From Lachnospiraceae bacterium G41 (GTDB taxonomy: Bacteria; Bacillota; Clostridia; Lachnospirales; Lachnospiraceae): a stretch of 39,268 nucleotides of DNA. The stretch's first letter is position 1, and every line of letters begins with the position of its first letter. Of the stretch, positions 1-39,268 are shown piece by piece. The stretch covers positions 110,214-149,481 of the forward strand of contig FNEU01000008.1 of NCBI GenBank assembly GCA_900100245.1, read 5' to 3'. The notes below the pieces were generated by a model. That model saw nothing but the letters and a program-made list of their open reading frames with translations, did no database searches and was not told the DNA's origin. Position numbers and translations under genes: made by a program.

Positions 1-1223
1 TGCTCATTAAATACATATAATTTACATCCGTCAGGTGTACCGGGTTTTATATTAATTGAGGCTTCTCCGCTGCTATTGGTACATTTTGCAATATTACCAT
101 AATAAAGAATATTATCATTAGAATCCGCTAAAATAGCTGATACAAATTCATTGGTTCCGGTTTGAGCTCCGCTGTATTTAATGCTGACAGCGTTGCCTGC
201 AGAAACTGCATTATAATCGATACGTTCTGCTTTAAAACCCTGATGGCCTATTCCAACACTGTTTGTGGAACCATCGTCTAAAAGAGTCACTTTCCAATCA
301 TTACTGTTATAGTCTGCTACAGCCGTAAGTGCATCGGCACCTGCGGTGCCAGAGATTTTGCCGCCTTCGGCGGCAGATGTGAAGATTAAAGATCCAAGAT
401 TTAAATTTATAGCTGGACGGACAGCATAATCTTTTAAAGGGGCGTAGCCGCCATCATAAATTAAAAGTCCTTCATAATTGGAAACCACAATGCTTACGGA
501 ATCACACCCAGGCGTTCGTAACCACCAATAATCATTTTCTCCTTCTTTAAACATATTTGGATTTGCTATTTTTCCTCCTGAAGCCACAAATGCTGTGTTT
601 TTAGCCTCACGAGTTGCAGACTCTATATAATCGTCCGTGAATCCATAGAATGTATTTGTCGCTTCGCTTAATGAAAGAAGATATACTTTATCCTTTGTAT
701 TATCGCCCCAAGGAGTATTATAGTAAGGGTTTTTTTCATTCAAAACTTCGACTTCAGAAATAGCAGAACGTTCTGAAGCATTAAATGCCGTGTCAATAAA
801 GTTGTCATCTCTGTAATCAAAGCTTCGTATATTCTGAGAATCATCATAGCCGTTTAACCATGAACGAATAGTACTTTCTTTCCATGTAACAGCTTCATCT
901 ACTGTATGGTATTGAACGACATCGAGGTTCCTGTCAGACAAAAGGAAAAGATTTCCGCCGGAATTGCTTAATACTCTCCATTTAATCGGATCAACATTAA
1001 ATCCATCTCCGTTTTTAGTCTGCTTATAAGTACCAAAATACACATTGCTCTTCTGCGCACCTTCAATATTCGCTGCGTTTCCGCTATTTACAAGCTGAAT
1101 TGCTTTTTGGGTACCTTCGGCATTTACCGTTAATGCCATCTGTGATAACATAGTTGCAAATGTCGAAACAAACAGCACTGAACTAAGCAAATAAGCTAGC
1201 CCTTTCTTCACCTTCTCTTTCAT
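1..1223 (-). CDS. Secreted DUF6273-domain surface protein (partial, 3' end outside window)
   Basis: The frame is open from the start at 1223 to the left edge, giving about 407 residues without a stop. Residues 1-36 form a signal peptide: a Lys-rich start (MKEKVKKG), a hydrophobic core and a likely cleavage after VNA. Next come the hallmarks of DUF6273: KWRVLSNSGGNLFLLSD, then STIRSWLNGYDD, YWWLRTPGCDS and VRPAINLNLGS. After about residue 300 the sequence changes to a Ser/Gly/Thr-rich region, probably an adhesion or wall-associated module. A second ATG at 1229 lies too close to the AGGAGG box (1231-1237), so 1223 is preferred. The function is unknown; the family is common in large secreted proteins of Lachnospiraceae. 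Expression should follow the c-di-GMP riboswitch just upstream. No cell-wall sorting signal can be seen because the C-terminus is missing. Confidence 0.85.
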   Translation of the reverse strand, partial: MKEKVKKGLAYLLSSVLFVSTFATMLSQMALTVNAEGTQKAIQLVNSGNAANIEGAQKSNVYFGTYKQTKNGDGFNVDPIKWRVLSNSGGNLFLLSDRNLDVVQYHTVDEAVTWKESTIRSWLNGYDDSQNIRSFDYRDDNFIDTAFNASERSAISEVEVLNEKNPYYNTPWGDNTKDKVYLLSLSEATNTFYGFTDDYIESATREAKNTAFVASGGKIANPNMFKEGENDYWWLRTPGCDSVSIVVSNYEGLLIYDGGYAPLKDYAVRPAINLNLGSLIFTSAAEGGKISGTAGADALTAVADYNSNDWKVTLLDDGSTNSVGIGHQGFKAERIDYNAVSAGNAVSIKYSGAQTGTNEFVSAILADSNDNILYYGNIAKCTNSSGEASINIKPGTPDGCKLYVFNE

Positions 1224-1275
1224 TTTCATTCTCCTCCTAACAATACTTTTAAAAACCCTTAAATCCCCATATAAA

Positions 1276-1315
1276 AACAAAAAAGCAACCAAACAAGACT
1301 GTCTTATCTGATTGC
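1276..1315 (-). terminator. Intrinsic terminator, expression platform of the c-di-GMP riboswitch
   Basis: The minus-strand RNA GCAAUCAGAUAAGA / UCUUGUUUGGUUGC forms a long stem (1285-1315, several G-U pairs, loop CAG), followed by a U-rich run (1276-1284). It lies directly after the aptamer and before the ribosome site of the DUF6273 gene. The aptamer's 3' edge overlaps or abuts the left arm, so ligand binding could switch this hairpin on or off. The direction of switching cannot be read by eye. Confidence 0.75.
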
Positions 1316-1390
1316 AGTTAAACCACCTTTAATTCTTTTAAGGTTTACAACTTTGCGTCCTACCCTCGCGGATAGTTTGCCCTTTATTTG
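1310..1390 (-). ncRNA. Cyclic-di-GMP-I (GEMM-I) riboswitch aptamer
   Basis: Minus-strand RNA contains the two diagnostic blocks in order: GGGCAAAC (1375-1382) and GGACGCAAAG (1351-1360). They are separated by a P2 hairpin CUAUCC-GCGA-GGGUAG with a GNRA tetraloop. A second, AU-rich hairpin follows (AAACCUU...AAGGUGGUUU, about 1318-1346), standing for P3 with its tetraloop receptor. This is the GEMM-I layout. Some GEMM-I variants bind 3',3'-cGAMP; I cannot settle ligand choice by eye. It controls the downstream secreted DUF6273 protein. Confidence 0.88.
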
Positions 1391-1395
1391 AATTC

Positions 1396-1424
1396 ATTAT
1401 AGTAAATCACTAAAGGCTTGTCAA
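1396..1424 (-). promoter_or_regulatory. Sigma-A promoter of the riboswitch-DUF6273 transcript
   Basis: Perfect consensus on the minus strand: -35 TTGACA (1419-1424), a 17-bp spacer and -10 TATAAT (1396-1401). Transcription would start near 1389, a few bases before the GGGCAAAC block of the aptamer. Confidence 0.9.
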
Positions 1425-1437
1425 TATAATGTCACAC

Positions 1438-1465
1438 AAAAAACAGGCATAAAAGCCTGTTTTTG
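1438..1465 (-). terminator. Terminator of the tmRNA gene
   Basis: The minus strand reads ACAGGC-TTTTAT-GCCTGT with flanking A and T runs, ending in TTTTTTG. It begins 4 bases after the tmRNA 3' end. The A/T symmetry suggests it may work in both directions, but the only gene ending here is tmRNA. Confidence 0.85.
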
Positions 1466-1468
1466 TTA

Positions 1469-1810
1469 TGGACCAGACGGGGGTCGAACCCGTGTCCAAA
1501 AGCAAATTCCCTCTCCTTCTCCTATCACAGTCAATCATCAGAATTCCCTTCCCTAAGAGACGCTTGACAATCTCTTAAAGTCGGTAGTCCCTAATACGCC
1601 CGTTTGGCCGGGACAAACCAAACGTCGTTTCCTGTCGGTAGATGATGCCCTAAGATATCAAGACAGGTACTGATACCACGGACACGCTGCGATTAGGCAG
1701 CGAAAGCTAATGTTTTATTATCAGCGTTTATATTTAGGTTTGTGAACTGACGCGTCACGGACGGATAGCTTCTAAAGGTGCATTACCCCTGTCGAAACCA
1801 GTACTGGCCC
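1469..1810 (-). ncRNA. ssrA: Transfer-messenger RNA (tmRNA)
   Basis: The 5' end GGGCCAG (1804-1810) pairs over 7 bp with CUGGUCC (1470-1476) as the tRNA-like acceptor stem. It is followed at 1469 by the discriminator A; CCA is not encoded. The 5' part reads ACUGGUUUCGACAGGGGUAAUGC and the 3' part GGACACGGGUUCGACCCCCG (T arm), both typical of tmRNA. The size is about 342 nt. The tag frame ends GCU UUC GCU GCC UAA; the likely proteolysis tag is ADNKTLAFAA (codons 1696-1725, stop 1693-1695). The resume codon GCU is inferred, not proven. It rescues stalled ribosomes with SmpB, whose gene lies 75 bp upstream. Confidence 0.95.
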
Positions 1811-1817
1811 TTATTAA

Positions 1818-1823
1818 ATTGTA
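1818..1823 (-). promoter_or_regulatory. Probable -10 box of ssrA
   Basis: TACAAT lies 7 bases before the mature tmRNA 5' end, in the smpB-ssrA gap. No good -35 is visible at 16-18 bp, so this is a weak call. Confidence 0.45.
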
Positions 1824-1885
1824 AAGGTTCATCCAATATTTATATCGGATTTTCTTTTATGAAATAAACATTTAAAATGATTATT

Positions 1886-2350
1886 TTAGTCGTATTGCGA
1901 ATTCTTGAATTCTCTTCTGGTCTCGCGTTCGTAGTCTTTCTTTGCAATTGCATCTCTCTTATCGTAAAGTTTCTTACCTCTGCAAAGACCGAATTCCATC
2001 TTCGCCTTACCTTTCGAGAAATATACTTTCAAAGGAATTAATGTATATCCTTTTTCTTTTATCTTTCCCGTCAGTTTCATGATCTCGGATTTGTGGATTA
2101 AAAGCTTTCTGGTACGAAGCGGATCACGGTTGAAAATATTACCCTTTTCATAAGGAGAAATATTCATTCCGTATACAAAAATCTCACCGTTGTCTATACC
2201 TATGAAAGATTCTTTTATGGAGCATTTTCCCATACGGAGTGATTTGACTTCGGTACCTACCAAAACTATGCCTGCTTCAAAGGTCTCTTCCACAAAATAA
2301 TCATGATATGCTTTTTTGTTGTTAGCTATTATCTTAATACTGTCTGACAT
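1886..2350 (-). CDS. smpB: SsrA-binding protein SmpB
   Basis: 154 residues, the usual SmpB length. SmpB binds the tRNA-like domain of tmRNA and places it in the A site of stalled ribosomes. The family core is visible: [20 protein letters not shown] near the N-terminus, then VGTEVKSLR and KESF, and a basic C-terminal tail ([18 protein letters not shown]). The tail is known to act as the codon-anticodon mimic. It sits between secG and ssrA on the same strand. A hairpin with a U run (2371-2397) separates it from secG, so expression from the secG promoter may be attenuated. The ribosome site before the ATG is weak (TTTTGGAA). Identity is secure. Confidence 0.97.
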
Positions 2351-2370
2351 AATTATTCCAAAATATTATT

Positions 2371-2397
2371 AAAAAAGCGCCTCTTTGTGAAGCGCTT
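2371..2397 (-). terminator. Terminator/attenuator between secG and smpB
   Basis: The minus strand forms AAGCGCUUC-ACAAA-GAGGCGCUU, a 9-bp stem with one G-U pair, running into UUUUUU. It lies right after the secG stop codon. It would end most secG transcripts, leaving read-through or a separate promoter for smpB. Confidence 0.8.
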
Positions 2398-2405
2398 ATC
2401 TTTCA

Positions 2406-2654
2406 TTAACCGAAGAGAACCGGAATATTTAAAAGCAGAGCAATAATCATAAAAGCAATTGCCAGGATTGTTGTACTCTTCACAAGCACGCCTTCCATCG
2501 AACGACCTTTGTTCTTGCCCCAGTATGTATCAGCGATACCGCCGATAGCTCCGAGTCCCTGCTGTTTACCTTCCTGCATAAGTACAAGGAATGTAAGCGC
2601 TACACATATAAGTATAAATAATACCATTACTATGATTTTAATTACCTGTTGCAT
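2406..2654 (-). CDS. secG: Preprotein translocase subunit SecG
   Basis: 82 residues, normal for SecG of Gram-positives. SecG is the small third subunit of the SecYEG channel. There are two hydrophobic helices, about residues 5-26 (IKIIVMVLFILICVALTFLV) and 58-80 (TTILAIAFMIIALLLNIPVL), joined by a cytoplasmic loop with the family signature QEGKQQGLGAIGG. The ribosome site is ATAGGTG, 5 bases before the ATG. In many clostridia secG is followed by rnr and then smpB; here rnr is absent from the gap. The promoter lies at 2710-2738. Confidence 0.93.
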   Translation of the reverse strand: MQQVIKIIVMVLFILICVALTFLVLMQEGKQQGLGAIGGIADTYWGKNKGRSMEGVLVKSTTILAIAFMIIALLLNIPVLFG

Positions 2655-2709
2655 TTTTCACCTATAAATTCATATAAAAATACGCAGTCCCAATTACAAC
2701 CGCTTTGTT

Positions 2710-2738
2710 ATATTAACATAACGATTATCTTTTTGCAA
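2710..2738 (-). promoter_or_regulatory. Sigma-A promoter of secG
   Basis: Minus strand: -35 TTGCAA (2733-2738), spacer 17 bp, -10 TAATAT (2710-2715). It stands between the gpmI terminator and secG, with a leader of about 50 nt. Confidence 0.7.
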
Positions 2739-2744
2739 GTTATT

Positions 2745-2776
2745 TTTAAAAAAGGGAGCGGTTTTACTCCGCTCCC
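2745..2776 (-). terminator. Terminator of gpmI
   Basis: The minus strand reads GGGAGCGG-AGTAAAA-CCGCTCCC followed by TTTTTT: a strong GC-rich stem (2754-2761 with 2769-2776), 17 bp after the gpmI stop. Confidence 0.92.
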
Positions 2777-2793
2777 GCTTTTCTTTTATGAGT

Positions 2794-4347
2794 TTAAACA
2801 AGTAATGATTTACCTGTCATTTCCTTAGGCTGTTCCATGCCCATGAGCTCGATGATTGTGGGAACGATGTCTGCAAGGCATCCGCCCTCACGAAGTTTCT
2901 TTCCTTCGGGTCCGTTTACAAGGATGAAAGGAACGGGATTTGTTGTATGAGCTGTGAAAGGATCCCCTGTCTCATAATCGATAAGCTGCTCTGCATTGCC
3001 GTGGTCTGCACATATAAACATTGTACCGCCAACTTCTTTTACGAAGTTAACCACTTCGCCAACGCACTTGTCAATTACTTCGATTGCCTCGATAGCTGCT
3101 TCAAGAACGCCTGTATGACCAACCATGTCAGGGTTAGCGAAGTTACAGATGATTACATCATACTTTGATGTTCCGTCTTCGTTCTTTGCAGTGATTGCTT
3201 CGCTTAATCTGTCACATACGGTATAAGCGCTCATTCTGGGCTTCTTGTCGTATGTAGGAACGTACTTGGGTGAATTAACAAGGATTCTGTCTTCGCCCTC
3301 GTTAGGAGTTTCTACTCCGCCGTTAAAGAAGAATGTAACGTGTGCATACTTCTCTGTCTCAGCGATTCTTGCCTGCTTAAGACCATTTGCTGCAAGCCAC
3401 TCACCAAATGTATTTGTTACTTCAACCTTGTGGAAAGCTACGGATTTGTTGGGAATCGTAGGATCATACTCGGTGAAGCATACGTATTTAACATCAAGTC
3501 TCTTTCTCTCAAAGCCCTTGAAATCATCATCACAAAACGCTCTGGTAATTTCTCTTGCTCTATCGGGACGGAAGTTAAAGAAGATGATTGAGTCACCGTC
3601 TTTTACGGTTGTACGAGGTTCTCCGTTGTCACAGATTACTGTAGGAATCATAAATTCATCTGTTACACCGTTGTCATATGAAGCCTGGATGGCACCTGTA
3701 GCGGAGTCTGCTTTGATACCCTCTCCCTTTGTTAATGCATCATATGCTTTTTCTATACGATCATAGTTATTATCTCTGTCCATAGCGTAGTAACGGCCTG
3801 ATACAACACCAACCTTACCTACACCGATTTCAGCCATCTTAGCTTCAAGTTCTGCTACGAAATCCTTACCGCTTGTGGGAGGTGTATCTCTACCGTCAAG
3901 GAAGCAGTGAACAAATACCTTATCAAGTCCGTTTCTCTTTGCAAGTTCAAGAAGTCCGTAAATATGTGTGTTGTGGCTGTGAACACCGCCGTCTGATACA
4001 AGACCGTACATATGAAGTGTGGAATTGTTCTTCTTACAATTTTCTACAGCTTCCATAAGTCCGGGATTCTCAAAAAATGTACCGTCCTGGATTTCCTTGG
4101 TAATTCTTGTAAGTTCCTGATATACGATTCTTCCTGCACCCATATTGAGGTGTCCTACTTCGGAGTTACCCATCTGACCGTCGGGAAGACCAACTGCCAT
4201 ACCTGAAGCGTTGCCTTTTACGAAAGGACACTCTTTCATGAGCTTATCCATGACAGGTGTTTTTGCAAGTGCAACTGCATTGCCTTCTGTCTTTTCGTTT
4301 AATCCATAACCGTCCAAAATAAGTAATACTTTCGGTGCATTTGCCAT
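2794..4347 (-). CDS. gpmI: 2,3-bisphosphoglycerate-independent phosphoglycerate mutase
   Basis: 517 residues, normal for iPGM. It interconverts 3- and 2-phosphoglycerate in glycolysis and gluconeogenesis using two Mn2+ ions, through a phosphoserine. Visible sites: Asp12 in LILDGYG, catalytic Ser62 in [52 protein letters not shown] and the C-terminal metal ligands in NPDMVGHTG and ICADHGNAE. An excellent ribosome site (AAGGAGA, 8 bases before the ATG) supports the start. It appears to be transcribed alone: its terminator follows and a 189-bp gap precedes it. It is not in a gap-pgk-tpi cluster, which is common enough in this group. Confidence 0.98.
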
Positions 4348-4480
4348 AATTAAATCTCCTTTATAAAAACACTTATAAGTGAATACAATTAGTTTTAACT
4401 AACTAACCTTTAAACCAACGATAATATACTAACACATTGATAAATAAATATCTATCATTTTTTATAAAAATAATTAATCA

Positions 4481-4525
4481 TAAAAGAAACGATTCTGAAT
4501 TGGCTTTAAACCAATACAGAATCGT
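4481..4525 (-). terminator. Terminator of the HTH-cupin-acyl-CoA synthetase gene
   Basis: The minus strand forms ACGATTCTG...CAGAATCGT with an inner ATTGG/CCAAT stem, followed by TTTCTTTTA. The stem is long and the U run imperfect. It starts 11 bp after the stop codon at 4537. The rest of the 4348-4480 gap holds only A/T-rich sequence with no clear promoter box. Confidence 0.7.
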
Positions 4526-4536
4526 CCCCAATAAAC

Positions 4537-6837
4537 CTATCTTAAATCAACACGTCTGATCTTTCCGGAAATTGTCTTAGGCAATTCATCTCTGAATTCG
4601 ACGATTCTCGGATATTTGTAAGGAGCTGTATGCTCTTTTACATAAACCTGGATTTCTTTCTTAAGTTCCTCTGTTCCGACCGTACCCTTTGTAAGAACGA
4701 TGTTTGCTTTTACAACCTGGCCTCTGATTTCGTCGGGTGCAGCAACAACCGCACATTCAAGAACATAAGGAAGTTCCATGATAACTGATTCGATTTCGAA
4801 CGGTCCGATACGATAGCCCGATGACTTGATAACATCATCGACACGGCCGACATACCAGTAGAATCCATCCTCATCTTTCCACGCTGTATCGCCTGTATGA
4901 TAGAATCCGTCATGCCATACTTCTTTGGTCTTCTCTTCGTCTTCGAAGTATCCCTGGAAGAGTCCGTTGGGAACTCCGTTCTGTGTATTGATAACGATTT
5001 CACCTGTTTCACCGACCTTGCAGGGATTGCCGTCGGGATCAACGATATCGATATCGTATAAGGGTGAAGGTCTGCCCATTGAACCAACCTTATTGCTCTC
5101 TCCTACGAAGTTTGCAATAGAAAGTGTGGTTTCTGTCTGACCGAAGCCTTCCATGATACGTACGCCTGTTGCTTTTAAGAACTGGTTGTAAACCTCAGGG
5201 TTCATAGCCTCGCCTGCAACTGTTGCATACTTGATGGAGCTTAAATCATATTTGGTTAAGTCTTCTTTTATGAAGAATCTGTACATTGTTGTAGGTGCAC
5301 AGAATGTTGTTATGTTGTACTGCTTAAACAAAGGAAGGATGTCGTCTGCTTTGAATTTCTCAAAGTCATATACGAATGTTGCAGCCTCGCACATCCACTG
5401 TCCGTAGAGTTTGCCCCAGAGTGCTTTACCCCAGCCTGTATCTGCGATTGTAAAGTGAAGACCGTTGGGGTCTACATTGTGCCAGAACTTTGCTGTAGGG
5501 AAATGTCCCAAAGGATATTTGAAGTTATGAGCAGCAATCTTGGGATATCCTGTAGTTCCTGATGTGAAGAACATAAGCATTGTATCATCGCCGCATGCAA
5601 AATCTTCGGGCTTCTCCCACTCTTTGGAGAATTTGGGCATTTCTTCGTTAAAGTTATGCCAGCCTTTTCTCTGAAGACCGTCTACGCAGATTTTAATCTT
5701 AAGATCCGGACATCTCTTGGCAGCGAATTCAGCCTGATCAGCTACATCGCCTGTACCTGTACAAACTATTGCCTTACAGTGTGCCGCATTGAATCTGTAT
5801 TCGAAATCATGATCCTTTAAAAGATGTGTTGCAGGAATGATGACTGCGCCAATTTTATGAAGAGCAAGGATTGTAAACCAGAACTGATAATGTCTCTTAA
5901 GTACTACGAGAACCTTATCTCCCTTGCCGATTCCGAGAGACTTAAAGTAGTTTGCAGTCTGGTTGGAATAATCGGACATTTCCTTGAATGTAAATCTTCT
6001 TGCTTCCTTAAGCTCGGATAGATAAACCATAGCTGTCTTGGAAGGATTCTTCTTTGCCATTTCATCAACGATATCATAGGCAAAGTTGAATTTCTCGGTG
6101 TTCTTATATGTAATTCCGTTGAAGATTCCGTTTTCGTCTACTGTTGTTTCAATAAACTTTTCGTATATAGGATTCTTAATCTTTGCAAGATCGGTATTGG
6201 TAACAGTATTTGCTCTGACTTTATCCTTAACTTCGGAAAGACCCTTCTTCTCGGGATTCATAACGATTGCATAGATTTCGCAGTCTTCACCGCCGAGCGC
6301 GATTTCATTGTGTGGTGTGGATGAATCGTAGTAGATTGCATCGCCTTCATGAAGGATTTCTACGGAATCACCAACCATCATCTTAAGGTTGCCCTTGATG
6401 ACGATATCCATTTCCTGACCGACATGTGTATTGAAATGATAGGGCGGATTAAGAGCTTCCTCTGAGTAAGGAATTTTTACATAAAAAGGCTCAGCGAGTT
6501 TATTCTTAAAATTCGGAGCAAGGTTTTTATATGTAAAGCCTTCACGTCTGATAATTTCTGTACCTTCACCTTTTCTCGTTACGATGTATTCGGAAAGTGC
6601 GGGTGATTCACCTGTTAAAAGGTCATTCATATCAACTTTACAGGTATTGGCAATCTTGTAGATAAATGTAAAAGGAAAATCTTCCTCACCAGATTCGTAT
6701 CTTACATACTGATCGATATCAAGTCCTATCTTCTTAGCAAGTTCCTGCTGTGAAAGGTTCATAGCCTCTCTTAAATCAACGATTCTTCGTGCGACTTCAT
6801 GGATTTTAAATTCAAGATTCTGATTGTTTTCGCTCAT
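4537..6837 (-). CDS. XRE helix-turn-helix / cupin / acyl-CoA synthetase fusion protein
   Basis: 766 residues in three parts. Residues 13-75 are an XRE-type HTH (LREAMNLSQQELAKKIGLD, then RYESGEEDFPF). Residues 115-205 are a cupin_2 barrel (HFNTHVGQEMDIVIKGNLK, GDAIYYDSSTPHNEIAL). Residues 240-766 are a full adenylate-forming acyl-CoA synthetase of the medium-chain (ACSM) type. Its motifs are FFTSGTTGYPK, the ADTGWGKALWGK region, MEGFGQTETT, YHTGDTAWKDEDG, GRVDDVIKSSGYRIGP and the catalytic Lys near 759 in PKTISGKIRR. It should activate a carboxylic acid to its CoA thioester (AMP + PPi). HTH-cupin repressors are usually separate proteins; here sensor, repressor and enzyme are one chain. All enzyme motifs are intact, so it is probably active. 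RBS AAAGGAGT. A T-box leader precedes it. The substrate is unknown. Confidence 0.93.
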   Translation of the reverse strand: MSENNQNLEFKIHEVARRIVDLREAMNLSQQELAKKIGLDIDQYVRYESGEEDFPFTFIYKIANTCKVDMNDLLTGESPALSEYIVTRKGEGTEIIRREGFTYKNLAPNFKNKLAEPFYVKIPYSEEALNPPYHFNTHVGQEMDIVIKGNLKMMVGDSVEILHEGDAIYYDSSTPHNEIALGGEDCEIYAIVMNPEKKGLSEVKDKVRANTVTNTDLAKIKNPIYEKFIETTVDENGIFNGITYKNTEKFNFAYDIVDEMAKKNPSKTAMVYLSELKEARRFTFKEMSDYSNQTANYFKSLGIGKGDKVLVVLKRHYQFWFTILALHKIGAVIIPATHLLKDHDFEYRFNAAHCKAIVCTGTGDVADQAEFAAKRCPDLKIKICVDGLQRKGWHNFNEEMPKFSKEWEKPEDFACGDDTMLMFFTSGTTGYPKIAAHNFKYPLGHFPTAKFWHNVDPNGLHFTIADTGWGKALWGKLYGQWMCEAATFVYDFEKFKADDILPLFKQYNITTFCAPTTMYRFFIKEDLTKYDLSSIKYATVAGEAMNPEVYNQFLKATGVRIMEGFGQTETTLSIANFVGESNKVGSMGRPSPLYDIDIVDPDGNPCKVGETGEIVINTQNGVPNGLFQGYFEDEEKTKEVWHDGFYHTGDTAWKDEDGFYWYVGRVDDVIKSSGYRIGPFEIESVIMELPYVLECAVVAAPDEIRGQVVKANIVLTKGTVGTEELKKEIQVYVKEHTAPYKYPRIVEFRDELPKTISGKIRRVDLR

Positions 6838-6910
6838 GTTTACTCCTTTTTAAAATGTAATCAACGATACGCGTTGAAATCTTAGAAGAATTCTCGAGTT
6901 TAGGGACTTA

Positions 6911-6948
6911 GAATAAATAAAGCCCGTCTCAATCGCTTGAGACGGGCT
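6911..6948 (-). terminator. T-box regulated intrinsic terminator
   Basis: The minus strand AGCCCGTCTCAA-GCGA-TTGAGACGGGCT (12-bp perfect stem, 6921-6932 with 6937-6948) runs into TTTATTTATT. Its 5' arm CUCAA and CCCG can instead pair with UUGAG and CGGG around the T-box sequence. This gives the mutually exclusive antiterminator. Confidence 0.93.
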
Positions 6949-7160
6949 AACCCGCGGTACCACTCAAATTGCATCCTGAAGATGCCTCCTCTTCTGACTC
7001 CAACAAGCCAAGTGCCTTAACGTGGCATAACGGGAATTGTCTACTTTTTTCATTTCGGAATTCCAACTCGGAAGGGATAGCTGAAAGAATTGAATTATCG
7101 CCTCACACCAACCGGCGACTCTCTGAAAATTCGACATCAGACGCAGTCTTCGTCACAGTT
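6921..7160 (-). promoter_or_regulatory. T-box leader (tRNA-sensing riboswitch), specifier probably AUC (Ile)
   Basis: Minus-strand RNA shows all main T-box parts in order. They are a 5' GACGAAGA element (about 7147-7154); an upper stem I with CAGAGAG and GGUUGGUGUGAGGCGA; the 3' side ending CUUCCGAG; the AGUAG element (AAAGUAGAC); the T-box GAGUGGUACCGCGGG (6951-6965); and the terminator. GAAG (7148-7151) pairs with CUUC (7071-7074) and CUGA (7137-7140) with UCAG (7081-7084). This leaves the specifier loop CUAUCC, whose best codon is AUC (7076-7078), isoleucine. The antiterminator bulge UGGU (6959-6962) needs a tRNA with discriminator A, as tRNA-Ile has. The base after AUC is C where a purine is usual, so the codon call is less sure than the T-box itself. 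It belongs to the HTH-cupin-acyl-CoA synthetase gene. This leader fills most of the 464-bp stretch between the two acyl-CoA ligase genes. Confidence 0.93.
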
Positions 7161-7189
7161 TTTAAAAATAATTTTCAATTGCTTTTTTT

Positions 7190-7218
7190 AAACTAACACT
7201 ATTTTTTTATTATGTCAA
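7190..7218 (-). promoter_or_regulatory. Promoter of the T-box transcript
   Basis: Minus strand: -35 TTGACA (7213-7218), spacer 17 bp, -10 TAGTTT (7190-7195). The start would lie near 7183, about 25 nt before the stem I elements. The remaining 7219-7301 sequence is A/T-rich and holds no further gene that I can support. Confidence 0.65.
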
Positions 7219-7301
7219 CAAAAAAATTATTTGTTTTCAAATATTTTTACACCATCATCAGTCCCTACAATGATACGATTGCACATATCTTTTACCATTT
7301 C

Positions 7302-9023
7302 TTATGTTTCTTTTTCTTTGTTAGCGCTTTTAGCCTTCTCTTCTTCAATCAATTGAGTAAACGCTACTTTACCCACAAGAGTTTTTGGTAGTTCTTTTCT
7401 GAACTCATATTCGAAAGGCCAGGAATACTTTGCAAGATTCTTCTCGCAAACATCTCTAATCTTTTGTCTTATCTCATCTGTGGGCTCATATCCTTCACGA
7501 AGTACGATAAAAGCTTTTGCAACCTGAACCTTAAGCGGATGGTCGATTCCGATTACACACGAAAGAAGTACTTCGGGAACAGAGTCGATAATATTCTCAA
7601 GATACTGAGGATAAATATTGTAGCCCGAGGAAATAATCATTCTCTTGATTCTCTGCTTAAAGAATAAAAATCCGTCCTCATCCATGTATCCCAAATCGCC
7701 GGTATGAAGCCATACCTTACCGTCCTTGTGTAATCTTAAGGTATTGGCGGTTTCTTCAGGCTCGTTTAAGTATCCCTTCATGACAGTAGGCCCTGATAAA
7801 ACAATCTCTCCGTCCTCTCCGTAAGGCATTTCTTCAAGTGTCTCGGGATTAATGACTTTATAATACGTATCGGGATAAGGGATACCTATACTTCCGGCTT
7901 TATATTTGTTAACAGGAATTAAACAGCTTCCTGTAACGCATTCTGTCAGACCGTAACCCTCTCTTACCTTTGCATCCGAACCATGCTCTTCAAGGAACTT
8001 GTCGACCTTTAATTTAAGGCTCTCGGATAGCGAATCTCCTCCGCTGATTACAAGATGAAGGAACGATAAATCAACGCCTTCCATCTTTTTGTTTTTAAGC
8101 ATAACTTCAAAAAGAGACGGCACGCCCGCAATTATATTGGGCTTGTATTTGGTCAAAAGCCTGTCAAATTCTGCGGCGTTAAACTGAGGCAGTATAACAG
8201 CCGTAGCGCCCAGATAAAGCACGGTATGAACACAGATACCGAGTCCGAATCCGTGGAAAACAGGCATAATCGAGAGAATTCTGTCTCCCTCATGAAGCGT
8301 TTTGCAAATCTCCACGCTCTGAATCGCCAGTGCATTGAAATTAAGATTTGTAAGTTCGATACCTTTGGGAAATCCGCTCGTACCGCCCGAATAAAGTATG
8401 GCGGCTGTATCGTTCTTATCGGGCTTATATAACGTCTCACCCGTATACTGTTTGCCGCTCTTTATAAAGTCACTCCATTTGATGTTAATATCACATTTTT
8501 CGAAATGCAGTTTTCTGCCCTTTTTCATAAAATAACCGACACCGATTGCAACGGGCATCGAATCCGCAACACTCACCTGAACTATTTTTTCAAGTTTTGT
8601 TTCAGGTAAAATATGTATGATTTTATTTAAAGCCAGATCGATTGTGACTATAATCCTGCTTTCGGTCAGGTTTACATAATATTTGATTTCGTTTTCGGCC
8701 GACAAAGGATGAATCATATTGGCCACTGCGCCGATTTTATTGACGGCATAAAAAGAAATTAAAGCCTCGGGAGTATTGGGCATGCATATGCTGACGATGT
8801 CCTTGGGCTTTACTCCCATCTGAATAAAGGAGCGCGCTGCAGCGTCTATCTGTTCGAGAAATTCTTTGTAGGTGGCACATTTACCGAAATAATTGTATGC
8901 TGTCAGCCCTTCTCTCTTTTTTGCCGATTCTTCCAAAAGCAGATAAATCGAATATTCAGGATATTCCAGATGTTGTCTTACTCCGTCATATGACGAATAC
9001 CAGGGTGTCTTTACCTGTTCCAT
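7302..9023 (-). CDS. AMP-dependent fatty-acid-CoA ligase (or acyl-ACP synthetase)
   Basis: 573 residues, ANL superfamily. The nucleotide loop is YSGGTSGFPKGIELTN, with GG in place of the more common TSGTTG start. Other motifs: YGLTECVTGS, WLHTGDLGYMDEDG, and IISSGYNIYP; the C-terminal Lys lies in ELPKTLVGKVAFTQL. It is closest in look to long-chain fatty-acid-CoA ligases. The plsC-like gene ends 17 bp upstream, giving an acyl-activation plus acyltransfer pair similar in logic to the two-domain Aas protein, so a role in recycling or importing fatty acids into phospholipid is likely. RBS AAGGACG. The C-terminal tail is Lys/Glu-rich (EEEKAKSANKEKET). Last gene of the long cysS operon. Whether CoA or ACP is the acceptor cannot be told. 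Confidence 0.88.
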   Translation of the reverse strand: MEQVKTPWYSSYDGVRQHLEYPEYSIYLLLEESAKKREGLTAYNYFGKCATYKEFLEQIDAAARSFIQMGVKPKDIVSICMPNTPEALISFYAVNKIGAVANMIHPLSAENEIKYYVNLTESRIIVTIDLALNKIIHILPETKLEKIVQVSVADSMPVAIGVGYFMKKGRKLHFEKCDINIKWSDFIKSGKQYTGETLYKPDKNDTAAILYSGGTSGFPKGIELTNLNFNALAIQSVEICKTLHEGDRILSIMPVFHGFGLGICVHTVLYLGATAVILPQFNAAEFDRLLTKYKPNIIAGVPSLFEVMLKNKKMEGVDLSFLHLVISGGDSLSESLKLKVDKFLEEHGSDAKVREGYGLTECVTGSCLIPVNKYKAGSIGIPYPDTYYKVINPETLEEMPYGEDGEIVLSGPTVMKGYLNEPEETANTLRLHKDGKVWLHTGDLGYMDEDGFLFFKQRIKRMIISSGYNIYPQYLENIIDSVPEVLLSCVIGIDHPLKVQVAKAFIVLREGYEPTDEIRQKIRDVCEKNLAKYSWPFEYEFRKELPKTLVGKVAFTQLIEEEKAKSANKEKET

Positions 9024-9040
9024 TTATACGTCCTTCTTTT

Positions 9041-9679
9041 TTATTTTAAGTATTGTTTTTTTAAGAATAAAAATTTTTCTTTTCGCGGTTTGAAATTGTT
9101 TTCAATCATCATTTGTTTTACGGTGTCGTACAAAAGCTGATTGGCCTCTTCCACTGAAAGATCTTTTATATCCAGCGGTTCACCGTATGTAATCTTTAGC
9201 GTGCGGCTCCTGAATTTGTACTCGCCTGTCACCGCATAAGGTATTAACTTACAGCCCGTCCTCTGTGCCATTACTACGGCTCCCGGCTTAAAAGGAAGCA
9301 GCGTTTCTTCGGTGAAATTTCTCTTTCCCTCAGGTGATACATTTATCGCATAACCTCTGTTTAAGTAATCGACAGCCGCATTTAATGCACCGCCGTTATG
9401 TTTTGCCTTTGTATCCACGGGTATCGAGCCTATCGATTTAAACAGCCATCCGAATTTACCGTCATGCAAATCCTTGTTGGCAAGCGAATGAACCACTCTC
9501 GGTGTAGATGTATAAACATATATTGGATCCAATATGCAGTTGTGATTGCCCGCTATAACGCAGGGTTCTTTCTTGGGTATAACAGATTTGTTCACGTATT
9601 TCGGATTGTAAAGAATCCAAAAAAGTATTGTGAAAAGCGGTTGAAAAAATCTGTATACCAGCGCATCTGATGGTTTCAT
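9041..9679 (-). CDS. PlsC-like 1-acylglycerol-phosphate acyltransferase
   Basis: 212 residues, normal for the short PlsC family. The catalytic HX4D is GNHNCILDPI (His46, Asp51) and the acceptor-phosphate motif is SPEGKRNF, a variant of FPEGTRS. A further conserved block is FKPGAVVMAQRTGCKLIPYAV. A hydrophobic N-terminal stretch (residues 11-25) suggests membrane association. It should transfer an acyl chain to a lysophospholipid or lysophosphatidic acid. The ATG overlaps the stop of the upstream membrane protein gene by 4 bases (ATGA), implying coupled translation, and an acyl-CoA/ACP ligase gene follows. Exact acceptor unknown. Confidence 0.9.
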   Translation of the reverse strand: MKPSDALVYRFFQPLFTILFWILYNPKYVNKSVIPKKEPCVIAGNHNCILDPIYVYTSTPRVVHSLANKDLHDGKFGWLFKSIGSIPVDTKAKHNGGALNAAVDYLNRGYAINVSPEGKRNFTEETLLPFKPGAVVMAQRTGCKLIPYAVTGEYKFRSRTLKITYGEPLDIKDLSVEEANQLLYDTVKQMMIENNFKPRKEKFLFLKKQYLK

Positions 9680-10749
9680 GAAAAGTTTTCTTCCCTGTTT
9701 TTCGCAAACATCTCTTTATATTCTTTTATCTTTTCAGATAAATCATTTATCTTAACAGCACTTGTATCTATCTCTGCCATCATATCTTTTAAATCTTTTT
9801 TGGTCTGATCGATACCTAGCTTATCTGCTACAAAAAGCGCAAATTCAGAATCGGATATATAAGGAAGTTTGGTAATAAAATTGACGAGATTTATAATTAC
9901 CACTATTCCTGTGACCATAAAGAAAATAACAATTACAATATTAAGAATCGGAACCAGCTCAGGTTCGATAAAATTTGAAGAAATAATAAGAGCAATAATG
10001 GTAGCGACATGAAGAAGAATCAGAATAGAAAACCAAATTATACTTTGTTTGCATTTATCTTCATTTATAATCATTCCTTCGACTTCTTTTTCGAGAACCT
10101 TTTTACGGTTGGATAATCTTAAATGCTCAACTTTAAGTTTGTTGAAATCAATCCATTCGTTTGTGACTTCGATATAGTTGTTATAAGCATCAAAATTAAA
10201 ATCGGGCTTTCTTTTACCCGAAGCAATTTCTTCATCAAATATCTTATCGTTCTTTTCCTTAAGTTCAAAATAAGCCTTTGTATTCTCATCAAGCGATGTA
10301 CGATTATCTTTTATATTCTTTTTAAGATTGGATAATTTGGCAAGATTTACAGTCTCTTTTTCATCGAGATTTTCAACGCCGATTTTTTCTGCGAATGCCG
10401 CGCCCGAAGCCGATTTAGATGTTGCGGCAAAAAATCTTACAAGAAAAATAATTGTGTATATAAGAAAGCCGAGAGCAAAAAATCCGAGTCCGCCCGAACC
10501 TAGGTAAATTGCCATGGTAAGCCGCCAGTCGGCTTTTATATTAATAAGATATCCTGAGGATAAAATAATCAAAAAGGCGCAAACAATTATAACGGTAAAA
10601 AATTTTACCGTATATCTCCTCCTTAGTTCGCGAACCCCCTTAGCCTCTGACTCGCAAAGCATTACCTCATTTTCAAGATTGTAAATATCACTTTCCAAAA
10701 ATGATATTTTTTGAAGAAGTCTGTCTTCCTCTTCGGTGGCTACTCTCAT
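9676..10749 (-). CDS. Coiled-coil membrane protein with internal duplication (unknown function)
   Basis: 357 residues, not recognised as a known family. The order is: coiled coil (residues 4-40), two transmembrane helices (about 48-70 and 78-105), a soluble Lys/Glu-rich coiled coil (about 110-240), two more helices (about 247-292), then a final coiled coil (about 300-350). The two halves look like copies. After each helix pair comes an FA-x-K-hydrophobic-G motif (FAEKIGVENLDEKE and FVADKLGIDQTKKD) followed by a heptad-rich segment. No signal peptide and no catalytic motif are visible. Its start overlaps the 76-residue gene upstream, and plsC overlaps its end, both by ATGA. It is therefore translated with a sigma factor operon and lipid genes, and might act in membrane organisation. 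That is a guess. Confidence 0.8.
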   Translation of the reverse strand: MRVATEEEDRLLQKISFLESDIYNLENEVMLCESEAKGVRELRRRYTVKFFTVIIVCAFLIILSSGYLINIKADWRLTMAIYLGSGGLGFFALGFLIYTIIFLVRFFAATSKSASGAAFAEKIGVENLDEKETVNLAKLSNLKKNIKDNRTSLDENTKAYFELKEKNDKIFDEEIASGKRKPDFNFDAYNNYIEVTNEWIDFNKLKVEHLRLSNRKKVLEKEVEGMIINEDKCKQSIIWFSILILLHVATIIALIISSNFIEPELVPILNIVIVIFFMVTGIVVIINLVNFITKLPYISDSEFALFVADKLGIDQTKKDLKDMMAEIDTSAVKINDLSEKIKEYKEMFAKNREENFS

Positions 10750-10976
10750 TTAACCTGTCCCGCTAATCCCCTGATTAATTCAATGTCTTCGGGAGTAAGT
10801 TTAATATTTGACTGAAAAACTTCTCCGTTAGGCATCGTTACCTTCATGTCTATTATACTACCCTCAGTAATTCCCTGATTTTTCAAAGCACCGAGGAATG
10901 AAACAAATCTGGGATGTCTTCCCGAAAACTCGTCCCATTTTTTCTTAAGTGTAAGTAAAGCAGCCGGATTGACCAT
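10746..10976 (-). CDS. Small conserved-looking protein of unknown function
   Basis: 76 residues, starting MVNPAALLTLKKKWDEF. It is soluble, with an N-terminal amphipathic helix (LLTLKKKWDEFSGRHP), a central part GSIIDMKVTMPNGEVFQSNI that looks like a short beta hairpin, and a C-terminal helix (TPEDIELIRGLAGQ). I do not recognise a named domain. The ATG follows the sigH stop codon with no gap (TAAATG), with GGAGG inside the sigH end as ribosome site. Its own end overlaps the next gene by 4 bases. The tight coupling shows it is a real gene and suggests a role linked to sigH or the membrane protein. Confidence 0.8.
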   Translation of the reverse strand: MVNPAALLTLKKKWDEFSGRHPRFVSFLGALKNQGITEGSIIDMKVTMPNGEVFQSNIKLTPEDIELIRGLAGQVK

Positions 10977-11585
10977 TTATCTTTCCTCCAGATATTTACG
11001 TATTTTGTTCTTTGCTCTCTGAAATGCATTGTCGGTGGTTTTTTCGTTCTTCCCCAAAACCTTGGCGATTTCAGATGTTGTAAGGCCGATGATATAAAGG
11101 TCCATTACCTGATATTCCAGTTTGGACAATTCTTTGCCCATAAAAGAAATGATTTCATCGTATTTTTCTTTGTTTATCAGATTATCTTCGGGATTGTAAA
11201 TCTCTGACAGTCCGAGATCTTCCGTCGATAAATTGTTAAATTCGTCATCCGAAGAATCGGTATGAGAAATCGAAAGTCCTTTATTTAAAGGCTCGTTCTT
11301 AGGTGAATTGGAATTTGTTATAGCCGTATAAATATTTCTCTTAACGCAAATCTGCGCAAATGTAGAAAACTTTATATTCTTATGCTCATCGAAATCCCTT
11401 ACGGCTTTAAAAAGCCCTATCATGCCTTCCTGAACAAGATCCTGGTCATCGCCGCCGAGTATGAATAAAGATTTGGAACAGGATAAAACCACACCCTTAT
11501 ACTTGTTTAACAGATAGTCCATGGCACTCTCGTCGTCCCGGCTTAATCTGACAAGTTCCTCGTCGGTTAATAATTCATAATTCAT
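10977..11585 (-). CDS. sigH: RNA polymerase sigma factor SigH-like (sigma-70 family)
   Basis: 202 residues, the length of SigH/Spo0H. Region 2 is residues 8-90, with LLNKYKGVVLSCSKSLF and DLVQEGMIGLFKAVRDFD (core binding) and NIKFSTFAQICVKRNIY (-10 recognition). Region 4 is about 145-200, with LSKLEYQVMDLYIIGLTTSE and NEKTTDNAFQRAKNKIRKYL (-35 helix-turn-helix). A Ser/Asn-rich linker joins them. Position after cysS-mrnC-rlmB is the standard Firmicutes place of sigH. yacP, often found between rlmB and sigH, is missing. In non-sporulating Lachnospiraceae the factor is kept for other uses; sporulation cannot be inferred from it. RBS GGGGAAA. Confidence 0.93.
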   Translation of the reverse strand: MNYELLTDEELVRLSRDDESAMDYLLNKYKGVVLSCSKSLFILGGDDQDLVQEGMIGLFKAVRDFDEHKNIKFSTFAQICVKRNIYTAITNSNSPKNEPLNKGLSISHTDSSDDEFNNLSTEDLGLSEIYNPEDNLINKEKYDEIISFMGKELSKLEYQVMDLYIIGLTTSEIAKVLGKNEKTTDNAFQRAKNKIRKYLEER

Positions 11586-11618
11586 TTGATTTATTTCCCC
11601 AATTTACGAAATTTAAGT

Positions 11619-12359
11619 TTATTGCATTCTCTGCCTTACTATTTCAAAGCAAAGGATTCCTGCAGCCACGGATGCGTTTAACGAATCAATCTGACCTTTC
11701 ATAGGAATAGATGCAACAAAATCGCATTTTTCTTTTACGAGTCTTGAAACGCCCTCTCCCTCAGAACCTACGACAACTCCGATAGGTCCTTTAAGATTAA
11801 GGTTATACATCGTTTCTCCGTCCATATCCGCACAGACGAACCACAATCCTTCTTTCTTTAAATCCTCAATGGTTTTTGAAAGATTGGTTACCTTGGCTAC
11901 AGGTATATAGTTAAGCGCGCCTGCAGATGTTCTGGCAACTGTTGCGGTAAGCCCTACGGCTCTGTTTTTAGGAATGATTACTCCGTGTGCGCCTGCCTGA
12001 TGTGCGCTTCTTATAATCGCACCCAGGTTATGCGGATCCTCGATATTGTCTAAAAGAACGATAAAAGGATCTTCGTTTCTTTCTTTTGCAATATCAAGAA
12101 TATCCGACACCTCTGCATAATCATAAGCGGCCGTAACAGCGATTACGCCCTGATGCTTGCCTGTTTCGGACATATTGTCGAGAAGCTGTTTGTCGACATA
12201 TTTAATCAGACTGCCGGCTTTTTTTGCTTCTCTTTTAATCGTTAAAATCGGTCCGTCCTGACATCCGTCCAATACATAGACCTTATCAACGCATTTACCC
12301 GATCTGAATGCTTCTGTAACGGCATTTCTGCCTTCAATCATGGATTCGTTGTATCCCAT
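11619..12359 (-). CDS. rlmB: 23S rRNA (guanosine-2'-O)-methyltransferase RlmB (TrmH family)
   Basis: 246 residues. The N-terminal substrate-binding domain begins IEGRNAVTEAF. The SPOUT methyltransferase domain follows, with motif 1 LLDNIEDPHNLGAIIRSAHQ, motif 2 IGVVVGSEGEGVSRLV and motif 3 IPMKGQIDSLNASVAAGI. These form the trefoil knot that binds S-adenosylmethionine. The RlmB group 2'-O-methylates a 23S rRNA guanosine (G2251 in E. coli). RBS AAAGGAA 5 bases before the ATG. It lies 12 bp after mrnC in the cysS operon. A paralogous TrmH enzyme with another target cannot be excluded, but gene order favours RlmB. Confidence 0.93.
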   Translation of the reverse strand: MGYNESMIEGRNAVTEAFRSGKCVDKVYVLDGCQDGPILTIKREAKKAGSLIKYVDKQLLDNMSETGKHQGVIAVTAAYDYAEVSDILDIAKERNEDPFIVLLDNIEDPHNLGAIIRSAHQAGAHGVIIPKNRAVGLTATVARTSAGALNYIPVAKVTNLSKTIEDLKKEGLWFVCADMDGETMYNLNLKGPIGVVVGSEGEGVSRLVKEKCDFVASIPMKGQIDSLNASVAAGILCFEIVRQRMQ

Positions 12360-12371
12360 AAAATTCCTTTA

Positions 12372-12797
12372 TTAATCATCTAATTTTTCAAGAGCTGTTT
12401 TAAATAGTTCAAGACATCTGTCAAGTTTACCCGTCAGATATAAATATCCGAAAACCGCTTCAAGGCCTGTGGCCCTGTGATATTCACTGTAAGCCGCACT
12501 CTTTGAATGATTGGCGGTCTTGGCATTCTTGCCTCTTCTGTAAATATCTGCCTCTTCTTCGGTATAATACTGTGTCAGTATCTCAGCGATACGGCTCTGT
12601 GTCTTTGCATTAACCAGTTTGTTCTTATCCTTGGCTAACGCATTAACACTCTTATTGCCTTTGCTTACAACCATGGTTCTTACTATGGTTTCATATACAC
12701 TATCGCCGATAAAAGCGAGAGTCAACGGATTGTAAGTATTAATGTCCGTATCTTTTATTTCAAACTGCTCTTTTATCTTTGCCGGTAAATCTGTCAT
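12372..12797 (-). CDS. mrnC: Mini-ribonuclease 3 (Mini-III)
   Basis: 141 residues, a lone RNase III catalytic domain without the dsRNA-binding domain, which is the definition of Mini-III. Key parts: LAFIGDSVYETIVRTMVV, carrying the catalytic Asp, GNKSVNALAKDKNKLVNAKTQ, and the second acidic helix TGLEAVFGYLYLTGKLDR with its Glu. It matures 23S rRNA precursor in Firmicutes. The ATG abuts the cysS stop codon (TAAATG). The next gene, rlmB, modifies the same rRNA, so the pair is functionally sensible. Confidence 0.95.
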   Translation of the reverse strand: MTDLPAKIKEQFEIKDTDINTYNPLTLAFIGDSVYETIVRTMVVSKGNKSVNALAKDKNKLVNAKTQSRIAEILTQYYTEEEADIYRRGKNAKTANHSKSAAYSEYHRATGLEAVFGYLYLTGKLDRCLELFKTALEKLDD

Positions 12798-14204
12798 TTA
12801 CACTCTCTTCCACTTAACACCTTCACGTGTATCTTCAAGCGCGATACCTTTTTCAAGAAGCTCTGCTCTTATTGCATCAGCCTTGGCAAAATCCTTTGCC
12901 TTTTTAGCTTCTTTACGTTCCTCAATCTTAGCCTCTACATATGCTGTAAGTTCATCGTCAGCACCGTTATTTGCTGCTTCTGTATCTGCTTTTAAAAGAT
13001 CAAGACTTAATACATAGTCATAATCTCCTATGATTGCACGCTTTGTAGCACCGTTAAAGTCTGTCTTTAAAACATCATAAAGAAGCGTGATGCCCATTGC
13101 TGTATTGATGTCATTTCCGACAGTTTCAGCAAATTTGTCATGCCACTCTTTTACGATTGCCTCGTCAACCGCGCCTTCTTCTTTTATGGTTGCAATTTTG
13201 TTCTTTAACTTCTTGTAGGTTACCGTCGCCTGATCAAGTGCCTCATAAGAGAATGTGAGCGGCTTACGGTAATGTGACTGAAGTGCGAAGAATCTGTATG
13301 CAAGGGGGTTATAACCCTTTTCTTCCAAAAGAGATACTGTTAAAAACTCACCCTTACTCTTACTCATCTTACCGGTTTCATCGTTTAAATGATGAACATG
13401 GAACCAGTAATTGCACCACTTGTGGCCGAGGAATGATTCACTCTGTGCGATTTCGTTGGTGTGATGAGGGAAAATATTATCCACTCCGCCGCAGTGAATA
13501 TCCATATATTCACCAAGGTGCTTCATACTGATGCATGAGCATTCAATATGCCATCCGGGATAACCTACGCCCCAGGGGCTGTCCCATTTAAGAGCCTGAT
13601 CTTCAAATTTTGATTTGGTAAACCAAAGTACGAAGTCATTCTTGTTTCTCTTGTTTGTATCTTCGGTAACATCGTCACGAACGCCGACCATTAAATCGTT
13701 CTCGGACTGATTGCCGAATACATAGTATTCTTTAAGCTTGGATGTATCAAAATAAATGTTCTCGCCAGCTTTGTATGCATAGCCCTTTTCAAGCAGAACC
13801 GTAATCATATTGATGAATTCGTCAATGCAGTTGGTTGCGGGTTCTACAACATCGGGAGTTTTGATATTAAGCTTAGCGCAGTCGCTCATAAAAGCATCGG
13901 TATAGAATTTTGCAATCTCCATAACCGTCTTATGCTCACGCTTTGCGCCTTTTAACATCTTATCTTCGCCTGTGTCTGCATCTGATGAAAGATGTCCGAC
14001 ATCGGTGATATTCATTACTCTTTTTACATCATATCCGCTGTAGCGAAGTGTCTTTTCAAGAACATCCTCCATAAGATATGATCTTAAGTTTCCGATATGC
14101 GCAAAATGATATACTGTAGGGCCGCAGGTATACATAGCGACCTTGCCTTCCACATTGGGCTTAAAATCTTCTACGCGTTTTGTAAGTGTATTATATATTT
14201 TCAT
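12798..14204 (-). CDS. cysS: Cysteinyl-tRNA synthetase
   Basis: 468 residues, class I synthetase. It charges tRNA-Cys. The HIGH motif appears as HIGN (residues 36-39) after the zinc ligand Cys27 in TCGPTVYHFAHIGN. Other zinc and active-site parts are HIECSCISMKHLGEYMDIHC and HHTNEIAQSE. The KMSKS loop is GKMSKSKGEF. The C-terminal end carries RAELLEKGIALEDTREGVKW, the tRNA-binding tail. The ATG at 14204 has a GGAG site 6 bases upstream; a TTG at 14216 in frame is less likely as it overlaps that site. First gene of the operon; no T-box is seen in the 170-bp leader region. Confidence 0.98.
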   Translation of the reverse strand: MKIYNTLTKRVEDFKPNVEGKVAMYTCGPTVYHFAHIGNLRSYLMEDVLEKTLRYSGYDVKRVMNITDVGHLSSDADTGEDKMLKGAKREHKTVMEIAKFYTDAFMSDCAKLNIKTPDVVEPATNCIDEFINMITVLLEKGYAYKAGENIYFDTSKLKEYYVFGNQSENDLMVGVRDDVTEDTNKRNKNDFVLWFTKSKFEDQALKWDSPWGVGYPGWHIECSCISMKHLGEYMDIHCGGVDNIFPHHTNEIAQSESFLGHKWCNYWFHVHHLNDETGKMSKSKGEFLTVSLLEEKGYNPLAYRFFALQSHYRKPLTFSYEALDQATVTYKKLKNKIATIKEEGAVDEAIVKEWHDKFAETVGNDINTAMGITLLYDVLKTDFNGATKRAIIGDYDYVLSLDLLKADTEAANNGADDELTAYVEAKIEERKEAKKAKDFAKADAIRAELLEKGIALEDTREGVKWKRV

Positions 14205-14268
14205 AGTCTTCTCCAATTAAATTAATTCTCAGTTTGCAGATCATAAAAGAAATGACCGCAACATACTT

Positions 14269-14297
14269 ATATTACATCATTTCAACCGATTATTCAA
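14269..14297 (-). promoter_or_regulatory. Promoter of the cysS-sigH operon
   Basis: Minus strand: -35 TTGAAT (14292-14297), spacer 17 bp, -10 TAATAT (14269-14274), leader about 60 nt. Confidence 0.6.
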
Positions 14298-14374
14298 TTT
14301 AATTGCTGACAGTGTATCTTCAAATATACATGTATGGTTTTTCGTTTTATCATTACAATCATTTTTATGCCCTC

Positions 14375-15346
14375 TTAATGAAAAACAGCTTCAGCGCGGT
14401 ATTTGGCAAGTATTTCCCTTGAGCCATCCTCGCCGAGTATTAAACAAATGGTAGAAAGCGCATCTCCTTCAAGCGAAGAATGGCTTAAAACGGTTACGCT
14501 CTTAACGTTATTATCAACAGGATATCCTGTCGCTGTATTCAAGATATGATGGTATTTAACACCGTCATATTCGACATATCTTTCGTATGTTCCGCTCGTT
14601 ACCACTGAACAGTCGTATACTTTGAGACTTTCTATTATCTCGCCCGAATTGTCAGGATCTTTAATACCGATATTGTAATCGCTTCCGTCGGGCTTTGTAC
14701 CGATAACAACAACATTTCCGCCGAGCGAAACAATAGCACTTTTAACGCCTTTGGAAACGAGATATTCTTTTATTTTATCAGCGATATAGCCCTTGGCTAT
14801 AAAACCTAAGTCAATTCTTGTTTCAGGGTCATTAAGGCGTACATAATTATCTTCTTCAAGAATTACATTTCGATAATCGACTCTTTTAAGAGCATCCTCT
14901 ATATCCGAATCCGTCGGCTTTTTATTATCAGTATCTCCTAAAAGATTTCCGCTTTCATGCGACAAGCCCCAGACATCCATTAAAGGCGCTACAGTAATAT
15001 CGACGGCACCCTCTGTTTCTTCGCAGAATTCCAGCGCTCTCTGCAAAAGATAATATGTCTCGTGATCAACTTTTATGGGCTCTTTGTTAGCGTGATTAAT
15101 ATTGTAAATATCACTGCCTTCTATTGTAGGTGAGAAAAGATTATCGTATCTTTCGCACATCTTTAGGCACTCGTCAAGATACTTTGAATCCTTAGACGAA
15201 TATACGGTAAGACTTACATAGGTATCAAAATAATAACCGTCCTTTGTTAGAGTCTTTCCGTTTTTACCAAGTAAAAGAACGGCAGCGACAATCCCTGAGG
15301 TAACAAGCAACAATATTAAAATTTGCAAGAGATTCTTTTTGCTCAT
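14375..15346 (-). CDS. apbE: FAD:protein FMN transferase (ApbE)
   Basis: 323 residues. It attaches FMN from FAD to Thr in RnfG and RnfD (and similar proteins) through a phosphoester bond, outside the membrane. Residues 7-27 are a hydrophobic anchor; no lipobox Cys follows, so it seems to be tethered by a helix rather than by lipid. Family motifs: YFDTYVSLTVYS, MDVWGLSHESG, DLGFIAKGYIADKI, SLGGNVVVIG, and HHILNTATGYP near the C-terminus with EGDALST. It ends rather soon after this, at AEAVFH. It lies 70 bp after rnfB, behind a terminator hairpin, so it probably gets part of the rnf transcription. Confidence 0.95.
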   Translation of the reverse strand: MSKKNLLQILILLLVTSGIVAAVLLLGKNGKTLTKDGYYFDTYVSLTVYSSKDSKYLDECLKMCERYDNLFSPTIEGSDIYNINHANKEPIKVDHETYYLLQRALEFCEETEGAVDITVAPLMDVWGLSHESGNLLGDTDNKKPTDSDIEDALKRVDYRNVILEEDNYVRLNDPETRIDLGFIAKGYIADKIKEYLVSKGVKSAIVSLGGNVVVIGTKPDGSDYNIGIKDPDNSGEIIESLKVYDCSVVTSGTYERYVEYDGVKYHHILNTATGYPVDNNVKSVTVLSHSSLEGDALSTICLILGEDGSREILAKYRAEAVFH

Positions 15347-15362
15347 AAAATACCAAAGTTTT

Positions 15363-15393
15363 AAAAAGGTACCGACAAATGCCGATACCTTTT
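15363..15393 (-). terminator. Terminator/attenuator between rnfB and apbE
   Basis: The minus strand forms AAAAGGTATCGGC...GTCGGTACCTTTTT, a stem of about 13 bp with a short U run. It would lower apbE expression relative to the rnf genes. Confidence 0.75.
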
Positions 15394-15416
15394 ATTCTTA
15401 CTTATTCCAAAACTAA

Positions 15417-16214
15417 TTAATGCTCAACGATGGAACCTTTCTTACATTTCTCAATACAGGTTCCGCAGCCTACACATTTAGCGTAATCAATCTTTGCATG
15501 GAAGTCTGTGACTTCAACAGCTTCAGCGGGACAGTTCTTCTTGCAGAGTCCGCAACCGATACAGCCGTTTGCACATTCTTTCATTGTTACCGGGCCTTTT
15601 TCCTTTGAAGAGCAGGCTACGGCATATTTTGCAGAATAAGGTATCAGTTCTATTAAGTGCTGAGGACATACGGCGATACATTTTCCGCATGCTTTACACT
15701 TTTCTTTATCAACTTTTGCTACTCCGTTTTCTACATGAATAGCATCAAAAGGACAGGCTTTAACGCAGCTTCCGAAGCCCTGACAGCCGTGATTACACGC
15801 TTTCGGTCCTTTGTTGGGAACGAACATGAGCATCTGACAGTCTTCCTGACCTACGTAATCGTAGTTCATCTTGGATGCTTCACAGTCGCCGTTACATTTA
15901 ACGAATGCAACCATCTTTTCGGATTCTACAGCATCTACGCCCATAATGGCAGCTACTTTTTTACCAACTTCTTCACCGCCTACGGGACATCCGTTTACGG
16001 GTGCTTCGCCTTTTACGATAGCAGCAGCAAGTCCCGAACAGCCGGGATAACCGCAGCCGCCACAGTTATTGCCGGGAAGTACTTCAACGATTTTCTCTTC
16101 TCTCTCATCTACACTGACTTTGAAGATAACCGAAGCCAACCCCAAAAATATTCCTATAAACAAACCTACTGCAGCTACAATGCCTACAGCAAGCAGTATA
16201 CCTGTTAAACTCAT
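15417..16214 (-). CDS. rnfB: Rnf complex subunit B (iron-sulfur protein)
   Basis: 265 residues. The N-terminal helix (residues 4-31) anchors it. Next is the RnfB-type cluster motif GNNCGGCGYPGCSGLA with a later Cys in NGCPVGG. Then there are several ferredoxin-type motifs: CNHGCQGFGSCVKACP, CKACGKCIAVCP, CANGCIGCGLCKKNCP and CVGCGTCIEKCKKG, enough for about four more [4Fe-4S] clusters. It is thought to take electrons from reduced ferredoxin. It is the last of rnfCDGEAB, 10 bp after rnfA; RBS AAGGAGAC. Confidence 0.97.
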   Translation of the reverse strand: MSLTGILLAVGIVAAVGLFIGIFLGLASVIFKVSVDEREEKIVEVLPGNNCGGCGYPGCSGLAAAIVKGEAPVNGCPVGGEEVGKKVAAIMGVDAVESEKMVAFVKCNGDCEASKMNYDYVGQEDCQMLMFVPNKGPKACNHGCQGFGSCVKACPFDAIHVENGVAKVDKEKCKACGKCIAVCPQHLIELIPYSAKYAVACSSKEKGPVTMKECANGCIGCGLCKKNCPAEAVEVTDFHAKIDYAKCVGCGTCIEKCKKGSIVEH

Positions 16215-16224
16215 ATCTGTCTCC

Positions 16225-16815
16225 TTAAATCAAACCCGAAAATCCGCAGAATGCTATTGCCATAAGTCCGGCAGTAACAAGTACGATGGGCATTCCCTTC
16301 ATGTATTTGGGTATATTGTTGTATTCCATCTTTTCTCTAAGGCCTGCGAGGATAATAATTGAAATCGCAAAGCCAGCAGCGGTTGCAAAACCGTTTACAA
16401 CGCCTGTTAAGATATCATACTCAAGGTTAACGTTATTGATAGCCACACCCAAAACCGCACAGTTGGTAGTAATCAAAGGGAGATATACACCAAGTGCCTG
16501 ATAAAGGGACTTCATGTACTTCTTTAAGAAAAACTCTACAAACTGAACCAGTGCTGCAATTATCAAAATGAAAACGATAGTTTTCAGATATTCGATATTT
16601 AACGGTTTTAAAATAAATTTGTAAATCAGGCCTGCTACAAGTGATGACATGGTGATTACGAAAATAAGTGCACCACCCATACCTGCGGCTGTTTTAACCT
16701 TTTTAGAAACTCCGAGGAAAGGACAGAGTCCTAAGAACTGGCTTAATACAACATTACTGATTAATGAAGAGCCGATGGCTATTACAATGATGTTTCCGAT
16801 ATATGTTCCGTTCAT
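16225..16815 (-). CDS. rnfA: Rnf complex membrane subunit A
   Basis: 196 residues with six transmembrane helices. The conserved SNVVLSQFLGLCPFLGVSKK near the N-terminus and the TTNCAVLGVA motif in the middle carry the two Cys that hold an in-membrane iron-sulfur cluster together with RnfE. It is part of the ion-translocating core. The ATG follows the rnfE stop directly (TAAATG). Confidence 0.97.
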   Translation of the reverse strand: MNGTYIGNIIVIAIGSSLISNVVLSQFLGLCPFLGVSKKVKTAAGMGGALIFVITMSSLVAGLIYKFILKPLNIEYLKTIVFILIIAALVQFVEFFLKKYMKSLYQALGVYLPLITTNCAVLGVAINNVNLEYDILTGVVNGFATAAGFAISIIILAGLREKMEYNNIPKYMKGMPIVLVTAGLMAIAFCGFSGLI

Positions 16816-17709
16816 TTATTCGCCCTCCTTCTCTTCTTTTACTTCAGGTGCAGGTGCTTCAACCGTAGCGGGAGCTTCCTCTTTTGCGGGGGCTTCTTCT
16901 TTTACGGTATTATCTACCATTCTTCTTGCACAACCCATATCCGAGCAGTTCATACAATCGCTTGAGCAGCCTGAACCGATCTTGGATGTGTCTTTTCCTG
17001 CCTTCGCACCTTTGTCTTTAATGACGTTTTGAATCATTGTAAGGGTTGCGAGCACGAAGAATGCACCGGGAGCCATAACAAGGATTCCGATAGGTGAAAT
17101 AGATGAAAATTCAATCTTAAGTATGTTGTTGATAATACCTGCAAATCCCTTTGCCTTAGGATTGATCACCTTTGCAAGAGCTCCTACAAGCAATACGGAA
17201 ATAGGACTGCCGAACATATCGTCAATCGCAAATCCGAATAATGTGCCGGCACCTAAGAATTCTCTTACCAAACCGATAAGTGTAAGTGCCAATGTAAATC
17301 CGAGTCCCATACCGATACCGTCGAACAGTGAAGGTAATACAGGATTCTTGGATGCATAACTTTCTGCACGTCCGAGGATGATACAGTTAACAACGATAAG
17401 CGAAATATAAATGCCTAAAGCCGAATATAATCCGGGAACGAAAGCATGCATTAAAAGTTCTACTATTGTAACGAAGGTTGCAATAATAACGATATATGCG
17501 GGAATACGAACCTTATCGGGAATAATCTTACGAAGAGCCGATATAATCATATTACTGAGTGCAAGTACCACCATCGTTGAAAGACCCATACCAAGACCGT
17601 TAATAGCACTTGTGGTAACGGCAAGCGTGGGACACATACCAAGCATAAGTACGAAAGTGGGATTTTCTTTAATGAGTCCGTTGTAGAGACGTTCCAAACA
17701 TCTTTTCAT
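16816..17709 (-). CDS. rnfE: Rnf complex membrane subunit E with Cys-rich C-terminal extension
   Basis: 297 residues, against about 200-230 for most RnfE. The first 235 residues are the normal six-helix RnfE fold, homologous to RnfA, with NPTFVLMLGMCPTLAVTTSA and VNCIILGRAES carrying the cluster-binding Cys. The extension from about residue 244 contains four Cys (248, 252, 255, 260; spacing C-x3-C-x2-C-x4-C, in GCSSDCMNCSDMGCARR). It ends with a low-complexity Glu/Ala/Pro/Val tail. The Cys group may bind metal or an extra cluster. This is inference. The start overlaps the rnfG stop by one base (TAATG). Confidence 0.96.
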   Translation of the reverse strand: MKRCLERLYNGLIKENPTFVLMLGMCPTLAVTTSAINGLGMGLSTMVVLALSNMIISALRKIIPDKVRIPAYIVIIATFVTIVELLMHAFVPGLYSALGIYISLIVVNCIILGRAESYASKNPVLPSLFDGIGMGLGFTLALTLIGLVREFLGAGTLFGFAIDDMFGSPISVLLVGALAKVINPKAKGFAGIINNILKIEFSSISPIGILVMAPGAFFVLATLTMIQNVIKDKGAKAGKDTSKIGSGCSSDCMNCSDMGCARRMVDNTVKEEAPAKEEAPATVEAPAPEVKEEKEGE

Positions 17710-18365
17710 TATTCATTCCCTCCTTCGCTTAAAATTGTAAAATATCTGGCACCTGTATTAACGCCGTTTGTAACAGCATTCGAAGTAATGGTAGCTGATG
17801 TGATGGCATCGATTTCATCTGATGAAACCGCACCTGTCTTAACTACCTTATACTCCTCAAGCTTTCTGTTTCTAAACTGAGGAACGAGTACTTTCTCTGC
17901 GTTCATACCAAGGCCGGGTGTTTCGGAAATCGAAAGGATTGAAACACCTTTTAACATATTGTCGAGTGTAATACCCATATAGAAGGAAATGTTTCCGCCG
18001 TAACCTGAAGTACTTGTTACGCCGATTACATAACCGTAAAGTGTACCGTCAGCCTTCTTTGCTTCGTATACACTGTCAATGTAAGCTACATTATAATCTT
18101 CGTTCTTAAGCTGTTCGCTGATTGTGGGATTAACCTCAATCGGATTAAACGTAAGCTCTTCTACCGTATCAAGTACGCCGGCTTCGTTAATCTCCTTGAA
18201 TACTTCTGCGCATGCATCAGCCTGAGCCTGAGCTTCCTGTGTGGCGATGGGCTCTTTGGTCAGTTCATATACGAAACCGAGACCCAATCCTGCAACAAGA
18301 GTAATTCCGAAAATAACTGCCGTGTCTTTTATGATTCTTATTAAATCTTCTTTGGACATACTCAT
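17709..18365 (-). CDS. rnfG: Rnf complex subunit G (FMN-binding)
   Basis: 218 residues. One N-terminal helix (about 9-31) anchors an outside FMN-binding domain. The flavinylation motif is DAITSATIT, with FMN expected on Thr192. GYVIGVTSTSGYGGNISFYM and ISETPGLGMNAEKV are family blocks. The gene overlaps rnfD by 4 bases and has GGAGG inside rnfD as ribosome site. ApbE, encoded downstream, would attach the FMN. Confidence 0.96.
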   Translation of the reverse strand: MSMSKEDLIRIIKDTAVIFGITLVAGLGLGFVYELTKEPIATQEAQAQADACAEVFKEINEAGVLDTVEELTFNPIEVNPTISEQLKNEDYNVAYIDSVYEAKKADGTLYGYVIGVTSTSGYGGNISFYMGITLDNMLKGVSILSISETPGLGMNAEKVLVPQFRNRKLEEYKVVKTGAVSSDEIDAITSATITSNAVTNGVNTGARYFTILSEGGNE

Positions 18366-19297
18366 AGTGAATTCTCTCCTCCTTTACCAAAAGCTTTAGG
18401 AAGAGTAATCTTCTCGATAAGCGGAACAAGAAGGTTTCCTAAAATAATCGCAAAGGAAACTCCTTCCGCACCGGGTCCGAATATACGGAATACACCGGTT
18501 AAGATACCAAGCAGGATACCGAATACATACTGTCCTTTCTTGGTAATAGGTCTTGTTACATAATCGGTAGCCATGAAGAAAGCACCAAGCATAAGACCGC
18601 CACCTGCGAGCTGTGCGCAGATGTAATTTAAGTCAAATCCTCTCTTGGAGAATAAAAGAATAAATATTACAAATGATACAATGTAAGATCCGGGAATCTT
18701 TAAATCGATTATTCCGAGAGCAATAAGGAAACATGCGCCCAAAACAATTGCAATCATGCTTGTCTCGCCGATTGTTCCGGCCGTACGTCCTATTACCATA
18801 TCGAAAATATTTACTTCACCGCCCGCTTTGACAATTGCAAGAGGTGTGGGACCCGTATAAACATCGGTGGTAAAGTTCGTCATATTCTTTGCAAAAGAAA
18901 TAACGAGGAAACATCTCGCACCGAGTGCGGGGTTCATAAAGTTCTGTCCGAGACCGCCGAAAAGCATCTTTACGACAACAATCGCAAAGCATGCGCCGAG
19001 TGCGGTCATCCACAAAGGAAATGATGCAGGTAAATTGAGCGCAAGTAACAGGCCGGTAACAATAGCGGAGCAGTCTCCCACCGAAACTGGTTTCTTTAAT
19101 ATCTTGCACATTACAAACTCGGAAAGTACCGAAAAGCCTACCGAAACAAGAATTACAAGAAGAGCATGATAACCGAAGTTAATCACACCGAAAATTGTGG
19201 CAGGCATAAGTGCTATGATAACAGCAAGCATGATTCCTCTTGTCGACATACCGTCTCTGACATGAGGGTTCGAGGATACTTTTAATTTCTTATCCAT
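18362..19297 (-). CDS. rnfD: Rnf complex membrane subunit D (FMN-binding)
   Basis: 311 residues, NqrB/RnfD family, with about nine or ten transmembrane helices. The N-terminal signature is SSNPHVRDGMSTRGIM. GLGQNFMNPALGARCF is the core quinone/flavin-region block. TDVYTGPTPLA is the flavinylation site, with covalent FMN expected on Thr151; the usual SGAT is TGPT here. DYVTRPITKKGQ is a further family block. It starts 2 bp after rnfC. RBS GGGGG. Confidence 0.96.
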   Translation of the reverse strand: MDKKLKVSSNPHVRDGMSTRGIMLAVIIALMPATIFGVINFGYHALLVILVSVGFSVLSEFVMCKILKKPVSVGDCSAIVTGLLLALNLPASFPLWMTALGACFAIVVVKMLFGGLGQNFMNPALGARCFLVISFAKNMTNFTTDVYTGPTPLAIVKAGGEVNIFDMVIGRTAGTIGETSMIAIVLGACFLIALGIIDLKIPGSYIVSFVIFILLFSKRGFDLNYICAQLAGGGLMLGAFFMATDYVTRPITKKGQYVFGILLGILTGVFRIFGPGAEGVSFAIILGNLLVPLIEKITLPKAFGKGGENSL

Positions 19298-19299
19298 GA

Positions 19300-20619
19300 T
19301 TATTTACCCCCTTTCTTTCTGTCGGCGAGAATCATTCTTCTCATAGATTTAATACTCTGGGTAAGATAACGCTTTGCGGGGCAAATATATGAGCAGCATC
19401 CGCATTCGCAGCATTCCATACCGTTATATTTTTCAAACATTTCTCTGTTTCCGTTCTGTGCAAAGTCAGCCAGTTTGGAAGGAACTACTCTTCCGGGGCA
19501 TACTTCAACGCATCTTCCGCAGTTGATACATGCGGTTTCCTTTGCTGAAGAAATCTGATCCTTGGATAAACAAAGGAGTGCAGATGAAGTCTTGGTTGCG
19601 GGAACGTCGAGATCAAAGATGGCAAATCCCATCATGGGTCCGCCGGAAACAATCTTTTCGGGCTCTTTTATGAATCCGCCCGCCTCATCTATCAGTTCAT
19701 GATAATTGGTTCCGATAGGAATTCTGAAGTTCTGAGGATTCTTGACACAGTCGCCTGTAACGGTAACGATTCTGTGAAGAAGAGGTCTGCCTTCTACAAC
19801 CGCCTGATATATGGAGCAGATGGTATCGACGTTATTGACAATACAGCCTGCGTCTGCAGGAAGCATTGAAGAATTGATTGCTCTCTTTGTCGTTGCAAAG
19901 ATAAGATGTCTTTCAGAACCCTGAGGATATTTGGTCTTAAGTCCGATAACGGTAATCTTTTCATCGTTCTTTGTCAGTTCTTTTAAGATCTTAATACAAT
20001 CGGGCTTGTTATCCTCTACCGCAAGAATACCTCTTGCATTATTAAATAAGGAAAGTTCGATACGAAGACCTTCCACAAGTTTTTCGGGAGTTTCAATCAT
20101 AATCCTGTAGTCACTTGTAAGATAGGGTTCACATTCCGCACAGTTCGCGATAATGTATTCGATTTTATCCGGTTCTTTGGGTGAAACCTTAACATGCGTA
20201 GGGAATCCTGCTCCGCCCATTCCGACTATACCGGCTTTCTGAATAAGAGAAACGATTTCTTCTCTTGAAAGCTTTGTGTAATCAGGATTAGGAGTAAATT
20301 CTACCTCGTCGTAAGCACCGTCGTTTTCAATTACTATCGACTTAACATGATCACCAGTAATAATTCTTCTGGGTTCGATAGCTTTTACGGTACCCGAAAC
20401 AGACGAATAAATCGGAGATGAAACAAACCCCGTTTCCTTGGCAATTAACTGTCCAACCAATACATGTTCCCCAATTTCAACAACAGGCTCAGCGGGTGCG
20501 CCTATATGCTGAGACAAAGGATATACCATCAGACCCTTGGGACTGTAATCTACAATCGGCTTATCCTTTGAAATGTCTTTTCCGTCATAGGGGTGAATAC
20601 CACCGTGAAATGTAAACAA
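19300..20619 (-). CDS. rnfC: Rnf complex subunit C (NADH-binding, iron-sulfur)
   Basis: 439 residues, cytoplasmic. It resembles the NuoF/51-kDa type NADH and FMN-binding protein: GMGGAGFPTHVKV (nucleotide loop) and IANCAECEPYLTSD. Two [4Fe-4S] motifs lie near the C-terminus, CINCGRCVEVCPGR and CCECGCCSYICPAKR. It passes electrons to NAD+. First gene of rnfCDGEAB. The start is TTG (20617-20619), fixed by GGGAGG 7 bases upstream; the ATG nearer the promoter is out of frame. The Rnf pump oxidises ferredoxin with NAD+ and exports Na+ or H+. Confidence 0.97.
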   Translation of the reverse strand: MFTFHGGIHPYDGKDISKDKPIVDYSPKGLMVYPLSQHIGAPAEPVVEIGEHVLVGQLIAKETGFVSSPIYSSVSGTVKAIEPRRIITGDHVKSIVIENDGAYDEVEFTPNPDYTKLSREEIVSLIQKAGIVGMGGAGFPTHVKVSPKEPDKIEYIIANCAECEPYLTSDYRIMIETPEKLVEGLRIELSLFNNARGILAVEDNKPDCIKILKELTKNDEKITVIGLKTKYPQGSERHLIFATTKRAINSSMLPADAGCIVNNVDTICSIYQAVVEGRPLLHRIVTVTGDCVKNPQNFRIPIGTNYHELIDEAGGFIKEPEKIVSGGPMMGFAIFDLDVPATKTSSALLCLSKDQISSAKETACINCGRCVEVCPGRVVPSKLADFAQNGNREMFEKYNGMECCECGCCSYICPAKRYLTQSIKSMRRMILADRKKGGK

Positions 20620-20754
20620 ATCCTTGCCTCCCTTTCATTTTTTAAAAATAGCCTTTAATATATTACTACTTATTTAAAAAAAATACTATATAAAATTTTC
20701 AAAATGTAGTAAGATAATAATGTATGTAAAATAAGCATTTGGAAAGGTAATCTA

Positions 20755-21855
20755 ATGAAAACTATTCAGTGTTCGACCACTCTTAAAGAATTAAATTATC
20801 CTTTGGAAACAATAGCACCGCTTAACGATATCCTTTTCCTTGATATCGAGACTACAGGTTTTAGCGCCAGAAGTTCAAATTTATATATGATCGGCTGTTC
20901 TTATTATGAAGACGGCGAATGGCAGTTAATCCAGTGGCTGGCCGAAAACTATGAAGAAGAAAACGAAGTATTGAAAGCATTTCTTGACTTCTGCAAAAAC
21001 TACTCTTTCCTCATTCATTTTAACGGAAATCAGTTTGATATTCCATTCATAGAGCAGAAATGCGAACAGTACGAATATGATTTTGATTTCAGTTCATTCG
21101 ACGGACTGGATATTTATAAAAGAATCAAGCCTTACAAGAACTTCATGAAGCTCGAGGATTGCAGACAGAAGACATTACAGTCCTTCCTCGGTATGATCAG
21201 AGAAGACATCTTCGACGGTGGCGAACTGATAAGCTTCTATCACGAATATGTTGTAAGTAAGGACGAAGAAATAATGAATGCAATCCTTCTTCACAACAAA
21301 GAAGATGTTATCGGAATGCTTCATATGGTTTCTCTTCTTTCAATACCCGATTTGTTCAACAAATCACTTCGTGTAATGAAGGTTAAGGCTAACTATTACA
21401 ACGATTATGAGAATAAAAAGAGACAGGAACTTATCTTATCCTTAAGATTCAGAAATGCAATTCCCGTTCCTCTTTCATATACCGCAAACGGATGTTACTT
21501 TACATGTGACGGAATAGACGGAATTTTGAAGGTACCTCTTTACGAGGAAGAAATGAAATACTTCTATTCCAACTACAGAGATTACTACTATCTCATCCAT
21601 GAAGATATGGCTGTACACAAATCAGTTGCACAGTTTATCGAAAAGGATCACAAAGAGCCCGCAAGTGCTCTTACATGCTACACACGTAAGACATCTACAT
21701 ATCTTCCTGAATGGAGCGTTCTCTTCGAGCCGTTCTACAAGAGAGATTACAGAGACCAGCAGTTGTTCTTCGAACTCACACCGGAGTTTAAGACATCGAG
21801 AGAAAGTTTCAACAAATACGCAGAACACATTCTGCAAAATATGATTAACGTATAA
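20755..21855 (+). CDS. RNase H-like (YprB-type) 3'-5' exonuclease
   Basis: 366 residues. The DEDD exonuclease core lies in residues 20-200: ILFLDIETTGFSAR (first Asp and Glu), LIHFNGNQFDIPF (second Asp) and LLHNKEDVIGML (last Asp with the active-site His/Asn region). This is the YprB ribonuclease-H-like domain. The C-terminal 160 residues are rich in Tyr and charged residues and match no catalytic motif that I know. In Bacillus the similar yprB is next to a helicase gene; here the gene stands alone and diverges from rnfC. RBS GGAAAGG. The substrate (DNA or RNA) is unknown. Confidence 0.85.
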   Translation: MKTIQCSTTLKELNYPLETIAPLNDILFLDIETTGFSARSSNLYMIGCSYYEDGEWQLIQWLAENYEEENEVLKAFLDFCKNYSFLIHFNGNQFDIPFIEQKCEQYEYDFDFSSFDGLDIYKRIKPYKNFMKLEDCRQKTLQSFLGMIREDIFDGGELISFYHEYVVSKDEEIMNAILLHNKEDVIGMLHMVSLLSIPDLFNKSLRVMKVKANYYNDYENKKRQELILSLRFRNAIPVPLSYTANGCYFTCDGIDGILKVPLYEEEMKYFYSNYRDYYYLIHEDMAVHKSVAQFIEKDHKEPASALTCYTRKTSTYLPEWSVLFEPFYKRDYRDQQLFFELTPEFKTSRESFNKYAEHILQNMINV

Positions 21856-21879
21856 ATTGATATTGAACAAATATCAATA
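21856..21879 (+). repeat. Small inverted repeat after the exonuclease gene
   Basis: ATTGATAT-TGAACAA-ATATCAAT, an 8-bp AT-rich dyad right after the stop codon. It is probably just a 3' UTR hairpin upstream of the stronger terminator. Confidence 0.4.
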
Positions 21880-21905
21880 ACCTATAACATCCTTTCTTTT
21901 CTAGA

Positions 21906-21938
21906 ATATCAGGCGCCGCAAGGTGCCTGATATTTTTT
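21906..21938 (+). terminator. Terminator of the exonuclease gene
   Basis: ATATCAGGCGCC-GCAA-GGTGCCTGATAT (12 bp, one G-T pair) followed by TTTTTTAT. Confidence 0.93.
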
Positions 21939-21957
21939 ATCCTAAAAGATATGACAT

Positions 21958-21989
21958 AAAAAAGAAGACACATTAACTGTGTCTTCTTT
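21958..21989 (-). terminator. Terminator of the cmk-ispH-rpsA operon
   Basis: The minus strand AAAGAAGACACA-GTTAA-TGTGTCTTCTTT leads into TTTTTT, 19 bp after the rpsA stop. It stands tail to tail with the exonuclease terminator. Confidence 0.92.
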
Positions 21990-22008
21990 ATATAAATAAT
22001 TATTATTT

Positions 22009-23262
22009 TTATTCTTCTGCAGGTGCTGCTTCTTCAGCAGGAGCTTCCTCTGCGGGAGCTGCTTCTACAACAGGTGCTTCTTCAACGGGAGCTTCTACTG
22101 CAGGTGCTTCTTTAGCTTCTTCTTCAGCCTGTGCTGCAACTACTGATTCAACATCAACTGTTGCATATTCTTCGCCGTTGTCATCAGCATTTTCTTCTTT
22201 CTTCTTGGGCTGTAACATAGCTCTTACGGAAAGGCTGATTCTGTTGTTCTCTTCGTTAACTTCTGTAACCTCTGCAGTTACTTCATCACCAATCTTAAGA
22301 ACATCTGAAGGCTTCTCAATGTGATTCTTGGAAATCTGGGAAACATGAAGAAGTGCATCTACACCACCTTCAAGCTGAATGAAAGCACCGAAGTCTGTCA
22401 TTCTTGCAACCTTACCTGTTACAACGCTGCCAACAGGGAATCTTGCGCTTAAATCTTTCCAGGGATTCTCATCTTCAAACTTGGTTGAAAGAGAAATTCT
22501 GTTTCCGTTAATCTCTTTTATGAGAACTTTTACTTTATCGCCTGCTTTGTAAAGCTTCTTAGCACTTTCGATTCTGCCCCAGCTCATCTCTTTGATGTGA
22601 AGGAGTCCGTCGATACCGCCGAGATCGATGAATGCACCGAAATCTGTAACGTTCTTTACAGTACCTTCTACTGTATCGCCAACTTTAATCTTGGAAAGAA
22701 CTTCCTCAAGAGCTTTTGCCTTCTGAGCTGTAATGAGTTCTTTGCGGTTGCCGATATATCTTCTCTGCTTGGGATCATATTCCTGCATGAGAAATTCTAT
22801 TTCCTTATCCATGAACTTGGATAAATCTTTTTCATAAACATCTGAAAGAAGACCTGCGGGAATGAATACTCTAACATCATCTACAACAACGATAACACCT
22901 TTGTTGTTGGGAATCTGTGTAACTACACCCTTAACTGTTGTCTTCTCATTGAACGCATCTTCAAGAATCTTGGATCCTTTATCCATCACAAGTCTCTTGT
23001 GCGTAAGTGATACCTGACCTTCTCCGTCGTTGACCTTAAGTACCTTAACGTCAAGTTTGTCTCCGATTTTTACTTTTTCTGTCAGATCAATGCTTAAGTC
23101 ATTTGTGTATTCTGCTTTGGAAAGAATGCCATCAGATTTGTAGCCGATATTTAAAATAATGTAATCGGGTTTAACATCGATAACTTCACCGCTAACTATC
23201 TCTCCTGTTCGAATTGTTTTGAATGATTCATCAAGCATTTGTTCAAAAGTAAGTTCTGACAT
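22009..23262 (-). CDS. rpsA: 30S ribosomal protein S1
   Basis: 417 residues with four S1 (OB-fold) RNA-binding repeats: about 16-86, 103-167, 185-253 and 270-338. Repeats 3 and 4 are the clearest (VGDTVEGTVKNVTDFGAFID and VGSVVTGKVARMTDFGAFIQ). The C-terminal 60 residues are a low-complexity Ala/Glu/Pro/Val tail, probably disordered. The start at 23262 is chosen because GAGGAGG lies 8 bases upstream and the protein begins MSELTFEQMLDESF. The frame stays open 126 bp further up, but that part lies within ispH. The start lies inside ispH, giving a 20-bp overlap. In some clostridia IspH and S1 are one fused protein. Confidence 0.93.
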   Translation of the reverse strand: MSELTFEQMLDESFKTIRTGEIVSGEVIDVKPDYIILNIGYKSDGILSKAEYTNDLSIDLTEKVKIGDKLDVKVLKVNDGEGQVSLTHKRLVMDKGSKILEDAFNEKTTVKGVVTQIPNNKGVIVVVDDVRVFIPAGLLSDVYEKDLSKFMDKEIEFLMQEYDPKQRRYIGNRKELITAQKAKALEEVLSKIKVGDTVEGTVKNVTDFGAFIDLGGIDGLLHIKEMSWGRIESAKKLYKAGDKVKVLIKEINGNRISLSTKFEDENPWKDLSARFPVGSVVTGKVARMTDFGAFIQLEGGVDALLHVSQISKNHIEKPSDVLKIGDEVTAEVTEVNEENNRISLSVRAMLQPKKKEENADDNGEEYATVDVESVVAAQAEEEAKEAPAVEAPVEEAPVVEAAPAEEAPAEEAAPAEE

Positions 23263-24097
23263 ATTTTTGAACCTCCTCAATAATGTTTTTTGGGGTAGAT
23301 GCCCCAGCTGTAATTCCCACCAGGTTAGCATTAGCCGGTAATTCCAAATGCAACTCCTTAAGTGTCTGAATGAAATAGGTTCTTTCACAATGCATTTTGC
23401 TGATTTCGTAAAGCTTGCGGGAATTGGAGCTTTGCGAATCCCCTATAACAATCATAACGTCAGCTTTTTCGGCCAGTTGCGCGGCCTCGTTTTGACGTTC
23501 GCTCGTAGCGTTGCATATAGTATTCACAACGCTAACATTATCATCATAACAAATTCCTTTTAAAATATCAACTAAATCTTTAAATTTATTGATGTTAAAA
23601 GTAGTCTGTGAAACTACGTAAATCTCGCCTTTTAACACGCCTTTGAGAGCCCTTGCGTCATCTTCGTTTCCGACGACGTAAGCGGGTGTTTCGCACCACC
23701 CTTTTATACCCTCAACTTCAGGGTGTCCGTCGTTGCCGATTATGACAATTGTTTTACCCTGAGCGGATTCTGTATTTACTAAATTCTGAATCCTTTTTAC
23801 GAACGGACATGTCGTGTCGATTATCGTAAATCCACGCTTTTCTATGCCTTCGTAGATGTTTTTTGCAACACCGTGAGACCTTATAATTACACAGCCTTTG
23901 GGAAGATCATCAAGTTCCTCTAAGGAGTTTATTTCTTTTACTCCTTTTATGAGAAAATCGTTTACAACTTCCTTATTGTGAATAATAGGTCCGAAAGTAT
24001 AAATAATTCCGCCTTTTTCAATTTCTTCATACACCGTATCCACAGCTCTTTTTACACCAAAGCAAAAGCCTGCGGATTTGGCAAGTACAACTTCCAT
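23243..24097 (-). CDS. ispH: 4-hydroxy-3-methylbut-2-enyl diphosphate reductase
   Basis: 284 residues. It is the last enzyme of the MEP pathway, making IPP and DMAPP with a [4Fe-4S] cluster. The three cluster Cys are Cys12 (SAGFCFGVKRAV), Cys97 (IDTTCPFVK) and Cys195 (NTICNATSERQ). IRSHGVAK and GNDGHPEVEGIKGW are family substrate motifs. The C-terminal end TAGASTPKNIIEEV is normal. RBS AAAGG. It ends 20 bases inside rpsA, in another frame. Operon order is flavoprotein-cmk-ispH-rpsA. Confidence 0.97.
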   Translation of the reverse strand: MEVVLAKSAGFCFGVKRAVDTVYEEIEKGGIIYTFGPIIHNKEVVNDFLIKGVKEINSLEELDDLPKGCVIIRSHGVAKNIYEGIEKRGFTIIDTTCPFVKRIQNLVNTESAQGKTIVIIGNDGHPEVEGIKGWCETPAYVVGNEDDARALKGVLKGEIYVVSQTTFNINKFKDLVDILKGICYDDNVSVVNTICNATSERQNEAAQLAEKADVMIVIGDSQSSNSRKLYEISKMHCERTYFIQTLKELHLELPANANLVGITAGASTPKNIIEEVQKYVRTYF

Positions 24098-24118
24098 GTT
24101 ATGCCTTTCTTATGCCGG

Positions 24119-24784
24119 TTATTTGCAGTTATCAATTATTTCTATAATTTTGTCTTTTACTTCTTCAATCGACATATCCGACGTGTCGAGATATACAGCA
24201 TCTTCAGCCTGCTTAAGAGGTGCGATTTCGCGGTTCATGTCTCGCTCGTCACGTTCGATGATTTCTTTTTCGATTGTATCAAGATCACACTCCGTACCTT
24301 TTTCTTTTAATTCAAGATATCTTCTCTCTGCTCTAACTCTGCTAGATGCGGTAAGATAAATCTTACACTCTGCGTTGGGAAGAATGTTGGTTCCGATGTC
24401 ACGGCCGTCCATAACAACATCGTTTTCTCTTGCGAGTTTTCTCTGAAGTTCGAGAAGCTGTGCTCTTACTTTACCGTTTGTTGAGCTCGCTGATGCCATG
24501 TTTCCGACTTCCTGTGTTCTGATAAGACCGTTTACGTTCTCTCCGTTTAAAAGAACTATCTGAGTGCCGTTATCGTACTCTATCGATACGTTTGCTTCGC
24601 CGCAGTATTTTTCAAAGCCTTCGTTATCGTTAATTCCTACGCCTTTTCTGATTAAATACAAAGCGATAGCACGATACATAGCTCCGGTATCAACATAAAT
24701 AAAACCTTTTTCTTTAGCCACGAGTTTGGCGATGGTTGATTTGCCCGCACCTGCAGGTCCGTCGATTGCAACATTAAATCCCAT
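24119..24784 (-). CDS. cmk: Cytidylate kinase
   Basis: 221 residues, NMP kinase fold. The P-loop is IDGPAGAGKST (GAGKST at 12-17) and the CMP-binding region includes YVDTGAMYRAIA and VVMDGRDIGTNILPNA. The lid is RAERRYLELKEKG, and ERDERDMNRE follows. It phosphorylates CMP and dCMP. RBS CGGAGG. The gene is 18 bp after the flavoprotein gene. cmk next to ispH and rpsA is the usual clostridial order. Confidence 0.97.
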   Translation of the reverse strand: MGFNVAIDGPAGAGKSTIAKLVAKEKGFIYVDTGAMYRAIALYLIRKGVGINDNEGFEKYCGEANVSIEYDNGTQIVLLNGENVNGLIRTQEVGNMASASSTNGKVRAQLLELQRKLARENDVVMDGRDIGTNILPNAECKIYLTASSRVRAERRYLELKEKGTECDLDTIEKEIIERDERDMNREIAPLKQAEDAVYLDTSDMSIEEVKDKIIEIIDNCK

Positions 24785-24802
24785 AAAAAATTCCTCCGTA
24801 TA

Positions 24803-26077
24803 TTAATTTTCTTCTTCTCTCATTCCTGATAAGTATCCTGTACTGAATGCTATCTGAAGGTTAAAACCTCCCGTAAAAGCATCCACATCAATTACTTCTC
24901 CCGCAAAGTAAAGATTCTTTACGAGTTTGCTTTCCATTGTTTTAGGATTGATATCCTTTACACTCACACCGCCGTGAGTAATGATTGCCTCATCAAAATC
25001 TCTCGTGCCTTTGATTGTAAGAGGCAGTCTCTTTGTGTAATCGAGAATCTTTTTTCTTTCTTCCTTCGTAATCTCGTTACACTTTTTATAAATATCCACA
25101 CCCGAAAGCTCGCATATTTGTAATCCAAGCTTAATTGGATATATGTTTCCGAGTATATTTTTTAATTCTTTTTTATTGCCTTCTTTTAATTCTCTTATTA
25201 GCCTTGCATCGAATTCATCATCCGATAATGCAGGCTTTAAATCTATAAATACTTTTATGTCTTTCTCATCACTCTTCGCAATAATCGAACTTGCGGTAAG
25301 TACAAGCGGACCGCTTATTCCAAAGTGTGTGAAAAGCATCTCTCCCATTTCTTTGTATTTGACTTTGTCTTTTATGAGAAGAGAAAGACTAACGTTTTTA
25401 AGAGAAAGACCTGTCAGTTCAAAAGGCCATTTTTCAAAGGTTTCCAGAGGCACAAGTGCAGGTTTTAAGGTCGATATTCTGTGACCTTCTTCTCCTGCCC
25501 ATCTTAAGCCGTCACCTGTTGAACCCGTAGATTTATAACTGATACCGCCCGTTGCGATTATAACCCTGTCAGCCTCATATATAACGCCGTTATCGGTCTT
25601 AACACCGACAACGCGTTTGGTATACTCTTTTTTCTTTGAATCGCTTTCTTCGGTTTCTTTTATGATTTCTGTAATAATGCTTTTAACCGAAGTATTAAGT
25701 CTTACGTCAACGCCTGCTTTTTTTAATGCATTATTAAGCGCTTTTAAAATATCCGAAGAATGGTCGCTTACGGGGAATACACGGTTTCCTCTCTCTGTTT
25801 TAAGAGGCGTTCCGTTATCTTCTATAAGGTTCATTAAATCCGTATTGTTAAACTGCGAAAAAGCACTGTATAAAAACTTCGGATTGCTGACTATATTTTC
25901 AAAAAACTCATCCCTCGTGCAGGCATTGGTGACATTGCATCTGCCCTTGCCCGTTATGAAAAGTTTTTTGCCTGTTTTTTCGTTTTTTTCAAGCAGGATT
26001 ACATCATCGCCGCAGTTTGATGCGCTTATTGCAGCCATCATTCCGGCGGGTCCCGCGCCTATTACAATCGTCTTCAT
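24803..26077 (-). CDS. BaiN/HI0933-like FAD-dependent oxidoreductase
   Basis: 424 residues from the ATG at 26077 (TIVIGAGPAGMMAA, Rossmann FAD loop). Other family blocks: EKNEKTGKKLFITGKGRCNV, RVIIATGGISYKSTGSTGDG, MLFTHFGISGPLVL, ITHGGVSVKDINPKTMESK and FAGEVIDVDAFTGGFNLQIA. The family has unknown or varied substrates; one member, BaiN, was proposed to act on bile acids, but most copies lie by cmk and are surely not all bile enzymes. An ATG at 26110 would lie upstream of the -10 box of the promoter at 26102-26130 and is rejected. First gene of the cmk-ispH-rpsA operon. Confidence 0.93.
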   Translation of the reverse strand: MKTIVIGAGPAGMMAAISASNCGDDVILLEKNEKTGKKLFITGKGRCNVTNACTRDEFFENIVSNPKFLYSAFSQFNNTDLMNLIEDNGTPLKTERGNRVFPVSDHSSDILKALNNALKKAGVDVRLNTSVKSIITEIIKETEESDSKKKEYTKRVVGVKTDNGVIYEADRVIIATGGISYKSTGSTGDGLRWAGEEGHRISTLKPALVPLETFEKWPFELTGLSLKNVSLSLLIKDKVKYKEMGEMLFTHFGISGPLVLTASSIIAKSDEKDIKVFIDLKPALSDDEFDARLIRELKEGNKKELKNILGNIYPIKLGLQICELSGVDIYKKCNEITKEERKKILDYTKRLPLTIKGTRDFDEAIITHGGVSVKDINPKTMESKLVKNLYFAGEVIDVDAFTGGFNLQIAFSTGYLSGMREEEN

Positions 26078-26101
26078 TTTTACGCCTTTACATACATAAA
26101 A

Positions 26102-26130
26102 ATAATACAAAAAACCCTAAAAAAAGTCAA
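26102..26130 (-). promoter_or_regulatory. Promoter of the flavoprotein-cmk-ispH-rpsA operon
   Basis: Minus strand: -35 TTGACT (26125-26130), 17-bp spacer, -10 TATTAT (26102-26107). The transcript would begin near 26095, about 18 nt before the ATG, in the gap after the oadA terminator. Confidence 0.75.
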
Positions 26131-26132
26131 AG

Positions 26133-26157
26133 AAAAACCGACCTCATAAGAGGCCGG
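26133..26157 (-). terminator. Terminator of the decarboxylase operon
   Basis: The minus strand CCGGCCTC-TTAT-GAGGTCGG (8 bp, one G-T pair; 26138-26145 with 26150-26157) is followed by TTTTT. Confidence 0.9.
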
Positions 26158-26182
26158 CTTTTACTATAAGATTAAATTATAA

Positions 26183-27625
26183 TTATACGGGGTAAGCACC
26201 GTTCTTGGAATCAGCCGCTGTAAGGTCAACCTTTTCCTGCTGTGCTTTTCTGTACTTGAAGAAGTCAACTGCAACCTGAGGGAATAATGCGTATGATAAT
26301 ACGTCCTCATCCTGCTGTTTCCATTCTTTCATTTCTGCTTCAAGCTTATCCATTTCGTTTGTTAAGCCTGCAGCATCAGCCGAACGTTCTGTGTATCTCT
26401 TCTCACCGGGAATAACTTTGTCAATTACTTCCTGGTTCATAGGCTTAATTGTCTGACCGTATTTACCGCGAAGAAGGTCCTTGGTCTGGTCAGTAGCAAC
26501 TTTGTATCTCTCGCCCATAAGTACGTTGAATACAGCCTGTGTTCCGACGATCTGTGAAGAAGGTGTAACAAGAGGGGGCTCACCGAGGTCTTTACGAACT
26601 CTGGGGATTTCCTTAAGCACTTCTTCGTACTTGTCTTCTGCGTTCTGCTCTTTTAACTGAGAAATCATGTTTGAAAGCATACCGCCGGGAACCTGGTAAA
26701 GTAATGTCTTGATGTTTACGCCGAGAGACTTTGTGCTCATAAGGCCGTTTGCAAGGCATTCTTCTCTGTAAGGGCGGAAGTAATCAGCGATTTCAGCAAG
26801 AAGATCCTGATCAAATCCTGTGTCATATTCGGTACCCTTGAAGGTTTCAACCATAACTTCTGTAGCGGGCTGTGATGTACCGAGTGCGAAAGGTGAAATA
26901 GCACAGTCGATAACGTCAACGCCTGCTTCTACTGCCTTAAGGTATGTCATTGAAGCAACACCTGAGGTGTAGTGTGTATGAAGCTGAATGGGAAGCTTTG
27001 TTTCTTCCTTCATTGCCTTGATAAGTTCTGTAGCTCTGTAAGGAAGAAGAAGTCCTGCCATATCCTTGATACAGATTGAGTCAGCACCCATCTCTTCGAT
27101 TTCTTTAGCTACCTTTGCCCAGTACTCAAGTGTATAAGCATCACCGAGTGTATAGGAAAGAGCTATCTGAGCATGTCCTCTGCCTTCCTGAGCTTTAATC
27201 TTGTTGGTTGCATCAACTGCAGCCTGAAGGTTTCTCAAATCATTAAGGCAGTCGAAAATTCTGATAATATCGATACCGTTTGCGATTGATTTTTCTACGA
27301 ATGAATAAACAACGTCATCTGCGTAAGGACGATATCCTAAAATATTCTGTCCTCTGAAAAGCATCTGAAGTTTTGTATTCTTAAAGCCTTCTCTTAACTT
27401 ACGAAGTCTTTCCCAGGGATCTTCCTTAAGGAAACGAAGAGAAGCATCAAATGTTGCACCACCCCAGCACTCTACCGAATGATATCCTACTTTATCCATC
27501 TTATCTACGATGGGGAGCATTACTTCGGTCGGCATTCTGGTGGCAATCAAAGACTGATGAGCGTCACGAAGGACGGTTTCAGTTATTTTAATAGGCTTTT
27601 TTTCTGCCATTTTATTTTCCTCCAT
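26183..27625 (-). CDS. oadA: Oxaloacetate decarboxylase alpha / 5S-type carboxyltransferase
   Basis: 480 residues. It has a DRE-TIM carboxyltransferase barrel followed by the conserved PYC/OADA domain; no biotin domain is attached. Motifs: ETVLRDAHQSLIATRM (metal Asp), ECWGGATFDASLRFL, LFRGQNILGYRPYADD, IFDCLNDLRN, SICIKDMAG with the carbamylated/catalytic Lys, and QLHTHYTSG with the metal His pair. It moves the carboxyl group of oxaloacetate to biotin, or the reverse towards pyruvate. Biotin comes from the separate BCCP. Last gene of the operon. It could serve as the pyruvate carboxylase-B/5S half of a transcarboxylase. Confidence 0.95.
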   Translation of the reverse strand: MEENKMAEKKPIKITETVLRDAHQSLIATRMPTEVMLPIVDKMDKVGYHSVECWGGATFDASLRFLKEDPWERLRKLREGFKNTKLQMLFRGQNILGYRPYADDVVYSFVEKSIANGIDIIRIFDCLNDLRNLQAAVDATNKIKAQEGRGHAQIALSYTLGDAYTLEYWAKVAKEIEEMGADSICIKDMAGLLLPYRATELIKAMKEETKLPIQLHTHYTSGVASMTYLKAVEAGVDVIDCAISPFALGTSQPATEVMVETFKGTEYDTGFDQDLLAEIADYFRPYREECLANGLMSTKSLGVNIKTLLYQVPGGMLSNMISQLKEQNAEDKYEEVLKEIPRVRKDLGEPPLVTPSSQIVGTQAVFNVLMGERYKVATDQTKDLLRGKYGQTIKPMNQEVIDKVIPGEKRYTERSADAAGLTNEMDKLEAEMKEWKQQDEDVLSYALFPQVAVDFFKYRKAQQEKVDLTAADSKNGAYPV

Positions 27626-27654
27626 TTATAAAACTTTAATCAAAATTCGTTTAA

Positions 27655-28821
27655 TCAAAATACTCCAAAGATTGCCATGAATGTACCTGCAGCAACAGCG
27701 GTACCGATAACACCGGCTACGTTGGGTCCCATTGCATGCATCAAAAGGAAGTTTGAAGGATCTGCCTCTGCACCGACCTTCTGAGAAACTCTCGCAGCCA
27801 TAGGTACGGCCGAAACGCCTGCCGAACCGATAAGAGGATTAACCTTACCTTTCGTGAGTACACACATGATTTTACCGAAGATAACTCCGGCTGCTGTACC
27901 GAACGAGAATGCTACAAGTCCGAGTACAACGATTGCAACTGTTTCAAAGTTAAGGAATGCTTCTGCACTTGTTGTAGCACCTACGGATGTACCGAGGATG
28001 ATAACTACGATGTACATAAGTGCGTTTGAAGCTGTTTCCTGAAGCTGTCTTACAACACCTGACTCTCTAAAGAGGTTACCTAACATAAGCATACCAACAA
28101 GGGGAGCTGTTGTAGGAAGAATAAGTGAAACAACGATTGTAACAACGATGGGGAAAAGAATCTTTTCAAGCTTGGAAACGGGACGAAGCTGTTCCATCTT
28201 GATCTTTCTTTCTTTTTCAGTTGTTAAAAGCTTCATAATAGGGGGCTGAATAATAGGTACAAGTGACATGTACGAATATGCAGCAACCGCGATAGGTCCG
28301 AGTAATCTGGTCTGTCCAAGCTTACCTGCAAGGAAGATTGATGTAGGGCCGTCAGCACCACCGATGATGGAGATAGCTGCAGCAGCCTTATCATTGAAGT
28401 CTACAAGGCCTGTTTGGTTAATAAGAAGTGCTCCGAAGTATGCTGCGAAAATACCGAACTGAGCAGCTGCTCCGAGAAGGAAACTCTTGGGGTTTGCAAT
28501 AAGGGGACCGAAGTCTGTCATTGCACCTACACCAAGGAAAATAAGTGAAGGCAAAATAGCCCACTCATCCAAAATATAGAAGTAGTATAAAAGTCCACCA
28601 CCATGTCCGCCTTCGCCAAACGGTCTCATAATATCGGGATAGATATTAACCAAAAGCATACCGAATGCGATGGGAACCAACAACAACGGTTCGAATTCAT
28701 GACGAATTGCAAGATAAAGGAAAAAGCAAGCAACCGCAATCATTAAATAGTTACCGGGCTGAAGATTGAAGAATGATGTCTGATGGATCAAATTATCTAC
28801 TGTATTAATGATATATTCCAT
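27655..28821 (-). CDS. oadB: Na+-translocating decarboxylase subunit beta
   Basis: 388 residues, integral membrane protein with about nine to eleven helices. The family Na+ and decarboxylation region is ISIIGGADGPTSIFLAGKLG, which carries the key Asp. The second signature is LIGSAGVSAVPMAARVSQKV with NFLLMHAMGPNVAGVIGTA at the C-terminus. It decarboxylates carboxybiotin and pumps Na+ out. It can pair with oxaloacetate, methylmalonyl-CoA or glutaconyl-CoA transferases, so the substrate depends on neighbours. Flanked by BCCP and oadA. Confidence 0.96.
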   Translation of the reverse strand: MEYIINTVDNLIHQTSFFNLQPGNYLMIAVACFFLYLAIRHEFEPLLLVPIAFGMLLVNIYPDIMRPFGEGGHGGGLLYYFYILDEWAILPSLIFLGVGAMTDFGPLIANPKSFLLGAAAQFGIFAAYFGALLINQTGLVDFNDKAAAAISIIGGADGPTSIFLAGKLGQTRLLGPIAVAAYSYMSLVPIIQPPIMKLLTTEKERKIKMEQLRPVSKLEKILFPIVVTIVVSLILPTTAPLVGMLMLGNLFRESGVVRQLQETASNALMYIVVIILGTSVGATTSAEAFLNFETVAIVVLGLVAFSFGTAAGVIFGKIMCVLTKGKVNPLIGSAGVSAVPMAARVSQKVGAEADPSNFLLMHAMGPNVAGVIGTAVAAGTFMAIFGVF

Positions 28822-28852
28822 CGTTAAAATCTCCTATCCAAAGAATTGATAA

Positions 28853-29227
28853 TTAGTTAAGTGTTGCAAGAAGTGCGCCTGCTTCGATAGCATCGCCTAC
28901 GTTTACTTCGATACTTGCTACTGTACCGTCCTGAGGAGCTACTACAGGAATTTCCATCTTCATAGCTTCAATGGTAACTACTGCGTCACCCTTCTTAACT
29001 GTATCACCAACCTTGGTATCAAGCTTGAATACCTTGCCTGCTGCACCTGCCTCTACTCTTACAGAACCTGCTGCGCCGCTAGCCTTGGGTACTGCTGCAG
29101 GAGCTGCTGCGGGTGCTGCCTTGGGAGCTGCTTTCTTAACGGGAGCTGCTACAGCGCCTGTTGAAGCACCTTCTTCAACTGTTACATCATAAACATTGCC
29201 GTTAACGGTAATTGTATAATTTTTCAT
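28853..29227 (-). CDS. Biotin carboxyl carrier protein (decarboxylase gamma/1.3S type)
   Basis: 124 residues. The biotinyl Lys lies in VTIEAMKMEIPV, at about residue 93. The N-terminal 18 residues (MKNYTITVNGNVYDVTVEEG) form a strand-rich tether, then an Ala/Pro/Lys-rich flexible linker (residues 25-50), then the biotinyl domain. It carries the carboxyl group between the transferases and OadB. RBS TAGGAGGA. Confidence 0.95.
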   Translation of the reverse strand: MKNYTITVNGNVYDVTVEEGASTGAVAAPVKKAAPKAAPAAAPAAVPKASGAAGSVRVEAGAAGKVFKLDTKVGDTVKKGDAVVTIEAMKMEIPVVAPQDGTVASIEVNVGDAIEAGALLATLN

Positions 29228-29239
29228 AATTACATCCTC

Positions 29240-30052
29240 CTAATACTGGGCGTTCTGCCACTTTTTCGATTGAGATTTTTTGATACTTCTTACAACAAAT
29301 CCATCAGTGGATCCGCTGCCTTCATAAGCAGCGATTGCGGCAGAAATAACAGCAACCAATTCATAATCGTCAACAAGTTCTTCCGCTTCAGTTTCCACAA
29401 CGTTTGCATTTGTCTCGACAGCGCCGTTATTAGCCTTAGCTGCCGCTTTCTTAGCTTTCTTTTCAGCGCTCTTTTTCTGAATCTTGGGAATAATTCCGAA
29501 AAGATAAATGATAATCATGATAAGAATAAGTACGCTGAATACCGATCCCATACCAAGTAAGGTATTAAGAGCGGCCTTTGTCATAGCCTCGCCCATTGAG
29601 TAAATGGGAGAAAATGTGATGTCCGTGATATTAAGATCTCCGTCATACGCAATGTTCATATTAACATTACGTCCGGTATATCCTAAAAGCTCGGTAACCT
29701 TGTAGCCGTCTTCAGGATTTCCGGAAACGGTGATGTTTCTGTCGTATCCGGTAATGCTGCCTGCTTCGTCTTCAGCTGCCAAGCATGAGTTAACAGCTGC
29801 GACAAATGTATCCTGAGAAGCAAACTTTAAGTTTTCGTTCTCAAATTCGTCAGCTTTAATCTTGTAATCATCCTCGGTAATGTTAACCAAATCGGCTTTA
29901 GCATCACTCATTGCTATTTCTTTTATGAGTGTTTCTCTGTTGCTTTCAATGGTACTTACTACCGCAGGATCTACCGGTGCTTTACCGCATCCGGCAAAAA
30001 TGAACATCACTGAAAGTCCGAGGCCTAAGAATAATGTTTTCAATTTCTTCAT
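29240..30052 (-). CDS. OadG-like small pump subunit with extracytoplasmic lipoprotein domain
   Basis: 270 residues. A lipoprotein signal peptide comes first, with lipobox FAGC (Cys22). Then there is a globular acidic domain of about 140 residues (about 23-165) facing outside. It is followed by one transmembrane helix (SVFSVLILIMIIIYLFGIIP), a Lys/Ala-rich segment, and a cytoplasmic end ELVAVISAAIAAYEG typical of OadG-like subunits. OadG normally has about 80-110 residues and no outside domain, so this is a long version. The start at 30052 has AAAGGAAA 8 bases upstream and gives a clean signal peptide; an ATG at 30070 is less fitting. The outside domain resembles small DUF-type lipoproteins, but I cannot name it. 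Confidence 0.8.
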   Translation of the reverse strand: MKKLKTLFLGLGLSVMFIFAGCGKAPVDPAVVSTIESNRETLIKEIAMSDAKADLVNITEDDYKIKADEFENENLKFASQDTFVAAVNSCLAAEDEAGSITGYDRNITVSGNPEDGYKVTELLGYTGRNVNMNIAYDGDLNITDITFSPIYSMGEAMTKAALNTLLGMGSVFSVLILIMIIIYLFGIIPKIQKKSAEKKAKKAAAKANNGAVETNANVVETEAEELVDDYELVAVISAAIAAYEGSGSTDGFVVRSIKKSQSKKWQNAQY

Positions 30053-30073
30053 AGCCAAATTTCCTTTCATTAA

Positions 30074-31504
30074 TTAGATGATGCCGTGCTTCTTAGCCGG
30101 ACGATCCTCTCTCTTTGTGTATAACATTTCGAATGCACCGATAATGTACTTTCTTGCATCAGCGGGATTGATGATGTAATCAACATATCCTCTCTTTGCT
30201 GCAGATGTGCAAGAATTCTGAAGTGCTTCGTATTCTTTGGTCTTCTCTGCGATTACATCGCTGCTCTCGCCTGCGTACATAATCTGTGCTGCGCTCTTAG
30301 CGTCGATTGCACCGATTGTAGCACCTTCGAATGCGAATGTTACGTCAGCGCCGATTGCCTTGGAGTTCATAACTACGTATGCTGAACCGAGAGCCTTTGA
30401 AGCGATAACGTTAACCTTTGCAACTGTGCTGTTTGCAAATGCATATGTAAGCTTAGCTGAAGCTCTTGCAATTCTCTTCTCAGAGCACTTGCAAGCCTTA
30501 AAGCCTGTAATGTTTGTGAGTGAAAGAACGGGAATTGAGAATGCATCACAGAAGTTGATGAACTCTGATGCCTTTACGCAGCCTTCTGCTGAAAGCTTGT
30601 CATCAAGTTCTTCCGCAACTTTGCCTTCTTCATCGTATACTGCGCTTCTGTTACCAACGCAGCCGATTGTGCTTCCGTTTAATTTGATAAATCCGCATAC
30701 CATATCTTTAGCGTAAGCAGATTTTACTTCGATAAAATTGTAATCATCCGCGATATCCGCAAAAGCAAGTGCAGCATCCTTGAAAGATGTTCCGATTGCA
30801 TTTGAAGCTCTGTTAAGGTCGTCTGTGCACTCAACATATTCAGCTTCTTCTTCGTTGTTTGCGGGAAGGAAAGAAACAAGTTCTCTCATCTTTGAAAGGA
30901 TTTCGTCCTGAGTACCTGTAAAATCAACAATACCGCTTTCTTCTGACTGGAATTTAGCTGAAGCTGTATCACACTTCTCAGTTGAGTTTCCATCAAGGGT
31001 ATTGGGTGAGTTTACAAAGAGTTTTGCTTTCTCACTTTCCATAAATGTGAAATCAGTAAGCGTGGGGATAATTGCAAGTCCGCCACCGCAGTTACCGAAA
31101 ACAGCTGTAATCTGAGGAATTACTCCCGATGCAAGTGTCTGCTTTAAGTAAAGTTCGCCCATTGCGTTAAGGGCATCTGTAGCCTCCTGAAGTCTTAAAC
31201 CGCAGGAATCGATTAAGCCGATGACGGGTGCTCCCATCTTCATCGCCATATCATAAAGGTTGCAAATCTTCTTGGCATGCATTTCTCCGACACTACCGTT
31301 TAAAACGCTTGCGTCCTGAGCGTACACATACACAAGAGAGTCATTGATAACACCGTAACCGGTTATACAACCGTCTGAAGGGGTATCAATTTGCTTGAGA
31401 TTAAAATCAGTCGCTCTCGCGGATACCAAAGCGCCGATTTCAACAAAGCTGTTTTCATCAAGAAGAGCATTAATTCTCTCTCTTGCAGCAGAACTGGTAC
31501 TCAT
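30074..31504 (-). CDS. 12S-type carboxyltransferase (methylmalonyl-CoA decarboxylase alpha-like)
   Basis: 476 residues, acyl-CoA carboxyltransferase of the MmdA/PccB family with two crotonase-like halves. The N-terminal half has ARERINALLDENSFVEIG, VIGLIDSCGLRLQEATDAL, and AVFGNCGGGLAIIPTLTDF (first oxyanion hole). The C-terminal half has NITGFKACK, ALGSAYVVMNSKAIGADVTF and AFEGATIGAI. It should transfer carboxyl between biotin and an acyl-CoA such as malonyl- or methylmalonyl-CoA. Slightly shorter than typical MmdA (about 510), with weaker conservation in the acyl-CoA region; substrate is open. First gene of the operon; RBS TAGGAGGT. Confidence 0.9.
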   Translation of the reverse strand: MSTSSAARERINALLDENSFVEIGALVSARATDFNLKQIDTPSDGCITGYGVINDSLVYVYAQDASVLNGSVGEMHAKKICNLYDMAMKMGAPVIGLIDSCGLRLQEATDALNAMGELYLKQTLASGVIPQITAVFGNCGGGLAIIPTLTDFTFMESEKAKLFVNSPNTLDGNSTEKCDTASAKFQSEESGIVDFTGTQDEILSKMRELVSFLPANNEEEAEYVECTDDLNRASNAIGTSFKDAALAFADIADDYNFIEVKSAYAKDMVCGFIKLNGSTIGCVGNRSAVYDEEGKVAEELDDKLSAEGCVKASEFINFCDAFSIPVLSLTNITGFKACKCSEKRIARASAKLTYAFANSTVAKVNVIASKALGSAYVVMNSKAIGADVTFAFEGATIGAIDAKSAAQIMYAGESSDVIAEKTKEYEALQNSCTSAAKRGYVDYIINPADARKYIIGAFEMLYTKREDRPAKKHGII

Positions 31505-31584
31505 AAGTACTACCTCCTATATATAATTTAATCTTTACTTTTTTAAGGTGAAAGGGCTCAAAAACCCAAAATCACACAAATATT

Positions 31585-31614
31585 ATCATATCACAACATT
31601 GTCAAGTTTATCAA
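31585..31614 (-). promoter_or_regulatory. Promoter of the carboxyltransferase/decarboxylase operon
   Basis: Minus strand: -35 TTGATA (31609-31614), 18-bp spacer, -10 TATGAT (31585-31590). An overlapping choice is TTGACA (31600-31605) with a poor -10 (TATTTG) 17 bp on. The rest of 31505-31690 shows no other structure. Confidence 0.55.
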
Positions 31615-31691
31615 TAAATTATAGATACTCCGAATATTCAAAAATAAATAATCTTTTCGCTTCTTTGAGGGCTTTTATATCAATTTTCAAC

Positions 31692-31720
31692 AAAAAAGGG
31701 ACTTCCGCACCGGAAATCCC
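31692..31720 (-). terminator. Terminator of the scpAB operon
   Basis: The minus strand GGGATTTCCG-GTG-CGGAAGTCCC (31711-31720 with 31698-31707) leads into TTTTTT, 47 bp after the scpB stop. Confidence 0.9.
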
Positions 31721-31767
31721 CCTAATTTTTCGCTAATTGTCTTTGTAAACATCATAAAAGAAACGCT

Positions 31768-32355
31768 TTAAATCTCTACACTCTCAACCTTGTTTACATT
31801 ATAGTTTAATTCGTTTTCTGCCTGTACTCTGAAGTCTTCCATCATATCCATACTGATCTGAGGCAAATCTTCAATCGAGTCAACATTAAATGCTCTTAAA
31901 AACTGCTCACTGGTTCCAAAAAGTAAAGGTCTTCCGGGAGCATCGAGGCGGCCTAATTCTTTTATGAGGCCAAACTCAAGAAGCTTGTTGATGGAGAAGT
32001 CAGAATTCACACCTCTTATCTTTTCGATATCCATACGTGTAACGGGTTGCTTGTAAGCAACTATAGAAAGTGTTTCAAGTACGGAATCGGATAAAACATT
32101 TTTCTTGGGTGCGGCAGCAATCTTGATTAAATCGTCATAGTATTCGTCCTTGGTACGAAGCTGAACGTTTCCTTCGAGGCATACAATCTGAATACCGCGC
32201 TCTTTTGAAGCGTAGTAAACTTTCATTTCGTCTATGATTTCTTTTATGGTGCTCTCTTCAACCTCGAGTGCTTCGGCGATTTCTTTTATGGAAACGCTGT
32301 CACCCATGGCAAAGAGAATGCCTTCGATTTTACCCTGTATTTCCTGACGGTCCAT
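31768..32355 (-). CDS. scpB: Segregation and condensation protein B
   Basis: 195 residues, two winged-helix domains. The family block is LETLSIVAYKQPVTRMDIEKIRGVNSD (shown here in part), then LLEFGLIKELGRLDAPGRP and LFGTSEQFLRAF. It dimerises and binds the SMC-ScpA complex in chromosome segregation. RBS AGGAGT, 5 bases before the ATG. It follows scpA by 43 bp. Confidence 0.96.
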   Translation of the reverse strand: MDRQEIQGKIEGILFAMGDSVSIKEIAEALEVEESTIKEIIDEMKVYYASKERGIQIVCLEGNVQLRTKDEYYDDLIKIAAAPKKNVLSDSVLETLSIVAYKQPVTRMDIEKIRGVNSDFSINKLLEFGLIKELGRLDAPGRPLLFGTSEQFLRAFNVDSIEDLPQISMDMMEDFRVQAENELNYNVNKVESVEI

Positions 32356-32398
32356 TTTATACTCCTAAAATATGGTTTACATAATTAGTTAACAATAA

Positions 32399-33163
32399 TT
32401 AAATTGAGAAATTCTCTATCGGCTTCTTTAATTCGATATCGATATCGCCGAAGGATTTGCTCTGATTGACTTCGACATTTCCTGTCTTGATAAGCTCGAG
32501 GATTACCAGAAATGTCACGATAACTTCCATTTTGGTTTTCTGCTCGGATAAAAGACTTCTAAACGAACATTTTTTGTGGGAAGTAATATATTTTGCGATA
32601 TAATCCTGTTTCTGATTGATATCGACCTCTTCCTTTTCAATCTTGCCAAAATGCGATCTGATGGGATCGACCTTGTCTTCCACTCTTTTAATGCAGGCGT
32701 TGAAGATTTCGTTTAAGCTGCTTAAAGTGGTCTCGCCGATTAATTCCTCGTAGTCTATCGGCGCTTTGTAATTTCTGACCTCATCGGGAATCGTGGGGTC
32801 TTTGTATAAATACTTTTCGCCGTCCATCTGCATGTCTTTAAGTTCATAGGACATGTATTTGTACATCTTGTATTCCAAAAGTTTCTGAACAAGCTCTGCT
32901 CTCGGATCTTCCTCTTCGCCCTCTTCGTCCTCGGTTTTGGGAAGAAGCATTCTGCATTTAATATCAAGGAGAGTTGCGGCCATTACCATGAATTCACTCA
33001 CGGTGTTCAAATCGTCCTTTGGAAGTTCTTTTACGTATTCAAGGTACTGCCTGGTGATTTCGACAATCGGAATATCGTAAATATCGACTTTATTCTTTTC
33101 TATTAAGTGTAAAAGCAAATCGAGGGGTCCCTCGAATACTTCAAGTTTTACGGGAATAGCCAT
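32399..33163 (-). CDS. scpA: Segregation and condensation protein A
   Basis: 254 residues, kleisin family. The N-terminal domain has KLEVFEGPLDLLLHLIEKNK, VDIYDIPIVEITRQYLEYV and VMAATLLDIKCRMLLPK. An acidic linker follows (EDEEGEEEDPR). The C-terminal winged helix has VTFLVILELIKTGNVEVNQS. It bridges the SMC heads. The ATG comes 11 bp after the metallophosphoesterase stop; RBS TTGGAG. Confidence 0.96.
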   Translation of the reverse strand: MAIPVKLEVFEGPLDLLLHLIEKNKVDIYDIPIVEITRQYLEYVKELPKDDLNTVSEFMVMAATLLDIKCRMLLPKTEDEEGEEEDPRAELVQKLLEYKMYKYMSYELKDMQMDGEKYLYKDPTIPDEVRNYKAPIDYEELIGETTLSSLNEIFNACIKRVEDKVDPIRSHFGKIEKEEVDINQKQDYIAKYITSHKKCSFRSLLSEQKTKMEVIVTFLVILELIKTGNVEVNQSKSFGDIDIELKKPIENFSI

Positions 33164-33174
33164 AAAAACTCCAA

Positions 33175-34068
33175 TTATTTCTTTGTATCTATTGTTATAA
33201 ATATAAGTTCGCCGGGATTAAAAAGTCTTAAGGGAAGCGTGTGGAAACCTATGCCGCAGCTTACTATAAGTCTTATAATTGCATTCTTGCTCGATACGTA
33301 CGAGTCGGCATAGCGCACGAACTTTCCGTTTTCATCATACACTCCGCCCGAGTATTTCGGGAAAAACCTGATCCCGGGATGCGCAACACCGTGTAAAAGA
33401 GGCAAGCGAATCAGTCCGCCGTGAACATGGCCCGATAAAATAAGATCACTTCCGTAAGCATTGTAATACTTAAAGTAATCCGGATTGTGCGCCAGAAGTA
33501 TATTGTATTTATCATCCTCAAGTTTACCGATTAAAGACTCAATATAATCATCATCCATATGGTAAACCTTAAATCTCTTGTAAAAGCTTCGGTCTATATC
33601 CGCGGAACTTACTTTTATGTTGTTTTCCTCAAAGTAATGAAAACTGTTTGAAAGAATCGGTATATTGTACTCTTCCATCTTTGCGGCAAATTCATCATAC
33701 ATAGTGCCATAGACTTCAGGATAAATCTTGGCCCTGTATTCATGATTGCCAAGCGCCGTGAATGTGGGTGCAATCCCTGATAATTCTTTTAGGAAGTAAT
33801 AAGCTCGATCCTGCTTTCTTCCTTTGGCGGCTGTAATTGTGTCACCGCCGCAAAGAATAACATCGGGAGCAAATTCTTTTATGTCCTCATAAAATTTCGG
33901 AGTACACGAATAATTGTGCAAATCAGAAACAAAGCAGACTTTGAGTTTCTTCTTCACCTTACTGTCATAAATCGCCACGCTTCTTACGACATAGCGGTTT
34001 AAATCTACGATATTAATTATGAAAAGAATTACAAGGCAGGCAATTAATGCCCCAAGAATATATTTCAA
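33175..34068 (-). CDS. Membrane-anchored metallophosphoesterase (YkuE/YaeI-like)
   Basis: 297 residues. One N-terminal helix (residues 3-22). The calcineurin-type motifs are all present: VCFVSDLHNY (Asp-x-His), ILCGGDTI, ALGNHEYR (Gly-Asn-His-Glu), LLAHNPDYF, and ILSGHVHGG (Gly-His-x-His). Family members hydrolyse phosphodiesters, some lipid-linked (UDP-diacylglucosamine or cardiolipin-like), but this substrate is unknown. The start is TTG (34066-34068) with GGGG about 9 bases upstream; no ATG lies nearby in frame. First gene of mpe-scpA-scpB. Confidence 0.88.
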   Translation of the reverse strand: MKYILGALIACLVILFIINIVDLNRYVVRSVAIYDSKVKKKLKVCFVSDLHNYSCTPKFYEDIKEFAPDVILCGGDTITAAKGRKQDRAYYFLKELSGIAPTFTALGNHEYRAKIYPEVYGTMYDEFAAKMEEYNIPILSNSFHYFEENNIKVSSADIDRSFYKRFKVYHMDDDYIESLIGKLEDDKYNILLAHNPDYFKYYNAYGSDLILSGHVHGGLIRLPLLHGVAHPGIRFFPKYSGGVYDENGKFVRYADSYVSSKNAIIRLIVSCGIGFHTLPLRLFNPGELIFITIDTKK

Positions 34069-34107
34069 TATTGATACCCCGAAGATTTACTTTGCTCAAC
34101 GTGGGAT

Positions 34108-34136
34108 ATTATAACACAAATCACGCTTTAGGGCAA
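34108..34136 (-). promoter_or_regulatory. Promoter of the metallophosphoesterase-scpAB operon
   Basis: Minus strand: -35 TTGCCC (34131-34136), 17-bp spacer, -10 TATAAT (34108-34113). The -35 touches the U run of the rpsU terminator. Confidence 0.65.
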
Positions 34137-34165
34137 AAAAACTGCCGTGATTTTCTCACGGCAGT
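34135..34165 (-). terminator. Terminator of rpsU
   Basis: The minus strand ACTGCCGTGA-GAAAA-TCACGGCAGT (10 bp perfect) is followed by TTTTTTT, 10 bp after the stop. Confidence 0.95.
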
Positions 34166-34174
34166 CTGTATTAA

Positions 34175-34351
34175 TTAATTGTATTTACGTTTTCTTGCAG
34201 CTTCAGATTTTTTCTTACGCTTTACGCTGGGCTTTTCGTAATGTTCTCTTTTACGAATTTCCTGCTGAATACCGGCCTTGGCACAGTTTCTTTTAAAACG
34301 TCTAAGCGCGCTGTCTAATGATTCATTTTCTTTAACTTCAACTCTTGACAC
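34175..34351 (-). CDS. rpsU: 30S ribosomal protein S21
   Basis: 58 residues from a GTG start (34349-34351). It begins [20 protein letters not shown], then [20 protein letters not shown], and ends with a very basic tail ([18 protein letters not shown]). This is the standard S21 sequence and length. S21 joins the small subunit near the mRNA exit and helps initiation. RBS GGAGGAGGG, 8 bases before GTG. It is monocistronic, with its own promoter and terminator. Confidence 0.97.
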
Positions 34352-34415
34352 TTCTCAACCCTCCTCCAAGACCAAATATACGTGCACGGTCTGTTTGAGT
34401 AATCGCACAAATTGA

Positions 34416-34443
34416 ATTATACCAAAAAAATCCCGTACGTCAA
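34416..34443 (-). promoter_or_regulatory. Promoter of rpsU (extended -10)
   Basis: Minus strand: -35 TTGACG (34438-34443), 16-bp spacer, TGG-TATAAT (-10 at 34416-34421, with the extended TGn). Leader about 55 nt. Confidence 0.8.
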
Positions 34444-34600
34444 GAAATTTTTAAGTTAGCCGTATTCTCTTTTCAATAAATATGGAATTTAAAAGCCAAC
34501 AATATTATAATGTCTTTTATACCATATACAAATAATATGGTTATTTAAAAACTTTCAATACAAGATATTCGTATTGTCTTATAATTTGGGGAATTTTAAA

Positions 34601-35779
34601 ATGATTGCACTTTTATCTTCTATTTTTATAAAAAACAAAAACAATTATAACGATGAAAATGTCCGCAGAAGATACGGAATGTTAACCGGAGCCGTCGGAA
34701 TAATCCTTAATCTTTTCCTTTTTGCGACCAAATTCAGCGTCGGAATCATCACATCCGCCATTTCTGTAACCGCGGATGCTTTTAACAACTTATCCGATGC
34801 CGGAAGCAGCATTATAACTCTTTTAGGATTTAAACTCTCAGGCCAAAAGCCCGATAACGAGCATCCTTTCGGACACGGTCGTATCGAATACATCTCGGGA
34901 CTTATCGTTTCATTAATTATCTTAATCGTTGCTTTCGAACTTATTAAATCAAGTATCGGAAAAATCATTCATCCCGAGGAAGTAAAGATAAGCGTGCTTA
35001 CATTTGTATTCCTCGCACTTTCGATTATTATCAAGCTTTATATGTTCTCTTACAATATGATATACGGCAAAAAGATTTCGTCGGGCGCAATGAAAGCAAC
35101 CGCAATCGATTCAATCAGCGATACAGTAGCCACAACCGTTGTTTTAATCTGCTACATTCTTTACGCAGTATTTAAGATTAAAATCGATGCCTACGCGGGT
35201 ATTGCAGTCGGCCTTTTCATTGCATATGCAGGTTATAAGACCCTAAAAGAAACCATTTCACCTCTGCTTGGTCAGACGCCCGATCCCGAGTTCGTAAAAG
35301 AAATTGAATCAATAGTTCGTTCCAACGAATCAGTCATCGGAATCCACGATATGATCGTTCACGACTACGGCCCTACCAGAATCTTCGTATCACTCCATGC
35401 GGAAGTTCCCTGCGACAAGGATATCCTCTATCTTCACGAATGTATCGACGATATCGAAAACGAAATCAAAACAAAGCTTAACTGCGAAGTTTCCATTCAC
35501 ATGGATCCTGTGGATACCAATGATGAAACACTCTTTGAGGCAAAGGTTCTTGCAACTGAAATCATAAAAGAAATAGACGAAAGACTCACTCTTCATGATT
35601 TCAGAATGGTTCATGGCGAGTCACATTCAAATCTGATATTTGATGTGGTTATACCACATAAGTTTAAGATGAGCGAAAGTGAACTGGTTGAAGAAATACA
35701 GAAGAAAGTTCATGACAAACATAAGGGTTACTACTGTGTAATCAATGTGGATAACGACTATGCGGGCATAACGAAGTAA
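34601..35779 (+). CDS. Cation diffusion facilitator transporter, Mn2+ type likely
   Basis: 392 residues, CDF family. Six transmembrane helices in residues 28-215, then a cytoplasmic C-terminal domain (about 215-300) and a further charged extension of about 80 residues. TM2 carries ADAFNNLSDAGSS (Asn-x3-Asp) and TM5 TAIDSISDTVAT (Asp-x3-Asp). The Asn/Asp and Asp/Asp pairs resemble the Mn2+-exporting subgroup rather than the His/Asp zinc exporters; HPFGHGRIEY follows TM2. The ATG at 34601 has GGGGA 8 bases upstream; a TTG at 34574 has no ribosome site. The C-terminal domain repeats the alpha-beta CDF fold (FRMVHGESHSNLIFDVVIP), so it may be doubled. Confidence 0.88.
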   Translation: MIALLSSIFIKNKNNYNDENVRRRYGMLTGAVGIILNLFLFATKFSVGIITSAISVTADAFNNLSDAGSSIITLLGFKLSGQKPDNEHPFGHGRIEYISGLIVSLIILIVAFELIKSSIGKIIHPEEVKISVLTFVFLALSIIIKLYMFSYNMIYGKKISSGAMKATAIDSISDTVATTVVLICYILYAVFKIKIDAYAGIAVGLFIAYAGYKTLKETISPLLGQTPDPEFVKEIESIVRSNESVIGIHDMIVHDYGPTRIFVSLHAEVPCDKDILYLHECIDDIENEIKTKLNCEVSIHMDPVDTNDETLFEAKVLATEIIKEIDERLTLHDFRMVHGESHSNLIFDVVIPHKFKMSESELVEEIQKKVHDKHKGYYCVINVDNDYAGITK

Positions 35780-35792
35780 GCGGTGGTTGCTG

Positions 35793-35854
35793 GGGGACGG
35801 GGGTATAGTGTCATTTTGAGTAGTGTTGCAAAATGACACTATACCCCCGTCCCC
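35793..35854. repeat. 26-bp perfect inverted repeat (possible MITE/REP-like element)
   Basis: Arms 35793-35818 and 35829-35854 are exact reverse complements over 26 bp, with a 10-nt loop (AGTAGTGTTG). The outer part is GGGGACGGGGGT and the inner part ends TGTCATTTTG. It sits between the convergent CDF and GH95 genes. It could fold into a bidirectional terminator, but it has no U run. GGGGACGG-led palindromes of this kind are known to recur in Clostridiales genomes; copy number cannot be judged from one window. Confidence 0.85.
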
Positions 35855-35868
35855 TCGCAGCTTTCGGT

Positions 35869-38016
35869 TTACTGCTCAACCAGGCTTTTGGTCACCACCC
35901 CATTCTCCCACTCAAGCACCCTCAGCGTTTTACCGCCTCTTAGTTTCAAACCTTCCACTCTTCCTTTCTTCCATTTATCCGGAAGTGCGGGAAGAGTTTT
36001 TATTTCACCGTTAATACTCTGAACTAGCATTTCCGCTATGCCTGCAACTGCTCCGAAATTACCGTCTATCTGGAAAGGCGGATGATTGTCAAAAAGATTC
36101 GGAAGCGTCTGCTTTTCTATCAGAGTATGCAGGTTTTCAAGTGCTTCATTTCCCATTCCGAGTCTCGCATACATATTTATAATCCATGCTCTGCTCCAAC
36201 CTGAATGACCGCCGCCGAATGAAAGTCTTCTCTCAATAGTCTTCTTCGCTGCTTCAAACAGTTCGGGCGTTTTTTCGTTTATCTGCCATGCAGGGTAAAG
36301 AGCGAAAAGCTGCGAAATATGTCTGTGTCCGGGCTCAGCTTCTTCGTAATCTTCATTCCATTCCATGATGGTTCCGTTTTTGCTTATCTTAAGCTCAGGA
36401 ATTTTTTCAAGGTTTTTTACCGCTCTGTCTGTAATACTGTCTTCTGAATTCTTAAGCACCTTCTCCGCTTCAATACATGCTAAAAGAAGTTCTCTAATTA
36501 TTTCATTATCCATCGTCGCGCCCTTACAGATAACGCCCTTTTCACCGTTTGGAAGTATATATGTATTTTCCGGACTTAGAGTCGGACATAAAACAAGTTT
36601 ACCGTTATCTTCTACAAGAAAATCCATTATAAAAACTGCGGCATCACGCATAATCGGATAATATTTTTCAAGGAAATCCTTATCCTGATTAAACAGAAAA
36701 TGCTCCCATATATGTAATGAAAGCCATGCTCCGCCAAGCACCCAGTAGCTTGAAGATATACATACATCCTGAGGCGCGGAATCTCCCCAGATATCAGTAT
36801 TATGATGCGCGACAAATCCGTTTAAGCCATACATCTTCTTAGCGGTAACCTTGCCATTCTCTCTTACTCTTTCAAGAAGATCAAATAAAGGTTCCTCGCA
36901 TTCGGAAAGGTTCGTAATATTTGCAGGCCAGTAATTCATTTCCGTATTGATATTAATCGTAAAACGGCTGCCCCACATAGGGAAATAATCTTCGTTCCAA
37001 ATTCCCTGCAGATTTGCAGGCAAAGAACCCGGTCTTGAAGATGCGATTAAAAGGTATCGTCCGAAATTAAAGAATCTAACACTCTCTTTATCATCTTCAA
37101 TTTCAAGCTTAACCCTGTCATATAAAGTTCTGTAATCTTCTGTGTGCTCTTTTAAGAGCTCTTCCCAGGCTTTATCTGCATTTCTCTTAATATCTTCTAT
37201 AGCAGCATTCTTAACAATATCGTTACAAACCCTAAAAGAAGTTTCAGCCGACAAAATAATAAGCGCCTCATCCGCATTTTTAACCACAACTGTATTTCCG
37301 ATATCTTCTGCGCTTCCGCCTTTTACGATAGTCTTAACCGCACACGATAAAAGTATCGGATCTTTGCCACCCACGGTCGCATTCATAACCTGAAGATGTT
37401 CACCCGCAAAACTAATATCATCCACGAATTTATTGTAATTCTGCTTTCTTACAACCTGCTCTTTAAAAGGAACATTCTCCCAAGGCGCATATCCTCGTCC
37501 GATATTCACCCTAAAAGAAAGCATGCCCTTCTTATTGGCGGAAAGCCTTACTGCCATACATCCTGCAGGATACGAAGAAATCACTTCTCTTTTATAATTC
37601 ACATCTCCGTTTTTATAACTAACGGAAACAACAGCATTTTTAATATCAAGCTCTCTTTTATAATCCGAAAACTCGTAATTATCCTGATCAAACTCGATAA
37701 AAAGATTGCCCAAAGGTTCATAATGGCTCTGCTCTTCCGGAAGTCCCGATAAAGCAAGAGCACACAAATCCTCTGCTTCTTTTATCCTGCCTTCAAATAT
37801 AAGCTTTCTTATTTCTCCAAGCTTTTCAAATGCCGAAGGATTATTTCTGTCTTTAAATCCTCCATACCATACGGAATCCTCATTTAACTGAATTCTTTCG
37901 GTATGAACATTTCCGAATACCATTCCGCCAAGTCTTCCGTTACCTACAGGAAGTGCTTCATTCCAGTTATCTGCGGGTTTATCAAATTCTATTTTATGAA
38001 CGTCAATATTATTCAT
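35869..38016 (-). CDS. Glycoside hydrolase family 95 (alpha-L-fucosidase/galactosidase type)
   Basis: 715 residues, the length of a GH95 catalytic module. The N-terminal beta domain begins [18 protein letters not shown]. The (alpha/alpha)6 barrel has [20 protein letters not shown] (Asn pair), [11 protein letters not shown] (general acid Glu), [20 protein letters not shown] and [20 protein letters not shown] (Asp). No signal peptide is seen, so it acts in the cytoplasm on imported oligosaccharides. GH95 members cleave alpha-1,2-L-fucose or alpha-L-galactose in host glycans or plant xyloglucan. The start at 38016 has AAGGA upstream; an earlier ATG at 38043 lacks one. No transporter or regulator lies next to it. 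Confidence 0.94.
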
Positions 38017-38156
38017 CTCTATTCCTTTTAAGAGTTTTAGCAATCAAAACAAATCACTGTTTTATGCCGATATATATTATATATGAATACTTAATTATTA
38101 TACATCAAATACTGCTCTTTTTGATTAGATAAATACGCAGAAATTATTCAAACCTC

Positions 38157-38185
38157 TTGACAAGGTTCTTATGTCGTGTTAATGT
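38157..38185 (+). promoter_or_regulatory. Promoter of the hemolysin III-family gene
   Basis: -35 TTGACA (38157-38162), 17-bp spacer, -10 TAATGT (38180-38185). Confidence 0.7.
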
Positions 38186-38201
38186 AGTATTGTAAACTAC
38201 A
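38183..38201. promoter_or_regulatory. Operator-like dyad at the -10/start region
   Basis: TGTAGT-ATTGTAA-ACTACA, a 6-bp perfect dyad around a 7-bp centre, overlapping the -10 end and the start point. The GTAGT/ACTAC halves resemble operators of the BlaI/MecI/CopY winged-helix group. No such regulator gene lies in the window. Confidence 0.5.
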
Positions 38202-38234
38202 TCTTGTGAATTTAAGATTTAGGAGGTGGCGATT

Positions 38235-38891
38235 ATGAGCGATTTGGAAGTTTTTAAATCACAAAGCGTAAAAGAAGAAATAAGCAATGCAATATCTCAC
38301 GGAATAGCCGCTGCCCTTTTTATATTCGGTACTGTAATAATGATAGTCGAAGCGTCTATTAGACACAAAGGTGCAATGGCAATAACAGGTGTTTCGATAT
38401 TCGGCGCGAGTCTGATTCTTTTATATCTTACATCATGCCTTTATCATTCACTTACAAATTACAATGCCAAAAGAGTTTTCAGAAAACTCGATCACTGCAT
38501 GATATTCATCCTTATAACAGGCACCTACACTCCTATCTGCCTTTCCATCATCAGAGGCTGGGCAGGCTGGACCGTTTGGGGAATAAACTTAGCATGCTGT
38601 GTACTCGGCGTAACCTTAAATGCAATATCGGTCAGAAAATTCGACAGGATATCGCAGATTTTATATATAATCATGGGCTGGTCGGCAATCATCTTCCTTT
38701 ATTCCATGATTAAAACAATCCCGATTTTCGGACTTGCACTCGTAGTATTAGGCGGAATTATTTATACTATAGGTACCTTCTTCTACCGAAAGAAGAACTT
38801 AAAGTTTTCACATTTTATCTGGCATCTCTTCGTATTCCTTGGAAGCCTGCCGCACTTTGCAATGGTTCTTTACTACGTATGCATTAAATAA
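38235..38891 (+). CDS. Hemolysin III / YqfA family membrane protein (PAQR-like)
   Basis: 218 residues, seven transmembrane helices. Family motifs: ISNAISHGIAAALF (His), TSCLYHSLTN (Ser/His), RKLDHCMIFILI (Asp/His) and FSHFIWHLFVFLGSLPHF (His residues near the C-terminus), the metal-ligand set of the PAQR hydrolase-like fold. The name hemolysin is historical; true lytic activity is not implied. The ATG at 38235 has AGGAGG 8 bases upstream; the GTG at 38226 would overlap that box. Confidence 0.92.
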   Translation: MSDLEVFKSQSVKEEISNAISHGIAAALFIFGTVIMIVEASIRHKGAMAITGVSIFGASLILLYLTSCLYHSLTNYNAKRVFRKLDHCMIFILITGTYTPICLSIIRGWAGWTVWGINLACCVLGVTLNAISVRKFDRISQILYIIMGWSAIIFLYSMIKTIPIFGLALVVLGGIIYTIGTFFYRKKNLKFSHFIWHLFVFLGSLPHFAMVLYYVCIK

Positions 38892-38934
38892 ACATCATAA
38901 AAAAAAAACAAAAAAGGACGGAAATTATGAACTG

Positions 38935-38966
38935 CACCCCGAATGTTAGACAAAGCATTCGGGGTG
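38935..38966 (+). terminator. Hairpin at the IS left end, possible terminator
   Basis: CACCCCGAATG / CATTCGGGGTG (11 bp perfect, loop TTAGACAAAG) followed by TTTTTAT. It would stop transcripts coming from the hemolysin III gene and so limit outside activation of the transposase. Confidence 0.75.
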
Positions 38967-38971
38967 TTTTT

Positions 38972-39268
38972 ATGTCTAAATATAGTTTTGAGGAAAAATA
39001 CGAAGCTGTTCAACGTGTTTTGGATGGAATGTCTATTTGTGATAGCGCTCGAATAATGGGTGTGGATGAGTCTCGAGTTCGATATTGGTTTCATTTATAT
39101 GAAAACCATGGTTGGGAACTACTAAGAAATGGCGGAGCATCTTATGATGGTGCTTTTAAGGTTATGGTTGTAGAATATATGCATAGTAACCATTTGTCGT
39201 GTCTATCCACAGCTGCTTATTTTGGAATTAAGTCCAGTTCACAAGTTGTCAAATGGGAACGAATATAT
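38972..39268 (+). CDS. IS3-family transposase OrfA (helix-turn-helix), partial
   Basis: 99 codons are open to the right edge: it begins MSKYSFEEKYEAVQRVLDG. Two helix-turn-helix units are seen, one with SARIMGVDESRVRYWFHLY and one with HLSCLSTAAYFGIKSSSQVV, as in IS150 InsJ-type OrfA. It binds the element's ends. RBS GGGGTG from the hairpin, 5 bases before the ATG. An in-frame ATG at 38927 straddles the IS boundary and is less likely. OrfB (DDE domain) should follow outside the window. Confidence 0.85.
   Translation, partial: MSKYSFEEKYEAVQRVLDGMSICDSARIMGVDESRVRYWFHLYENHGWELLRNGGASYDGAFKVMVVEYMHSNHLSCLSTAAYFGIKSSSQVVKWERIY

Follow-up and report, generated by a model that had tools for sequence, protein, structure and literature searches.

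Which amino acid, and which organic acid, connect a T-box leader with the acyl-CoA synthetase gene that lies behind it? The question is raised by a window of 39,268 nt (the whole stretch of DNA analysed) from Lachnospiraceae bacterium G41, a gut bacterium related closely to rumen Lachnospiraceae (assembly 99.7% complete). For cellulose-degrading bacteria of the rumen, branched-chain acids serve as growth factors, and in a yak trial they were reportedly given to ruminants as isoacids. One of these acids, 2-methylbutyrate, is a waste acid of neighbouring microbes. Its conversion to isoleucine in the rumen has been published, as far as the available parts of two reports extend (PMC7356843, PMC2812497). 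In the literature searched, no candidate was named for the gene of the committing step from 2-methylbutyrate to isoleucine or for the control of the use of this acid.

Results

A T-box precedes the ligase gene

The Rfam model RF00230 matched the leader over its full length (99.3 bits against a gathering score of 93, E 6.9e-21, model positions 1-219 of 219), and in an alignment of 15 leaders 22 of the 44 consensus pairs were changed on both sides. A missing covariance-model match, which would have refuted the original prediction of a full T-box, was thus not the outcome. The intrinsic terminator, including its T-rich tail to position 6911, stops 73 nt upstream of the ATG as judged by eye, and no ORF of at least 80 aa was present between leader and gene in the ORF list, both in agreement with what had been predicted. 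The antiterminator fold, with UGGUACC in its bulge, is the MFE structure of positions 6934-6990 (minus strand); with a z-score of -0.8 it is not better than shuffles, and it is also present in the consensus of the 15 leaders. These results confirm that a complete T-box stands before the ligase gene; its antitermination by uncharged tRNA is inferred. The claim that the leader has its own promoter was not confirmed: a consensus promoter scan of the minus strand of 6830-7310 found none, and by eye only a perfect TTGACA (7213-7218, minus strand) with a weak TGTTAGTTT 17 nt downstream was seen. Pfam domains of the gene product (HTH_3/HTH_19, Cupin_2, AMP-binding and AMP-binding_C) agreed with the proposed XRE-cupin-acyl-CoA synthetase fusion. 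As to the XRE-cupin part, autoregulation or acyl sensing can only be guessed at.

Table 1. Features of the leader and the ligase gene, with positions in the window
Feature	Position	Strand	Basis or remarks
XRE-HTH, cupin and AMP-forming acyl-CoA synthetase fusion, predicted 2-methylbutyryl-CoA synthetase	4537..6837	-	766 aa; Pfam
Intrinsic terminator of the leader	6921..6948	-	12 pairs; MFE -22.2 kcal/mol, z -7.3
T-box leader RNA, stem I through antiterminator, isoleucine class	6935..7165	-	RF00230
UGGU, partner of the tRNA 3' end; requires A73 as discriminator	6959..6962	-	sequence
Helix CUUC, one base beyond the specifier	7071-7074	-	register reference
Specifier codon AUC (Ile)	7076..7078	-	same register as five control T-boxes of the host genome
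Possible promoter TTGACA-17-TAGTTT with TGn	7190..7218	-	by eye

Leader and ligase gene are conserved as a pair

Upstream of the orthologue, the T-box motif was found at 25 of 29 same-genus loci; at the other four the contig ends at most 151 nt from the gene or inside it. In a set of loci from named genomes, six of which also belong to the same-genus set, the motif precedes the gene at 60 of 80. Eighteen of the 80 have at least 300 nt of upstream sequence without the motif (pattern only, no covariance model), and these were counted against the best explanation. In a tree of 78 of the 80 named loci the 18 fall into one clade, made up mainly of Ruminococcus paralogues (SH-aLRT 100), which also holds one locus with the motif (L069) and one too short to tell. 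The motif label changes twice on this tree, versus 16.4 times for shuffles. Because of the conserved pairing and this distribution, a stray-copy origin of the leader, the second outcome that would have refuted the original prediction, was rejected, and the expected recurrence of the pair in relatives was borne out. The tree left out L097 and L103, for which the script called no ORF; both are open in the match frame and contain the W-W-K-W, TTFCAP and GFGQTE stretches. No ligase orthologue at 60% or above was found in the 68 genomes outside the genus that were compared, a further point against the best explanation. The recurring neighbours c1 (CAP and dockerin), c10 and c14 (two-component), c7 (RimP), c9 (MaoC) and c15 (CBAH) were set aside, with one member of each viewed.

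The specifier codon is AUC

The original prediction had placed no specifier codon, which was its decisive missing piece. In the five control leaders of the host genome, with the specifiers UUC (pheST), ACC (thrS), UGG (trp operon), UGG (TrpB-like) and CUC (LeuA-like), a single base invariably separates specifier and helix, and this register yields AUC in the window. AUC was found at 23 of the 29 same-genus and 57 of the 80 named-genome loci, that is, in every leader of the ligase gene with a readable specifier loop, including Ruminococcus flavefaciens. The pattern was readable in 64 of 66 aligned rows, all 64 of which have AUC. Its flanks are variable (5' base U, C, A or G; 3' base C, A, G or U), and the adjoining helix covaries from GAAG/CUUC to GAGG/CCUC with AUC unchanged. 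The tyrosine codon UAU was rejected as specifier, since the base preceding AUC is not U in L025, in L026 and at 14 of the 57 named loci. T-boxes upstream of ilvA in three same-genus relatives have an identical UAUCCCUUCCGAG loop (three leaders, near-copies of each other, examined from four relatives with ilvA over cut-off). Neither a tRNA-Ile(GAU) nor any tRNA-Ala was found in the host assembly, from which the rRNA spacer is probably absent.

The acyl pocket of the ligase matches that of MacsMa

The best solved chain for the ligase was 3ETC (662.8 bits; next 356.2), the 2-methylbutyryl-CoA synthetase MacsMa of Methanosarcina acetivorans. Alignment to 3ETC gave the pocket residues W452, W469, K471, W474, C513 and G566, identical at all six positions in MacsMa, where we assume the numbering W237, W254, K256 and C298, with the glycine as G351. 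The C-terminal Lys759 is presumably the catalytic lysine. The pocket reads WWKWCG in all 78 named loci with a script-called ORF, of 80. The paralogues ACS2 and the fab-cluster ligase also have the six residues, so that the pocket cannot tell them apart. According to the accessible part of its description, the MacsMa pocket contains W259 and a glycine, and the enzyme adenylates C3-C8 acids (PMC10455477). The best NCBIfam model was MbcS (NF047394), at 454.5 bits and under its cut-off of 850. The window ligase is predicted to be a 2-methylbutyryl-CoA synthetase, its activity on 2-methylbutyrate being inferred from sequence. The substrates originally considered (2-methylbutyrate, isobutyrate or an aryl acid) are narrowed to 2-methylbutyrate, with isoleucine as predicted product.

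A proposed route from 2-methylbutyrate to isoleucine

IlvC and IlvD, two core enzymes of the classical isoleucine pathway, are absent together from 26 of the 31 genus genomes, among them that of the host; in the 14 control genomes both families were detected without exception. The R. flavefaciens strains 007c and SAb67 likewise gave no IlvC match. VorB (543.3 versus a cut-off of 399) and IlvE (446.5 versus 307) are over cut-off in the host, and its operon for VOR (a ferredoxin-dependent 2-oxoacid oxidoreductase) is followed by a split XRE-cupin and ligase paralogue. None of the six T-boxes of the genome lies at this operon, which counts against the best explanation. Five genus genomes with IlvC and IlvD also carry the ligase and leader (four read AUC, one is cut), indicating that the ligase is not simply a substitute for these enzymes. 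Two genomes of the genus (G002 and G011) lack IlvC and also show no ligase orthologue at the 60% level or higher, and therefore the route is not universal in the genus.

Several lines converge on isoleucine made from 2-methylbutyrate: the AUC specifier and its loop shared with ilvA, the lack of IlvC and IlvD, the occurrence of VOR and IlvE in the host, and the close relation of the ligase to MacsMa. They give good support to the original idea of an acid that is activated, then reductively carboxylated with ferredoxin, and in this way supplies amino-acid synthesis. Under isoleucine shortage, uncharged tRNA-Ile(GAU) would bind both the AUC of stem I and the UGGU of the antiterminator, so that no terminator would form and the ligase would be made. 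The ligase would activate 2-methylbutyrate to 2-methylbutyryl-CoA, which a VOR-type ferredoxin-dependent oxidoreductase encoded elsewhere may carboxylate to 2-oxo-3-methylvalerate, for transamination to isoleucine by IlvE. We consider it highly likely that a standard transcription-terminating T-box reading tRNA-Ile controls a 2-methylbutyryl-CoA synthetase that feeds isoleucine via VOR and IlvE; there is no bench evidence. Leader, specifier, conservation, missing IlvC and IlvD, presence of VOR and IlvE, and pocket identity were computed here. Substrate, flux, direction of the VOR reaction, the VOR that acts and switching in the cell are inferred. Switch and ligase probably let the cell build isoleucine from 2-methylbutyrate.

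Alternative readings

If the conserved A of the specifier loop were merely structural, the T-box would read serine (UCN) and not isoleucine, and with N as fourth base UCN would be a serine codon in all cases. Against this stand the one-base spacing of all five control leaders and the identical loop of the ilvA leaders. Moreover, the UGGN of the control leaders fits the discriminators of the Phe, Thr, Trp and Leu tRNAs, and all four tRNA-Ser found in the host genome have G73, a mismatch to UGGU that disfavours serine. UCN was rejected by register, discriminator and ilvA loop, and a serine-sensing leader is hardly conceivable.

With isoleucine as the amino acid sensed, the ligase might still serve anteiso branched-chain fatty-acid synthesis, its product going to FabH and not to isoleucine, and isoleucine shortage being read as lack of the usual source of 2-methylbutyryl-CoA. 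The best NCBIfam model, MbcS, feeds FabH according to the part of the source available (PMC10026030), and another ligase paralogue lies in an apparent fab-type cluster (L043; ORFs named by eye). However, the leader loop is common to ilvA, the host is without IlvC and IlvD, and T-boxes read as Phe and Tyr precede a PaaK-like ligase and a ligase-IorAB operon. Aromatic acids are, to our knowledge, not usual FabH primers, and a role in fatty-acid synthesis appears unlikely. The substrate could also be a different short or branched acid, such as isobutyrate or propionate, linked only indirectly to an isoleucine-responsive leader. Such ligases can be broad, as seen from the acids adenylated by MacsMa, and the pocket is shared by the VOR-linked paralogue. 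However, in what is available of its description MacsMa favours 2-methylbutyrate and carries this acid through the second step, for which many other acyl-adenylates are unsuitable (PMC10455477), and 2-methylbutyrate alone among these acids has the carbon skeleton of isoleucine, which makes a different substrate very unlikely. Synthesis of isoleucine from 2-methylbutyrate remains the preferred reading.

Discussion

Acid-CoA ligase operons with T-boxes for Ile, Leu, Phe and Tyr were found in a more distant MAG (RGIG7510). There the leader in front of ligase-IorA-IorB has UAC, that of a PaaK-like ligase UUC and that of the fusion AUC, and CUC occurs twice, ahead of VOR and ahead of a LeuA-like gene with a TIM-ligase. 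It is fairly likely that T-boxes of at least four specificities form a starvation regulon that switches on acid-CoA ligases, joined in two cases by ferredoxin-dependent 2-oxoacid oxidoreductases, and that with it anaerobes of rumen and gut regain amino acids from the waste acids of neighbours; its isoleucine member would be the gene of the activating step in the rumen route from 2-methylbutyrate. The terms CoA ligase and CoA synthetase are missing from the main text of the two T-box surveys searched (supplementary gene lists not covered). Nothing on point was found on T-boxes with acyl-CoA synthetase, phenylacetate-CoA ligase, 2-methylbutyrate or rumen in a literature search that did not cover two main surveys and the supplementary lists. 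The leader supplies a candidate for the committing gene and its control that is testable in cultured R. flavefaciens, and specifiers offer a means of deducing the acid used by those acid-CoA ligases of gut anaerobes whose substrate has not been assigned.

Among known systems, MacsMa leads all other solved relatives by about 300 bits, but it is archaeal, unlike the window protein, whose substrate is only predicted, and 3ETC covers only residues 247-766, leaving the XRE-cupin part outside the match. MbcS of Staphylococcus aureus, a methylbutyryl-CoA synthetase, activates 2-methylbutyrate and isobutyrate in the part of the source available (PMC10026030) and supplies branched fatty acids, whereas the window ligase is predicted to supply isoleucine. 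With the isoleucine T-boxes before ileS and ilv operons the leader shares the full RF00230 match, AUC, UGGU and the terminator/antiterminator, but it controls an acid-CoA ligase. Robinson and Allison reportedly described in 1969 how rumen anaerobes form isoleucine from 2-methylbutyric acid, and we know of no assignment of a gene for its activating enzyme. The acid, product and habitat of that route are those predicted here, and the window adds to it a candidate gene together with its regulator.

An isoleucine T-box precedes the fusion gene

The original prediction placed a complete T-box directly ahead of the XRE-cupin-acyl-CoA synthetase fusion gene, with a promoter of its own. The Rfam T-box model indeed matched over its full length (99.3 bits, gathering 93, E 6.9e-21) and no ORF of at least 80 aa lies between leader and gene, while the promoter was not recovered by a promoter scan; TTGACA and a weak extended -10 upstream of the leader were seen by eye only. 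The terminator folds at -22.2 kcal/mol (z -7.3). In its own stretch the antiterminator fold comes out as the MFE, yet shuffles do equally well (z -0.8).

The register used to read the specifier gives the expected codon in 5/5 other T-boxes of the host genome. UGGN fits the discriminator bases, taken by eye from acceptor stems, of the host tRNAs for Phe (A), Thr (U), Trp (G) and Leu (A); all four host tRNA-Ser found carry G73, for which UGGC would be needed. Neither tRNA-Ile(GAU) nor tRNA-Ala was among the tRNA genes found in the host assembly, and we think that the rRNA spacer, which often holds both, was left out of it.

Features, their locations and T-box specifiers
Feature	Location	Strand	Specifier	Genes and remarks
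Fusion gene	window 4537-6837	minus		HTH, cupin and AMP-binding domains
T-box leader	window 6935-7165	minus	AUC	
Specifier	window 7078-7076	minus	AUC	Rfam alignment; then one base, then helix CUUC/GAAG
Terminator	window 6921-6948			12 pairs
c-di-GMP-I riboswitch	window 1310-1391	minus		just downstream of tmRNA
tmRNA	window 1466-1810	minus		
smpB	window 1886-2350			
357-aa protein gene	window 9676-10749	minus		in a row with acyltransferase and FadD-like ligase
Host control T-box			UUC	pheST (named from sequence by eye)
Host control T-box			ACC	thrS (named from sequence by eye)
Host control T-box			UGG	trp operon (named from sequence by eye)
Host control T-box			UGG	TrpB-like gene
Host control T-box			CUC	LeuA-like gene
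TrpB-like enzyme with own T-box	L041:2276-4010; 007c L235		UGG (Trp)	stand-alone, apart from trp operon T-box
Host second ligase T-box (the CUC control above)	L038:2844-7128 (G000:C8)		CUC (Leu)	LeuA-like, 843-aa TIM-barrel-AMP-ligase fusion
Host VOR locus	L042:2779-8750 (G000:C21)			P-loop gene, VOR operon, separate XRE-cupin and ligase genes; no T-box
c2 gene of 007c	L242:407-1849	minus		directly 3' of ligase gene
LysR and symporter genes	L228:7117-9675			also L088, L094, L102, L109
RGIG7510 T-box			CUC	LeuA-like, TIM-ligase
RGIG7510 T-box			AUC	fusion
RGIG7510 T-box			read as UUC	PaaK-like (525.7 bits, cut-off 646.3), ACT gene
RGIG7510 T-box			UAC (Tyr)	ligase, IorA (750.9 vs 650.9), IorB (297 vs 230)
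RGIG7510 T-box			CUC (by eye)	P-loop gene, VorB (543.9 vs 399), VorA-like, VorC-like
RGIG7510 sixth T-box	L230			pheS-like, pheT-like (by sequence look only)

Neither Pfam nor NCBIfam gave a match for the 357-aa protein at E 0.001.

Leader and specifier are conserved

An orthologue at least 63% identical was found in 29 of the 31 genus genomes (27 full length, two partial). The T-box motif lies upstream in 25 of these loci; in the other four the contig ends at most 151 nt from the gene or inside it. All 23 complete genus leaders carry AUC, and two more are cut. In the scan of named genomes, limited to the best 80 of a larger number of loci (62-94% identical; rumen and gut Lachnospiraceae, Ruminococcus flavefaciens FD-1, 007c and SAb67, other Oscillospiraceae, Clostridia; six shared with the genus set), the motif was present in 60, including a full leader with TGGTCCC (L114), and AUC in 57/57 with a readable specifier. 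Two of the remaining three are cut by a contig end and L070 lacks the specifier stretch. In 18/80 no motif was found despite at least 300 nt upstream, and two further loci were too short.

The leader alignment (66 rows, three loci entered twice) was readable in 64 rows, all with AUC, while the bases 5' (U, C, A, G) and 3' (C, A, G, U) of it vary. The helix that follows is GAAG/CUUC in 55, GAGG/CCUC in eight and GAGG/CCCC in one, and both-side changes occur in 22/44 consensus pairs (15 leaders).

A tree built from 78 named loci (of 80) placed all 18 motif-less loci in one mostly Ruminococcus paralogue clade (SH-aLRT 100), together with L069, which has the motif, and one locus too short to judge; the motif label needs two changes vs 16.4 in shuffles. 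Since 007c and SAb67 hold a second copy with an AUC leader, the T-box looks like the ancestral state. Among the motif-less loci of the clade (L055, L092 and 16 other named loci), AGGAG(C/T)AGGCTT was seen near the start codon in four of five upstream regions inspected. Two more AUC leaders run off the contig at the 007c contig ends L243 and L245; the assembly has therefore probably collapsed three leader-ligase copies of 007c.

The ligase probably activates 2-methylbutyrate

The top solved structure for the fusion was 3ETC (MacsMa; 662.8 bits, runner-up 356.2). What we take to be the full MacsMa pocket set, as in a 2010 abstract (W237, W254, K256, W259, C298, G351; chain numbering is native + 23), is identical at 6/6 positions (W452, W469, K471, W474, C513, G566). 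The six residues are kept in 78/78 aligned named loci (of 80) and in two paralogues; in the alignment they are not kept in the TIM-ligase or the FadD-like protein. For MacsMa, 2-methylbutyrate is the preferred substrate and the pocket is shaped by Trp259 and a Gly replacing the acetyl-CoA synthetase Trp (PMC10455477). The best NCBIfam model was MbcS (454.5 bits, below the cut-off of 850), whose S. aureus namesake activates 2-methylbutyrate and isobutyrate (PMC10026030).

A gene of about 480 aa directly 3' of the ligase gene (cluster c2, seven named loci) encodes an ACT domain and a weak metallo-beta-lactamase match (two members scanned); as a guess, its product may sense isoleucine or hydrolyse acyl-CoA. 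Mutually divergent LysR and sodium:solute symporter genes adjoin the ligase, possibly for acid uptake.

Isoleucine pathway genes

IlvA catalyses the committed step in isoleucine synthesis. ilvA was over cut-off in four genus genomes, and in all three examined it is preceded by a T-box (81.5-84.4 bits, below gathering 93) with the same specifier loop, UAUCCCUUCCGAG, as the ligase leader; being near-identical, these leaders weigh as about one observation. According to Wels et al. (2008), the specifier matched gene function in all verified cases (PMC2494555).

IlvC and IlvD are absent from the same 26 of 31 genus genomes, many of them incomplete, the host (99.7% complete) included; both were detected in 14/14 control genomes. 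Among the 12 genomes behind named loci, IlvC was not found in nine, including 007c and SAb67 (completeness not given), and is present in FD-1, KHP2 and SIG323. Host IlvE is over cut-off. One of four host POR-gamma matches belongs to an operon of the VorB type, after which XRE-cupin and ligase stand as split genes; taken together, this pair shows 46% identity to the window protein. The host has ligase, oxidoreductase and transaminase; the classical pathway middle is absent. This pattern could be taken for simple replacement of IlvC/IlvD, which is disfavoured because the ligase also occurs in the five genus genomes with IlvC/IlvD, IlvC and the ligase are both lacking in two same-genus genomes (G002, G011), and 0/68 genomes outside the genus gave an orthologue at 60% identity or more in the orthologue search.

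T-boxes on related operons

In L084, L088 and L100, a LeuA-like/TIM-ligase pair similar to that of the host immediately precedes the AUC-ligase gene; in L094 only the TIM-ligase part is present, where the contig begins. 007c has two TIM-ligase genes with leaders read as CUC by eye.

The 1.3 Mb MAG RGIG7510, without an IlvC match, has six T-box matches, five read together with genes; its CUC and AUC ligase T-boxes are both within about 10 kb of the PaaK T-box. There the Rfam frame is shifted by one base, giving UCC; UUC (Phe) is favoured by the register GAA-UUC-N-helix, a relative's UUC-A-UCCUG with its covarying helix, and UGGU. PaaK-like matches occur in 48/60 genomes. Among 30 fetched loci the leader was present in all eight at 92-100% identity and its motif in 0/22 at 60-82% (L256 with less than 300 nt upstream).

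In rumen cultures, 2-methylbutyrate and isobutyrate are precursors of Ile and Val, respectively, 3-methylbutyrate passes into Leu, and phenylacetate can serve as a source of Phe (PMC7356843). M. ruminantium requires 2-methylbutyrate, probably for Ile via reductive carboxylation (PMC2812497). The specifiers agree with fitting acids; the ligases' substrates are inferred. The Phe PaaK-like/ACT, Tyr ligase-IorA-IorB and Leu VOR operons of RGIG7510 (L228, L229) are candidates for aryl- and branched-acid assimilation.

As far as our searches reach, this T-box target and its surrounding regulon have no description in the searched literature, which did not include the two main T-box surveys or supplementary lists. 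The leader is a genuine isoleucine T-box, the gene behind it probably encodes a 2-methylbutyryl-CoA synthetase, and the switch itself is of a known kind.
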